This document shows, piece after piece, positions 1 to 45,517 of a stretch of DNA of 45,517 bases; position 1 is the first letter of the stretch, and each line of letters opens with the position of its first letter. The position numbers and the translations under genes were made by a program. The DNA comes from Myxococcales bacterium (GTDB lineage Bacteria; Myxococcota_A; Polyangia; Polyangiales; Polyangiaceae). The notes under the pieces are model-generated. The model had not been told where the DNA came from and did no database searches. It saw only the letters and a program-made list of their open reading frames with translations. The stretch covers positions 1 through 45,517 of the forward strand of contig PLYU01000366.1 of NCBI GenBank assembly GCA_003153495.1, in the 5' to 3' direction.

Positions 1-681
1 CGGGTTGTCGAGCAGCTCGTCGAGCGGCGCGGCCAGCTGCGGCGAGGTTCGCGGCTCGCTGTCCCGGTCGTCGAGGATCGGCTCGGTGGAGCCGTCGTCC
101 GCCTCCCCGGCGACCGCCGCGAGCGCTGCGGCCGACGGAGGCGCCTCCGAGTTCTGCGCGCCGCCTGCGTCTTCGTCCTGCTCTAGCTCCGCGCCGTCGG
201 CGCCTTCGCCGCCGCCTTCGGGGTCCGCGTCGGCGTCGCCAGCCGCGTCGTCAGCGAGGACCGCCACCGAGTCCTGCGCGCCATTGGCGGGCGCGTCCTC
301 CGCGGCCTCCTGGGCGTTGGCGACCTCCTCTTCGGCCGCCTCGGCGGCCATGACCTCGACTGCGTCCGGAGCCTCGGGCCCGCTCTCGACCGCCCCCATG
401 GCGAGCTTCCGCCCACCGGCGAGGTGGGCCTCGAAGTCGTCCGGCCGGATGAGGTCCTCGACGTGCAGGAACGCCGCGCGCTCGAGCCCGACGTCGATGA
501 ACGCCGCCTGCAGGCCCGGCAGGACCCGGGTGACTTTGCCTAGGTAGATGTCACCGACGGCGCCGCCCCTCGGCTGGGCGCCGCGCCGTTCGATGTGAAG
601 CTCCGCGATGATGCCGCTCTCGATGAGGGCCACGCGGGTCTCTGCGATGTCACATGAAATGACGAGAATGTTCTTGGCCAT
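1..681 (-). CDS. rng: Ribonuclease E/G family protein, N-terminal part (runs off left edge)
   Basis: Endoribonuclease that cleaves single-stranded A/U-rich RNA in rRNA maturation and mRNA decay. Translating the minus strand from the ATG at 681 gives an open frame of 227 codons to the window edge, beginning MAKNILVISCDIAETRVALI and followed by the family hallmarks GDIYLGKVTRVLPGLQAAFI and AFLHVEDL (the S1-domain start seen in RNase G and E). From about residue 70 the frame enters a long Ala/Glu/Asp/Gly-rich acidic stretch of roughly 150 residues, which I take to be an insertion inside the S1 domain; the catalytic part would lie beyond the edge. Family membership is clear. Whether it is better called RNase E or G cannot be decided from this part. 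Confidence 0.88.
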   Translation of the reverse strand, partial: MAKNILVISCDIAETRVALIESGIIAELHIERRGAQPRGGAVGDIYLGKVTRVLPGLQAAFIDVGLERAAFLHVEDLIRPDDFEAHLAGGRKLAMGAVESGPEAPDAVEVMAAEAAEEEVANAQEAAEDAPANGAQDSVAVLADDAAGDADADPEGGGEGADGAELEQDEDAGGAQNSEAPPSAAALAAVAGEADDGSTEPILDDRDSEPRTSPQLAAPLDELLDNP

Positions 682-909
682 TGGGGGGAGTGCTTTCCCG
701 CCCGGGCTCGGCAGTCGCTTCCGGTAAACGCACACAGCGCCTCTCCGCCGGGACGACGGTCAAAAGACACGTCGAGAGCACGGCGGTCGACCGATGACGG
801 TGCGCAGGAGTCGGAACGGAGCAACTGATTGCCTCGGACGACGCCGCGGCCTGAGAAACTCGCGCCTTTCTTCGGGCGCGCTGGCCGTGGCGGCTGGGAG
901 TAACTTTCC

Positions 910-937
910 GCGATCGTGGCCCCGAAGGGGCGATCGC
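910..937 (-). promoter_or_regulatory. Stable UUCG-loop hairpin in the leader region upstream of the RNase E/G gene
   Basis: On the minus strand, arms GCGATCG and CGATCGC flank CCCC-TTCG-GGG, i.e. a cUUCGg tetraloop, in the region upstream of the RNase E/G start at 681. The rest of 682-1109 has no convincing gene; it holds a second short GC hairpin near 863-882 and a palindrome GCGCCTCGAGGCGC at 1043-1056. The hairpin could be part of a structured 5' leader or the end of the upstream SRP RNA transcript. Its role is inferred only. Confidence 0.35.
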
Positions 938-1109
938 AAACCTTTTGGGGCGGCGCGTGGCCCGGCCGGAGCCGGAGCGCTTTCCCTTCCAAAGTCGCTT
1001 AGCGGAAACTCGCCCAGCTTGCTAGCTCGTTGACGTGGCGCTGCGCCTCGAGGCGCGAGATTACGGTGCAAATGCGGTCGGTTACGAGATTCGCAGGCCC
1101 GAAATAGAT

Positions 1110-1192
<83 letters not shown>

Positions 1193-1318
1193 ACGGGCGC
1201 CGCTCTACGGGGCGCCACACGGGACTCTCTAGCCTCGGGCCCGGACGCCGTCGAGGGGATTGTCGGCCAGCTCGAGCTTGCCTGCGCCGGAGGCAGGCGT
1301 TTACCGTGCGGCCCGCCC

Positions 1319-2203
1319 GTGAGCCCCCTCGCCGAAATCCAGCTCGTCGCGGGGCGCGAGCTTCGCCGGAGCGTCCGGAGCGCGAAGGGCATCGTGCTGG
1401 GCGTCCTGACGTTGCTCGGCGCCACCGTATCCGCGCTCGTGTGCGTCCGGATCGAGGCCTCCGAGCGCGCAGCTGCCAAGGCCCTCTCCAACGAGGGGTT
1501 CGTCGAGGCGAAGCGCCAGCTGTTCGAGCGGGTCACCGGCGACGACGCGCTCGCCGCCTACATGGCGCGCGTGCCCACTTCGCTCATCGTCTTCCTCAAG
1601 ATCACCGTCTGGTTTCTGCCGCTGCTCGTCGCCCTGCTCGGGTTCGACACCGTGTCGGCGGACCTGCAGCACAGGAGCGTTCGCTTCTGGGCGGTCCGTG
1701 TTCGCCGCGGCTCGTACTTCACCGGCAAGCTCCTGGGCCTCTGGGCGACCGTCGCCCTCATCGCCCTCGCGCTCAACGTCCTCGCCGACGCCGTGGCCGT
1801 CGCGCGCGGCTATGTCACGATCGGACAGGCCGCCGGCTGGGGGTTGAAGTTCTGGCTCGTCGCGGTCGTCATCGCCGGCGCCTGGGCCGGCGTCGCGACG
1901 CTGATCAGCTCTTGCTTCCGCGCGCCGATCCTCGCGCTCCTGACGACGTTCGCCGCGTTCTTCGTCCTGTGGCTGTTCGGCATCGGGGGCTTCTTCGCCA
2001 GGGTCGGCGAGAGCGTCGACCATGGCATGGCAGCCGCCGCCAAGGAGATGAGCTGGTACGAGTATCTCTATCCGAACGCCTACGACACGATGCTCGTCGG
2101 GCCCGACCCGGCGCGCGTGCTCACCGCGGTCGCCATCCTCGCGGGCTTCACCGTGGCGGTGGGGGCCCTCGGCTCGCTCCTCTTCGCGCGGAGGGACGTC
2201 TGA
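1319..2203 (+). CDS. ABC-2 type transporter, membrane permease subunit
   Basis: A 294-aa integral membrane protein: an N-terminal helix (about residues 22-45, GIVLGVLTLLGATVSALVC), a soluble loop to about residue 90, then five or so further hydrophobic segments ending at LGSLLFARRDV. This is the usual plan of ABC-2 permeases with a large extracytoplasmic loop after the first helix. Start is GTG at 1319. It overlaps the next gene by one base (TGATG), which encodes an ABC ATPase, so the two form an export or membrane-remodelling transporter. The substrate cannot be inferred. Confidence 0.85.
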   Translation: MSPLAEIQLVAGRELRRSVRSAKGIVLGVLTLLGATVSALVCVRIEASERAAAKALSNEGFVEAKRQLFERVTGDDALAAYMARVPTSLIVFLKITVWFLPLLVALLGFDTVSADLQHRSVRFWAVRVRRGSYFTGKLLGLWATVALIALALNVLADAVAVARGYVTIGQAAGWGLKFWLVAVVIAGAWAGVATLISSCFRAPILALLTTFAAFFVLWLFGIGGFFARVGESVDHGMAAAAKEMSWYEYLYPNAYDTMLVGPDPARVLTAVAILAGFTVAVGALGSLLFARRDV

Positions 2204-3171
2204 TGGCGGCGGAGCCCGCGGCGCGGCTGCAGCGCGTGACGAAGCGCTTCGGCGCGAAGACGGCGGTCGACGACGTCACCCTGGCGATCGACGAGGGCGT
2301 CACCTTCGGTCTCATCGGTCCGAACGGCGCCGGCAAGACGACGACCTTCTCGATGCTCGCGGGGTATCTGTCGCCCACCGAGGGCCGCGTGGAGGTGCTC
2401 GGCCTCCTGCCGTCCGCGGTCGACCGGCTGCGCGCGCGCCTGTCCGTCTTGCCCCAGGACGCGCTCCTGCCCGCGACCGATACCGTGGGTGAGTTCTTAC
2501 TGCACATGGCCCGCCTGCAGGACATCCCCGCGAAGAAGGCGCTCGACGCAGCGCGCACGGTGCTCGACGAGGTGGCCGGCCGAGACTGGTGGGGTCAGCG
2601 CTGCGGCAGTCTCTCGCACGGCATGGCCAAGCGCGTCGCGCTCGCGCAGGCGTTTCTCGGCGAGCCCGAGCTCGTGCTCCTCGACGAGCCGACCGCTGGC
2701 CTCGACCCGCGCGTCGCCCGCGAGATGCGCGAGCTCATCGCGGCCAGGAAGGGCCGCGCGACCATCGTCGTCTCGAGCCACAACCTGCAGGAGCTCGAGG
2801 AGCTCTGCGACGCCGCGGCGGTGCTCGATCGCGGGCGCGTCGTGGCGAGCGGGTCGATCGCCGAGCTGACGGCCGCCAACGAGGAGATCCGCGTCCAGGT
2901 CGCCCCCGGCACGACGCGCGGCACGCAGCCCGGTCAGGTGCCCGTCGAGAAGCTCCGCGAGCTACCCGTGGTCAAGAGCGCGAGCCTGGACGAGGAGCGG
3001 CTCGAGATCACCGTCTACTTCGAGCGCAGGCAGGCGGACGCCGAGAGCGTCATCGGGCAGGTGCTCTCGCTGCTGCTCGCCCATCAGGTGCGCATCAGCG
3101 GCGTGGCCAAGGGGCGCGGCCTCGAGCAGCGCGTCATGGACCTGACCGCGGGTCAGGGCTTGAACAGGTAG
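2203..3171 (+). CDS. ABC transporter ATP-binding subunit (ABC-2 / drug-export type)
   Basis: A 322-aa cytoplasmic ATPase that powers the preceding permease. Walker A is GPNGAGKT at residues 39-46; the signature is the variant LSHGMAKR rather than LSGGQ, a form common in ABC-2 ATPases; Walker B/D-loop is LVLLDEPTAGLD; the switch histidine is in VVSSHNLQE. A roughly 90-residue C-terminal extension after the nucleotide-binding domain is typical of CcmA/GldA-like ATPases. The ATG at 2203 overlaps the stop of the permease, implying coupled translation. Upstream in-frame codons to 1108 overlap the permease and SRP RNA and are not coding. Confidence 0.93.
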   Translation: MAAEPAARLQRVTKRFGAKTAVDDVTLAIDEGVTFGLIGPNGAGKTTTFSMLAGYLSPTEGRVEVLGLLPSAVDRLRARLSVLPQDALLPATDTVGEFLLHMARLQDIPAKKALDAARTVLDEVAGRDWWGQRCGSLSHGMAKRVALAQAFLGEPELVLLDEPTAGLDPRVAREMRELIAARKGRATIVVSSHNLQELEELCDAAAVLDRGRVVASGSIAELTAANEEIRVQVAPGTTRGTQPGQVPVEKLRELPVVKSASLDEERLEITVYFERRQADAESVIGQVLSLLLAHQVRISGVAKGRGLEQRVMDLTAGQGLNR

Positions 3172-3228
3172 AGGTCCCACAGGAAACGTGAAGAGCGGAC
3201 ATGACGACCTCCGTAGACAGGAGAGCCT

Positions 3229-3250
3229 ACCCCCCGCCCGGCCCGGGGGT
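3229..3250. terminator. GC-rich hairpin between convergent genes
   Basis: ACCCCC (3229-3234) and GGGGGT (3245-3250) form a stem between the end of the ABC operon (3171, plus) and the end of the repeat-protein gene (3295, minus). There is no T-run, so it is at best a structure-only or bidirectional terminator. Confidence 0.35.
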
Positions 3251-3294
3251 GCCGCGTTCCGTCCGGAAGCGATCTTTCGGGGCCGCCTCGCCCC

Positions 3295-4011
3295 CTACTC
3301 GGTCGCGGCGTCCGCGGCCTGCGCCGCATCGGCGCCCGCGTCGAACGTGAACCCGATCTCCTCGGCCTGCGCCGGGTCGAGAATGGTCTGACCCTTGTTC
3401 GCGGCGGGCGCGTGCCCCCAGCGAGGCATCACGCAGAGGTGCTCACCGTCGGGCGTCGTGCCCTCGAGCGCTGCACCGATGTTGCCCCTGCCCGCGCTCG
3501 CGCGGTCGATCGGCGCGCGCATGCGGGACATACCCGCGGGTACGCGTTCGATGGGGGCGCGCAAGCGAGACATGGCCGTGGGTATGCGTTCGATGGGCGC
3601 GCGCATGCGGGACATACCCGCGGGTATGCGTTCGATGGGGGCGCGCAAGCGAGACATGGCCGTGGGTATGCGTTCGATGGGGGCACGCAAGCGAGACATG
3701 GCCGTGGGTATGCGTTCGATGGGGGCGCGCAAGCGAGACATGCCCGTGGGTATGGGGTCGATGGCCTCGCTCCCGAGGCTCATGGGCGCGCCCATGGGCC
3801 CGAGGCCGGCAGGCACGAGGTTCAACCTCCCGTCCCTCGGCGAGAGGGGGGCGGGCGTGAATCTCGAGGGCGTGTCCCCCGGCAAGAGGGGTGCAGGCAT
3901 GCGTCTCCAGGTCGCCTCCTCGGCGAGGGGACGCGCGCCGTCCGCGGGGAAATCACACCCGGTGAAGAACGAGCCGCTTGCCGAGGGCTCCGACCACCAC
4001 CGAGGCGTCAA
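3295..4011 (-). CDS. Hypothetical protein with tandem 14-residue repeats
   Basis: I do not recognise this protein. The frame contains six tandem 14-aa units of the type PIERIPTAMSRLRA, produced by the 42-bp DNA repeat at 3515-3766, between a Pro-rich N-terminal part and a tail ending DAGADAAQAADAATE. Third positions in the non-repeat tail and head are almost all G or C, which supports this strand over the plus-strand frame (repeat unit RSMGARKRDMAVGM). The start is uncertain: a TTG at 4011 overlaps the stop of the upstream Cys-rich gene (TTGA), and an ATG at 3900 is an alternative. No signal peptide or membrane segment is seen. It could instead be a decayed gene carrying a minisatellite. Confidence 0.45.
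   Translation of the reverse strand: MTPRWWSEPSASGSFFTGCDFPADGARPLAEEATWRRMPAPLLPGDTPSRFTPAPLSPRDGRLNLVPAGLGPMGAPMSLGSEAIDPIPTGMSRLRAPIERIPTAMSRLRAPIERIPTAMSRLRAPIERIPAGMSRMRAPIERIPTAMSRLRAPIERVPAGMSRMRAPIDRASAGRGNIGAALEGTTPDGEHLCVMPRWGHAPAANKGQTILDPAQAEEIGFTFDAGADAAQAADAATE
3515..3766. repeat. Tandem repeat, six 42-bp units
   Basis: Six contiguous 42-bp units begin GCGCGCATGCGGGACATA or GCGCGCAAGCGAGACATG and end TTCGATGGG. Units 1 and 3 share one variant, units 2, 4 and 5 another, and unit 6 is the most diverged, so the array grew partly by duplicating a two-unit block. The length is a multiple of three, so it stays in frame in the minus-strand ORF. Confidence 0.95.
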
Positions 4012-4745
4012 TTCGACCCCGCGTCGCTCTCGCAGCAGTAGGTGCCCCTCGCACCGGCGTCGTCGTACGCGCCGGACGTGCACGCGAGCTGGTACCGGCT
4101 CGGGGTCGCGTCGCCCACGCAAGCGTACGACTGTCCCGCGTCACCGCAGCCAAATAGGATCGCCGAGAAGCACGCAGTGTGCTGCGCGCAGCAGTACGAG
4201 GACCAGCCGTCACCGCGTGAGAAGATGGTCGCGCATTCGAGCGACGGATCGGACGCCTGCGGGATGACGGGATCGTCGCACTGGAGGTTCCTTCCGGCGT
4301 CGCCGCACGGGCCGTAATCTCCGCAATGCGGGACGTATGTGCAACAATAGAGGGTAACGCCCGGCGCCGCGTCATCGGGGCTGGGAGCTGCGGTGCACCC
4401 GGTCTCGTAGGGATCGTTCGGCGTCCCGCCGCCGTGGCAGAGGTACCCGTCGCGGCTTCCGCACCCGGTGCCCCGCAACTCGCAGTAGCTGGACGACGCG
4501 ATCGCCGGCTCGCAGGTCCCGCGCGAGTCCATGCAGACCAGGCCGTTGGCGCAGCCCAACCCCCACCCGCACGCCTCCCCCTGACCCGCGCCGTTGCTGC
4601 ATCCCGACGTGGCGGCGGCCGCGCCAGGGAGGGCCGCGAGCAGGAGCGCCGAAAGGGCCCACCTGGTCCGGCGTTGCCACGTTCTGTGAACGGGGCGCAC
4701 GTCTGCGACGCGTGGATCGGGCCTGCGGCCCCTGACAGGCGACAT
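4008..4745 (-). CDS. Cys-rich secreted protein with YCC repeats
   Basis: A 245-aa exported protein of unknown function. The N-terminus has a basic stretch (RTWQRRTRW) and a hydrophobic segment ALSALLLAALPG followed by AAA, a Sec signal peptide. The mature part has about 23 cysteines, mostly within CxxG- and CGD/CGS-type turns, and a loosely repeated segment marked by LYCC, SYCC and TYCC, each preceded by a Cys-containing loop. Such disulfide-rich proteins are frequent in myxobacterial secretomes and give little hint of activity. The ATG at 4745 is chosen; a GTG a few codons downstream would give a shorter n-region. The stop overlaps the TTG proposed for the next gene. Confidence 0.7.
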   Translation of the reverse strand: MSPVRGRRPDPRVADVRPVHRTWQRRTRWALSALLLAALPGAAAATSGCSNGAGQGEACGWGLGCANGLVCMDSRGTCEPAIASSSYCELRGTGCGSRDGYLCHGGGTPNDPYETGCTAAPSPDDAAPGVTLYCCTYVPHCGDYGPCGDAGRNLQCDDPVIPQASDPSLECATIFSRGDGWSSYCCAQHTACFSAILFGCGDAGQSYACVGDATPSRYQLACTSGAYDDAGARGTYCCESDAGSN

Positions 4746-4891
4746 GAGGGGCCTGTACGCAAGGGGCGGGCCGACGGCGCACCTTCGGTGATTCCGACAC
4801 GCACCGCGATCAATCGACCCCGCGTCGCTCCCGTCCGCTGCAAGGCCCAGTATCCGGGGGACGGGCGCGGGCCCGAGAAGCACCCCGATGC

Positions 4892-4897
4892 TATCCT
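4892..4897 (+). promoter_or_regulatory. Extended -10-like TATCCT, possible leaderless start
   Basis: TATCCT is followed by exactly six bases and then the ATG at 4904, the spacing expected if transcription begins at the start codon. No Shine-Dalgarno is present. This is inferred from pattern only. Confidence 0.35.
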
Positions 4898-4903
4898 TTG
4901 GCC

Positions 4904-5035
4904 ATGTTGACGGTGCGCGCACGGGTGAAGAACGGAAGGCTCGTCCTGGACGAGCCGACGGACCTTCCCGAGGGCGCCGACGTCGAGCTGCGGGCTGGCA
5001 AGGGCATTGTTCGTTTCGCCGCCGCTCGGTGCTAG
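4904..5035 (+). CDS. Small protein (43 aa), N-terminal half of a VxARVxNGRLVLDEPTDLPEG family
   Basis: The ORF reads MLTVRARVKNGRLVLDEPTD, then LPEGADVELR, and stops after a short unrelated-looking tail ending AARC. The first 30 residues match a small beta-rich protein type that I recognise from many bacterial genomes (about 65-75 aa, often annotated DUF104-like or antitoxin-like). The usual acidic C-terminal helix is missing here, so the gene is either a short variant or truncated by a frameshift. It ends 10 bp before the next gene and is probably co-transcribed with it. Function is not established. Confidence 0.6.
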   Translation: MLTVRARVKNGRLVLDEPTDLPEGADVELRAGKGIVRFAAARC

Positions 5036-5045
5036 AGGATGCGCC

Positions 5046-5879
5046 ATGGCTCGGACGTCGATCGACCTCGACGCGCTGCTCAGCCGCGTCGAGGATCTGG
5101 TGCGCACGCACGGGGCCGTCCCGCGCGGTGAGCTCCGAGCGATCAAGCGCCACCTGCCCGCGATCGCTCCGCGGCTCGTCGCCAGCGGGCTCGAGGTGGG
5201 ATCGACCGTTCGTCGGCCCCTGGAGGCGCAGCTGCTCGACCTGGCGAAGGGCGGGTTTCTGCCGAGCAAGGGGCTCGAGCGGCGTGTCGCCGGAGCTTCG
5301 GCGCGCGAGGTCAAGGAGGCCGCCGAGCGTCTCGTCCGACGAGGGGCCCTGGTCGACGTGGTGCGCGAGTCCGGGCCGGGCCTGGTGGCTCCGAACGGGG
5401 ACGTGCTGGACGCGCTGGATCTGGCCGAGCTCCTCCGCTGCCTGTCGAAGGTCCAGAAGCTCGTGCGCCGGGCGCGACCTGCGCGCGGCATGCGTCCGAC
5501 CGTTCTGCGCAGCGACGTGAGCGCGCCGCTGGTGCGCTGGATCGTGCCGGCGATCGAATCGGCGCCAGCGTCGGCGGGCGAGTCGCCACGCCTTGCACTC
5601 TCGCCGCTCGTCGCGGCGCTGGCGCGGGAGATTCGAAATCGGTCTCGCGAGACCTCCCTTCCGATCAGGATCCCCGAGCTTCTGCGCTCTACGGGAACAC
5701 CGGTGGAAGAGGGCAAACGAGCGCTCATCGACGGCGCGGCGCGAGGTTTGTTCGAGCTCGAGCCGGAGAGCGGAATGGGCCGCCTGTCGGGCGAGGACGC
5801 CGAGCTTTGTCCCCCGGGGCCCATGGGCACGCGCCTGTCCTGGGTCGTCGCACGCGAACCGAAAGGGAACGACGTATGA
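5046..5879 (+). CDS. Hypothetical protein with two winged-helix-like segments, partner of an AAA ATPase
   Basis: A 277-aa soluble protein that I cannot place in a named family. The region around residues 58-115 (EAQLLDLAKGGFLPSKGLER, then a recognition-helix-like EVKEAAERLVRRGALV, then a beta-wing) and the region around residues 196-260 (IPELLRSTGTPVEEGKRALI, then GLFELEPES) both have helix-turn-helix plus wing character. It overlaps the following ATPase gene by ATGA, so the two are translationally coupled and probably act together. The ATG at 5046 is used; the 13 extra upstream codons overlap the small ORF. A DNA-binding adaptor for the ATPase is the likeliest role, by inference. Confidence 0.72.
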   Translation: MARTSIDLDALLSRVEDLVRTHGAVPRGELRAIKRHLPAIAPRLVASGLEVGSTVRRPLEAQLLDLAKGGFLPSKGLERRVAGASAREVKEAAERLVRRGALVDVVRESGPGLVAPNGDVLDALDLAELLRCLSKVQKLVRRARPARGMRPTVLRSDVSAPLVRWIVPAIESAPASAGESPRLALSPLVAALAREIRNRSRETSLPIRIPELLRSTGTPVEEGKRALIDGAARGLFELEPESGMGRLSGEDAELCPPGPMGTRLSWVVAREPKGNDV

Positions 5880-7753
5880 CCATGGCGGAGGAGCTCTCAC
5901 TGCAGGCGACGCCGTTCGCAGACGATTTCGTCGACGTGACCGCGCTCAACGCGCGCGTCTCGACGTACCTCCTCGAGCGAATCGAGCGCGTGCGGCTCGC
6001 CGCGCAGTCCGGCGAGAACGTCGCGTCGAAGGCCGTAGCCATCCTCGGACCGGCCGGCGGCGGCAAGACCCATCTGTTCTCGCGCCTCTCGCACCGGGCC
6101 GGCCCTCGGCCAACGCTCGTCCTCATGCGCCCCTTCTTCGGCCTGTCCATCGGGCTTCGCGATGTCCTTGCGGCGGTCGTCGATCAGCTTTGCCTCCCCG
6201 TGCGCGGCGAGGACCGGACGCAGCTCGACGTCATCGCGTCGCACTGGGCGACGGGGGGAGGCATCGAGGCCGCGGTCGGCGCCGTCGTGTCGCGGCTACC
6301 CGGGGTCGCCCCGGCTGCCCATCTCGTGCGCGCCCTCCTCGAACTGGGAGCGCGTGAGCCCTCGGCGATGTGGAGCGACCTCGCATGGCTCTCCGGCCGC
6401 GAGCCGCGCGCCGGTGCGGATGGCGCAGCGTCGGCCCTCAGCGAGGGAGACGTCCTCCACGTGCTGCGGATCGTCGGCGTGCTCGCGGCGCCGGTGGCGC
6501 CGGTCGTACTGACGTTCGACCAGCTCGAGAACCTGGCGGGCGACGACGATGCGCGCGTCCTGGGCTACGGCAACCTGGTGAGCGAGATCGTCGACTCGCT
6601 GCCCGCCTACACGATCGTGCAGCTCGCGCTCACGAGCGAGTGGATGCAGTACATCGAGCCGAGGCTGAGCCTCCCGCAGAAGACGCGCCTCGCGCACGAG
6701 GCGTTCGTGCTCGAAGCGCCGGATCGGAAGGAGCGAGAGCTCCTGCTCCGGGCGTGGCACCAGCGGCTCGCGCCGAAGGCGGGACCGCGGCGCCAGGCGC
6801 GTTTCCCGAGCCCGCTGTCCGAGAGCGAGCTGGACCAGCTCCTCGGCGCGCCCGGGATGACTCCGCGCATCCTCCTCTCGGCGCTCGCCCGCGCGATCTC
6901 CGGACAGCCTGTGCGGCTCGAAGCCCTCGACTCGCCGCCCTCCGGCGCTGGCCTGGCGATGGACTCGCTGTGGAACGACGAATACGAGCGTGTTCGCGCC
7001 GAGCAACAGGACAAGGACCGATCGAATCTCACCTTCGACGCCGCGGAGCTCGCGGAGGCGCTGACGAGCGCGCTCGGATTCGCATCGAACCTAGCGATCA
7101 GCCACCGGACCGAGCGCGATCGCGTCATGACCTGGGTCAAGGCGCCGGGGCACGAGCTGGCCATCGTGTACCTGACGTCGACTCACCACGCTTCGGTGGC
7201 CGCTACGCTGGCGAAAGCCGCCGAGCTCGCGCGGACCACCAAGGTCGCCGTCGTGCGCGAGAAGCGCCTCGAGTTCCCGAGCACCTGGGAGACGGTGCAG
7301 GAGCGCAGGTCCGCCTTCGAGCGACTGCCGAACGCGCGCTGGCTATGGATCGAGGGCGAGGACCTCGCGCGGTGCCTCACGCTGGCCCGGCTCCTCAGCA
7401 AGTCCCGCGCGAAGAAGCTGCTCGCCGCCGGCTCTGGCGACCCGGTCGCGCCGGACCTGGTTCGCGAGGCGGTGCTCCGTACGCAGTCGCCGGGGGAGTG
7501 GCCTAGCGTCTCCTCGATCACGCGATGGCTATCGGACATTCCGAGGGACAGTCCGTCGACCGTCCGCGAGACGCCCGTGCCTTCCGCCGCTCCAGTGCCG
7601 CCTGCATCGGTGCCCGCTCCCGCGGCGTCCGCGTCGCCGCCGACGCTGCGACAGTGGCTTGCGCAGGGCCGGGCTCTCGGACGCCTGGCCGCGAGTCGGT
7701 GGGTAGAGAAGGTGCGAGCTCTCGTCGGCCGGGACGAAGACTCGGTCGAATAG
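5876..7753 (+). CDS. AAA/Orc1-Cdc6-like P-loop ATPase
   Basis: A 625-aa cytoplasmic ATPase. Walker A is GPAGGGKT (about residues 58-65) after a helical N-terminus; Walker B-like VVLTFDQLEN lies near residue 210; LALTSEWMQY follows as a sensor-1 region and LGAPGMTPRILLSALARA looks like a helical lid, a layout seen in AAA_16/Orc1-Cdc6/TnsC-like proteins. Residues about 385-560 form a separate alpha/beta domain (AIVYLTSTHHASVAATLAKA, then KVAVVREKRLEFPSTWE) that resembles a degenerate nuclease or sensor fold without an obvious catalytic set. The last 65 residues are Pro/Ala/Ser-rich. Start codon ATG lies inside the previous stop. No family name can be assigned with confidence. Confidence 0.78.
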   Translation: MTMAEELSLQATPFADDFVDVTALNARVSTYLLERIERVRLAAQSGENVASKAVAILGPAGGGKTHLFSRLSHRAGPRPTLVLMRPFFGLSIGLRDVLAAVVDQLCLPVRGEDRTQLDVIASHWATGGGIEAAVGAVVSRLPGVAPAAHLVRALLELGAREPSAMWSDLAWLSGREPRAGADGAASALSEGDVLHVLRIVGVLAAPVAPVVLTFDQLENLAGDDDARVLGYGNLVSEIVDSLPAYTIVQLALTSEWMQYIEPRLSLPQKTRLAHEAFVLEAPDRKERELLLRAWHQRLAPKAGPRRQARFPSPLSESELDQLLGAPGMTPRILLSALARAISGQPVRLEALDSPPSGAGLAMDSLWNDEYERVRAEQQDKDRSNLTFDAAELAEALTSALGFASNLAISHRTERDRVMTWVKAPGHELAIVYLTSTHHASVAATLAKAAELARTTKVAVVREKRLEFPSTWETVQERRSAFERLPNARWLWIEGEDLARCLTLARLLSKSRAKKLLAAGSGDPVAPDLVREAVLRTQSPGEWPSVSSITRWLSDIPRDSPSTVRETPVPSAAPVPPASVPAPAASASPPTLRQWLAQGRALGRLAASRWVEKVRALVGRDEDSVE

Positions 7754-7821
7754 CCTTCGTCGCTCGCGTGCCGCAACGCAAGGCAACGATCAGCCAAGCG
7801 ATCTGACTTGCTGGGTATTTG

Positions 7822-7909
7822 CGGAGAGGGCGGGATTCGAACCCGCGGCAGGCTTTTGACCTGCGCCCGCTTAGCAAGCGGGTACCTTCGGCCACTCGGT
7901 CACCTCTCC
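7822..7909 (-). tRNA. tRNA-Ser (anticodon GCU)
   Basis: On the minus strand GGAGAGG (7909-7903) pairs with CCTCTCC (7829-7823) as the acceptor stem. The anticodon stem-loop is CCCGC-TTGCTAA-GCGGG with anticodon GCT, and the T-arm is GCGGG-TTCGAAT-CCCGC. The long variable arm of a class II tRNA is present. The CCA end is not encoded. It reads AGC/AGU codons. Confidence 0.96.
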
Positions 7910-7969
7910 CAACGGCGGGAAACGGCCGGCACCCTACACCAAGCACGCGCCGGGACAAGCCCAGCCGCT

Positions 7970-8013
7970 AGGCCGTCGTGCAAGTAGCACGACGGCACGT
8001 GGCCAGGGCTAGG
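7970..8013 (+). repeat. 44-bp hairpin repeat, copy 1
   Basis: Starts AGGCCGTCGTGC, has a perfect 10-bp stem (7972-7981 with 7987-7996) and loop AAGTA, and ends CTAGG. It lies directly upstream of the MFS gene. Copies 2 and 3 are at 10070-10113 and 22121-22164. This copy differs from the other two in the 8 bases before CTAGG. Confidence 0.9.
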
Positions 8014-8027
8014 CTGGGCCCCGCCCG

Positions 8028-9269
8028 ATGCGCGACCGCGCCCCGTTCGTCCTCTTCACGCTCGTGGTCGGCTACGGGGCATTCTACCTGTGCCGGGCCA
8101 ACGTCGAGTCGGCCTTTCCGCTGCTGGCGCACGACTTCGGCTTCACCCGGACCCAGCTCGGCTGGCTCTCCTCGGTCCCCATCGCGGTCTACGCCGTCGG
8201 CAAGGTCGTGATGGGGGGACTCGGCGACGTCATCGGCGGCAAGCGCCTCATTCTCCTGGCGACCGGCGGCTCGATCGTGGCCACCCTCGCCTTCGGCGCC
8301 TCGGCGAGCCTCGCCGCGTTCGTCGCCTTCGCGTCCATCGGCCGCTTCTTCCAGTCCGGCGGCTGGAGCGGCAGCGTCAGCGTCGTCGCGCACCGGTTCG
8401 AGCCGGAGCGGCATGGCCTGGTCATGGGCGTCATGTCGACGAGCTACGAGCTCGGCAACGTCCTCGCCATCCTGCTCTGCAGCGCCATCACCTCGGCGCT
8501 GGCCGGGTGGCGCCCGCTCTTCCTCATCAACCCGCTCCTCTTCGCCGCCGTCGGCCTGTTCGTCGCGCTCGCCCTGCGCGACTCGCGCGGCCGGCCCTCT
8601 GCGGTCGGCGGAGCACCGGCGCTCACCCGCCTCGGGGACGACGATCCGTCGCTCGGACCGATCCTCGCCGCGCTATTCCGCAGACCGCCGTTCTGGATCG
8701 CCGTCGTCCTCTCCGTGCTGCTCACCTTCCTCCGCGTCGGGTTTCTGACGTGGACGCCGACGTACCTGTACGAGCTGTCCACGACGGCGGGCCACGCCGC
8801 CATCTCCGGGTCGATCGCGAAGAGCGCCATCTTCCCCGCGTCGGGCGTCATCGCGGCGCTGTCGGTGGGGGCCCTGAGCGACCGCTTCGGCCCCGGCCGG
8901 CGCGCTCCCGTCATGGCCGTCTCGCTCGCCATGGTGGTCGCGCTGGTGCTCATCCTCGCCCACGGCCACGTGCGCTCGCCGATGGTCGCGGCGCTGCTCA
9001 TCGGCGGGGTCGGCCTCTTCCTGCTTGGCCCGTACTCGCTGCTCGCAGGCGCGCTCGCGCTCGACGTGTCGGGACGTCGCGGCGCAGCGACCGCCGCCGG
9101 CATCATCGACGGCGCCGGGTACCTGGGCGCGAGCACGGCGGGCGTGCTGCTCGGGAAGGTCGCGGACGCGCGAGGGTGGCCGGCTGCGTTCGACGTGGTG
9201 GCCGGGGCAGCGCTGGCGGCGACGCTGGTGGCGTGGGCGTGGGCGGTGGTGGTCCTGAGGAGGCGGTGA
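8028..9269 (+). CDS. MFS transporter, organophosphate:phosphate antiporter (GlpT/UhpT-like) family
   Basis: A 413-aa inner-membrane carrier with about 12 transmembrane segments in two halves. The N-terminal helix contains YGAFYLCRANVESAFPLL, corresponding to the RxN motif region of OPA transporters; loop 2-3 has GGLGDVIGGKR, the MFS signature (GxxxD/E-xxGxR/K), and the second half repeats it as GALSDRFGPGRR. Family members exchange sugar phosphates or glycerol-3-phosphate for phosphate, but the substrate here is open. There is no Shine-Dalgarno; the start follows the 44-bp repeat. It is likely a single-gene unit. Confidence 0.87.
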   Translation: MRDRAPFVLFTLVVGYGAFYLCRANVESAFPLLAHDFGFTRTQLGWLSSVPIAVYAVGKVVMGGLGDVIGGKRLILLATGGSIVATLAFGASASLAAFVAFASIGRFFQSGGWSGSVSVVAHRFEPERHGLVMGVMSTSYELGNVLAILLCSAITSALAGWRPLFLINPLLFAAVGLFVALALRDSRGRPSAVGGAPALTRLGDDDPSLGPILAALFRRPPFWIAVVLSVLLTFLRVGFLTWTPTYLYELSTTAGHAAISGSIAKSAIFPASGVIAALSVGALSDRFGPGRRAPVMAVSLAMVVALVLILAHGHVRSPMVAALLIGGVGLFLLGPYSLLAGALALDVSGRRGAATAAGIIDGAGYLGASTAGVLLGKVADARGWPAAFDVVAGAALAATLVAWAWAVVVLRRR

Positions 9270-9277
9270 CCAACAGC

Positions 9278-9313
9278 CTCGACCTCGACCTCGACCTCGA
9301 CCTCAACCTCAAC
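9278..9313 (+). repeat. Hexanucleotide tandem repeat (CTCGAC)4(CTCAAC)2
   Basis: Six perfect or near-perfect 6-bp units directly after the MFS stop codon. The remainder of 9314-9430 carries the promoter region of the lipoprotein gene, with no consensus I can fix. Confidence 0.95.
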
Positions 9314-9430
9314 CGCAGCGCCCCCCCCTCGACCTGCCGCGACGCCCAAGAGACGCACGGGCTCGCCATCGACCAGGCAAGCTTTCGTGGTACCTTCACC
9401 ATCCACATCAACTTCGGGAGGCCTACTTCA

Positions 9431-9985
9431 ATGAGGAAATCAGTGATCTTGCTGGCTGTGTCGTTCAGCGCAGCCCTTGGGTTTGCTTGCAGCTCCAGCG
9501 ATAACACCGGAGGCGGAAGCAGCGGCAGCAGTGGAAGCAGCGGTAGCAGTAGCGGCAGCAGCAGCGGCAGCACCAGTGGCAGCACCAGTGGCAGCACCAG
9601 CGGCAGCACCAGCGGCAGCACGACCGACGCCGCGACCGACAGTCCGATCGCCGTCAGTCTGACCTGCCAGAAGGCTGCGGATTGCACCACGAGCGGCCAG
9701 GTCTGCTGCGGAACCGGGAGCTTCGCCGGCGGAAGCATCAGCTTCACCAGCTCGTGCCAGACGGGGCCCTGTCCCGCTGGCCTCACCAGCCCGCAGCTCT
9801 GCGCGACCTCGGCGGAATGCGCGACAGGTAGCACGTGCGCGGCATCGCCCATCCCCATCCCCGGCGCTTCCGGGGTCATGATCTGCTCGGCGGCCGGGAA
9901 CCCCCGCGACGGCGGCGGCAATGACGGCGGCTCGACCCCGACCGACTCCGGCACGGCCCCGACGGACGCCCCCACCGGCGACTGA
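9431..9985 (+). CDS. Lipoprotein with Ser/Gly linker and Cys-rich domain
   Basis: A 184-aa surface lipoprotein of unknown function. The signal peptide MRKSVILLAVSFSAALGFAC carries a lipobox (GFAC). It is followed by a low-complexity linker of GSS and GST units encoded by a 12-bp-type DNA repeat (about 9508-9620), then a disulfide-type domain (LTCQKAADC, QVCCG, SSCQTGPCP, LCATSAEC, STCAAS) and a Gly/Asp/Thr/Pro tail. The pattern is common in Polyangiales lipoproteins. A strong GGGAGG lies about 9 bases before the ATG. A long hairpin follows the stop, so it is probably monocistronic. Confidence 0.85.
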   Translation: MRKSVILLAVSFSAALGFACSSSDNTGGGSSGSSGSSGSSSGSSSGSTSGSTSGSTSGSTSGSTTDAATDSPIAVSLTCQKAADCTTSGQVCCGTGSFAGGSISFTSSCQTGPCPAGLTSPQLCATSAECATGSTCAASPIPIPGASGVMICSAAGNPRDGGGNDGGSTPTDSGTAPTDAPTGD

Positions 9986-10001
9986 TCGTCACCAGACAGT
10001 C

Positions 10002-10056
10002 GCGGTCGAGGCGACCGGATCGGGCCTGTTTGCCCCGGTCCGCGTCGCCTCGTCGC
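10002..10056 (+). terminator. Long inverted repeat after the lipoprotein gene
   Basis: Arms at 10002-10025 and 10032-10056 (GCGGTCGAGGCGAC and, reversed, GCGACGAGGCGAC, plus GGATCGGGC with GCCCCGGTCC) enclose the loop CTGTTT. It lies 17 bp after the stop codon. It has no T-run but is a large imperfect stem and a plausible terminator, placed just before the second 44-bp repeat. Confidence 0.5.
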
Positions 10057-10069
10057 GTTCCCGGGCGCC

Positions 10070-10113
10070 AGGCCGTCGTGCAGGTAGCACGACGGCGCGT
10101 CGCTCGCGCTAGG
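10070..10113 (+). repeat. 44-bp hairpin repeat, copy 2
   Basis: AGGCCGTCGTGC, loop AGGTA, GCACGACGGC, then CGCTCGCG and CTAGG. It lies 20 bp upstream of recC. It matches copy 3 in the right part (CGTCGCTCGCGCTAGG) and copy 1 in the stem. Confidence 0.9.
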
Positions 10114-10133
10114 GTGGGGCCTCCCCTCGCCCC

Positions 10134-13100
10134 ATGCTCCGTCTCGTCTACTCGAACCACACCGAAGAGCTGCTCGCCGAGCTGGCAGCCCGCGTGCGCT
10201 CGCAGCAGGTCGAGCACGGCGTCCTCGTCCCGGTGCGCGTCGTGGTGCAAAGCGGTACGGTCGAGAGCTACCTGCAGCTCGGCCTGGCGCGCGTCTGCGG
10301 CATCGCGGCCAACCTCGACGCCGCCCTCCTCACGCGCTTCGCGTCGGACGTCGTTGCGAGCGTGTCGGGGGCGCGCATCGCCGACGCCTCGGCCTTCGAG
10401 GCGATGGCCCTGGCGCTCCTGCTCGACGACGCCGCGCTGGGCGCGCCCGACCTCGCGCCCGTCCTCGCCTACCTCCATGCGGCGGGCGACGCGCCCGACG
10501 CCGTCGACCTGCGCCGCGTGCAGCTGGCGGCGCGCGTGGGCCGGCTCTTCGAGGAGTACACGTACTCTCGCGGCGACATGCTCCTCGCCTGGGCCCGCGG
10601 CCCCACGCTCGGCGCGTCCTGCGCGGACACCGAGGCCTGGCAGCGGCGCATGTGGCTGGCGATGTTCGGCGAGCAGGGGCTCGCCGCGCGGCGGGCGGCG
10701 TCCGGGCAGCTGCCTCTCCTCCCGCTGCACGAGGCCGTGGCGGGGCTCGAACCGCAGCCGGGCCAGCTCCCGCCGGCCGTGCACGTCTTCGGCTTCTCCC
10801 ACGTGGCTCGCACGTTCCATGACCTCTTCGCGCGCATCGCCCGGGCCACCGACGTGGTCGTCTACGCCCTCAGCCCGTGCGAGGGCTTCTGGGAGGACGT
10901 CGACGCGCGCGACCCCGCGCCGCTGCACCTGTGGGGGCGCCCCGGACGCGAGCAGGTGCGCGCGCTCAACGCCATGGCGAGCTTCGACCACGAGGACCGG
11001 TTCGTCGATCCTCGCGGGGATCGCCGCGCCTCCGGCACGGTGCTCCGGCGCCTGCAGAGCGACATCCTGCGCCGCGAGACGCCGCGCGCTCCCGCCGCCC
11101 CGGAGCCCGCGTCCGGGGGCGACGGGAGCATCGCGATCCTCGAGCACGCCAGCGTGCGGCGCGAGCTCGAGGCGGTGGCCAGCGAGATCTGGCGCCTGGT
11201 CGAGGCCGACGAGACGCTCCGGTTCGACGACATCGCGGTCGTCGTGCCCGACGCCGACGCGGGCCTCTACGGGGCGCAGCTGCCCGCCGTGTTCCGCGAG
11301 GCGCACGAGCTGCCATGTCACATGGCCCAGGTCCCGGTCCCCGGCGGCAGCCCGGTCGTCGAGGCCGTCGACATGCTGCTCGCCTTGCCCCTCGGCCGGT
11401 TCACGCGCCACGAGCTGCTGCGGCTCGCCGTGCACCCTGCGGTGGTCGCCTCCTTCGACGACGTGGACCCGCAGCGCTGGGTGGCCTGGTGCGACGCGCT
11501 CGGCGTCGTGCACGGCGCCGACCGTGCGGACCACGAGGGGACGTACATCCGCGGCGACATCCTGAACTGGGACCAGGGGCTGCGCCGCCTCGCCCTCGGC
11601 TCGTTCATGGTGGGCGACGCCAGCGGAGAGCGGCGGCCCTTCGAGCTCGCGGGAGAGTCGTACGTCCCCTACGAGGTGGCCGCGTCCGAGCTGCGCGACG
11701 CGGCGGCGTTCGGCACGCTGGTGCGGTCGCTCCTCGCGGACGCGAGGTTCGCGCGAGAGATGGTGGCCACGATGGCCGAATGGTCGGCGTTCCTGCGGGC
11801 CATGGTCGAGGCGTACGTCGCGCCCACGCGCCCCTCGGAGGAGGAGCAGCTCGCGGGCTGCCTGCGCCGCCTGCACGCGCTGGGCGAGCTCGACCTCGGA
11901 GGCCGCAAGGTGCGCTACCGCGTCGCCTGCGAGCTGGCGCGGGCGCGGGTGGCGAGCCTCAACCGCGCACAGGGCGGCGAGGGGGTCCTCGTCTCGACGC
12001 TGTCGTCGCTGCGGCCGCTGCCCATGCGCGTCGTCTTCGCGTGCGGCATGGGCGAGGGGCGCTTCCCGACGCCCGACTCGGACGATCCGCTCGACCTTCG
12101 CTGGGCCGAGCGCCGCGAGGGGGACGTCACCGCGCGCGAGCGCGACAAGTACGCGTTCCTCGAGCTGCTCCTCGGCGCGCGCGACAGGCTCTACGCCTCG
12201 TACGTGTCGCGCGATCCCGTGTCGGGCGACTCCCTCGCCCCCTCGTCGGTCGTGCAGGAGCTGCTCCACGCGCTCGCGCCCGCGTACGTGCGCGACGCCG
12301 ACCTGCTGCGGCGCAGGCACCCGCTGCGGCGCTGGGACCCTCGCTACTTCCCGGACCTCTTCGGCGGCGCCGAGGACGAGGCGGGGCTCGGCACGACGCG
12401 CGTGGCCGAGGCGCGGGCGGAGGCGCGCACCCTCGCCCTGCGCCGCAGCCTCGAGGCGAGCGGCGGGCGCTTCGACCCGGACGACGCGCTGGCGCGCGCC
12501 GGGACGGACCCGGCGTGGGCGGCCCTGGTCGATCACCTGGGCATCGCGCGCCTGCCGGAGGCGGCGCCGGCCCCCGAGGGGCGGGTCGAGCTGACCATCT
12601 CGGCGCTCACCAAGTTCCTCGAGTTCCCGCTCCAGGGGTGGGCCCGTTTCCGCGTCGGCCTCGAGGAGGCCGAGGACGAAGACGTGATGGCCCGCGAGGA
12701 CGAGCCCTTCGAGACGGACCGGCGGGAAGAGACCGTGATGCTGCGCGGCGTCCTGCTCGACGCGGCGGCCGGCGGCAAGCCGGTCGAGCAGGCCTACGAC
12801 GAGGTGGCGCGGGACCGCGCGCTGCGCGGGCGCGGGCCGTCGGGGCTGTTCGCGCAGGGCGAGCGCTCCGGGCACCTCGAGGCCCTCGAGGTCTGGCGCT
12901 CGGAGCTGGCGAAGCTCGACGTGGACGCCGGCGCGATCGAGGTGCACAGGTTCGGGCGCGCCGGAGAGCACGCGCGCGCCGACCACGTCCACGACGCGCT
13001 CGCGCTCGACGTGGACGTGACCGACGCGGCCGGGGTGACCCGGGTGGTCCGCGCGCAGATCAGCGGCAGGACGTCGCCGATGGGCGCGGGCGGCGGCGCG

Positions 13101-13622
13101 ACCCTCGCGCTGTTCAAGCGCACCGACGAGAAGAAGAAGGATCCCTGGGCGCGCGCCGACCGCGCGCGCGCGTCGCTGCGCGCGTTCGTGCACCATGCGA
13201 TCCTGGCGGCGTCGGGCGTGGCGGAAGGCCGGGCGCACACCTCGGTGATCGTGGTGGCGACGCCCGGCGAGCCGGTCACCGAGCGGGTCAGGTTCGCGCC
13301 TCTGTCGCGCGACGAGGCCGTCGTGTGGCTCCGGGGCGTCGCGCGCGACCTGCTCTCGGGGCCGCACGCATACTTCCTGCCGTGCGAGGCGGTGTTCGTC
13401 CATGCGGAGGAGAAGCCCGAGGGGCCGCTCGCGCCGTGGCTCGCCGCGGCCCGCGACAGGCTCGCCGACTCCGACGGGCCCCTCGCGCTCCGCTCGGCGT
13501 ACGGCCCGGTCCCCCGCCCGAACGACCCGGCGAGGTACCCGACCCCGGACGAGGACGCGGCGCGCGCGATGGTCGCGAGGCGGCTCGGGGCATTCTTCGC
13601 CACGCGGGGGGAGGCGTCGTGA
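10134..13622 (+). CDS. recC: Exodeoxyribonuclease V gamma subunit (RecC)
   Basis: RecC holds the RecBCD complex together and scans single-stranded DNA for the Chi-type recombination hotspot during double-strand-break repair and degradation of foreign linear DNA. The 1162-aa length and N-terminus (LRLVYSNHTEELLAELA, then VVVQSGTVESYLQLGLA) match RecC, as do inner segments such as VHVFGFSHVARTF, DDIAVVVPDADAGLYGAQLP and RVVFACGMGEGRFPTPDSDD, which belong to its inactive helicase-like core. Start ATG at 10134, 20 bp after a hairpin repeat. It overlaps recB by GTGA, so recC-recB-recD form one operon. Confidence 0.95.
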   Translation: MLRLVYSNHTEELLAELAARVRSQQVEHGVLVPVRVVVQSGTVESYLQLGLARVCGIAANLDAALLTRFASDVVASVSGARIADASAFEAMALALLLDDAALGAPDLAPVLAYLHAAGDAPDAVDLRRVQLAARVGRLFEEYTYSRGDMLLAWARGPTLGASCADTEAWQRRMWLAMFGEQGLAARRAASGQLPLLPLHEAVAGLEPQPGQLPPAVHVFGFSHVARTFHDLFARIARATDVVVYALSPCEGFWEDVDARDPAPLHLWGRPGREQVRALNAMASFDHEDRFVDPRGDRRASGTVLRRLQSDILRRETPRAPAAPEPASGGDGSIAILEHASVRRELEAVASEIWRLVEADETLRFDDIAVVVPDADAGLYGAQLPAVFREAHELPCHMAQVPVPGGSPVVEAVDMLLALPLGRFTRHELLRLAVHPAVVASFDDVDPQRWVAWCDALGVVHGADRADHEGTYIRGDILNWDQGLRRLALGSFMVGDASGERRPFELAGESYVPYEVAASELRDAAAFGTLVRSLLADARFAREMVATMAEWSAFLRAMVEAYVAPTRPSEEEQLAGCLRRLHALGELDLGGRKVRYRVACELARARVASLNRAQGGEGVLVSTLSSLRPLPMRVVFACGMGEGRFPTPDSDDPLDLRWAERREGDVTARERDKYAFLELLLGARDRLYASYVSRDPVSGDSLAPSSVVQELLHALAPAYVRDADLLRRRHPLRRWDPRYFPDLFGGAEDEAGLGTTRVAEARAEARTLALRRSLEASGGRFDPDDALARAGTDPAWAALVDHLGIARLPEAAPAPEGRVELTISALTKFLEFPLQGWARFRVGLEEAEDEDVMAREDEPFETDRREETVMLRGVLLDAAAGGKPVEQAYDEVARDRALRGRGPSGLFAQGERSGHLEALEVWRSELAKLDVDAGAIEVHRFGRAGEHARADHVHDALALDVDVTDAAGVTRVVRAQISGRTSPMGAGGGATLALFKRTDEKKKDPWARADRARASLRAFVHHAILAASGVAEGRAHTSVIVVATPGEPVTERVRFAPLSRDEAVVWLRGVARDLLSGPHAYFLPCEAVFVHAEEKPEGPLAPWLAAARDRLADSDGPLALRSAYGPVPRPNDPARYPTPDEDAARAMVARRLGAFFATRGEAS

Positions 13623-16600
13623 GCCCGCGTCGCGTCGCGCGTCCGTCCGTGCTCCGCGGCCTGGCGCCGGACCGGCACGCGGTGGTCGAGGCGTCGGCCG
13701 GGACGGGCAAGACGTTCGCCCTCGAGCACCTCGTCGTCGAGCTGCTGCTCGCTACCGACGCGACGCTCGACGAGCTACTCGTCGTGACGTTCACCGAGAA
13801 GGCGACCAGCGAGCTGCGCGCGCGCGTGCGGGCGAAGCTCGAAGACCTGCTGTCGGGCCGGGTCGGGCCGGCGACGGACGAGCAGATAGCCGCCGGCGAC
13901 TTCTGGACGCTCGACGACGCGGCGCTCGGCAAGGTGAAGCGAGCGCTGCACGCGTTCGACGGCGCGACGATCGCCACGATCCACGCCTTCTGCCACCGGG
14001 TCCTGCGCGAGAATGCGTTCGCGAGCGGCCGCCTCTTCGACGAGCAGCAGGTCGACGGGCGCGCCGCGTTCGGCAGGGCCCTCCGCGAGGCGCTACGGCG
14101 GCACGTGGCCCCCGACCCCGCGCGCGCTCCCTGGCTCGAGGAGGCCCTGCGCACCGGCTGGTCGATGGAACGAATCGAGAAGCTCCTCTGGAGCTGCGCC
14201 ACCTCGCGCAGCGAGCTGCGCCCAGTGTTCGACGCGCCGGCGCTGGCCGCGGCCCTCGCGGCGTTTCCGGTCGAGGCGGCGCGGCGGGCCGGGACGATCG
14301 CCGACCTGAAGGCCTGGGGAGTCCACGCGTCGACCGCCGGCTCGATCGCGCGGCAGATGTTCGCGCTCGCCGAGGTCGTGGAGCTCGCGCGCGAGGCGCA
14401 CGACCCGCCGCGCTACGTCACGCGGGCCTCCGAGCTGGACCTCGGCAAGCTGGTCGAGAAGCTCCAGCCGGTCTCGCCCCGCCCCGGCGAGACGGCTCGT
14501 CTGTGCGTCGCCGCGCTCGCCCTCGCGCGCGCGACGCCGCCGTTCCCGGCGGCCCTTGTGCAGGCGCTGCTGCCGAGCGTGGCCGGCGAGCTGGCGCGCG
14601 GCAAGCGCGAGACCGGCCGCTTCGACTTCGACGACATGCTCACGCTCGTCGACGAGGCCCTGCGCGGGCCGCGCGGGGGCGCCCTGGCCGCGGCGATGCG
14701 ACGTCGATGGCGGTACGCCCTCATCGACGAGTTCCAGGACACCGACGAGACCCAGTGGGCGATCTTCCGCCGCGCGTTCTTCGAGCCTCTGCCGCAGGCT
14801 CCCCCGAGCGTGCTTTATCTCGTGGGCGATCCCAAGCAGTCCATCTACCGCTTCCGCGGCGCCGACGTGGACACGTACCTGCGCGCGTGCGACGAGGTCG
14901 CCCCGGCGCGCGAGGCGCGGGTGTCGCTCGACCGGAACTTCCGCGCGACGCGCGCGCTCGTCGACGCGACCAACCGGCTCTTCGATCAGTCCGCGCCCGA
15001 GCCGATCTTCAGCGGCCAGATCACCTATGCGCCGGTCGATTGCGGCCGGCCCGACCGCGACCTGGTCGACGGCGACGGGCGCGCGCCGTCGCCGGTCCAC
15101 GTGCTTCGCGTGCACGGCAAGCCCTCGCTGCCGGCGCTCGGCGCGCTCATCGCGCGCGAGATCCGGACCTTGACGGACCCGGCTCGCCCGTGGCGGCTCG
15201 ACCGCGAGCCGATCGAGCACCACCACGTCTACGTGCTCACGCGCAATGCGTGGGAAGGGCGCGCGATCGGGGCCGAGCTACGCGCCGCGGGCGTGCCCCA
15301 CGCCTTCTTCAAGGAGGACGGGCTCTTCCAGACCGACGAGGCGCGGGATGTCTGCGCCCTCCTCGCCGCGATCGACGACCCGGGCCGACGGGGCTGGCGC
15401 TTCACGGCCTGGCTGACGCCGTTCTTCTCCCTGCCGCTGGTGGCGATCGAGCGGGCGCGCGAGCTGCCGCCCTCCCACCCACTCGTCGCGCGCTTGCACG
15501 CGTGGAAGGCGCTCGCCGACGCCCGGGACTTCGACGCGCTCTTCGAGAGTGTCCTGATGGACTCGGCGATCGTACGCAGGGAGATCTTCTTCTCCGACGG
15601 CGAGCGCGAGCTGACCAACTACCTGCACGTCCTCGAGCTGCTGCTCGAGCGGACGCGAGGGACGCACGTGACACTGGGCGAGCTGGTCCGCGAGCTCTCC
15701 GGGCTCATCGCCAGGACCCGCCTGCCGCCGGGCATCGAAGGGAACGTGCAGCGCCTCGAGAGCGAGAGGCGCGCCGTGCAGATCATGACCATGCACAAGG
15801 CCAAGGGGCTGGAGGCCCCCGTCGTCTTCGTGGCGGGCGGCTTCGGGCCGCCACGCGTCGGCGAAGAGCCGCGCGTCTACCACGACGCGGGCCGGCGCCT
15901 CGCGTGGGTCGGCAGCCTCTCGCCCGGCGTGGAGGCCGCCGTGAAGCGCGAAGAGCGGGAGGAGGACCAGCGCCTGATGTACGTCGCCCTGACCCGGGCG
16001 ATGGGGCGCCTGTACCTTCCGTGCGTGGTCGACGACGCGGTCACGGCCAAGGCCGGGCGTTCTCCCGGAGGACCTGCGCCGCTGCGCGGAGCCTACGACT
16101 GCGTGAACCGGCGCGTCGCGCAGCTCGAGCGCGACCGCGACCCCGCGCTGACCGTCGAGGACGTGCCGGGGCAGCCCGCCGCCGTGACGCCGGCTCCGGG
16201 CGACGACGGCACGTGGCGCCCTCCGCTGGCGCTGCTGCGCGACGACGACACGGGCACGTCGTACGCTGCCCTCCGCGCGAGCCACGCGGCGGCGATCGTG
16301 ACGTCGTACACCCGCATGAAGGGCCAGCGCGGCGACGGGCGCGCCGGCTGGGTCGAGCAGCTCGACGAACGCCGCGCCGAGAAAGCCGCCGAGGGCGTCG
16401 ACGAGGCCCCGGCGACGACCCTGCGCGCCGCGCGGGCGTCGGGCGTGTTCCTGCACGAGGTGCTCGAGCGCGTTTCGCTCGCGTCTTTCGTGGCGCCCGG
16501 TGGTCTCGAAGCCTGGCGGGCGCGCCCGGAGGTGTCGGCGCTGTTCGCCGAGGCGATGGCCGCGTACCGCGTCGACGCCGGCCAGCGGGAGCACGCCGAG

Positions 16601-17110
16601 CGCATCGTCTGGGCCGCGTACACGACCGAGGTCGCGCTGCCCGGCGGCGATCGCATCGCGGGCCTCGCCCGGGCCGCGCGCGCCGTCCGGGAGATGGGCT
16701 TCGTGTATCCGATCCCCGAGGCGGACCCGCAGCCGCGAGCCGGAAAGGGCTATGTCCGCGGGTCGCTCGATCTCGCGTTCGAGCACCGCGGGCTGACGTA
16801 CTTCGTGGACTGGAAGAGCGACTCGCTCGCCTCGTACGCCCCCGGCGCGCTCTCGCACCAGGTGGCCGGGCACTACGCCGAGCAGGTCAAGCTCTACACC
16901 CTCGCCATCGTGCGGCTGCTCGGCGCGCGCGGCCGCGCGGAGTACGACGCGCGCTTCGGAGGTTTGCTCTATTGCTTTCTGCGCGGGCTAAACGACCGCG
17001 GTCAAGGGGTCTGGTCGGCGCGGCCCGGCTGGGACGAGGTGGTCGGGTACGACGAGGAGCTGCGCGCCACCCGGCTCTGGGGAACGGCGAGGGCCCCATG
17101 GGCGGACTGA
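13619..17110 (+). CDS. recB: Exodeoxyribonuclease V beta subunit (RecB), helicase-nuclease
   Basis: A 1163-aa SF1A 3'-5' helicase fused to the RecBCD nuclease. Walker A EASAGTGKTF lies at about residues 24-33, VVTFTEKATSELRAR is motif Ia, DEFQDTD (about residue 371) is motif II, GDPKQSIYRFRGAD is motif III, HKAKGLEAPVVFVAGG is motif V and MYVALTRA (about residue 786) is motif VI. The C-terminal nuclease has GSLDLAFEH followed by YFVDWKSD (about residue 1060), the D...DxK set, and QVKLYTLAIVRLL. Start is GTG at 13619, overlapping the recC stop; the end overlaps recD by 13 bp. The full catalytic set suggests an active enzyme. Confidence 0.96.
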   Translation: MSPRRVARPSVLRGLAPDRHAVVEASAGTGKTFALEHLVVELLLATDATLDELLVVTFTEKATSELRARVRAKLEDLLSGRVGPATDEQIAAGDFWTLDDAALGKVKRALHAFDGATIATIHAFCHRVLRENAFASGRLFDEQQVDGRAAFGRALREALRRHVAPDPARAPWLEEALRTGWSMERIEKLLWSCATSRSELRPVFDAPALAAALAAFPVEAARRAGTIADLKAWGVHASTAGSIARQMFALAEVVELAREAHDPPRYVTRASELDLGKLVEKLQPVSPRPGETARLCVAALALARATPPFPAALVQALLPSVAGELARGKRETGRFDFDDMLTLVDEALRGPRGGALAAAMRRRWRYALIDEFQDTDETQWAIFRRAFFEPLPQAPPSVLYLVGDPKQSIYRFRGADVDTYLRACDEVAPAREARVSLDRNFRATRALVDATNRLFDQSAPEPIFSGQITYAPVDCGRPDRDLVDGDGRAPSPVHVLRVHGKPSLPALGALIAREIRTLTDPARPWRLDREPIEHHHVYVLTRNAWEGRAIGAELRAAGVPHAFFKEDGLFQTDEARDVCALLAAIDDPGRRGWRFTAWLTPFFSLPLVAIERARELPPSHPLVARLHAWKALADARDFDALFESVLMDSAIVRREIFFSDGERELTNYLHVLELLLERTRGTHVTLGELVRELSGLIARTRLPPGIEGNVQRLESERRAVQIMTMHKAKGLEAPVVFVAGGFGPPRVGEEPRVYHDAGRRLAWVGSLSPGVEAAVKREEREEDQRLMYVALTRAMGRLYLPCVVDDAVTAKAGRSPGGPAPLRGAYDCVNRRVAQLERDRDPALTVEDVPGQPAAVTPAPGDDGTWRPPLALLRDDDTGTSYAALRASHAAAIVTSYTRMKGQRGDGRAGWVEQLDERRAEKAAEGVDEAPATTLRAARASGVFLHEVLERVSLASFVAPGGLEAWRARPEVSALFAEAMAAYRVDAGQREHAERIVWAAYTTEVALPGGDRIAGLARAARAVREMGFVYPIPEADPQPRAGKGYVRGSLDLAFEHRGLTYFVDWKSDSLASYAPGALSHQVAGHYAEQVKLYTLAIVRLLGARGRAEYDARFGGLLYCFLRGLNDRGQGVWSARPGWDEVVGYDEELRATRLWGTARAPWAD

Positions 17111-19032
17111 CGCCCCGCGGCACTGCCCGCGAGCGGTTCCTCCGCGAGCGGGGGGCGCCGGCGGTCCCGGACGTGGAGCGCCGCGCGCGCTCGGCCGAGG
17201 GGGAAGACTTCGAGCCCGGCTACCTCGGCTGGGAGGTCGCGCGCTGCGCCGGCGGTCTCGGCGCCGAGGACCAGGGCGTACTCGCGTCGCTCGCCGCGGC
17301 GTGCGTGGTGTCGATCGAGTCGGGGAGCACGCGCATGCCGCTCGAGGGCCCCGCCTTCGTCGCGGCGCTCTCCGCCGCGGGGGCGGAGGAGCACGTCGAC
17401 GCGGCGAGGCGGCTGCTGGCGCGCGCGCGCGCCGCGGCGGGAGGCGACGCCGTGACGGCTGTCGTCGGCCTCCCCGGTGAGCGCAAGCCGCTCATCGTCG
17501 ACGGCCAGTGGCTCTACATCGAGCGAATGCGCGTGCTCGAGGAGCGCTTCTGCGCGCGGATCCGCGCGCGCCTCGCTGCGGCCGCCCCGGGCGACCCGCG
17601 CGCAGCGACGCGAGCCCTCGCGGCTGTCGCGTCGGGCCCTCCGCCCCTCACGCCGGAGCAGAAGCGCGCTGTCCGCGACGCGCTCTCGTCGTCTCTCGTG
17701 CTGGTCGCAGGCGGCCCCGGCACGGGGAAGACGACCACCGTGGTCGCGCTGCTCCGCGCGCTCGTCTGGATGGGCGTGCCGATGGAGGCGGTCGCCATCG
17801 CCGCGCCGACGGGCAAGGCCGCGCAGCGCCTGTCCGAGAGCATCACCGCCGGACTGAGCTCGGTCCCGCGCGACATCGCGAGCCCGTCGCTCCACGCGCT
17901 CGCGCACAGCCCGCAGACGCTGCATCGCTTGCTCGGGTGGTCGCCCTCCGCCGGGCGCTTCGCCCGCCATCAGAACGACCCGCTCCCCCACCGGGTGGTC
18001 ATCGTCGACGAGGCGTCGATGATCGACCTGGCGATGATGGACCGGCTCGTGGCCTCGCTGCGGCCGGACGCGCGGCTGGTGCTGTTCGGCGACGCCGATC
18101 AGCTTCCGTCCGTCGAGGCGGGCGCGGTGTTCCGCGACCTGTGCGCGAGCCTCGGGCCGACACGCCTCACGACCAACCTCAGGGTCGCCCGGGAGGAGAG
18201 CGCCAGGGGCATCATCGCCGCTGCGCAGGCGGTCAACGCGGGGCTCGCCGGAGAGGGGCTCCTGTCCGTGGTCGCCGGGCGCGGCTCGATCGAGGCCGTG
18301 ACCTTCGAGGGCGTCGAGCACCTTGCGGGCCGGTGGTCCGACGTCGGGGGTCCGTTGCTCGAGAGCTGGTGGCAGCGGTTCGGGGCGACGGGCGAAGACG
18401 TCGTCCGCCGCTCGGCGCGGACGTACCGCTTCCCGGCCGGAGCGCCGGAGGCCGAGTGCGCCGACGACCTGCGCGCGCTCTTCGACCACTACGCCCGCTC
18501 GCGCCTGCTCTGCGTGACGCGCGTGCACGGGCTGCCGACAGGCGCCGGGGAGATCAACGACAGGCTGCTCGCGCGCCTCCGCGGCGGAGGCTCGCGCGCC
18601 CGGTTCTGGCGGCGCGCCCAGGAGCTTCCGCCCGGCGCGCCGGTGATGGTCCTGCGCAACGACTACGAGCGAGAGCTGTATAACGGCGATCAGGGGCTCG
18701 TCGCCCGCGTGGACCCGGGCGACGGCGGCGAGGCGAGGCCCATGGCTGTGTTCCCCCGGGACGGCTCCTTCCACGCGGTCCCCATCGACCCGTCGATCGA
18801 GCTCGCCCCGGCCTTCGCGATGAGCGTGCACAAGGCCCAGGGATCCGAGTTCGACCACGTCGCCCTCGTGCTGCCCGACGACGACATGCCCCTGCTCACC
18901 CGCGAGCTGCTGTACACGGCCATCACCCGGGCGCGTCGCTCCGTCCTGCTCGTGGGGAGCGGCGACCTGCTCGCCCGTGCGGTGACTCGGGGCGCCCAGC
19001 GGTTCAGCGGCATCGCCGAGCGGATGTCCTAA
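17098..19032 (+). CDS. recD: Exodeoxyribonuclease V alpha subunit (RecD), 5'-3' helicase
   Basis: A 644-aa SF1B helicase. An N-terminal RecBC-binding domain precedes Walker A GGPGTGKTTT (about residue 205), then AAPTGKAAQRLSES (Ia), VIVDEASMIDLAMM (II), LFGDADQLPSVEAGAVFRDL (III), MSVHKAQGSEFDHVALVLP (V) and LLYTAITRARRSVLLVG (VI). Length and motifs fit RecD of a RecBCD complex rather than the longer RecD2. The ATG at 17098 lies within the end of recB. Upstream frame extension to 13402 is a recB shadow. Confidence 0.95.
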   Translation: MGGLTPRGTARERFLRERGAPAVPDVERRARSAEGEDFEPGYLGWEVARCAGGLGAEDQGVLASLAAACVVSIESGSTRMPLEGPAFVAALSAAGAEEHVDAARRLLARARAAAGGDAVTAVVGLPGERKPLIVDGQWLYIERMRVLEERFCARIRARLAAAAPGDPRAATRALAAVASGPPPLTPEQKRAVRDALSSSLVLVAGGPGTGKTTTVVALLRALVWMGVPMEAVAIAAPTGKAAQRLSESITAGLSSVPRDIASPSLHALAHSPQTLHRLLGWSPSAGRFARHQNDPLPHRVVIVDEASMIDLAMMDRLVASLRPDARLVLFGDADQLPSVEAGAVFRDLCASLGPTRLTTNLRVAREESARGIIAAAQAVNAGLAGEGLLSVVAGRGSIEAVTFEGVEHLAGRWSDVGGPLLESWWQRFGATGEDVVRRSARTYRFPAGAPEAECADDLRALFDHYARSRLLCVTRVHGLPTGAGEINDRLLARLRGGGSRARFWRRAQELPPGAPVMVLRNDYERELYNGDQGLVARVDPGDGGEARPMAVFPRDGSFHAVPIDPSIELAPAFAMSVHKAQGSEFDHVALVLPDDDMPLLTRELLYTAITRARRSVLLVGSGDLLARAVTRGAQRFSGIAERMS

Positions 19033-19115
19033 TCCCTGCCGGCCTGGCGCTTTCCCCCGCGTGAGCGGCGAGCGCGACCGACTCCATGCTATACATCCGA
19101 GCAGGAGGCCCTGCC

Positions 19116-20453
19116 ATGGAGCAAGCCGCGAGGGCGATGGGGTCGGTGGGATCGCTCGAGAGCGTGCGGGCGCGCGGCGGGGCGGCCTCCCTGCGCCTCG
19201 AGCTCGAGGTCAGCGACGCAGAGGTCCTCGCAGAGCTGAGGCGCCACGCCGAAGGCGACGAGCGCAACCGGTTCGCGCTGACCGCCCTCCGCGTCGGGGT
19301 GCTCGCTCTGCGCTCTGCGAGCGGGCAGGTGGACGCCACGAGCATCCGCGAGGCGGGCGACGCCCTCGTGACCCAGATGCGCGAGATGCTCTCCCCCGAC
19401 GGCTCGCTCCTCGCCACCTCGCTGGCGACGCATCTCGGCGAAGGCAGCCCGCTGCTGAAGCTGCTCTCCCCGACGGACGCGACCGGCCTGCGCGCCCACC
19501 TCGGCGCCACGATCCAGGAGGCCCTCGCCGAGCAGCGCAAGCACATCCTCCGCGAGTTCTCGCTCGACGACGAGCGCTCCGCCGTGAGCCGGCTCTCGAA
19601 GATGTTCTCCGCCACCAGCGAGCAGATCGGCAAGAACTTCACGCTCGACGACGAGGGCTCCGCGCTCGCCAGGCTGAAACGCGAGCTGGACGCGACGATC
19701 GAGCGGCTGGCGCGCGACAACGCCGAGTTCCAGGCGCGGGTGGGCGAGGCCCTCGCGCGGCTGGACACGCGGAGGAAAGAGGAGGCCCGCACGCCGCGCC
19801 ACGGGGTCGAGTTCGAGGAGCGCCTCGGGGCGCTCCTCGCGGGCGAGGCGCAGCGGCTCGGCGACCTGTGCGAGGCGACGGGCGACACGACAGGCGTCAT
19901 CAAGAACTGCAAGGTGGGCGACGTCGTGATCGAGCTCGGAGCCGACTCCGCGGCGGCGCACGCGCGCGTCGTCTGGGAAGCCAAGGACAAGAACGGGTAC
20001 TCGCTCCGCGCTGCGCTCGAGGAGATCGACGAGGCCCGGCGCAACCGCAACGCCCAGGTGGGCGTGTTCGTGTTCTCGAGGAAGACCGCGCCGGAGGAGC
20101 TCGAGCCGCTTCAGCGACACGGTAGCGACGTCATCGTCGCGTGGGACCCGGACGACTCGTCGGGCGATCTGATCGTGCGCGCGGCTTACAGCCTCTCCCG
20201 TGCGCTCGCCGTCCGCGAGCGGCGCGACGATCGAGAGTCGCAGGCCGCCATGGTCGAGATCGACCGGGCCACGCGCGGGATCGAGAAGCAGATCTGCTAC
20301 CTGGAGGACGTGCGCAAGTGGGCGGAGACCGTCCGCGGCCACGGCGACAAGATCGCGGAGCGCTCGGCGCGCATGGCCGAGGAGCTGAAGCGCGACGTCC
20401 AGGTGCTCGACGCGCACGTCGGCGCGATGCGGCGCGCCGACCCGCCGATGTGA
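19116..20453 (+). CDS. Coiled-coil protein with a PD-(D/E)XK-like nuclease domain (DUF2130-like)
   Basis: A 445-aa protein of unknown function lying 83 bp after recD. The N-terminal two thirds is mostly helical with predicted coiled coil (RLKRELDATIERLARDNAEF). Residues about 265-345 look like a restriction-endonuclease-type fold: VGDVVIEL supplies an acidic strand, VVWEAKDKNG gives the E-x-K pair, then RAALEEIDEARRNRNAQVGV and VFVFSRKTAP, an order reminiscent of DUF2130. A second helical segment follows to the end. Start ATG 19116 is chosen over 19086 because AGGAGG lies seven bases before it. Activity on DNA is inferred from the motif and the RecBCD neighbourhood. Confidence 0.68.
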   Translation: MEQAARAMGSVGSLESVRARGGAASLRLELEVSDAEVLAELRRHAEGDERNRFALTALRVGVLALRSASGQVDATSIREAGDALVTQMREMLSPDGSLLATSLATHLGEGSPLLKLLSPTDATGLRAHLGATIQEALAEQRKHILREFSLDDERSAVSRLSKMFSATSEQIGKNFTLDDEGSALARLKRELDATIERLARDNAEFQARVGEALARLDTRRKEEARTPRHGVEFEERLGALLAGEAQRLGDLCEATGDTTGVIKNCKVGDVVIELGADSAAAHARVVWEAKDKNGYSLRAALEEIDEARRNRNAQVGVFVFSRKTAPEELEPLQRHGSDVIVAWDPDDSSGDLIVRAAYSLSRALAVRERRDDRESQAAMVEIDRATRGIEKQICYLEDVRKWAETVRGHGDKIAERSARMAEELKRDVQVLDAHVGAMRRADPPM

Positions 20454-20493
20454 CGCTCGCTGCGTCGCCACGTATGCTGCCTCGGGCATACGG

Positions 20494-22125
20494 ATGCTGG
20501 GCAAGACCGAACGCCGCCTCGCGCTCGTCATTCTCGTGACGGCCATCTTGCCCCTGGCGAGCGCGATGATGCTCGCCTACTCGCTGCTCAAATCGGCGTC
20601 GTCGGTGTGGCTGCGCCCCGAGGTCGAGCAGGAGCTGGAGCGCGGAATCGACGTTTACAAGGACTACGTCGGCGCGGTGAAGGACGGCATGAAGCAGCAG
20701 GCTGACGCCATCGCGGGCGACGAGGCCCTCCGCGAGGCCGCCCGCAAGCGCGACGTCGCCGGCTGTGCGCGCGCTCTCGGCGCCGTGTTCCCGCGTCACC
20801 AGCAGCTCGTGTCGCTCGCGGTCGAGGACGTCGAAGGGCACCCGATCGCCCTGGTCGATCGCGGCCGGCCGCTCGATGACGCGACGGAACGCAAGCTGGA
20901 GCTCCTGCGCCCGCTCTCAGCCGACGGCGGCGGCGCGACCTTGCTGGCGACCTTCGCCTTCAACCGCCGCTACGAGCAGCAGCTGGAGCGCGCGGGCGAG
21001 ATCCACGACACGTACGCGCAGCTCCAGAAGGAGCGCACGCAGGTGTACGCGGGCTACTTCGAGGCGTTCGCAGCGCTCCTCGGGATCACCGTCGTGGCGA
21101 CCGTGGTGCTCGGGTTCTTCCTCGCGCGGGGCATCACGCGCAGGATCAGCCGGCTCGCCAACGCCATTAACGAAGTGGCCGGCGGCAACCTGGAGGTGCG
21201 GGTGCCCGTGACCGGCTCGGACGAGCTCACCGAGCTGGCGCGCGTGTTCAACCGCATGCTGGGCGAGATGCAGCAGTCGCGCGCGCGGATCGAGTACCTC
21301 CAGCGGATCGGCGCATGGCAGGAGATGGCCCAGCGCCTGGCGCACGAGATCAAGAACCCGCTGACCCCCATCCAGCTGGCCGTCCAGGAATGCCACCGCA
21401 AGTACGCCGGAGAGGACGTGAAGTTCCGCGGCCTGCTCGACACCACGCTCGAGATCGTCGAGGAAGAGGTGGGGACCCTGAGGCGTCTGGTCGGGAACTT
21501 CTCGAGCTTCGCGCGGCTGCCGCACGTGGAGCTCCGCGAGGCGGACCTGCGCGAGTTCCTGCGCGAGTGCTCCGAACAGCTGGGACACCTCGGCGTCGAG
21601 CTGGCGGAAGACGGCGCCGACGACATCATGACGGCTCACGACGTCGACGTGCGCTGGGAGCTCCCCACCGACCCCATGAAGGTCGCGATCGACCGCCAGA
21701 TGCTGCGCAGGGTCCTGGTGAACCTGGTGCGCAACGCGGTGGAGGCGATCCGCAGCGCGCGCCCCGACGGGCGCGAGGACGGCCTGCGCGGCCGCGTCGT
21801 TGTCCGCGCGGAGCCGGCCGCGGACGGCGTCACGATCCTCGTGGAGGACGACGGGCCAGGCGTGCCCGAGGTCGCACGCGCTCGCGTGTTCGATCCGTAT
21901 TTCACGACGAAACCCGACGGCACCGGGCTAGGCTTGGCGATCGTCAAGAAGATCGTCGTGGAGCACAACGGAGACATCACCGTTCGCCGGAGCGAGCGCC
22001 TCGGCGGCGCGGCGTTCGAGATCGCGCTGCCTCCAGCGCACTCGCTGGCGATCGTAGCCGCCCGACACGGGGGCAATCTGGAGGCCCCGCCGTCGTCCGG
22101 CGCGCTGCGTCGTCCGGCTTCCTAG
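20494..22125 (+). CDS. Membrane sensor histidine kinase, NtrY-like
   Basis: A 543-aa two-component sensor. A first transmembrane helix (about 9-30), a periplasmic sensor loop of some 160 residues, a second helix (about 190-212, LLGITVVATVVLGFFLARGI), a HAMP domain (ANAINEVAGGNLEVRVPVTG), then the HisKA H-box EMAQRLAHEIKNPLTPIQLA with the phosphorylated His near residue 285. The ATPase domain has NLVRNAVEAI (N box), EDDGPGVP (G1), FDPYFTTKPDGTGLGLAI (F/G2). The H-box wording is that of NtrY-type kinases. No response regulator gene is adjacent, so it is an orphan here. The stop codon TAG lies inside the first bases of repeat copy 3. Confidence 0.93.
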   Translation: MLGKTERRLALVILVTAILPLASAMMLAYSLLKSASSVWLRPEVEQELERGIDVYKDYVGAVKDGMKQQADAIAGDEALREAARKRDVAGCARALGAVFPRHQQLVSLAVEDVEGHPIALVDRGRPLDDATERKLELLRPLSADGGGATLLATFAFNRRYEQQLERAGEIHDTYAQLQKERTQVYAGYFEAFAALLGITVVATVVLGFFLARGITRRISRLANAINEVAGGNLEVRVPVTGSDELTELARVFNRMLGEMQQSRARIEYLQRIGAWQEMAQRLAHEIKNPLTPIQLAVQECHRKYAGEDVKFRGLLDTTLEIVEEEVGTLRRLVGNFSSFARLPHVELREADLREFLRECSEQLGHLGVELAEDGADDIMTAHDVDVRWELPTDPMKVAIDRQMLRRVLVNLVRNAVEAIRSARPDGREDGLRGRVVVRAEPAADGVTILVEDDGPGVPEVARARVFDPYFTTKPDGTGLGLAIVKKIVVEHNGDITVRRSERLGGAAFEIALPPAHSLAIVAARHGGNLEAPPSSGALRRPAS

Positions 22126-22164
22126 CGCGAGCGACGTGCGGTCGTGCTAGCCGCACGACGGCCT
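22121..22164 (-). repeat. 44-bp hairpin repeat, copy 3 (inverted)
   Basis: On the minus strand this reads AGGCCGTCGTGC, loop GGCTA, GCACGACCGC, then CGTCGCTCGCG and CTAGG. It fills the gap between the convergent histidine kinase and ABC ATPase genes and supplies the kinase stop codon, so it may also act as a bidirectional terminator. Confidence 0.88.
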
Positions 22165-22167
22165 GAG

Positions 22168-23007
22168 CTAGGGAACGGACGACCTCAGGGGAACGAAGTA
22201 CAGGCGCCCGCTCGGCGCGTGCACGCCGACGTCGACGTCGGCGTCGAAGGTGGCCAGCAGCCTATCGGGCGTCATCACCTCCGCCGGCGCTCCGGACGCG
22301 ATGACGCGACCCTGGCGCATGAGCACAGCGTGCGACGCGAAGCGCGCCGCCGCGTCCAGGTCGTGCATCGCCACGACGCAGGCGATGCCGTCGGTCGCTG
22401 CCCGGTTCGCCAGCAGCTCGTGAAGCTCGAGACGGTGCCTCACGTCGAGGAAGGCAGCCGGCTCGTCCAGTAGGAGCAGCCGCGGCTTCTGCGCGAGAGC
22501 GCGCGCGATGGCCACCCGCCGCTGCTCGCCGCAGCTCAGCGTCTCGATCCGCCTGTCGGCCAGCTCCGCGAGGTCGCAGCGATCGATGGCGCCCTGGACG
22601 ACGGCGCGATCCCCGGGGCGCTCGTTCATCCAGGACCCCTGGTGTGGCGCGCGGCCCATGGCCACCACGTCGCGGACGCGGAAGCCCGACGCGACCGCCT
22701 CGCTCTGGGGCACCACCGCGACGACCCTGGCGAGCGTCTCGCGCGACACGTCTCGCACGTCCTTGCCGTCCACCCGCGCCGACCCCCGCGTGGGCCGGAG
22801 AAGGCCCGCGGCCACCCGCAGGAGCGTCGACTTGCCGGCGCCGTTCGGCCCGAGCAGCGCTGTGATCTCGCCGGCTCGCACGCACAACGTCGCACTCGAG
22901 AGGGCCTCGCGCGAGCTCCCCGGGTAGCTGGCCGATACGCGGTCGAGCGCCAGGGCCGGCGACCCGTCTCCGGGGGCGACGCGGCTATCCTCCGGCGGCT
23001 TCTCCAA
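22168..23007 (-). CDS. ABC transporter ATP-binding protein, FecE/BtuD/HmuV-like
   Basis: A 279-aa ATPase resembling those of iron-siderophore, heme and cobalamin importers. Walker A is LLGPNGAGKST, the Q-loop region VVAVVPQSEAVASGFRVRDV is followed by VVAMGRAPHQG, the signature is LSCGEQRRVAIARALAQ, Walker B is LLLLDEPAAFLDVRHRLEL and the switch His is in VVAMHDLDAA. The substitution of Cys in LSCGE is mild. Start: TTG at 23007 with GAGGAG seven bases before it; an ORF start at 23097 would overlap the divergent phaR. No permease or binding protein is nearby, so the partner genes must be elsewhere. Confidence 0.88.
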   Translation of the reverse strand: MEKPPEDSRVAPGDGSPALALDRVSASYPGSSREALSSATLCVRAGEITALLGPNGAGKSTLLRVAAGLLRPTRGSARVDGKDVRDVSRETLARVVAVVPQSEAVASGFRVRDVVAMGRAPHQGSWMNERPGDRAVVQGAIDRCDLAELADRRIETLSCGEQRRVAIARALAQKPRLLLLDEPAAFLDVRHRLELHELLANRAATDGIACVVAMHDLDAAARFASHAVLMRQGRVIASGAPAEVMTPDRLLATFDADVDVGVHAPSGRLYFVPLRSSVP

Positions 23008-23075
23008 CGTCGACTCCTCGCCTTGATGTATCTTGAGGTCGTGAGCGCGACTTGCGACGCGCCAGGAGAACGATC

Positions 23076-23660
23076 TTGGACCCGAAGCCCGAGGCACCCG
23101 CCCCGCTGTCCGATCGTCCGCGGCGGATCATCAAGCGCTACTCGAACCGCAAGCTATACGACACCAAGGACAGCCGCTACGTCACCCTTCTGCAGATCGC
23201 CGAGATGGTGCGCGGCGGCGAAGAGGTGCAGATCATCGACAACAACACCAAGGACGATCTGACCGAGATCACCCTGGCGCAGATCATCTTCGAGGAGCAG
23301 AAGGCGCACTCGCGGAACGTCCCGCTGCAGACCTTGAAAGAGCTGATCCACACGCGGACCGAGAAGGTGCTCGCCGACCTGCGCGAGGGGCCGATCGGCC
23401 GGCTCATCCCCGGCGGCGTCAAGCCCGACGAGAAGGTCGAGCCCCCCGTCCAGAAGGACGCCGCGAAGGACGCCAAGCCGACGCTCGTCGACCAGGCGAA
23501 GGAGAAGCTGGAAGAGGTCCAGCACCAGCTCGACGAGCGAATCCGCTCGATTCTCGCGAGCTTTCGACCCTTCCAGCAGCTCCAGCAGGAGGTCCGGCGC
23601 CTGAACGAGCGTATAGAGGAGCTCGAGCGCAAGCTGAAGGGACCCCCGAGCTCGCGATGA
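23076..23660 (+). CDS. phaR: Polyhydroxyalkanoate synthesis regulator PhaR
   Basis: DNA- and PHA-granule-binding repressor of phasin and PHA genes. The PHB/PHA accumulation regulator domain fills residues about 15-75: IIKRYSNRKLYDTKDSRYVT, LLQIAEMVRGGEEVQIIDN and DDLTEITLAQIIFEEQ. After a Lys/Asp-rich linker the C-terminus is a coiled coil (QLQQEVRRLNERIEELERKL). A TTG start at 23076 follows AGGAGA by seven bases and is preferred over the upstream start at 23052. It is divergent from the ABC ATPase gene. No PHA synthase gene is in the window. Confidence 0.9.
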   Translation: MDPKPEAPAPLSDRPRRIIKRYSNRKLYDTKDSRYVTLLQIAEMVRGGEEVQIIDNNTKDDLTEITLAQIIFEEQKAHSRNVPLQTLKELIHTRTEKVLADLREGPIGRLIPGGVKPDEKVEPPVQKDAAKDAKPTLVDQAKEKLEEVQHQLDERIRSILASFRPFQQLQQEVRRLNERIEELERKLKGPPSSR

Positions 23661-23686
23661 GCGCCGCTCGACCACAGTGATTACAA

Positions 23687-23712
23687 GGGAATAGGCGACC
23701 GCGCCGGCGGTT
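23687..23712 (+). promoter_or_regulatory. SigR/RpoE-type ECF promoter, GGGAAT-N17-GTT
   Basis: GGGAAT (23687-23692) and GTT (23710-23712) are separated by 17 bases, close to the GGGAAT-N18-GTT pattern known for SigR/SigH of actinobacteria. The element sits just upstream of the ECF sigma gene, which suggests autoregulation. The predicted leader would be only about ten bases. Confidence 0.5.
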
Positions 23713-23729
23713 CTACCCCTGAGACTTCG

Positions 23730-24395
23730 ATGCCCCTCCTCGCCTCGGCAGCCCCGGACCCCTTCGCGGACGACGTCCTGAGCCATCTGGACGCGATGTT
23801 CGGCGTGGCGTGCAAGCTGACCCGCAACCCCACCGAGGCGGAGGACCTGGTCCAGGACGCCTTCGTGAAGGCCATGCGGGCGCGCGATACCTTCCACGCC
23901 GGCACGAACCTGAAAGCGTGGCTCTTCCGCATCCTGACGAACACGTTCATCAACAAGTACCGGCGCGGGGGTCTCGAGCGCTCCGTGCTCGACGGCCCGG
24001 ACGCCGACCCGCTGGCCGACGGCTGGGTCAGCGCGAGCACGATGCGCCAGCTCCGCGATCCCGAGACGCAGGCGCTCATGCCGCTCGTCGAGGACGAGAT
24101 CCGGCGCGCTCTCGACAAGCTCCCGGCGGAGTTCCGGCTCGCCGTTGTGCTCTGCGACGTCGAGGAGTTCTCCTACGAGGAGATCGCGCAGATCATGGGC
24201 TGCCCGATCGGCACAGTCATGAGCCGGCTGCACCGGGGTCGCAAGCTGCTGCAAAGCGCGCTCTACAACCATGCCCTCGCTCTCGGCATCGTGAAGGGCG
24301 AGCCGCGCGTGGGTGAGCAGGCGGGCGACGAGACCCCCCGGACGGCGAACCTCGCGGAGTACCGCGCCCGGACGCGAAAGCGAAGCGCAGGATGA
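23730..24395 (+). CDS. ECF RNA polymerase sigma factor, SigR/RpoE-like
   Basis: A 221-aa group 4 sigma factor. Region 2 is AMFGVACKLTRNPTEAEDLV, QDAFVKAMRA, then GTNLKAWLFRILTNTFINKY (regions 2.3-2.4, with wording very close to SigR/SigH). Region 4 is LPAEFRLAVVLCDVEEFSYE followed by EIAQIMGCPIGTVMSRLHRG, the helix-turn-helix that reads the -35 element. The stop overlaps the anti-sigma ATG (ATGA). The pair plus the following glutathione synthetase gene suggests control of thiol or oxidative stress. The N-terminal start at 23730 has only a weak ribosome site. Confidence 0.93.
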   Translation: MPLLASAAPDPFADDVLSHLDAMFGVACKLTRNPTEAEDLVQDAFVKAMRARDTFHAGTNLKAWLFRILTNTFINKYRRGGLERSVLDGPDADPLADGWVSASTMRQLRDPETQALMPLVEDEIRRALDKLPAEFRLAVVLCDVEEFSYEEIAQIMGCPIGTVMSRLHRGRKLLQSALYNHALALGIVKGEPRVGEQAGDETPRTANLAEYRARTRKRSAG

Positions 24396-25243
24396 CCACG
24401 CAGGGTTGTCGCGACAGGGCCCGGATGCTCGGGCCGTACGTGGACGGCGAGCTCGAGCCGCCGAAGCTGATCGAGATGGACGAGCACGTCACCCGCTGCG
24501 GGACGTGCGGCGAGGAAGTCCAGCTGCTCCGGGCGATTCGCGGGTCGATGAAGCGCATCGTGCGGTCCACGGCTCCCGGCGGGCTTCGCGAGCGCATCGG
24601 GAACGCGATGGCCGCCGAGCGGGCGCGCGCAGACGTGCGCGCCGACGCCGAGGACGCGATGTTCGGGGCGATGGGGCCCGCCGTGAAGGTGGCCTCATGG
24701 CGCACGATGGTGCCCCTGGCGACCGCCGCAGCCATCGCGCTGGCGTGGGGCGCGGCGACGCGGGGCTCTCAGGCGGACCTGCGGGCCAGCGAGCTGCACG
24801 CCGGGCTCGGAACCGACCTGCTCTCCGAATTCGTCGAGGAGCATTCTCAGCCTCTGCCGCCGGAGGCCACCGATCCGAAGGCCGTGCGAGGTCTCGAGAC
24901 CCTGGTGGGCGTTCCGGTGCACCCCGAGAGCTTCGAGCGGGGTGGAGCGCATTTCGTCGGAGGGCGGGTAGTGAGGCTCAACTCACAGCGCACGATGATG
25001 TTCCAGTACGTCGTGGGCACGGCCGAGGATCCCCGTCGTGTGAGCGTGCTCGTATACAATCCTCAGAAGCTTCAGGTCGGCGTGGCGCGCCTGGCGCCGC
25101 GCGCGATCGGCACCGCCGAGGTGCGCGTGGGGCAGGAGAAGGGGTACTCGGTCGCGGCGACGCAGCGCGCGGGCGTGGGTTACCTGTTCGCGAGCGACCT
25201 CGACCCCGACAGGCTCGCGGCGATGGCGAACGAAGGCCGCTGA
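24392..25243 (+). CDS. Zinc-finger anti-sigma factor with membrane helix
   Basis: A 283-aa anti-sigma factor. The N-terminal ZAS domain has the HxxxCxxC motif (His32, Cys36, Cys39, in EHVTRCGTCGEE), with an extra Cys6; in RsrA-like proteins this zinc site releases the sigma factor on disulfide stress. A single hydrophobic segment (about 105-123, MVPLATAAAIALAWGAATRG) is followed by a periplasmic part of some 160 residues (VGVPVHPESFERGGAHFVGG and on). RsrA itself is small and soluble, so this is the longer membrane-bound architecture common in Proteobacteria and Myxococcota. It overlaps the sigma gene by four bases. Confidence 0.88.
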   Translation: MTTQGCRDRARMLGPYVDGELEPPKLIEMDEHVTRCGTCGEEVQLLRAIRGSMKRIVRSTAPGGLRERIGNAMAAERARADVRADAEDAMFGAMGPAVKVASWRTMVPLATAAAIALAWGAATRGSQADLRASELHAGLGTDLLSEFVEEHSQPLPPEATDPKAVRGLETLVGVPVHPESFERGGAHFVGGRVVRLNSQRTMMFQYVVGTAEDPRRVSVLVYNPQKLQVGVARLAPRAIGTAEVRVGQEKGYSVAATQRAGVGYLFASDLDPDRLAAMANEGR

Positions 25244-25270
25244 CGGGCTCTGGTGAGCGCCCCGATGGGC

Positions 25271-25276
25271 TATGCT
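25271..25276 (+). promoter_or_regulatory. -10-like TATGCT, possible leaderless start of gshB
   Basis: TATGCT precedes the gshB ATG by eight bases and no Shine-Dalgarno is visible, consistent with an additional near-leaderless start. Weak evidence on its own. Confidence 0.3.
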
Positions 25277-25284
25277 CATCGGCC

Positions 25285-26253
25285 ATGCGCTTCGTCTACG
25301 TGATGGACCCGATGGATCGGGTACTCCCCGACAAGGACACGACCTTCGCGTTCCAGCGGGCGGCGCAGCGGCGCGGTCACGTGTCGCTTCATTGCCAGCC
25401 GCGCGACGTCTACATGCAGGACGGAGACGTCTGGGCGCGCGTGCGCGACGTCCGCGTGAGCGACGCGGGGCCGCACTTCGTCTACGGGGCACCAGAGGAC
25501 GTGCGCCTCGCCGACCTGGAATGCGTGTTCATCCGCAAGGACCCGCCCTTCGACGCCGAGTACCTCTACATCACGCTCATGCTCGAGAAGCTGCGCGGGC
25601 GCACGCTCGTCGTCAACGACCCGCGCGGGCTGCGCGACGCGAACGAGAAGCTCTATACGCTCCACTTCGCGCGACACATGCCGCGCACTCTCGTGACCAC
25701 CAACCGCGAGCGGATCCACCGCTTCATTGCCGAGCTCGGCGCGGCGGTGATCAAGCCCCTCGACGGCGCGGGCGGCGCCGGCGTGATGACGGTGTCGAAG
25801 GCGGACCGGAACACGCGGTCCATCGTGGACTACATGACGGGCGAAGGGGCTCGCCACACGATGGTGCAAGAGTACTTGCCCGCGGTCCGCGCCGGCGACA
25901 AGCGAGTCCTCTTGCTGGAGGGGGAGGTCCTCGGCGCCATCAACCGCGTCGCGCGCGACGACGACGTGCGGTCCAATATCCACGCCGGCGGTCGCGTCGA
26001 GCCGTGCATCGTGACCGCCGAGGAGCGCGCGGTCGTGGCGGACATGGTCCCGCGGCTCGCCGCCGACGGTCTGGTCTTCGTCGGCCTGGACTTCATCGGT
26101 GGCCGGCTGACCGAGGTGAACGTGACCTCCCCGACCGGCATCCAGGAGCTGAGCCGTCACGAGGGGCGGGACATGGCCGAGATCGTGATCGCCTGGGTCG
26201 AGCGCCGTGCGGCGGAGTTCCGTCCGGTGCTCGGAAGCCTCCGCCCGGCGTGA
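25285..26253 (+). CDS. gshB: Glutathione synthetase
   Basis: ATP-grasp ligase joining gamma-glutamylcysteine and glycine to give glutathione in the cytosol. The 322-aa protein has the prokaryotic GSH-S N-terminal domain (RFVYVMDPMDRVLPDKDTTF, FIRKDPPFDAEYLYITLMLE, VVNDPRGLRDANEKL) and the ATP-grasp core (AAVIKPLDGAGGAGVMTV, TMVQEYLPAVRAGDKRVLLL, FVGLDFIGGRLTEVNVTSPT GI with metal-binding Glu and Asn). Length is that of bacterial GshB. It follows the sigma/anti-sigma pair by 41 bp, so it may be part of their regulon; no gshA is in the window. Confidence 0.95.
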   Translation: MRFVYVMDPMDRVLPDKDTTFAFQRAAQRRGHVSLHCQPRDVYMQDGDVWARVRDVRVSDAGPHFVYGAPEDVRLADLECVFIRKDPPFDAEYLYITLMLEKLRGRTLVVNDPRGLRDANEKLYTLHFARHMPRTLVTTNRERIHRFIAELGAAVIKPLDGAGGAGVMTVSKADRNTRSIVDYMTGEGARHTMVQEYLPAVRAGDKRVLLLEGEVLGAINRVARDDDVRSNIHAGGRVEPCIVTAEERAVVADMVPRLAADGLVFVGLDFIGGRLTEVNVTSPTGIQELSRHEGRDMAEIVIAWVERRAAEFRPVLGSLRPA

Positions 26254-26262
26254 CCGACACGC

Positions 26263-27222
26263 ATGTCGATCACCGTGATCGTGCGGTCGGCGGCGGGCGC
26301 TGACCTTCGGCTGACCTTCGACGGGACGCAGCGCGTCGTGATCGGGCGCGGCTCGGGCAGCGACGTTCGGCTGCCCGACGCGAGCGTCAGCCATCGTCAC
26401 GCGAGCCTGGAGGCGCGGGGGGCAGACTTCGTCCTCCTGGACGATGGAAGCACCAACGGCACCTTCGTGGGCGACGTCCGCATCGCACCACGCACTTCCC
26501 GCATCGTCCGCTCCGGAGATGTGGTGCGAGTCGGTCGCGTCCGGCTGGGCCTTCAGATCGACGGAAGCCCTGTCACCCGCGACCTCGCTGCCGCGACGCG
26601 GGAGGTGGCCCTCGAGCTCGTGTCGCGCGCCATGGCCGCGCTGGGCGCCGACGTGACGGTCAAGGTGCACGTCGTCGAGGGCCGCGACCAGGGCGCGACG
26701 CTGTCGCTCGCGGAGGAGGGGCGCGCGTACGTCGTCGGGCGCGCGCCGCACTGCGACCTGCCGTTGGCCGACGCCGACGTCTCCCGCGAGCACGTCCGGA
26801 TCTTCCGCAAGGGCGGCGCCGTATTCCTGCGCGCTCTCGGCGCGAAGAACGGCACGCTGCTGGGCGACGGACGCGCTCCGGAAGACCGCGAGGTGACCTG
26901 GCGTCCGGCGCAGATGATGAAGGTCGGGCAGACCGTGCTCGCGCTACAGCAGCCGATCAGCGACGCCCTCGCAGACATCGAGACGGCGGCCGACGAGGTG
27001 ATGGGGGCCGGAGAGAGCGCCCTCCCGGCCGCGCCCCCGTCGGGGGCGCCGGCTCCTTCGCCTCCAGTCTCCCAGCTCGCGGCGCCAGCTGCCCCCGTGG
27101 CGCGGCCCCAGCCGGCCAGGAGACCGTCGCGCTGGTCGCTCGCCGACATCGTGGTCATGACGGCTGCCGTGACCATCCTCGCGCTCAGCCTCGCGGGGCT
27201 CGTGTGGCTCCTGCGCGGGTAA
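26263..27222 (+). CDS. Membrane-anchored protein with two FHA domains
   Basis: A 319-aa phosphothreonine-reading protein. FHA 1 (about residues 8-95) shows VVIGRGSGSDVRLPDASVSH with RHASLEARG and DDGSTNGTFV; FHA 2 (about 130-225) shows YVVGRAPHCDLPLADADVSR with EHVRIFRKG and GAKNGTLLGD. Both keep the GR, SxxH/REH and NGT residues needed for phosphopeptide binding. A Pro/Ala-rich linker leads to a C-terminal membrane helix (about 297-316, VVMTAAVTILALSLAGLVWL). It lies back to back with the Ser/Thr kinase gene ending at 27224 and may read its phosphorylation. Confidence 0.92.
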   Translation: MSITVIVRSAAGADLRLTFDGTQRVVIGRGSGSDVRLPDASVSHRHASLEARGADFVLLDDGSTNGTFVGDVRIAPRTSRIVRSGDVVRVGRVRLGLQIDGSPVTRDLAAATREVALELVSRAMAALGADVTVKVHVVEGRDQGATLSLAEEGRAYVVGRAPHCDLPLADADVSREHVRIFRKGGAVFLRALGAKNGTLLGDGRAPEDREVTWRPAQMMKVGQTVLALQQPISDALADIETAADEVMGAGESALPAAPPSGAPAPSPPVSQLAAPAAPVARPQPARRPSRWSLADIVVMTAAVTILALSLAGLVWLLRG

Positions 27223-27223
27223 T

Positions 27224-29080
27224 CTAGTGGTCGCGCTCATCGGCGGCGTCATTGGCCGCCGGCCCGGTCACGGTATTGGCGTTCTGGTCCCACTTGGGCC
27301 GCCTCGTCCCGCCTGGCCGGCGCCCGATGCCCGGCGGATACGAGGACGGAAGCCCGTCGAGCGGGACGGCCGCGAGAAGCTGCTCCAGCTGCGCCGCACC
27401 CTTGGGCCTCTCGTTGAGGCGCTTCTTGAGGCACTGCATGACCGCCGCGTCCAGCGCCTCCGGGATCGGAAGGTCCGGCCTTCGCACGCGCATCGGCACG
27501 GGGATCTGCCGCTGGTGCAGGTCGAGGAGCTCCCGACGGCTCTGGGCCACGATGGGCAGCTCGCCGGTGAGCGCCTCGTACATCATGACCCCGAGGGCGT
27601 AGATGTCCGTGCGCTGCTCGACCTGCGCCCCGATGCACTGCTCGGGAGCCATGTACTCCGGCGTTCCCAGCGTGTATCCGGTCTGCGTCAGCGACTCTGC
27701 GCTCGCCAGCTTGCCCATGCCGAAGTCGAGCACCTTCGCGACGCCGTCGTCGCAGAGGAAGATGTTGCCCGGCTTCAGGTCCCGGTGCACGACTCCCTTC
27801 TTGTGGGCGGCTTCCAGCGCCCCGCAGACGTGGATGAAGATGCGTGTCGCGGCGACGGGTGTGAGCAGACCGTCGCGCCCCAGCTTGTCGGCCAGGGAGC
27901 GCCCGACGAGCCGCTCCATGACGACGTAGATGCTGCCGTCGGGCATCTCGTCGAGGTCGAGCACGCGGACGACGTTCGGGTGCTCGACGTGCACCTGGAT
28001 GTAGGCTTCGCGACGCAGCCGCGCAATCTCTCCGCCGTCTCTCGCCGCCGCACCTCGAAGCACCTTGACCGCTACCTCGTGGCCGAGGGCGATGTGCTCC
28101 GCCGCGTAGACGACCCCGATTCCGCCGGAGCCGATCTTCCGCCCGATCCGGTACTTGCCGCCGAGCACCGATCCGGTGAGGTCCCCCGGCGTCGCCCCCC
28201 CGTCTCCCCGGAGCTCCAGGCCCCGCTCGAGCGCCGCGATGCGGTTGCGCTCGAAGGCCCGCGCCGCCCGCTCGCTGCGCGAGCGATCCCATAGGATGCC
28301 GGCCCCGCCGCCGAGCGTCGCTCCGAGGCACGCGGCGAGGAGCCCGGCGAGGGGGCCCCCCGCGCCTGCCACGATGCCCCCGGACGCCGTGGCGCCCCCG
28401 ACGACGCCGAGGACGAGGCCTCGGCGCGAGCGCCGGTCTTCCCAGCGCACGGCGTACACGCAGGCATCCCCGCCCTTCGCGAGGCAAGCCTCGTGGGTGA
28501 TCTCCGCTTCGGGGAGCCCCCAGATTCGAGGCAGGCTGGCCAGCTCGCCGGCCCGCGCGTTGCAGAGCAGCTCCTCGCCGTCCGGGTCCGCGCGCTCCGC
28601 GTCCTCGCCGCCGTCGGCGCGGAGGCGATACGTCATCCGGACGCTCTCGTGAGCTCCGGGGCGCAGGCCCTTTCCCGGCTCGCCTTCCTCGATGTCCCAG
28701 GTCCCGATGCGAGTCACCTCCCGCGCGTTCTCGGCCAGGTACCGGTATGCGTCGACCGGGTGCTCGCCCGAGCGCAGCATGCGCACCAGAATCCCGAGCG
28801 CTTCGGAGTGGGTGACCCAGTCGCCGCGATGGCGAATGGCGTCGCGGCCCAGCAGGTCGGCGATCGCCCGAAGGGCGCGCTTGGCCGCGAGCTGACTCAC
28901 CCAGCCGGTCTCGTTGTCCACCGCCGCGGGATCGATGCCGGCGCCGACGAGGAGCTGCCGCACGAACCGCTCGCCCTTCTCCGTCCGGACCCGCAAGAGA
29001 TACGTCTTGAGGACCGACGCGCGCAGCTCCTCCTTGCCGCCCTGGCGCACGCTGCCTCGGGAGATCGACGGAACCGGCAC
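27224..29080 (-). CDS. Membrane Ser/Thr protein kinase with N-terminal sensor domain
   Basis: A 618-aa kinase. The N-terminal 190 residues (LLRVRTEKGERFVRQLLVGA and on) include a signature segment HEACLAKGGDACVYAVRWED, the C-x(n)-G-x2-C-xY-x-V type found in V4R/heme-NO-like sensor domains. A Gly/Ala-rich segment with probably two membrane helices follows (LVLGVVGGATASGGIVAGAG, LAGLLAACLGATLGGGAGIL). The kinase domain has KIGSGGIGVVYAAEHIALGH, the VAIK-type Lys in VAVKVL, HRDLKPGNIFL, DFGMGKL and GTPEYMAPEQ, so it should be active. Start is GTG at 29080; longer frames overlap the upstream oxidoreductase gene. Confidence 0.87.
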   Translation of the reverse strand: MPVPSISRGSVRQGGKEELRASVLKTYLLRVRTEKGERFVRQLLVGAGIDPAAVDNETGWVSQLAAKRALRAIADLLGRDAIRHRGDWVTHSEALGILVRMLRSGEHPVDAYRYLAENAREVTRIGTWDIEEGEPGKGLRPGAHESVRMTYRLRADGGEDAERADPDGEELLCNARAGELASLPRIWGLPEAEITHEACLAKGGDACVYAVRWEDRRSRRGLVLGVVGGATASGGIVAGAGGPLAGLLAACLGATLGGGAGILWDRSRSERAARAFERNRIAALERGLELRGDGGATPGDLTGSVLGGKYRIGRKIGSGGIGVVYAAEHIALGHEVAVKVLRGAAARDGGEIARLRREAYIQVHVEHPNVVRVLDLDEMPDGSIYVVMERLVGRSLADKLGRDGLLTPVAATRIFIHVCGALEAAHKKGVVHRDLKPGNIFLCDDGVAKVLDFGMGKLASAESLTQTGYTLGTPEYMAPEQCIGAQVEQRTDIYALGVMMYEALTGELPIVAQSRRELLDLHQRQIPVPMRVRRPDLPIPEALDAAVMQCLKKRLNERPKGAAQLEQLLAAVPLDGLPSSYPPGIGRRPGGTRRPKWDQNANTVTGPAANDAADERDH

Positions 29081-29133
29081 GCTGTCAGCGTACGCCTTGC
29101 GCCCGCTCTTGGGAAAGCTGCGGCGCCGCCCGG

Positions 29134-29853
29134 TCAGTGATTCGTGAGGACGTCCTCGCGGCGGATGCCCAGGCTCGGCGCCAGGTCTCGGAGCGCCTCC
29201 ACCATGGAGTCGGTCCCGACCGCGAAGAGCAGCGCGCCGCGCACGGGTCGCCGATTCCTTGCCGCGAGCCAGCGCAGGACGTCCTGGACGTAGCCCGGCG
29301 CATAGCGCGGACTGTCGCCCCGCTGGTTCTCCTGCGACAGGCAGACGGTCACTCCGACGCCGCTCTCCGACCACGCGTCGAGATCCTGCGTCAGGGACAC
29401 CTCACTCATCGTTCGCACGCCGATGAGAACCTCGGTGCGCGTCGCGTCTCCGTCCGCCATCCGGCGTCGCACGACCGGGCGTGCGGCCGCGACGCCTGTG
29501 CCGCCCAGCACGACGACGAGGGGGCGCCCGCGCGCCGACTCCATGGGGAAGCCCTCACCGATGGGCGCGGTGACCTCGACGTCGGCTCCGGGCGCGACGG
29601 CCAGCAGTACGTCCGAGGCGCCTCCTCCGTGACGCATGATGAGGTCCCAGGTCGTGCTTCCCGGCTCGTTCGCGAGCACGAAGTACCCGGTCTCCCCGCC
29701 GGCTCTCACCTCGACGTATTGACCGGGCGAGACGTACCCCGCGGCGACCTGCGCCCCGGGATCTACTCTGACGAGCGTCAGCCCGCCCCCGGTGTGCTCA
29801 CGGCCGACCAGACTGGCCGGGTGAAAGCGCTGCACTTCGACGGGCGACGTCAT
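29134..29853 (-). CDS. FNR-like flavin/NAD(P)H oxidoreductase domain protein
   Basis: A 239-aa protein of the ferredoxin-NADP reductase fold. An N-terminal beta-barrel (PGQYVEVRAGGETGYFVLAN) would bind flavin and the C-terminal half has the dinucleotide-binding loop VVVLGGTGVAAARPVVRRR and a final GTDSMVEALRDLAPSLGI with DVLTNH, as in FNR-like reductase subunits. No iron-sulfur cysteine cluster is seen. It lies 53 bp upstream of the kinase gene on the same strand. The electron partner is unknown. Confidence 0.78.
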   Translation of the reverse strand: MTSPVEVQRFHPASLVGREHTGGGLTLVRVDPGAQVAAGYVSPGQYVEVRAGGETGYFVLANEPGSTTWDLIMRHGGGASDVLLAVAPGADVEVTAPIGEGFPMESARGRPLVVVLGGTGVAAARPVVRRRMADGDATRTEVLIGVRTMSEVSLTQDLDAWSESGVGVTVCLSQENQRGDSPRYAPGYVQDVLRWLAARNRRPVRGALLFAVGTDSMVEALRDLAPSLGIRREDVLTNH

Positions 29854-29903
29854 GCGCGTGAATCACTACCGTAGTCGCCGGGCGGCGGGCTTGCGAGGGC
29901 GCG

Positions 29904-30794
29904 TCAGAGCCGTCCGGCCAGCGTGATCCCCGCGTAACCCGGCGCGATCACGGGCTCCACTCGCGCCCCACCCTGCCCGGGCGACGAGGACACATTCTCG
30001 ACGAAATGCCAGTAGAGCCCGCCGACGACGGCGGCGAGACCGACGCCGCCGACGATCACCCCGGCCGTCTCCAGTGTCCGGCCGTCGTTCCCCTGAGAGG
30101 CGACGTCCTGCGCGCAGAGACGGCGATCGGGGCAGCTCTTCGCTGCCGCCGACACATCTCCCACGCCGACGAGATACGACACGAGCCCCCCCACCACGGC
30201 AGCGCCGCCGACGCCTACGAGAATCCAGGGGACCGGACTCCTCGTGGCTGCAGACGGAGTCTCGACGGGGCCCGAAGGAACCGGTGCGACAGGCGGCGCC
30301 GACGCAGCCGCCGGCGCCGCCGTCGAGCCGGCCGGGGCCGGCGAGGTCACGGCCGGGGCAGGCAGGGCCGGCGCGGGCGGTGGCGGCTGCTCCCGAGAGA
30401 GCTGGTCGTTGAGGTTCTTGATGCGCCGCTCGACGACGTCGTGATCCGCCGCGCCGGGGGCCCGCCACATGTACTCCTGGAGCGCGCCTACTGCCGCGCC
30501 CTTGTCGCCCTTGCGCTCGTATGCAGTCGCGATGGCCGGCAGGATACCGTGGACGCTGCAATCAATCGAGTACGCATCCTTGAAGTAGCCGATCGCTTTG
30601 TCGTAGTTCGACTCATCGAGAAACTGCTTGCCGCTCAGGTACACCGTATGGGCGCGCTCGACGTTGGCCTTGCTCACCTTGGAGGCGTCGCACGGGGCTG
30701 GGTACTCGCTCGACGCCTGCTCGGCCCGGGCCGGCGCCGCCGCGATGACACCTGCCAGGGCGCCGATGAGAAGCAGTTTCCCGGTGGCTCGCAT
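29904..30794 (-). CDS. TPR-containing exported protein with C-terminal membrane helices
   Basis: A 296-aa envelope protein. A Sec signal peptide (KLLLIGALAGVIAAAPARAE) precedes two TPR-like units (AHTVYLSGKQFLDESNYDKA, IGYFKDAYSI and AIATAYERKGDKGAAVGALQ), then a Pro/Ala linker and two hydrophobic segments (WILVGVGGAAVVGGLVSYLV and AGVIVGGVGLAAVVGGLYWH). This arrangement is common in Myxococcota proteins of unknown role. The ATG at 30794 has little Shine-Dalgarno but is preceded by a palindrome and a TATGAT box. Confidence 0.83.
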   Translation of the reverse strand: MRATGKLLLIGALAGVIAAAPARAEQASSEYPAPCDASKVSKANVERAHTVYLSGKQFLDESNYDKAIGYFKDAYSIDCSVHGILPAIATAYERKGDKGAAVGALQEYMWRAPGAADHDVVERRIKNLNDQLSREQPPPPAPALPAPAVTSPAPAGSTAAPAAASAPPVAPVPSGPVETPSAATRSPVPWILVGVGGAAVVGGLVSYLVGVGDVSAAAKSCPDRRLCAQDVASQGNDGRTLETAGVIVGGVGLAAVVGGLYWHFVENVSSSPGQGGARVEPVIAPGYAGITLAGRL

Positions 30795-30798
30795 CGCT

Positions 30799-30824
30799 GT
30801 CCCCTGACAGGGGACCGTATCATA
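30799..30824 (-). promoter_or_regulatory. Palindrome plus -10 box upstream of the TPR gene
   Basis: GTCCCCTG-T-CAGGGGAC (30799-30815) is an 8-bp-arm palindrome ending five bases before the ATG, and TATGAT (30824-30819 on the minus strand) lies just upstream. This would place the palindrome over the transcript start, as an operator or a leader hairpin. No clear -35 is seen. Confidence 0.35.
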
Positions 30825-30903
30825 AGGGGTCCTGCGACAGCCCCAAAGTGGACCCTCGAGTTCGACGGCGGGAAGCGCAACGGGGCCCCTCCTCCGAGGC
30901 GGT

Positions 30904-31446
30904 TCAGGGGGTCGTTGCTCCGAGCATCGGACCGGGGCCCTCCCCGGCTGCGAGCGGTCCGTGCGGCATCTGCTCGCCGTGCTGCTTCCGCTGCTGCATC
31001 TCGTACTTGCTCGGGCACTTCGCCAGCACGCTCGTCGCCTCGAACGTGTCGTCCTGGTGCAGCTCGCCCTCGACGGTGACCCCGACGTCCGTATCGGGCA
31101 CGTCGCGGAAGGTGTCCGGCACCACGCATTGCGCGAAGCGCACGGGCAGCTCCGCGCCGTTCTTCTCGATGAGAAACCGGTACTCGCAGGGCTGATCCCT
31201 CTTCGCCAGCGACCCATGGACCAGATTGCCCTCGGCGCGTACCGGTCGACCCACGAACTTCGCTTTCTGCGCCAGCAGCTGATCCACCGGCTTCGAGTAG
31301 ATGGCCCTGTCCTGCATCCCGGTCAGCACGAGCGTGGCGATGGCGGCGGCGCCCATGGCCAGGGCCGTCGCGATCGCCAGCCCGACCCAGCGCCTGCGCG
31401 GAGGCTCGTCCCCCAAAGGAGGATGCGGGATCGGCTCGCCATCCAT
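30904..31446 (-). CDS. ccmE: Cytochrome c maturation protein CcmE, CxxxY type
   Basis: Periplasmic heme chaperone of System I cytochrome c maturation. The 180-aa protein has a short cytoplasmic N-terminus, one membrane anchor (about residues 20-42) and an OB-fold beta barrel (FVGRPVRAEGNLVHGSLAKR, VRFAQCVVPDTFRDVPDTDV, VTVEGELHQDDTFEATSVLA). The heme-attachment motif is CPSKY (Cys144, Tyr148), i.e. the CxxxY variant in place of the common HxxxY. ATG at 31446 is used; longer frames run into the promoter region. No other ccm gene is in the window. Confidence 0.88.
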   Translation of the reverse strand: MDGEPIPHPPLGDEPPRRRWVGLAIATALAMGAAAIATLVLTGMQDRAIYSKPVDQLLAQKAKFVGRPVRAEGNLVHGSLAKRDQPCEYRFLIEKNGAELPVRFAQCVVPDTFRDVPDTDVGVTVEGELHQDDTFEATSVLAKCPSKYEMQQRKQHGEQMPHGPLAAGEGPGPMLGATTP

Positions 31447-31615
31447 AGTTTCCGCAAGAAGCGTAGCGTCGCCGGCCGGCGCGTCAAATCGCGCCGCGCG
31501 CCCGCTAGTGAATCGCCCCTCCGGCGGTGTACACTGACGCGTAACCACTGGGCCGAGCGTCGGTCGACGGCCCGCGTTCGCGGCGGCACATCGCCGCGGG
31601 CGGCGTCCGCGAACG

Positions 31616-32197
31616 ATGACAGACGTTCTCTCCCTTCCCGTTCTCGTCCTCAATCGACACCTGGTGCCGGTGCAGGTGACGACCGTGAAGCGCGCCGTGG
31701 TGCTGCTCTACGGCGGCTCGGCCCTCGCCCTCGACGAGGGGGGCGACTCCTACGACTTCATGCTCTGGCGCGACCTGCCGTGCCGCCACCGGGACGACGC
31801 CATTCCGATCGTCGGTGGCGCCGTCCGGGTGCCGCGGGTCGTGCACCTCCTCCGGTACGATCGGACTCCGCGCGTCACCGTCCGCCTGACGCGACGCAAC
31901 CTGATGTTCCGCGACGCGCATCAGTGCCAGTACTGTGGCAAGCGACCCCCCGTGCGCGAGCTGAACATCGACCACGTCGTGCCCCGCTCCCGCGGGGGAG
32001 ACGATTCCTGGGAGAACCTCGTCACGGCCTGTCGCACCTGCAACTTGCACAAAGGATGGAAGACGCCGGAAGAGGCCGACATGCGCCTGGCGCGCCGGCC
32101 GTTTCGCCCGAAATGGACCATGACCGCGCAGCTTCTCCTCGGCAGTGGAGGCTGGAAGTTCAAGGAGTGGGAGCCGTTTCTCAAGGCGGCGAGCTGA
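31616..32197 (+). CDS. HNH endonuclease family protein
   Basis: A 193-aa protein with an N-terminal beta-rich domain (VLVLNRHLVPVQVTTVKRAV) and a C-terminal HNH nuclease: CQYCGKRPP, NIDHVVPRSRGGDDSWENLV, CRTCNLHKG. The two CxxC pairs hold zinc and the His-Asn-His set is complete. This architecture is widespread as a free-standing chromosomal gene in Myxococcota and Cyanobacteria, without a known restriction partner, and no methylase is next to it. It is divergent from ccmE; a TACACT box lies about 60 bases upstream. Confidence 0.92.
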   Translation: MTDVLSLPVLVLNRHLVPVQVTTVKRAVVLLYGGSALALDEGGDSYDFMLWRDLPCRHRDDAIPIVGGAVRVPRVVHLLRYDRTPRVTVRLTRRNLMFRDAHQCQYCGKRPPVRELNIDHVVPRSRGGDDSWENLVTACRTCNLHKGWKTPEEADMRLARRPFRPKWTMTAQLLLGSGGWKFKEWEPFLKAAS

Positions 32198-32212
32198 ATC
32201 CGGCCGGCAGCC

Positions 32213-33904
32213 TCAGTGCAGCTTGGTGAACCCGTTTCGTACGGTGCCGATGGGGTGGGGCGTATGGACCCCGTCGACGCGGCGCACGTCCCCGTCACTC
32301 GACTGCGGCGGCGCGACGAACGTATAGCCATCGCCGTCCGGGCGGGCGATCCCGTCCTCCTCTCGCACGTACCCCTCGGCGCGCGTGCCGTCGAGCGCGA
32401 CGGCCGTCACCCGGTGCCGGGCGCCGCTCTCCATCGGCGCCTCGAACCCGACGACGTCCGTTGCCGGATCGAGATCGCGAGCGTCCTGGTCGAACGATAC
32501 GTGGGTCGACATGAACGGAAGGGAAAGAACGACCTTCCGGGGCGAAGGCGGGGCGGCGACCGCCGGGGCGTTGCTTGCGAGTGCGGCGGGGCCTCTGACA
32601 ACGCCGATGCCCGCCTTGCGGTGACCCGCCACCACGGCGAGCGTGACGAACGTGCCGAGCGCCACGCCTGCAGCGACCGCGGCGACCGAGCGCCAGGGCA
32701 GGCGCCGCGACGCGAGCAATCCGATGCCCTCGTGCAGGCCCGTGCCGAGGAGGTAGCGGCCCGTGGGGGCAGGAGGGGCGAGCTCGGCCAGCAGCTGCCC
32801 CGTGGGCACGTCGGCGAGCGATACCTGACGAGCCGGCAATCCCGACTCGCGTAGCAGGTCGGCGAGGTCGCCTCCGCCGACCGTGGCGCGCACCTGCTCC
32901 TGCCGCAGTGCCATGCGGGCCCCGAACAGCGCTTCCATCAGCCGAGCGACGTCAGTGGCCGTTCCGACGTTCTCGGGGCCCGCGCCGCGCTCGATCGCCT
33001 GCAGGAAATCGAGCGCGGTGGCGTACCGTGTCTCGAGGTCTCGCGAGAGGGCGCGAGCGATCACCTCGTCGAGCGCACGAGGGATCTGCGCGCCTATCTG
33101 CCTGAGAGTCGGGATCGGGGCCCCCATCACTTCTTGCAGAACGTCCACTGCCTCCTCGCCGCGGAAGAGGCGCCGGCCTGCGAAGCACTCCCACAGCACG
33201 ACCGCCATCGAGAACACGTCGCTCTGCACGGTGCAGGTGCGCCGCTTGTCGATGCGCTCCGGGGCCAGGTAAGCAAGCTTCCCTTTGACCTCGTGAGTGC
33301 GCGTGGTCTGGATCCGGTCCTCTGCCTTGGCGATGCCGAAGTCCGTGATGTGCGAGCGGCCGTCGCACCCGATGAGGACGTTGTGCGGCGAGACGTCGCG
33401 GTGGACGATGTGCAGGGGTCGCCCGGTGTCGTCGGCGAGCTCGTGGGCAGCCTGGAGCCCCGACAGGGCGTCGAGCACGATGCGAACCGCGACGCGGACG
33501 TCGATCGCGCGGCCGATGGCCCCCAGCTCGCGACGCAGCTCGGCCAGCGAGGCGCCTTCGATGTAGTCCATCACGATGAAGGGCATCCCGCCCTCGAACC
33601 CGAGCTCCCTCACCTTGACGACGTTCGGGTGCTGGATCGCCGACGCGAGCCGGGCCTCGTCCACGAGCATCGTGAGGAACGTCGTGTCCTTCGAGAGGTG
33701 TCGGTGCGGTCGCTTTATGGCGACCAGCGGGGGCCCCTGCCGCTTGTCGGTCGCGCGGGCCAGGTGAACGGTTGCCATGCCGCCCGAGGCGAGCTCGATG
33801 AGCAGCTCGTACGGCCCCTGACGCTCCGGCCGCGGGGGCGGCGTCGGCGCCGGCTCGGGGACGGCGGCCGGGACGGGGGCGGGGGGCGCCGATGGAGACG
33901 ACAC
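32213..33904 (-). CDS. Ser/Thr protein kinase with membrane helix and beta-rich C-terminal domain
   Basis: A 563-aa kinase. A Pro-rich head is followed by the kinase domain: ELASGGMATVHLARATDKRQ, VAIKRPHRHL, HRDVSPHNVLIG (the myxobacterial variant of HRDLKPEN), DFGIAKAEDR, and AYLAPERIDKRRTCTVQSDV. After a helical region, one membrane helix (SVAAVAAGVALGTFVTLAVV) leads to a periplasmic beta-rich domain. GTG at 33904 is chosen; an ATG at 33973 would overlap the ATG of the divergent lipoprotein gene in a shared CATG. Its partners are unknown. Confidence 0.9.
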   Translation of the reverse strand: MSSPSAPPAPVPAAVPEPAPTPPPRPERQGPYELLIELASGGMATVHLARATDKRQGPPLVAIKRPHRHLSKDTTFLTMLVDEARLASAIQHPNVVKVRELGFEGGMPFIVMDYIEGASLAELRRELGAIGRAIDVRVAVRIVLDALSGLQAAHELADDTGRPLHIVHRDVSPHNVLIGCDGRSHITDFGIAKAEDRIQTTRTHEVKGKLAYLAPERIDKRRTCTVQSDVFSMAVVLWECFAGRRLFRGEEAVDVLQEVMGAPIPTLRQIGAQIPRALDEVIARALSRDLETRYATALDFLQAIERGAGPENVGTATDVARLMEALFGARMALRQEQVRATVGGGDLADLLRESGLPARQVSLADVPTGQLLAELAPPAPTGRYLLGTGLHEGIGLLASRRLPWRSVAAVAAGVALGTFVTLAVVAGHRKAGIGVVRGPAALASNAPAVAAPPSPRKVVLSLPFMSTHVSFDQDARDLDPATDVVGFEAPMESGARHRVTAVALDGTRAEGYVREEDGIARPDGDGYTFVAPPQSSDGDVRRVDGVHTPHPIGTVRNGFTKLH

Positions 33905-33958
33905 GGCACATCCAGGGTAACCTCGCGGCCGCTCCTGCGTCGAGGCGCCGACTTGAGG

Positions 33959-33964
33959 TACCGT
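33959..33964 (+). promoter_or_regulatory. -10-like TACCGT, possible leaderless start
   Basis: TACCGT is followed by seven bases and the ATG of the AgmX/PglI-domain gene, with no Shine-Dalgarno between them. Suggestive only. Confidence 0.28.
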
Positions 33965-33971
33965 AGGGCCC

Positions 33972-34586
33972 ATGAAAACCCTCCTCGCGCAGGCTCTTCT
34001 CGCCGGGTGCGCCGCCGCCTGGGCCTGCGGCGGAAGTCGTGACGCCTCCGGAGGCGCGACGTCTCCGGTCGCCTCGGCGGCCCCGGCGTCGCTCACCTCG
34101 GATTCCGGAGGCGAAGGCCCCGCGGCGGCCGCGGCATCGACGACCACTGTCGCCCCGGGCGAGGGCGGTGATCTCCAGGGCACGAAGCTGACCGAGACGC
34201 ACGCCGTCGCCTCCGCCTCCGCGAGCGCCGCCGCGCCTCCGAAGGGGGTGCACACCCACGATCCCGGCCGCGGGCCGCAGGACATCAGGGCGATCATCGT
34301 TGGGCACCGCGACGAGGCGCGCGCTTGCTATGATCGCGGGCTCAAAGACCACCCGGGCATCGAAGGCGACCTCGTCGTTCAATGGACCATCGATCCCAAA
34401 GGTGCGGTGACGGACGCGTCCCTCGACATGTCCCGAAGCACGCTCGTCGAGCCCACCGTGGTCTCTTGCATCGAGGACGTCGTGAAGCGCGTGCAGTTCG
34501 CGCCCAGCGCCGGCGGCTTCGAGACGAAGGCGTTCTACCCTTTCAACTTCCACCCGCGCCGCGATCAGCCGCGCAAGGGCCCCTGA
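33972..34586 (+). CDS. Lipoprotein with AgmX/PglI C-terminal domain
   Basis: A 204-aa exported lipoprotein. The signal peptide ends AAAWAC (Cys19), followed by an Ala/Ser/Gly linker and a C-terminal TonB-like domain: DIRAIIVGHRDEARACYDRG, GDLVVQWTIDPKGAVTDAS, VVSCIEDVVKRVQFAP. This is the AgmX/PglI C-terminal domain of Myxococcota, found in gliding-motility and envelope proteins, where it acts like the C-terminal half of TonB. It ends four bases before the convergent DUF2063 gene. Confidence 0.87.
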   Translation: MKTLLAQALLAGCAAAWACGGSRDASGGATSPVASAAPASLTSDSGGEGPAAAAASTTTVAPGEGGDLQGTKLTETHAVASASASAAAPPKGVHTHDPGRGPQDIRAIIVGHRDEARACYDRGLKDHPGIEGDLVVQWTIDPKGAVTDASLDMSRSTLVEPTVVSCIEDVVKRVQFAPSAGGFETKAFYPFNFHPRRDQPRKGP

Positions 34587-34589
34587 GCC

Positions 34590-35420
34590 CTACTCGCCGA
34601 GGCGAATCGCGGTCAGCCATCCGTTCGCCGTCCACTGCTGGAACCAGGTTGCGAGCCTCGCGCCGAGCTCCGAGAGGTTCATCGCGGCGCCCGGTCGCGC
34701 AACGCCTTCGCAAGCAGCGCCCAGTGGAACCCCCGCGCGGAGCGCGTCGAGCAGCTCCCAACCCGCCGCTTCGATGGAGACGGCCCGCAAGAAGCACGCG
34801 GCATCTCGCCATATCACCAGGTGAGTGTCCACGGCTTCCAGGCGCGCCGGTGCCGCTCCGTGCTTCACGGCTTCTCTCAGCTCGTGCACCGGGTGCGCCA
34901 GAGCGAGCAACCTGACCGACGGGTGAAAGACGAGCCGCACGTGCGGCCACGTCTCCTCCGCCGTAGCCGCGAGCACGCGCGGGTCGAAGGGCTGCGCGTC
35001 CGGCGCATCGAACGCTTCCATGAACGCCCAGTCGAGTCGCGCGGCATCCAGTGCGAGCCTGTCCCCGGTCCAGGGGGACTGGCTCGACAGGAACGCGGGC
35101 AGCTCCGCGCCGAGCCGCTGCAGATCCCAGGTCCGGGGCGGGTGCGCCTGGAGATACCGCGCGGCAAGATCCCGGAAGCCTCCCCGCCCCCCGAGCACCC
35201 ACGTGAGCGTGGGGAAGTCCTCATCCAGGCTCTGGAGGTGACGCGCCCAGAACTGCTCGCGGTACACCTCCAGGCGATCCGCAGGGGTCATCCCGCGGAC
35301 GCTCGGCGCGACGAGACGCTCGACGCTCGCGGCCACGTCCGGGTTCCCGTCCACCGACGCCTCGCGTCGGACGGCCTCTGCGACGAACCGCTGAAGGTCG
35401 GCTAGGGAGAGGTCGCCCAA
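34590..35420 (-). CDS. bufC: DUF2063 protein, partner of the MNIO enzyme (BufC/HvfC-like)
   Basis: A 276-aa protein with the DUF2063 N-terminal domain: LSLADLQRFVAEAVRREA, VYREQFWARHLQSLDEDFPT, LAARYLQAHPPRTWDLQRLG, and a helical C-terminal domain (ATAEETWPHVRLVFHPSVRL). In bufferin, HvfABC and related RiPP operons this protein forms a complex with the MNIO enzyme and delivers the precursor. Start: TTG at 35420, inside the end of the MNIO gene (19-bp overlap) with GGAGAAGG five bases before it; the frame upstream to 35582 is a shadow. It is the third gene of the operon. Confidence 0.9.
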   Translation of the reverse strand: MGDLSLADLQRFVAEAVRREASVDGNPDVAASVERLVAPSVRGMTPADRLEVYREQFWARHLQSLDEDFPTLTWVLGGRGGFRDLAARYLQAHPPRTWDLQRLGAELPAFLSSQSPWTGDRLALDAARLDWAFMEAFDAPDAQPFDPRVLAATAEETWPHVRLVFHPSVRLLALAHPVHELREAVKHGAAPARLEAVDTHLVIWRDAACFLRAVSIEAAGWELLDALRAGVPLGAACEGVARPGAAMNLSELGARLATWFQQWTANGWLTAIRLGE

Positions 35421-36280
35421 CTGGCCTTCTCCGCTGCCTCGCTCCCGAGTGTCTCGTCCCGAGCGCCCCGAGCTCTCGCCACCTCTCCGTTCAGCACGTC
35501 CCAGGTCGGGATGTCCTCGTCCCACTCGATCAGGGTCGATACGGGCCCGGTGCGGCGAACCGCGCGTCGATAGAGCTCCCACACCTGGGCGGACACGCAG
35601 TCCGAATGGGTGTCGAGGAGGTAGCTCCCCTTGTCGGTGTGTCCCGCGAGGTGGATCTGCACGATGCGATCGGCGGGAATCGCGTCGATGTATGCGTTGG
35701 CGTCGAAGCCGTGATTGTAGGCGCTGACGAACACGTTGTTCACGTCAAGGAGTACGCCGCAATCCGCGCGCCGGACGACCTCGGCGAGAAACTCGTGCTC
35801 GGGCATGGTGCTGTCGCGAAACTCCAGGTACGAGGAGACGTTCTCGAGCGCGAAGGGCACGCTCAGCTCTCCTTGCACGCGCTTGACTCGCTCCACCACG
35901 TGCGCCAGCGTCCCTGCCGTGTAGGGAAGCGGAAGCAGGTCGTGAACGTCGATGCCTGCGACTCCGGTCCAGCAGAGGTGGTCGCTGCACCAGGGAGCGT
36001 CCACGCGCCGCACGAGCGCCCTCAGCCTCGCGAGGTACGTCAGCTCGATGGCGTCGGCCCCTCCTATCGAGAGCGACACCCCGTGGGGCACCACGCGATA
36101 GGTCGCGCGAACGGCCTCGAGGTTGGACCGCTGGATGCCGCCTTCGGCGAGGTAGTTCTCGCTGATGACCTCGAACCAGTCCATCGCAGGTCGCTCGCGC
36201 AGCACGTGAGCGATGTGCGGTGCGCGCAGCCCGACGCCGACGCCCAGGTCGGGAATCGCGTGTCGCTTGCGATAGTCCAT
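35402..36280 (-). CDS. bufB: DUF692 multinuclear non-heme iron oxidase (MNIO), BufB/HvfB-like
   Basis: A 292-aa TIM-barrel enzyme that modifies cysteines in a RiPP precursor using two or three iron ions. Family blocks are complete: GVGVGLRAPHIAHVL, WFEVISENYLAEGG, PHGVSLSIGGAD, WCSDHLCWTGV, VPFALENVSSYLEF, CGVLLDVNNVFVSAYNHGFD, IVQIHLAGHTDKG, LDTHSDCVSAQVWELYRRAV and IEWDEDIPTWDVL, holding the His, Asp and Glu iron ligands. Start ATG 36280. It sits between its precursor gene, separated by a hairpin, and the DUF2063 gene. Enzymes of this family convert Cys to oxazolone-thioamide, thiooxazole or other products; which applies here is open. Confidence 0.93.
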   Translation of the reverse strand: MDYRKRHAIPDLGVGVGLRAPHIAHVLRERPAMDWFEVISENYLAEGGIQRSNLEAVRATYRVVPHGVSLSIGGADAIELTYLARLRALVRRVDAPWCSDHLCWTGVAGIDVHDLLPLPYTAGTLAHVVERVKRVQGELSVPFALENVSSYLEFRDSTMPEHEFLAEVVRRADCGVLLDVNNVFVSAYNHGFDANAYIDAIPADRIVQIHLAGHTDKGSYLLDTHSDCVSAQVWELYRRAVRRTGPVSTLIEWDEDIPTWDVLNGEVARARGARDETLGSEAAEKASWATSP

Positions 36281-36308
36281 CGCACCCGTTTCTCTTACAA
36301 AATGCGAA

Positions 36309-36338
36309 CGCCAGGTCTCACATACGGACGACCTGGCG
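36309..36338 (-). promoter_or_regulatory. Hairpin between precursor and MNIO genes (attenuator-like)
   Basis: On the minus strand, CGCCAGGTC (36338-36330) and GACCTGGCG (36317-36309) form a perfect 9-bp stem with a 12-base loop, followed by TTCGCATTTTGT. It lies in the 71-bp gap after the precursor stop. This is the usual place for a partial terminator that makes more precursor than enzyme mRNA. Confidence 0.6.
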
Positions 36339-36351
36339 CGTTCCCGACGTT

Positions 36352-36582
36352 TCAGTACTTGGGGGCTGCCGCACCTGAAGCGCTGCAGGACGACTTGCCG
36401 CCAGCAGCACCGCTGGCAGCCGGAGCCGCCGCGCCGCCGCTCGCGCTGCAGGACGCCTTGCCTCCCGCCGCCGAGGGATCCGCCGCGCCGGGCTGAGCGG
36501 AATTGCCGCCGCCGCACGCCGCCGTGGAACCGATGAGCATCCCCGCAACCGCCGACACTGCCAGAGCCTTAGCAACGTTCAT
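36352..36582 (-). CDS. RiPP precursor peptide with two GGK(A/S)SCSASG repeats
   Basis: A 76-aa peptide, likely substrate of the adjacent MNIO enzyme. Residues 1-22 are a hydrophobic signal peptide (KALAVSAVAGMLIGSTAA) ending at Cys23, a possible but weak lipobox (TAAC). The rest is Gly/Ala/Ser-rich and contains two repeats, GGKASCSASG at 40-49 and GGKSSCSASG at 61-70, each with one Cys (45 and 66). Known HvfA/BufA-type precursors also have a Sec signal and repeated Lys-Cys motifs but use EGKCG or other patterns. The ATG follows GAGGAGG by eight bases, a strong site. It is the first gene of the operon. Confidence 0.8.
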   Translation of the reverse strand: MNVAKALAVSAVAGMLIGSTAACGGGNSAQPGAADPSAAGGKASCSASGGAAAPAASGAAGGKSSCSASGAAAPKY

Positions 36583-36739
36583 AACTATCGCCTCCTCGCT
36601 CCGTATAGAGCGTCTCCACTATGTGTGTCCCGGCACTGTCCGGGGCGGCTGAGGTTACCCACGTATCGCTCGAGGCGAGGACTTTTTTTTCGGCACCGCC
36701 CCAACCTGCGCCTGAGCCGGACACATTCGCCACACCTTG

Positions 36740-36781
36740 CTCACAAAATAGACAATGGGCGCCCCCTCTTCGGAGGCGCCC
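36740..36781 (-). terminator. Intrinsic terminator of the histone-like gene
   Basis: On the minus strand GGGCGCC (36781-36775) pairs with GGCGCCC (36763-36757) around a CTTCGG-type centre and is followed by ATTGTCTATTTTG. It lies 73 bp after the stop of the minus-strand histone-like gene at 36854. The stretch 36583-36739 beyond it is the upstream region of the precursor gene; it holds a CCGG-CACTGT-CCGG palindrome near 36640 but no promoter I can fix. Confidence 0.72.
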
Positions 36782-36853
36782 ATCCCTTGGAGCCCGCCGA
36801 TGCTACGCGGGCGAGGCTCGACCCATCTTCTCCGAGCCAACCTACAAAAAAGA

Positions 36854-37132
36854 CTACTCTTCTCCGTCGTCGAGGCCATGGCTCGACGTCGGAGTACCGC
36901 CCAACATTGACGGCACACCGGCCGGCGGTGCGGCCTTGGGGGCCGCCGCATGGGGCTTCGCTACTGACCGAGGCGCCGCCTTTTTCGCGGGCCTTTTGGC
37001 GGCTGCCCGCTTGGCTGGCCTTTTTGCAGCCTTCCGTCTTGCAGGCTTCTTGGCGGTCTTGCCAGCCTTCTTCGTGGTCTTCGTCTTCTTACCGCCCGGC
37101 TTGGCCTTCTTCGCACCCTTCTTAGCAGCCAT
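36854..37132 (-). CDS. Histone H1-like Lys/Ala-rich DNA-binding protein
   Basis: A 92-aa nucleoid protein. The first 65 residues are almost only Lys, Ala, Arg and Pro in KKxxKK and AAKRPAKK runs (MAAKKGAKKAKPGGKKTKTT), as in the C-terminal tail of eukaryotic H1 and in bacterial Hc1/AlgP-like proteins. The end is neutral to acidic (TSSHGLDDGEE). It would bind DNA electrostatically and compact the chromosome. The ATG follows GGAGG by six bases. The opposite-strand ORF (hydrophobic) is a shadow caused by Lys/Ala codons. Confidence 0.85.
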   Translation of the reverse strand: MAAKKGAKKAKPGGKKTKTTKKAGKTAKKPARRKAAKRPAKRAAAKRPAKKAAPRSVAKPHAAAPKAAPPAGVPSMLGGTPTSSHGLDDGEE

Positions 37133-37322
37133 CTCAGTCCTCCAGGTTTGAGGTTAGTCTCAAGATGACGTATATGGTCACGTACGTTAGGTGTCAATCA
37201 GAAAAGTTGACCGGCCGGTCGGAGTCGTGTCGGGGCGGCGCGCGGCTGCATCGCTTGACCCTGCTCGGGGCCGTCGATACGGTCGGCTCCGTTTTCCCGA
37301 CATCCCTCTGGAGAGATTCCTG

Positions 37323-38171
37323 ATGCATCGTCCCAAGCTTCGCATGGGATTGTTTCTGGTAGCCGTGGTCGCGTCTTTCGCACTCGTCGGCTGCGGACAT
37401 AGCGAGGACGAGTGGCAGCAAGCGCAGCGAGACATCGCCAAGCTCAAGGCCGATCTCGACGCGGCCGGCAAGCGTCATGCTGACGACGAGCAGAAGTACG
37501 CCGACGCCCAGCAGCAGATCGAAGACCTGAAGGCCAAGCTCAAGGATCTCGGCGTCGGTCTCTCGCGGTCGGAAGAGGAGAAGTCGAAGCTTCGTCAGGC
37601 GATGTCCGAGTACGAAGCCCGCCTCAAGCAGCTGGACGACATGAAGGCTCGCTTTCGAGACCTGAAGGCGCGTCTCGACAAGCTCACCAGCGTCGGGTTG
37701 AAGGTCGTGGTGCGTAACAACCGCATGGTCATCCAGCTGCCCGGAGATATTCTCTTCGATTCCGGGAAGGACACGCTCAAGCCGGACGGGCGGAAGATCC
37801 TCAAGCAAGTGGCCGATGTCATCAAGGGCGACTCGACCCTCAGCACGCGTAGCTTCCAGGTCGCCGGGCATACGGACAAGGAGCCCTACGGGGGCGTCTA
37901 CTACGACAACTGGGGCCTCAGCGTCATGCGCGCGCGCCAGGTCGTGACCTTCCTGGTCGCTCCTGACAAGGGGACGGACGCCAAGGGGATCCCCACCGGC
38001 GGCGGTCTCGATTCGGCCCATCTCGCGGCCGCGGGGTACGCTCAGATGGATCCGGTGGCCGGAGCCGTGGACCAGCAGACGCCGGCCGAAGAGGCCAAGA
38101 ACCGCCGGGTCGAGCTGGTCCTGCAGCCGAACGTGGAAGAGATGCTCAACCTGAAGGACCTCGCGAACTGA
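37323..38171 (+). CDS. OmpA-family peptidoglycan-binding lipoprotein with coiled coil
   Basis: A 282-aa outer-membrane lipoprotein. Signal peptide MGLFLVAVVASFALVGC ends in the lipobox LVGC. Residues about 25-115 are a heptad coiled coil (DEQKYADAQQQIEDLKAKLK). The C-terminus is an OmpA/MotB domain: ILFDSGKDTLKPDGRKILKQ, VAGHTDKEPYGG, NWGLSVMRARQVVTFLV, NRRVELVLQPN, with the diaminopimelate-binding Asp and Arg kept. An insert (GTDAKGIPTGGGLDSAHLAA) lengthens the last loop. Start ATG 37323 is preceded by GGAGAG. It probably tethers the outer membrane to peptidoglycan and is followed 25 bp later by the phosphatase gene. Confidence 0.92.
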   Translation: MHRPKLRMGLFLVAVVASFALVGCGHSEDEWQQAQRDIAKLKADLDAAGKRHADDEQKYADAQQQIEDLKAKLKDLGVGLSRSEEEKSKLRQAMSEYEARLKQLDDMKARFRDLKARLDKLTSVGLKVVVRNNRMVIQLPGDILFDSGKDTLKPDGRKILKQVADVIKGDSTLSTRSFQVAGHTDKEPYGGVYYDNWGLSVMRARQVVTFLVAPDKGTDAKGIPTGGGLDSAHLAAAGYAQMDPVAGAVDQQTPAEEAKNRRVELVLQPNVEEMLNLKDLAN

Positions 38172-38196
38172 GCGCCCGGTCCATCCCACGATCGAC

Positions 38197-39123
38197 ATGC
38201 GGATCGCGGCGGTCGACATCGGCACGAACACCGTGCTGCTCCTGGTCGCGGAGACGACGAGCAGTGGCTCGCTTCTGGCCCTGGCCGAACGCGCGACGAT
38301 CACGCGGCTGGGGCAAGGTGTCGATCGCTCGCGAGCCCTCGACCCCGTGGCCGTCGCGCGGACGCTGGACTGTCTCGACGACTACTCCCGTGTCCTTCGG
38401 GATCTCGGCGCCGAGAGAGTCGCCGTCGTCGGCACGAGCGCGATGCGCGACGCCGCGGGTGGGGACGTCCTCCGGGCGCGGGTGCGCGAGGCCTTCGGGG
38501 TGGAGGCCCGAGTCCTGACGGGCGACGAGGAAGCGCGGCTCACCTTCCGCGGCGCGTTGAGCGGGCTTGAAGGATACGCGGGCGGCGACGTCGCGGTCTT
38601 CGACATCGGCGGCGGGAGCACCGAGGTCGTCCTGGGACGCATGCAGCAGGGCGACGCGAGACTCGGATACGCCGCCAGCTTCGACGTCGGTAGCGTGCGC
38701 TTGACCGAGCGGCACGTTGCGCACGACCCTCCTATGCGCGAGGAGCAGGACGCACTGACGCGCGCGGCCAGCGCAGCGTTCTCGCGAGTGCCTCAGCTGG
38801 GGACAGCCCGGGTGCCGGTCGGTGTCGCTGGCACCATGACGACCCTCGCCGCGGTCTCCTTGGCCCTCGAACCGTACGACGGCGCTCGCGTACACGGTCA
38901 CGTGATGCGCCGAGAGGCCCTGCGATCGACGATCGGTAGGCTGGCTGCAGTCGATCTCGAGACACGCTCTCGTATGCGCGGAATGGAGCCGAAGCGGGCC
39001 GACGTCATCGTGGCCGGCGGCTCCATCGCGCTCGCCCTACTCGACCACTGGAACGCCGACGAGGTGCAGATCTCGGATCGCGGCGTGAGGTGGGGTCTGG
39101 CCCACGACCTTGCGCTGTCCTGA
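38197..39123 (+). CDS. Ppx/GppA family exopolyphosphatase/(p)ppGpp phosphohydrolase
   Basis: A 308-aa ASKHA-fold enzyme that removes phosphate from polyphosphate or pppGpp. Motifs: phosphate-1 IAAVDIGTNTVLLLVAE, the catalytic-loop region LTGDEEARLTFRGALS, phosphate-2 VAVFDIGGGSTEVVLG, and the adenosine-type GVAGTMTTLAAVSL. It lacks the C-terminal HD-like half of E. coli Ppx, as do most family members of this length. No signal for which substrate is used. It is probably co-transcribed with the preceding OmpA-like lipoprotein. Confidence 0.93.
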   Translation: MRIAAVDIGTNTVLLLVAETTSSGSLLALAERATITRLGQGVDRSRALDPVAVARTLDCLDDYSRVLRDLGAERVAVVGTSAMRDAAGGDVLRARVREAFGVEARVLTGDEEARLTFRGALSGLEGYAGGDVAVFDIGGGSTEVVLGRMQQGDARLGYAASFDVGSVRLTERHVAHDPPMREEQDALTRAASAAFSRVPQLGTARVPVGVAGTMTTLAAVSLALEPYDGARVHGHVMRREALRSTIGRLAAVDLETRSRMRGMEPKRADVIVAGGSIALALLDHWNADEVQISDRGVRWGLAHDLALS

Positions 39124-39185
39124 GGGGGGCCGCCGGGGCGCGACGCCGCTCCGGGCTGTAGGGGCGTGGCTGTAAGACAAGTAAG

Positions 39186-39214
39186 TTGACAAGTCCCGTC
39201 AGGTCAACTACAAC
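39186..39214 (+). promoter_or_regulatory. Sigma-70-type promoter, TTGACA-N17-TACAAC, upstream of cdnL
   Basis: TTGACA (39186-39191), a 17-base spacer and TACAAC (39209-39214) form a near-consensus housekeeping promoter, unusual in this GC-rich window. It overlaps an inverted repeat GTTGAC...GTCAAC (39185-39190, 39203-39208). The predicted leader is about 195 bases. Confidence 0.75.
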
Positions 39215-39271
39215 GCTGATGCCTGTTTTTCTGATCTCGGCCGCGGCGAGCATCTTTCCTCGCCACCGCCC

Positions 39272-39298
39272 GGGAATGGGCTCCGAGACTTCCTCGTT
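39272..39298 (+). promoter_or_regulatory. Possible ECF (SigR-like) promoter, GGGAAT-N18-GTT, upstream of cdnL
   Basis: GGGAAT (39272-39277), 18 bases, then GTT (39296-39298), matching the pattern upstream of the ECF sigma gene at 23687-23712. It would give a leader of about 110 bases. A chance hit cannot be excluded. Confidence 0.35.
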
Positions 39299-39416
39299 TC
39301 GCTTCAGTCACGTTGCCACGAGGCCGAGTCACGGCGAGCCATTCGACGGAGGTACCTTTGCGTTCAGGTGCTCTTTCGAAGGGTTGCGTTTGCGCGGACG
39401 AAGGTAAGGAGACCCT

Positions 39417-39923
39417 ATGCAAGCTGCTACCGGCGTGAAGTTCAAGGTGGGCGACAAGGCCGTGTACCCCGCCCAAGGCGTCGCGGAAGTGATCCGCATC
39501 GAAGAGAAGGACATCGCGGGCAGCCGGCAGAAGTTCTACGTCCTTCGCATCCTCGACACGGACCGGAAGATCATGGTCCCCGTCGCCAACGCCAGCGCCG
39601 TCGGCCTGAGGCAGGTCATCAGCGAGCAGGAAATCCGCGAAATTTTCGACATCCTCCGGGAGCGGACGATCGCGTTCGACAACCAGACCTGGAATCGCCG
39701 GTATCGCGGCTTCATGGACAAGATCAAGACGGGGTCGATCTACGATGTCGCAGAAGTCCTGAGGGATCTCTACCGCCTCAAGACGGACAAGCAACTCAGC
39801 TTCGGCGAGCGGCGCATGCTGGATACGGCGCGCTCGCTGATCGTCAAGGAGATCGCCATCGCACGTGAGCAGACCGACGAGCAGGTCAAGACCGAAATCG
39901 AGGCCATCTTCGTCTCCAACTGA
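39417..39923 (+). CDS. cdnL: CarD-family transcription regulator CdnL
   Basis: A 168-aa RNA-polymerase-binding protein that stabilises the open complex at rRNA and other housekeeping promoters; essential in Myxococcus xanthus. The N-terminal RID domain is FKVGDKAVYPAQGVAEVIRI, QKFYVLRILDTDRKIMVPVA, and the C-terminal helical DNA-contacting domain includes WNRRYRGFMDKIKTGSIYDV, AEVLRDLYRL, LSFGERRMLDTARSLIVKEI. It lacks the extra acidic/HMGA part of full CarD. A good AAGGAGA precedes the ATG. It has its own sigma-70 promoter and possibly an ECF-type one. Confidence 0.96.
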   Translation: MQAATGVKFKVGDKAVYPAQGVAEVIRIEEKDIAGSRQKFYVLRILDTDRKIMVPVANASAVGLRQVISEQEIREIFDILRERTIAFDNQTWNRRYRGFMDKIKTGSIYDVAEVLRDLYRLKTDKQLSFGERRMLDTARSLIVKEIAIAREQTDEQVKTEIEAIFVSN

Positions 39924-39936
39924 GGCCGCGCCGCCC

Positions 39937-39967
39937 GGCGGCTCCCGGCGTCCCCTGGAGAGCCGCC
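39937..39967 (+). terminator. Hairpin after cdnL
   Basis: GGCGGCTC (39937-39944) pairs perfectly with GAGCCGCC (39960-39967), starting 14 bp after the cdnL stop. It has a strong GC stem but no T-run. Confidence 0.5.
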
Positions 39968-40014
39968 GCGAGCGTGCCAGTTTGTGCCGCTAGGCTCCGA
40001 CGGGCGCGGCAAGT

Positions 40015-40038
40015 GCGCAGGAACGTAGGTTCCTGCGC
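40015..40038. other. Perfect 10-bp stem hairpin between cdnL and a lipoprotein gene
   Basis: GCGCAGGAAC (40015-40024), loop GTAG, GTTCCTGCGC (40029-40038). It is a perfect inverted repeat 45 bp upstream of the lipoprotein start. It is either a second terminator stem, an operator, or the leader of the next gene. It differs in sequence from the 44-bp repeat family. Confidence 0.6.
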
Positions 40039-40082
40039 CAGAACTTGGATGGCACACATCGTGCGTGGTCAAGTGCGTGGCC

Positions 40083-40490
40083 ATGGATCACAGATCGACT
40101 CGTGCATGGAAGGGGCTCGCGGCGGGCCTGCTGGTCGTCCTGGCGGCCGCGCAAGGGTGCGACCTCAATCCCCAGCCTCTGCCCCCGTCCCGCGGAGGCG
40201 AGTTCTCGAGCACTCCGGAAGCGGATTCGGGGACCATGCAGCCGCCTGTTTCCGTCGGTGACGACGACGGCGGGATGCTGAGTTCCGGGTCGAGCGGCTC
40301 GAGCAGCGGTTACTACGGGGGAGCCGACGCGGGGGCTTCCAGCGACGCGACCATGCCGAGCTTCGCCGACGCCGGGGACGACGCACCCGGGTCCGCTGAC
40401 GCTGCGGACGGGGAGGGCGTCGGTGCGGCAACCGACGGAAGCGCATCCGACGGCTCGGTGGACGCTACTGACGCCCGCGCTGTTGAGTGA
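40083..40490 (+). CDS. Small Asp/Ser/Gly-rich lipoprotein
   Basis: A 135-aa lipoprotein of unknown role. The signal peptide (AWKGLAAGLLVVLAAAQGC) ends in the lipobox AQGC; the mature chain is low in complexity, rich in Asp, Ala, Ser and Gly (SSGSSGSSSGYYGGADAGAS), acidic, with no cysteine after the anchor and no domain I recognise. Such surface lipoproteins are common in Polyangiales. It ends three bases before the convergent cNMP-binding gene. Confidence 0.75.
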   Translation: MDHRSTRAWKGLAAGLLVVLAAAQGCDLNPQPLPPSRGGEFSSTPEADSGTMQPPVSVGDDDGGMLSSGSSGSSSGYYGGADAGASSDATMPSFADAGDDAPGSADAADGEGVGAATDGSASDGSVDATDARAVE

Positions 40491-40493
40491 GCC

Positions 40494-41030
40494 TCAGACC
40501 TTCTTGCCGACAACGTACTCGTCGAGCACGTTGGCGGTGAAGTCCGCGAGAATCCCGTCGGTCACGCGCAGCCGGCGCGAGAGGTCTCGCGCGATGTTGA
40601 GCACGATGAGCGCGTACGACTTGAGGTCCGAACGGTAGAGAGCGTCGAGGTTCTCGCTCGTCATCGTCAGCAGCCGCGAAGGGGCAAGGGCTCGCACCGT
40701 GGCCGAGCGAGCCTGCATGTCGATGATCGACATCTCTCCGAAGCCGTCACCCGGGCCGAGGATCGCGACGCGCATGTCGCGTCCGCGCCGGCTGCGCTTC
40801 GAGACCTCCATCTCGCCCTCGAGCACGACGTACATCTCGCGGGCCTTCGGATCCCCCTCGCGAAACACCGTCTCGCCGGCCGAGACGCGCTGAGTCTTCA
40901 GCATGCGAGCCAGCTCTTCGAGAACATCGTCGTTCAGGGCGCCAAACAGGCCGATCTCACGCAGCGTGGCCGGGTTGATCGGTCGATCGTGAGCGTCCGC
41001 CCGCGCGGGCTTGGAAGGACTCGAAGCCAT
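40494..41030 (-). CDS. Cyclic-nucleotide-binding domain protein
   Basis: A 178-aa protein with one CRP-type ligand domain: IGLFGALNDDVLEELARMLK, AGETVFREGDPKAREMYVVL, GEMEVSKRSRRG, then LGPGDGFGEMSIIDMQARSA, in which FGEMS-x6-RSA is the phosphate-binding cassette for cAMP/cGMP. The C-terminal 40 residues are helical and lack a clear winged-helix DNA-binding part, so it is not a typical CRP/FNR regulator. ATG 41030 is used; a TTG at 41084 overlaps the upstream acetyltransferase gene stop, and longer translation from it is possible. Confidence 0.85.
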   Translation of the reverse strand: MASSPSKPARADAHDRPINPATLREIGLFGALNDDVLEELARMLKTQRVSAGETVFREGDPKAREMYVVLEGEMEVSKRSRRGRDMRVAILGPGDGFGEMSIIDMQARSATVRALAPSRLLTMTSENLDALYRSDLKSYALIVLNIARDLSRRLRVTDGILADFTANVLDEYVVGKKV

Positions 41031-41080
41031 GTCGCTGCCGGAGTATACGTCGGCCAAGGCAGAGCGGCGAGCCGCGTCGA

Positions 41081-41551
41081 TCAAACCAGCGGCTTGGTGA
41101 ACACGATGCGACGGCGGCCCGGGCCGGCGTAGTCATCCACTTCCTGCGCATTCCAGCCCAGCGCCATGTGGAAGCGGATCGAGCCTTCGTTTCCCGGTGC
41201 CGTGATCGCCTTCATCCGACGACATCCGGCGGCCCCGCATTCCTCCGTGAAACGATCGTAGAGGCGCCGACCGACGCCACGGCGCCGGTAGTCGGGGTGA
41301 ATGCCCACGAGATGGATGTAGCCCGTGCGCACCGAGTCCGACGTCGGCGACGCGGGGCCGGCAGCACCCGGGACGTGAAAGCCGAGCAAGAAGCCGATCG
41401 TCTCGCTGCCCTGCTCGACGACGAGCGCCTGCTCCCCCAGCTCGTAGAAGAAGATCGGATGCGCGAAGGTACTGATCGGTCCGCCCCACCAGTGGTCGAT
41501 GACCTCCACGATGCGGTCGAAGTCGCCCTTGGTGATGCGGCGCACGTTCAT
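41081..41551 (-). CDS. GNAT family N-acetyltransferase
   Basis: A 156-aa acetyl-CoA-dependent acetyltransferase. The acetyl-CoA loop is in YIHLVGIHPDYRRRGVGRRL followed by YDRFTEECGAAGCRRMKAIT and NEGSIRFHMALGWNAQE, motif A and B of the Gcn5 fold. Start ATG 41551. The short gap to the cNMP-binding gene on the same strand suggests one transcript. The substrate cannot be read from sequence. Confidence 0.93.
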   Translation of the reverse strand: MNVRRITKGDFDRIVEVIDHWWGGPISTFAHPIFFYELGEQALVVEQGSETIGFLLGFHVPGAAGPASPTSDSVRTGYIHLVGIHPDYRRRGVGRRLYDRFTEECGAAGCRRMKAITAPGNEGSIRFHMALGWNAQEVDDYAGPGRRRIVFTKPLV

Positions 41552-41696
41552 GGTCGTTCCTGGTGGCCTCGGAAGCCGTCCGCCTCGCGAGGGGGCTACG
41601 CGCGGCCCCTACAAGAGTCGTCCCTTTCGGACGGGGACGCAACCGAGTCTCGACGAGGGGCTTGACGGACGCCCATGCTTCCGGTGCGTTTCCGGT

Positions 41697-42389
41697 GTGA
41701 CTTTCACCAACAAAGGCCCCGTGCTCGTCGCGCCCTCCGTCCTCTCGGCCGACTTCGGCCGGCTCGCCGACGAGGTCCGCGCCGTCGAGGCGGCCGGCGC
41801 CGACTGGATCCACGTCGACGTGATGGACGGGCGCTTCGTCCCGAACATCACGATAGGACCGATCCTCGTGAAGGCCATCCGTTCGGCGACGAAGCTACCG
41901 GTCGACGTGCACCTGATGATCGTCGAGCCCGAGCGCTACGTAGACGACTTCGCCCGCGCCGGGGCCGACTCGATCAGCGTTCACGTCGAAGCGTGCCCCC
42001 ACCTTCACCGAACGCTTCAGCACATTCGTCACCTCGGCAAGCGCGCAGGAGTCGTCCTGAATCCATCGACCAGCGAGGAGACGATCAAGTACGTGCTGGA
42101 CGTCGCCGACCTCGCCCTCGTCATGAGCGTGAACCCCGGGTTCGGCGGACAGGCGTTCCTCCCCGAGGTGCTCCCCAAGGTGCGCGCCATCCGCGAGATG
42201 ATCGACCGCGGCGGTCGATCCATCGCGCTCGAGATCGACGGCGGCATCACGACGGACACCGTCGCGAGCGCGGTCGCCGCGGGGGCCACCGTCCTCGTGG
42301 CAGGCAGCGCCGTCTTCACTCAGCCAAGCTACGCGGACGCGATCGGAGCGCTTAGGCACCACGCTCAGGGCGGGGCGGCGCCCCGGTGA
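41697..42389 (+). CDS. rpe: Ribulose-phosphate 3-epimerase
   Basis: Interconverts ribulose 5-phosphate and xylulose 5-phosphate in the pentose phosphate pathway. The 230-aa TIM barrel has LVAPSVLSADFGRLADEVRA, WIHVDVMDGRFVPNITIGP (metal His and Asp), VHLMIVEPERY, VMSVNPGFGGQAFLPEVL, EIDGGIT and VLVAGSAVF, the full active site. GTG at 41697 is the likeliest start; a GTG at 41721 is also possible. The end overlaps the next gene by GTGA. It is divergent from the GNAT gene. Confidence 0.95.
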   Translation: MTFTNKGPVLVAPSVLSADFGRLADEVRAVEAAGADWIHVDVMDGRFVPNITIGPILVKAIRSATKLPVDVHLMIVEPERYVDDFARAGADSISVHVEACPHLHRTLQHIRHLGKRAGVVLNPSTSEETIKYVLDVADLALVMSVNPGFGGQAFLPEVLPKVRAIREMIDRGGRSIALEIDGGITTDTVASAVAAGATVLVAGSAVFTQPSYADAIGALRHHAQGGAAPR

Positions 42390-43768
42390 GGCGCAAGAGC
42401 CTCGCGGCGGTTGCCCTCGCGCTTGTCGGCTGCCAGCCGAGCGCTGCTCCACCGCGGAGACCTTCGTCGGCGCCGCCGCTCACCGTCGTCCCCGAGATCC
42501 CGAGCGGTGATCCCGCCCCCCGGGGCGCAGCCGGCGCTTCACTCGAATCGCGCGAGACGCGCCTCATTGCGCGCATGTTGACGCGCGTCGAGGCGGCGCG
42601 TGGGCTAAAGGCGACAAGGCCGGTTCCCGGGGAAGTGCTCGGGCGACCGGCGCTCATCGCTCGGGTGAAGGAGCACCTGTCGCGGGAGCTCCCCCGCGAG
42701 GCCATCCGGAACGAGGGGCTCGCCCTGCAGCTCTTCGGCTTCGTACCTGTCCAGCTCGACTACGAAGCAGCCGAGTACGGTCTCTTGCAGGCCCAGCTTG
42801 CGGGCTACTACGAGCCCGACGACGGCACGATGTACCTGGCGAGCGACCTCGCCGCCGAAGACGCGGAGGCCACTCTCGCTCACGAGCTCGTCCACGCGCT
42901 CCAGGATCAGCGCTGGAGCCTGGAGGACCGCTCGAAGTACCGACCGGGGCAGGGCGATCGCTCGGAGGCCATCAGCGCTCTCGCAGAAGGCGACGCCACG
43001 AGCGCAATGTTCGACGTGATGATCGGCCGCGTAGCCCCGGGACGGGGGAAGACGGCCCTCGACGTGCCCGATGACGTCTTCGTCGCCCAGATCACGCAGG
43101 GCATGGGCTCACCCGATGCGCGCGCGCCGCACGTCATGATGTCGTCGCTCGCCGCTCCGTACATCTACGGAACCCTCTTCGTGAACGCCCTTCGTCGCCG
43201 CGGCGGGTGGGACGCCGTCGACGGCGCCTGGGACGACGCTCCGACGACGAGCGAACAGATACTCCACGTGGACAAGTGGCTGGCCCGCGAGCCGGCCGAG
43301 GCGGTCGCGCCGCCGCCGTTCTCCGCGCTGGGCCAGGGGTGGGCCGTGCTCGACGAGGACTCGGAGGGCGAGCTGGGGACGCGCATCGCGTTCGAGGAGT
43401 GGATGGACCCTCGCTCCGCCGCCGAGGCCAGCGCGGGTTGGGGTGGCGATCGCGGAGTCCTCGTGGCGAAGGGGGGCCGCGCGGCTTTTGCGTGGAGGCT
43501 TCGGTACGACCCCGGTGTCGAGCGCTCGTCTCGCGCCTTCGCGGCGGTCGCCGGCGCGCTCGACAGGGCGCTGGGGTCGGGCCACGCCCCCCGCGGAGAC
43601 TTCTACTGCCAGGAGCGCGTCGACCGGGGGCCGATCGCCGTCGCCCGCGCGGGGACGGACGTGATCTTCGTCCTCGGTCCCGCGAGCACGGGTACAGCGG
43701 GCTGGGCGAGCGCCGGGGACTGTGCGCTCGCTCGCAAGTGGACGCGCGAGATAGCGACCACGCCTTGA
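42386..43768 (+). CDS. Lipoprotein with gluzincin-like metallopeptidase motif
   Basis: A 460-aa exported lipoprotein (signal peptide RRKSLAAVALALVGC, lipobox LVGC). It has HELVHALQDQRW (HExxH at about residues 166-170) and, some 35 residues later, SALAEGDATSAMFDV, whose Glu can act as the third zinc ligand, so it looks like a zinc metallopeptidase of the gluzincin type. Flanks include YGLLQAQLAGYYEPDDGTMY before the motif. No family name can be given firmly. GTG at 42386 overlaps the rpe stop, so it is coupled to rpe by position, though a functional link is not obvious. Confidence 0.82.
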   Translation: MRRKSLAAVALALVGCQPSAAPPRRPSSAPPLTVVPEIPSGDPAPRGAAGASLESRETRLIARMLTRVEAARGLKATRPVPGEVLGRPALIARVKEHLSRELPREAIRNEGLALQLFGFVPVQLDYEAAEYGLLQAQLAGYYEPDDGTMYLASDLAAEDAEATLAHELVHALQDQRWSLEDRSKYRPGQGDRSEAISALAEGDATSAMFDVMIGRVAPGRGKTALDVPDDVFVAQITQGMGSPDARAPHVMMSSLAAPYIYGTLFVNALRRRGGWDAVDGAWDDAPTTSEQILHVDKWLAREPAEAVAPPPFSALGQGWAVLDEDSEGELGTRIAFEEWMDPRSAAEASAGWGGDRGVLVAKGGRAAFAWRLRYDPGVERSSRAFAAVAGALDRALGSGHAPRGDFYCQERVDRGPIAVARAGTDVIFVLGPASTGTAGWASAGDCALARKWTREIATTP

Positions 43769-43771
43769 GGT

Positions 43772-44443
43772 CTAGATCCGCGCGACGCGACTACCGCGGG
43801 TCTGGACAGCTTCGCGCGCCAGCGCGTCGGCGCGCTCGTTGAGGGCGACGCCCTGGTGCCCCGGCACGTACACCAGCAGCGCGCCGTGGCCCTGCACCGC
43901 GCGCTTCGCGCTCGCCACGAGCTCCTGGTTCGCCTTCGCCTTCCAGCCTTTCTGCAGGACCCCGATGGCGTACTGGCTGTCGGTGTGCACGACGACGGGC
44001 CCCACGTCTCGTGGGAGCCACTCGACGGCGCGCAAGATCGCCGTGAGCTCGGCGACGTTGTTGGTGGCCTCGCCGAGGTACTCCCAGCCCTCGTGCGTCT
44101 TGCCGTCCGGCGAAACGAGCACCACCCCCGCTCCGGCGGGCCCCGGATTGCCCGAGCACGCGCCATCCGTGTACGCGATCCAGGCGTGGGCCGGCACCCC
44201 GCGCGGTCGGACCTCGGTCGGCCTCGGGGCGGCGGGCTGCGTCGCCACCGGGCCGCAAGCGTCGTCCGCCAGGAGCTTGGCGCCCGCCGGCGTCTCGACG
44301 TTGCGCGCCGCGGCGCGGTAAGCCCGCCCGTCATTGGGCTTGTAGCGAATCTCCACCCGCCCGCCGTCGACCTCGAGGGACCCGTCGGCCTTCGCGCGCG
44401 CCAGGACGCGCTGTCCCCGCAGTATTGCTTCGATCCACGGCAT
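43772..44443 (-). CDS. rnhA: Ribonuclease HI with N-terminal extension
   Basis: Cleaves RNA in RNA-DNA hybrids. The 223-aa protein has the full RNase H domain: HAWIAYTDGACSGNPGPAGA, TNNVAELTAILRAVEW, VVHTDSQYAIGVLQKGWKAK, LVYVPGHQGVALNERADALA, giving the Asp-Glu-Asp-Asp catalytic set and the basic handle. About 80 residues before it (MPWIEAILRGQRVLARAKAD and on) form an extra domain absent from E. coli RnhA. ATG 44443 is preferred since GGGGA lies six bases before it; ATG 44455 is the longer alternative. It is convergent with the gene ending at 43768. Confidence 0.92.
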   Translation of the reverse strand: MPWIEAILRGQRVLARAKADGSLEVDGGRVEIRYKPNDGRAYRAAARNVETPAGAKLLADDACGPVATQPAAPRPTEVRPRGVPAHAWIAYTDGACSGNPGPAGAGVVLVSPDGKTHEGWEYLGEATNNVAELTAILRAVEWLPRDVGPVVVHTDSQYAIGVLQKGWKAKANQELVASAKRAVQGHGALLVYVPGHQGVALNERADALAREAVQTRGSRVARI

Positions 44444-44495
44444 TCGGGTCCCCATATCACGCCCGGGCGAGGTGCCGCCGGCCGATGCCGGATGC

Positions 44496-44501
44496 TATGG
44501 T
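44496..44501 (+). promoter_or_regulatory. -10-like TATGGT near the gpmI start
   Basis: TATGGT is followed by nine bases and the gpmI ATG, with no Shine-Dalgarno between them. Weak pattern evidence for a near-leaderless start. Confidence 0.25.
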
Positions 44502-44510
44502 CTCGCCCCG

Positions 44511-45517
44511 ATGACCGCCAAGGCCCGACAGCGACCTGTGGTCCTCGTCGTTCTCGACGGCTTCGGTGAGCGCGCCGAGCGCGCGGACAACGCCGTCCGT
44601 CTCGCCCGGGCCCCCGTCCTCTCGTCGCTCTTCGAGCGCTATCCGCACGGCCTCATCGGCACGAGCGGGCCCGACGTGGGCCTGCCGCCCGGCCAGATGG
44701 GAAACAGCGAGGTGGGACACCTCAACCTCGGCGCCGGCCGCATCGCGCTGATGGACATCACCAAGATCGACAATGCCGTGTTCGACGGCACGCTGCGACG
44801 CAACGGCGTCATCGGCGAGGTCGTCAAGAAGGCGCGCGAGAAGGCCGGGCGCTTGCACCTGCTCGGCCTTGTCAGCGACGGCGGGGTCCACTCCTCCATC
44901 GGGCACCTCGCGGCGCTCGTCGACGTGGCCGCCGGCTCTCGCGTGCCCGTCGTCGTCCACGCGTTCTTGGACGGCCGGGATGTCATGCCGGGCACGGCGC
45001 CCCGGTACATCGCCGAGGTGGAGCGCATGCTCGCCGCGGGCGCGGGCAAGATCGGCACCGTCGCAGGCCGCTACTGGGGCATGGACCGAGACAACCGCTG
45101 GGACCGCGTGCAAAGGAGCTACGAGGCCATCGTCCACGCCGCGGGGCCGCGAGTCGGAGCCGCAGGACTTGGGATCGAGAGCAGCTACGCCGCCGGCAAG
45201 ACCGACGAGTTCGTCGAGCCGTTCGTCGTCGGAGACTACGCCGGCGTGGCCCCGATCGACGCAGCGCTGCACTTCAACTTCCGCCCCGACCGCGCCCGCG
45301 AGCTGACGCGCGCCCTCGCCGCTCCGGCTTTCGATGGCTTCCCCCGGCAGGGCGGGCTGGCCCCGTTCGATGGTCGCTACGCCTGCATGACGACGTACGA
45401 TTCTACGCTCGAGCTGCCCGTGGCCTTCCCGAAGGAAACCTACCCGAACATCCTGCCCGAGCTCGTCGCGCGCCTCGGCCTCCGCCAGTTTCGGTGCGCC
45501 GAGACCGAGAAGTACGC
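44511..45517 (+). CDS. gpmI: 2,3-bisphosphoglycerate-independent phosphoglycerate mutase, N-terminal part (runs off right edge)
   Basis: Interconverts 3- and 2-phosphoglycerate in glycolysis using two manganese ions. The frame is open from ATG 44511 for 335 codons to the edge. It shows VVLVVLDGFGERAERADNAV (metal Asp), LPPGQMGNSEVGHLNLGAGR (the phosphorylated Ser, about residue 66), LLGLVSDGGVHSSIGHLAAL, HAFLDGRDVMPGTAP, GRYWGMDRDNRWDRV, FNFRPDRARELTRAL and CAETEKY, all canonical. The catalytic core and the phosphotransferase loop are present; the last third is outside. Confidence 0.97.
   Translation, partial: MTAKARQRPVVLVVLDGFGERAERADNAVRLARAPVLSSLFERYPHGLIGTSGPDVGLPPGQMGNSEVGHLNLGAGRIALMDITKIDNAVFDGTLRRNGVIGEVVKKAREKAGRLHLLGLVSDGGVHSSIGHLAALVDVAAGSRVPVVVHAFLDGRDVMPGTAPRYIAEVERMLAAGAGKIGTVAGRYWGMDRDNRWDRVQRSYEAIVHAAGPRVGAAGLGIESSYAAGKTDEFVEPFVVGDYAGVAPIDAALHFNFRPDRARELTRALAAPAFDGFPRQGGLAPFDGRYACMTTYDSTLELPVAFPKETYPNILPELVARLGLRQFRCAETEKY

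Follow-up and report, generated by a model that had tools for sequence, protein, structure and literature searches.

What does a precursor, MNIO and DUF2063 cassette make when its precursor carries none of the cysteine patterns of the known bufferin-type families? The question is raised by three genes at positions 34,590 to 36,582 of the window, by which we mean the whole 45,517-nucleotide stretch analysed here, from a Myxococcales bacterium. A sequence-only reading had assigned them to a bufferin/HvfABC-type operon and suggested that the precursor might belong to a new class whose cysteines are modified in a way of their own. We consider it probable that they form a three-gene bufferin/captophorin-type RiPP cassette with a copper-buffering product, the precursor being a positional ortholog of the BufA2-type bufferins that is lipidated and has fewer cysteines. 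Judged from sequence, the cassette appears to be a new variant of the bufferin type, poor in cysteine, probably lipidated and related to BufA2, with a core motif of its own. Its features and two flanking markers are these:

34590-36582, minus strand: whole cassette, in the gene order precursor, MNIO, DUF2063 partner
36352..36582, minus strand: precursor gene, 76 aa, with a lipobox-like STAAC23 signal and two core repeats
36514..36582, minus strand: signal/leader region, residues 1-23 of the precursor, conserved across the locus
36436..36465, minus strand: first core repeat, GGKASCSASG, residues 40-49, with Cys45
36373..36402, minus strand: second core repeat, GGKSSCSASG, residues 61-70, with Cys66
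36298..36340, minus strand: hairpin and short T-run in the precursor-MNIO gap, terminator- or attenuator-like, with similar hairpins in most orthologs
35402..36280, minus strand: MNIO enzyme of the BufB family, 292 aa, matching PF05114 and NF050167
34590..35420, minus strand: DUF2063 partner with RRE-like domain (PME-type 1), 276 aa, TTG start, by PF09836 match and fold model
36652..36691, minus strand: conserved promoter-like element (an A-tract and GATACGTGGGTAACCT), lying about 70-110 nt before the start codon of the precursor gene
33972..34586, plus strand: convergent neighbour with an AgmX/PglI-type C-terminal domain, a syntenic marker outside the cassette
37326..38171, plus strand: OmpA-family lipoprotein, a syntenic marker outside the cassette

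The gene order and the enzyme and partner matches bear out the operon type proposed earlier, and the family assignments that had been called firm are so. The MNIO matches PF05114 (E=8e-107) and scores 355.8 bits against NCBIfam NF050167 (MNIO_BufB), above the curated cut-off of 310, as against 242 bits for the HvfB model, below its cut-off of 360. Residues H66, D100, H101, E146, N147, D179, N182, H210, D223, H225 and E252 show no or almost no variation across 95 relatives, and the protein can be aligned to the solved DUF692 proteins 3bww, TglH and MbnB. The partner scores 62.4 bits against PF09836 (gathering cut-off 27.2), a family matched by the partners of 59/59 relatives. Its C-terminal domain reaches 23.5 against PF22106, under the cut-off of 27, and a phmmer search of the partner against PDB sequences gave no match, but its AlphaFold model (mean pLDDT 95) matches TglI (8hi7) and NGO1945 (3dee) best and also, weakly, the RRE of TbiB1 (5v1v); by modelled fold, not by sequence, the partner appears to have a C-terminal RRE-type domain. 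The overlaps described earlier hold in part: the MNIO and DUF2063 reading frames overlap by 19 nt, whereas the precursor and MNIO genes are separated by a 71-nt gap with the hairpin inside it. Inspection of the neighbouring genes found no copper or other metal gene beside the locus. The window genome also has a second, distant MNIO (G000:C326:13904-14674; L104), about 40-44% identical, with similar HvfB and BufB scores under both cut-offs and with neither a precursor nor a DUF2063 partner recognised alongside.

The precursor (MNVAKALAVSAVAGMLIGSTAACGGGNSAQPGAADPSAAGGKASCSASGGAAAPAASGAAGGKSSCSASGAAAPKY), read from an ATG with AGGAGG upstream, is as the sequence-only reading had described it: 76 aa long, its signal lipoprotein-like and its repeats, each with one Cys, different from EGKCG. 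The cysteines lie at 23, 45 and 66. The two repeats stand 21 residues apart and are identical at 23/30 nt. At the matching place in G001, from the same genus, the gene immediately before an MNIO of 75% identity encodes a precursor of 72% identity that has three GK(A/S)SCSA units. In an alignment of 73 codons between the precursors of the window and of G001, its nearest relative, the differences number 8/8/33 at codon positions 1/2/3, which corresponds to an NG86 (Nei-Gojobori) dN of 0.12, a dS of 0.88 and a dN/dS of about 0.14; the repeats are under purifying selection, and a chance reading frame is excluded. In profile searches the precursor matched no Pfam or NCBIfam family, and against the BufA2 model NF050166 (curated cut-off 60 bits) there was no match at E<=10. 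It has two core cysteines and the lipobox Cys in place of the six (or twelve) conserved cysteines of BufA2, and profile score and Cys count together exclude it from that family. Three other identities fell away as well: Buf1 (DUF2282) for want of a Pfam DUF2282 match, Buf_EGKCG/oxazolin because the EGKCG repeat is absent from the sequence, and the CxxxxC family because the core cysteines are 21 residues apart.

Relatives were drawn from about 90 MNIO loci gathered from the order, plus ten from a named collection, several of which are the same loci and hence not independent; the nearest in that collection are from uncultured Myxococcales. Most loci have a small secreted Cys-motif precursor upstream of the MNIO; a lipobox-like Cys is present in many, and an N-terminus like MNIGKTLAVSAVSGMLAG..GCGG is common to the precursors nearest the window. 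Under a rough motif rule, 62 loci have BufA2-like cores (for example CKGKNECKGKGGCK), most of them containing 6-9 Cys beyond the signal, and at 16 loci the core is reduced. Even the BufA2-like relatives score only 11-32 bits against NF050166, under its cut-off, the best of them 27-32 bits with E values down to 1e-7. Ten precursors (nine of the 16 reduced cores together with L012, a row moved by hand) have in common the motif K-x-[SG]-C-[SGN]-[GA], in which Ser, Gly or Asn, not Lys, follows the Cys. Lys stands at -3 in 30/30 of their core cysteines (shuffled mean 9.5%, maximum 28%), a count that includes repeats and related genomes, and so is not one of independent cases, and that comes from precursors grouped after inspection. 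The check proposed by the earlier reading, a search for the repeat beside orthologous enzymes in other Myxococcota, thus returned a conserved repeat and leaves that idea standing. Intermediate cores occur in L050 (KASCSGKGSCSGKGSC), L014 (KASCNGKSSCSG), L062 and L012, and those of L050 and L014 retain the C-x5-C spacing of BufA2. The precursors of genus g15 (L016 and others) have three core cysteines, with Lys at -3 in 0/18, and fall in a different region of the tree. Beyond the set, many matches to the A1 profile proved to be either BufA2-like proteins or unrelated ones. We found no description of a K-x-S-C motif in the literature searched, which covered the papers except for supplementary tables holding hundreds of small MNIO-adjacent reading frames.

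The surroundings of the cassette speak to where this core came from. The full order at the locus is GppA, OmpA-lipoprotein, cassette, AgmX-like, kinase, HNH: in the window, G001, G022 and G013 the cassette is flanked on one side by the genes for Ppx/GppA and an OmpA-family lipoprotein and on the other by an AgmX-like gene, which the kinase and HNH genes follow where found. G127, G028 and G130 show part of the same order. An SC-type core occupies this locus in the window, G001, G022, G013 and G127. In G138 (L167) an 8-Cys BufA2-like cassette sits between the same flanking genes, and L113, L114 and L116, also with BufA2-like cores, share flanks with the window locus; the same-locus 8-Cys precursors (CKGKNECKGKSGCK) go with enzymes of the same clade and have the conserved N-terminus. 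Because of these common flanks we regard the SC-type and BufA2-like cassettes as positional orthologs in which the core was remodelled while leader and enzymes were kept. The cassette is missing from between the same flanking genes in G006; in G002, a congener, we found no MNIO, and the stretch adjoining its OmpA-family gene also has no such cassette, which is therefore dispensable. Upstream of the cassette, and divergent from it, L166 (1702-4196), L167 and L113-L116 have a gene for a TrmB-family regulator and one for a 538-aa protein unmatched in Pfam; both are absent there in the window, and G001 retains the 538-aa protein only.

In the MNIO trees the SC-type enzymes are nested in the clade associated with BufA2-like precursors, and several changes of core type are needed. 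The SC-type precursors may not be a single clade, and one clade for the ten K-x-x-C precursors was not rejected (AU p 0.30; 0.18 without L035). A direction from many cysteines to few would be the simplest reading of this nesting, seen in unrooted trees. A single position (251, I/V) divides the MNIOs of SC-type precursors from those with the nearest BufA2-like precursors, and it was the only candidate when we looked for enzyme residues that might explain the core switch, none making a convincing specificity site. Of the earlier idea of a separate class and a separate modification, the distinct motif holds up; the same-locus 8-Cys precursors, the intermediates and the single enzyme difference together favour a reduced variant with the same chemistry.

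Cys23 sits in a lipobox-like STAAC, acceptable yet not the canonical L-A-A-C, and most relatives keep a Cys at the matching place as AGC or AAC. Cys23 is probably lipidated, by analogy with the family: some 16% of Buf2 precursors are predicted lipoproteins (PMC12452194), and the lipidated oxazolin NedA has been produced and shown to be triacylated and modified (PMC12636315). In five positional orthologs the mean pairwise identity of the signal region is 0.55, against 0.33 for the signal of the adjacent OmpA-like lipoprotein in the same genomes. Such conservation would suit a region that also serves the RRE-type domain of the partner as leader; preliminary results on Buf1 likewise point to the signal peptide as leader, and recognition by BufBC seems to involve it (PMC12452194).

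Two putative expression signals accompany the cassette. The hairpin between precursor and MNIO genes recurs in most orthologs, mostly with a T-run (it is strong in the window and in L010, L011, L042, L043, L045, L050 and L062), its sequence varying while its shape is kept, and we read it as a leaky terminator that may allow an excess of precursor. The promoter-like element (A-tract, then GATACCTTTGTAGCCT) is likewise found upstream of the precursor in most orthologs, and in the window its second part begins 85 nt before the ATG. Seven zero-mismatch matches were found in ten genomes, all upstream of this cassette; as the pattern was drawn from these cassette sequences, matches there are expected, and the finding is their absence elsewhere. 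A metal regulon sharing the element was looked for and set aside, since the ten genomes held no other perfect copy and one-mismatch matches stayed at the level of a reversed-pattern control.

All characterised MNIO-PME1 systems install 5-thiooxazoles at Cys, with a loss of 4 Da each, and these pairs prefer small residues after the Cys while tolerating Ala, Arg or Thr before it (PMC12668002). The window cassette pairs an MNIO and a PME-type 1 partner with a Cys-motif precursor, as the sequences are read here, and so would count as a captophorin cassette, and K-x-S-C-S/G suits the known chemistry by analogy. FonBC blocked every change tried at position 5 except Gly to Ala (PMC12668002), so that Ser after the Cys lies outside the contexts tried with a characterised enzyme. 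In the pathway we envisage, the precursor would be made in excess of the enzymes owing to the terminator-like hairpin after its gene, and the RRE-like domain of the partner, whose fold the model supports, would bind the signal/leader region. The MNIO would then oxidise Cys45 and Cys66 to 5-thiooxazoles by four electrons (-4 Da) each, reading, to judge from family and motif, a K-x-[SG]-C-[SGN]-[GA] context that is missing at the lipobox Cys23, where STAACG is without the Lys found before the core cysteines. Sec export and lipidation of Cys23 by the lipoprotein pathway would follow, Gly at +2 probably directing the product to the outer membrane, and the thiooxazole thiols might bind Cu(I)/Cu(II), giving the envelope a buffer against copper, as the family suggests. 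By analogy with these systems, conversion of both core cysteines to 5-thiooxazoles and buffering of copper in the envelope are the most likely outcomes.

Among known systems the BufA2/Buf2 bufferins (NF050166; PMC12452194) come closest, with the same precursor-MNIO-DUF2063 order, a BufB-type enzyme, a signal peptide, GK-x-x-C spacing, a known lipoprotein version and, in the same bacterial family, positional orthologs with BufA2-like cores; the window differs in having two core cysteines instead of 6-12, Ser in place of Lys after the Cys, Ala/Ser/Gly-rich linkers and a precursor unmatched by the BufA2 profile. With the Buf_EGKCG/oxazolins and captophorins (HvfABC, FonABC, NedABC) it has in common the MNIO and PME-type 1 partner and a repeated motif in which a single Cys is preceded by Lys and followed by a small residue, as well as, through NedA, lipidation; however, its motif is K-x-S-C-S rather than E-G-K-C-G, and its enzyme scores as BufB, not HvfB. 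The RiPP-lipoproteins DybA/chryseobasin also start from an MNIO-modified lipoprotein precursor (predicted as such in the window), but with an MNIO of another subfamily (ChrH) and the motif CPACGMG, and the main text of the paper mentions no DUF2063 protein.

The motif invites a bolder account, which we hold only tentatively: K-x-[SG]-C-[SGN]-[GA] might serve the MNIO as a recognition code of its own, having arisen at a fixed locus through core replacement with leader and enzyme kept, so that one MNIO-PME1 lineage would modify unlike cores and keep the modified cysteines apart from the lipobox Cys, possibly with a different metal or modification. That the same enzyme family makes another product on K-x-S-C (an oxazolone-thioamide, Cys excision, a new group), or that the metal is not copper, seems unlikely to us; the motif resembles neither EGKCG nor BufA2, its Cys being followed by Ser/Gly/Asn and not by Lys, small MNIO groups are known to make varied products and no copper gene lies near the locus, but the enzyme is placed within the clade associated with BufA2-like precursors, a single position telling the two groups apart, and every characterised MNIO-PME1 pair yields 5-thiooxazole.

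The locus could also be losing its function, its cysteines decaying and its peptide little modified or not at all. The missing cassettes of G006 and G002 and the drop in core cysteines from 7-8 to 2-4 or fewer could be taken that way, yet the low dN/dS, the invariant Lys at -3, the threefold motif of G001 and the intact enzyme and partner make decay improbable. It is more improbable again that the small lipoprotein is no substrate and its gene merely co-transcribed, the MNIO acting on something else: three related MNIO loci do lack a recognisable adjacent precursor, but almost all the others are preceded by a secreted Cys-motif peptide, with the same N-terminus near the window, and the gene order matches bufABC.

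If the preferred reading of a Cys-reduced positional ortholog holds, one chromosomal site offers a natural series, from 8-Cys BufA2-like precursors to one with two core cysteines on a nearly constant leader and enzymes. The series would make testable what an MNIO that forms 5-thiooxazoles recognises in its precursor, and how small a number of modified cysteines suffices for copper binding. In the window precursor, structural work would gain a compact substrate with two sites that is probably lipidated, and the bufferin-type cassettes of Myxococcota would be extended by a new core motif.

Several further loci add to the variety around these enzymes. The congener G001 has elsewhere a second, canonical 6-Cys BufA2-like lipoprotein cassette (L086, G001:C546), while L019, L063 and L075 (G020, G119 and G118) are clade-related MNIO and DUF2063 pairs with no recognisable adjacent precursor. 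Odd MNIO-adjacent precursors include one of 150 aa with repeated CGAK units (L089, G133), one with GPNGCGSKKKK repeats (L096, G008) and a long Pro/Ala-rich one with APGKCAPGKCGG (L038, G024). Finally, L170:4998-5264 (G115) and L133 (G116) encode a lipoprotein that combines KHHC motifs with a tail rich in His (HHDEPEAGAHAHVPE) and in L170 adjoins a PepSY_TM protein and a weak TRASH-domain match in a stretch where no MNIO homolog was seen; it is possibly a metal-binding lipoprotein.
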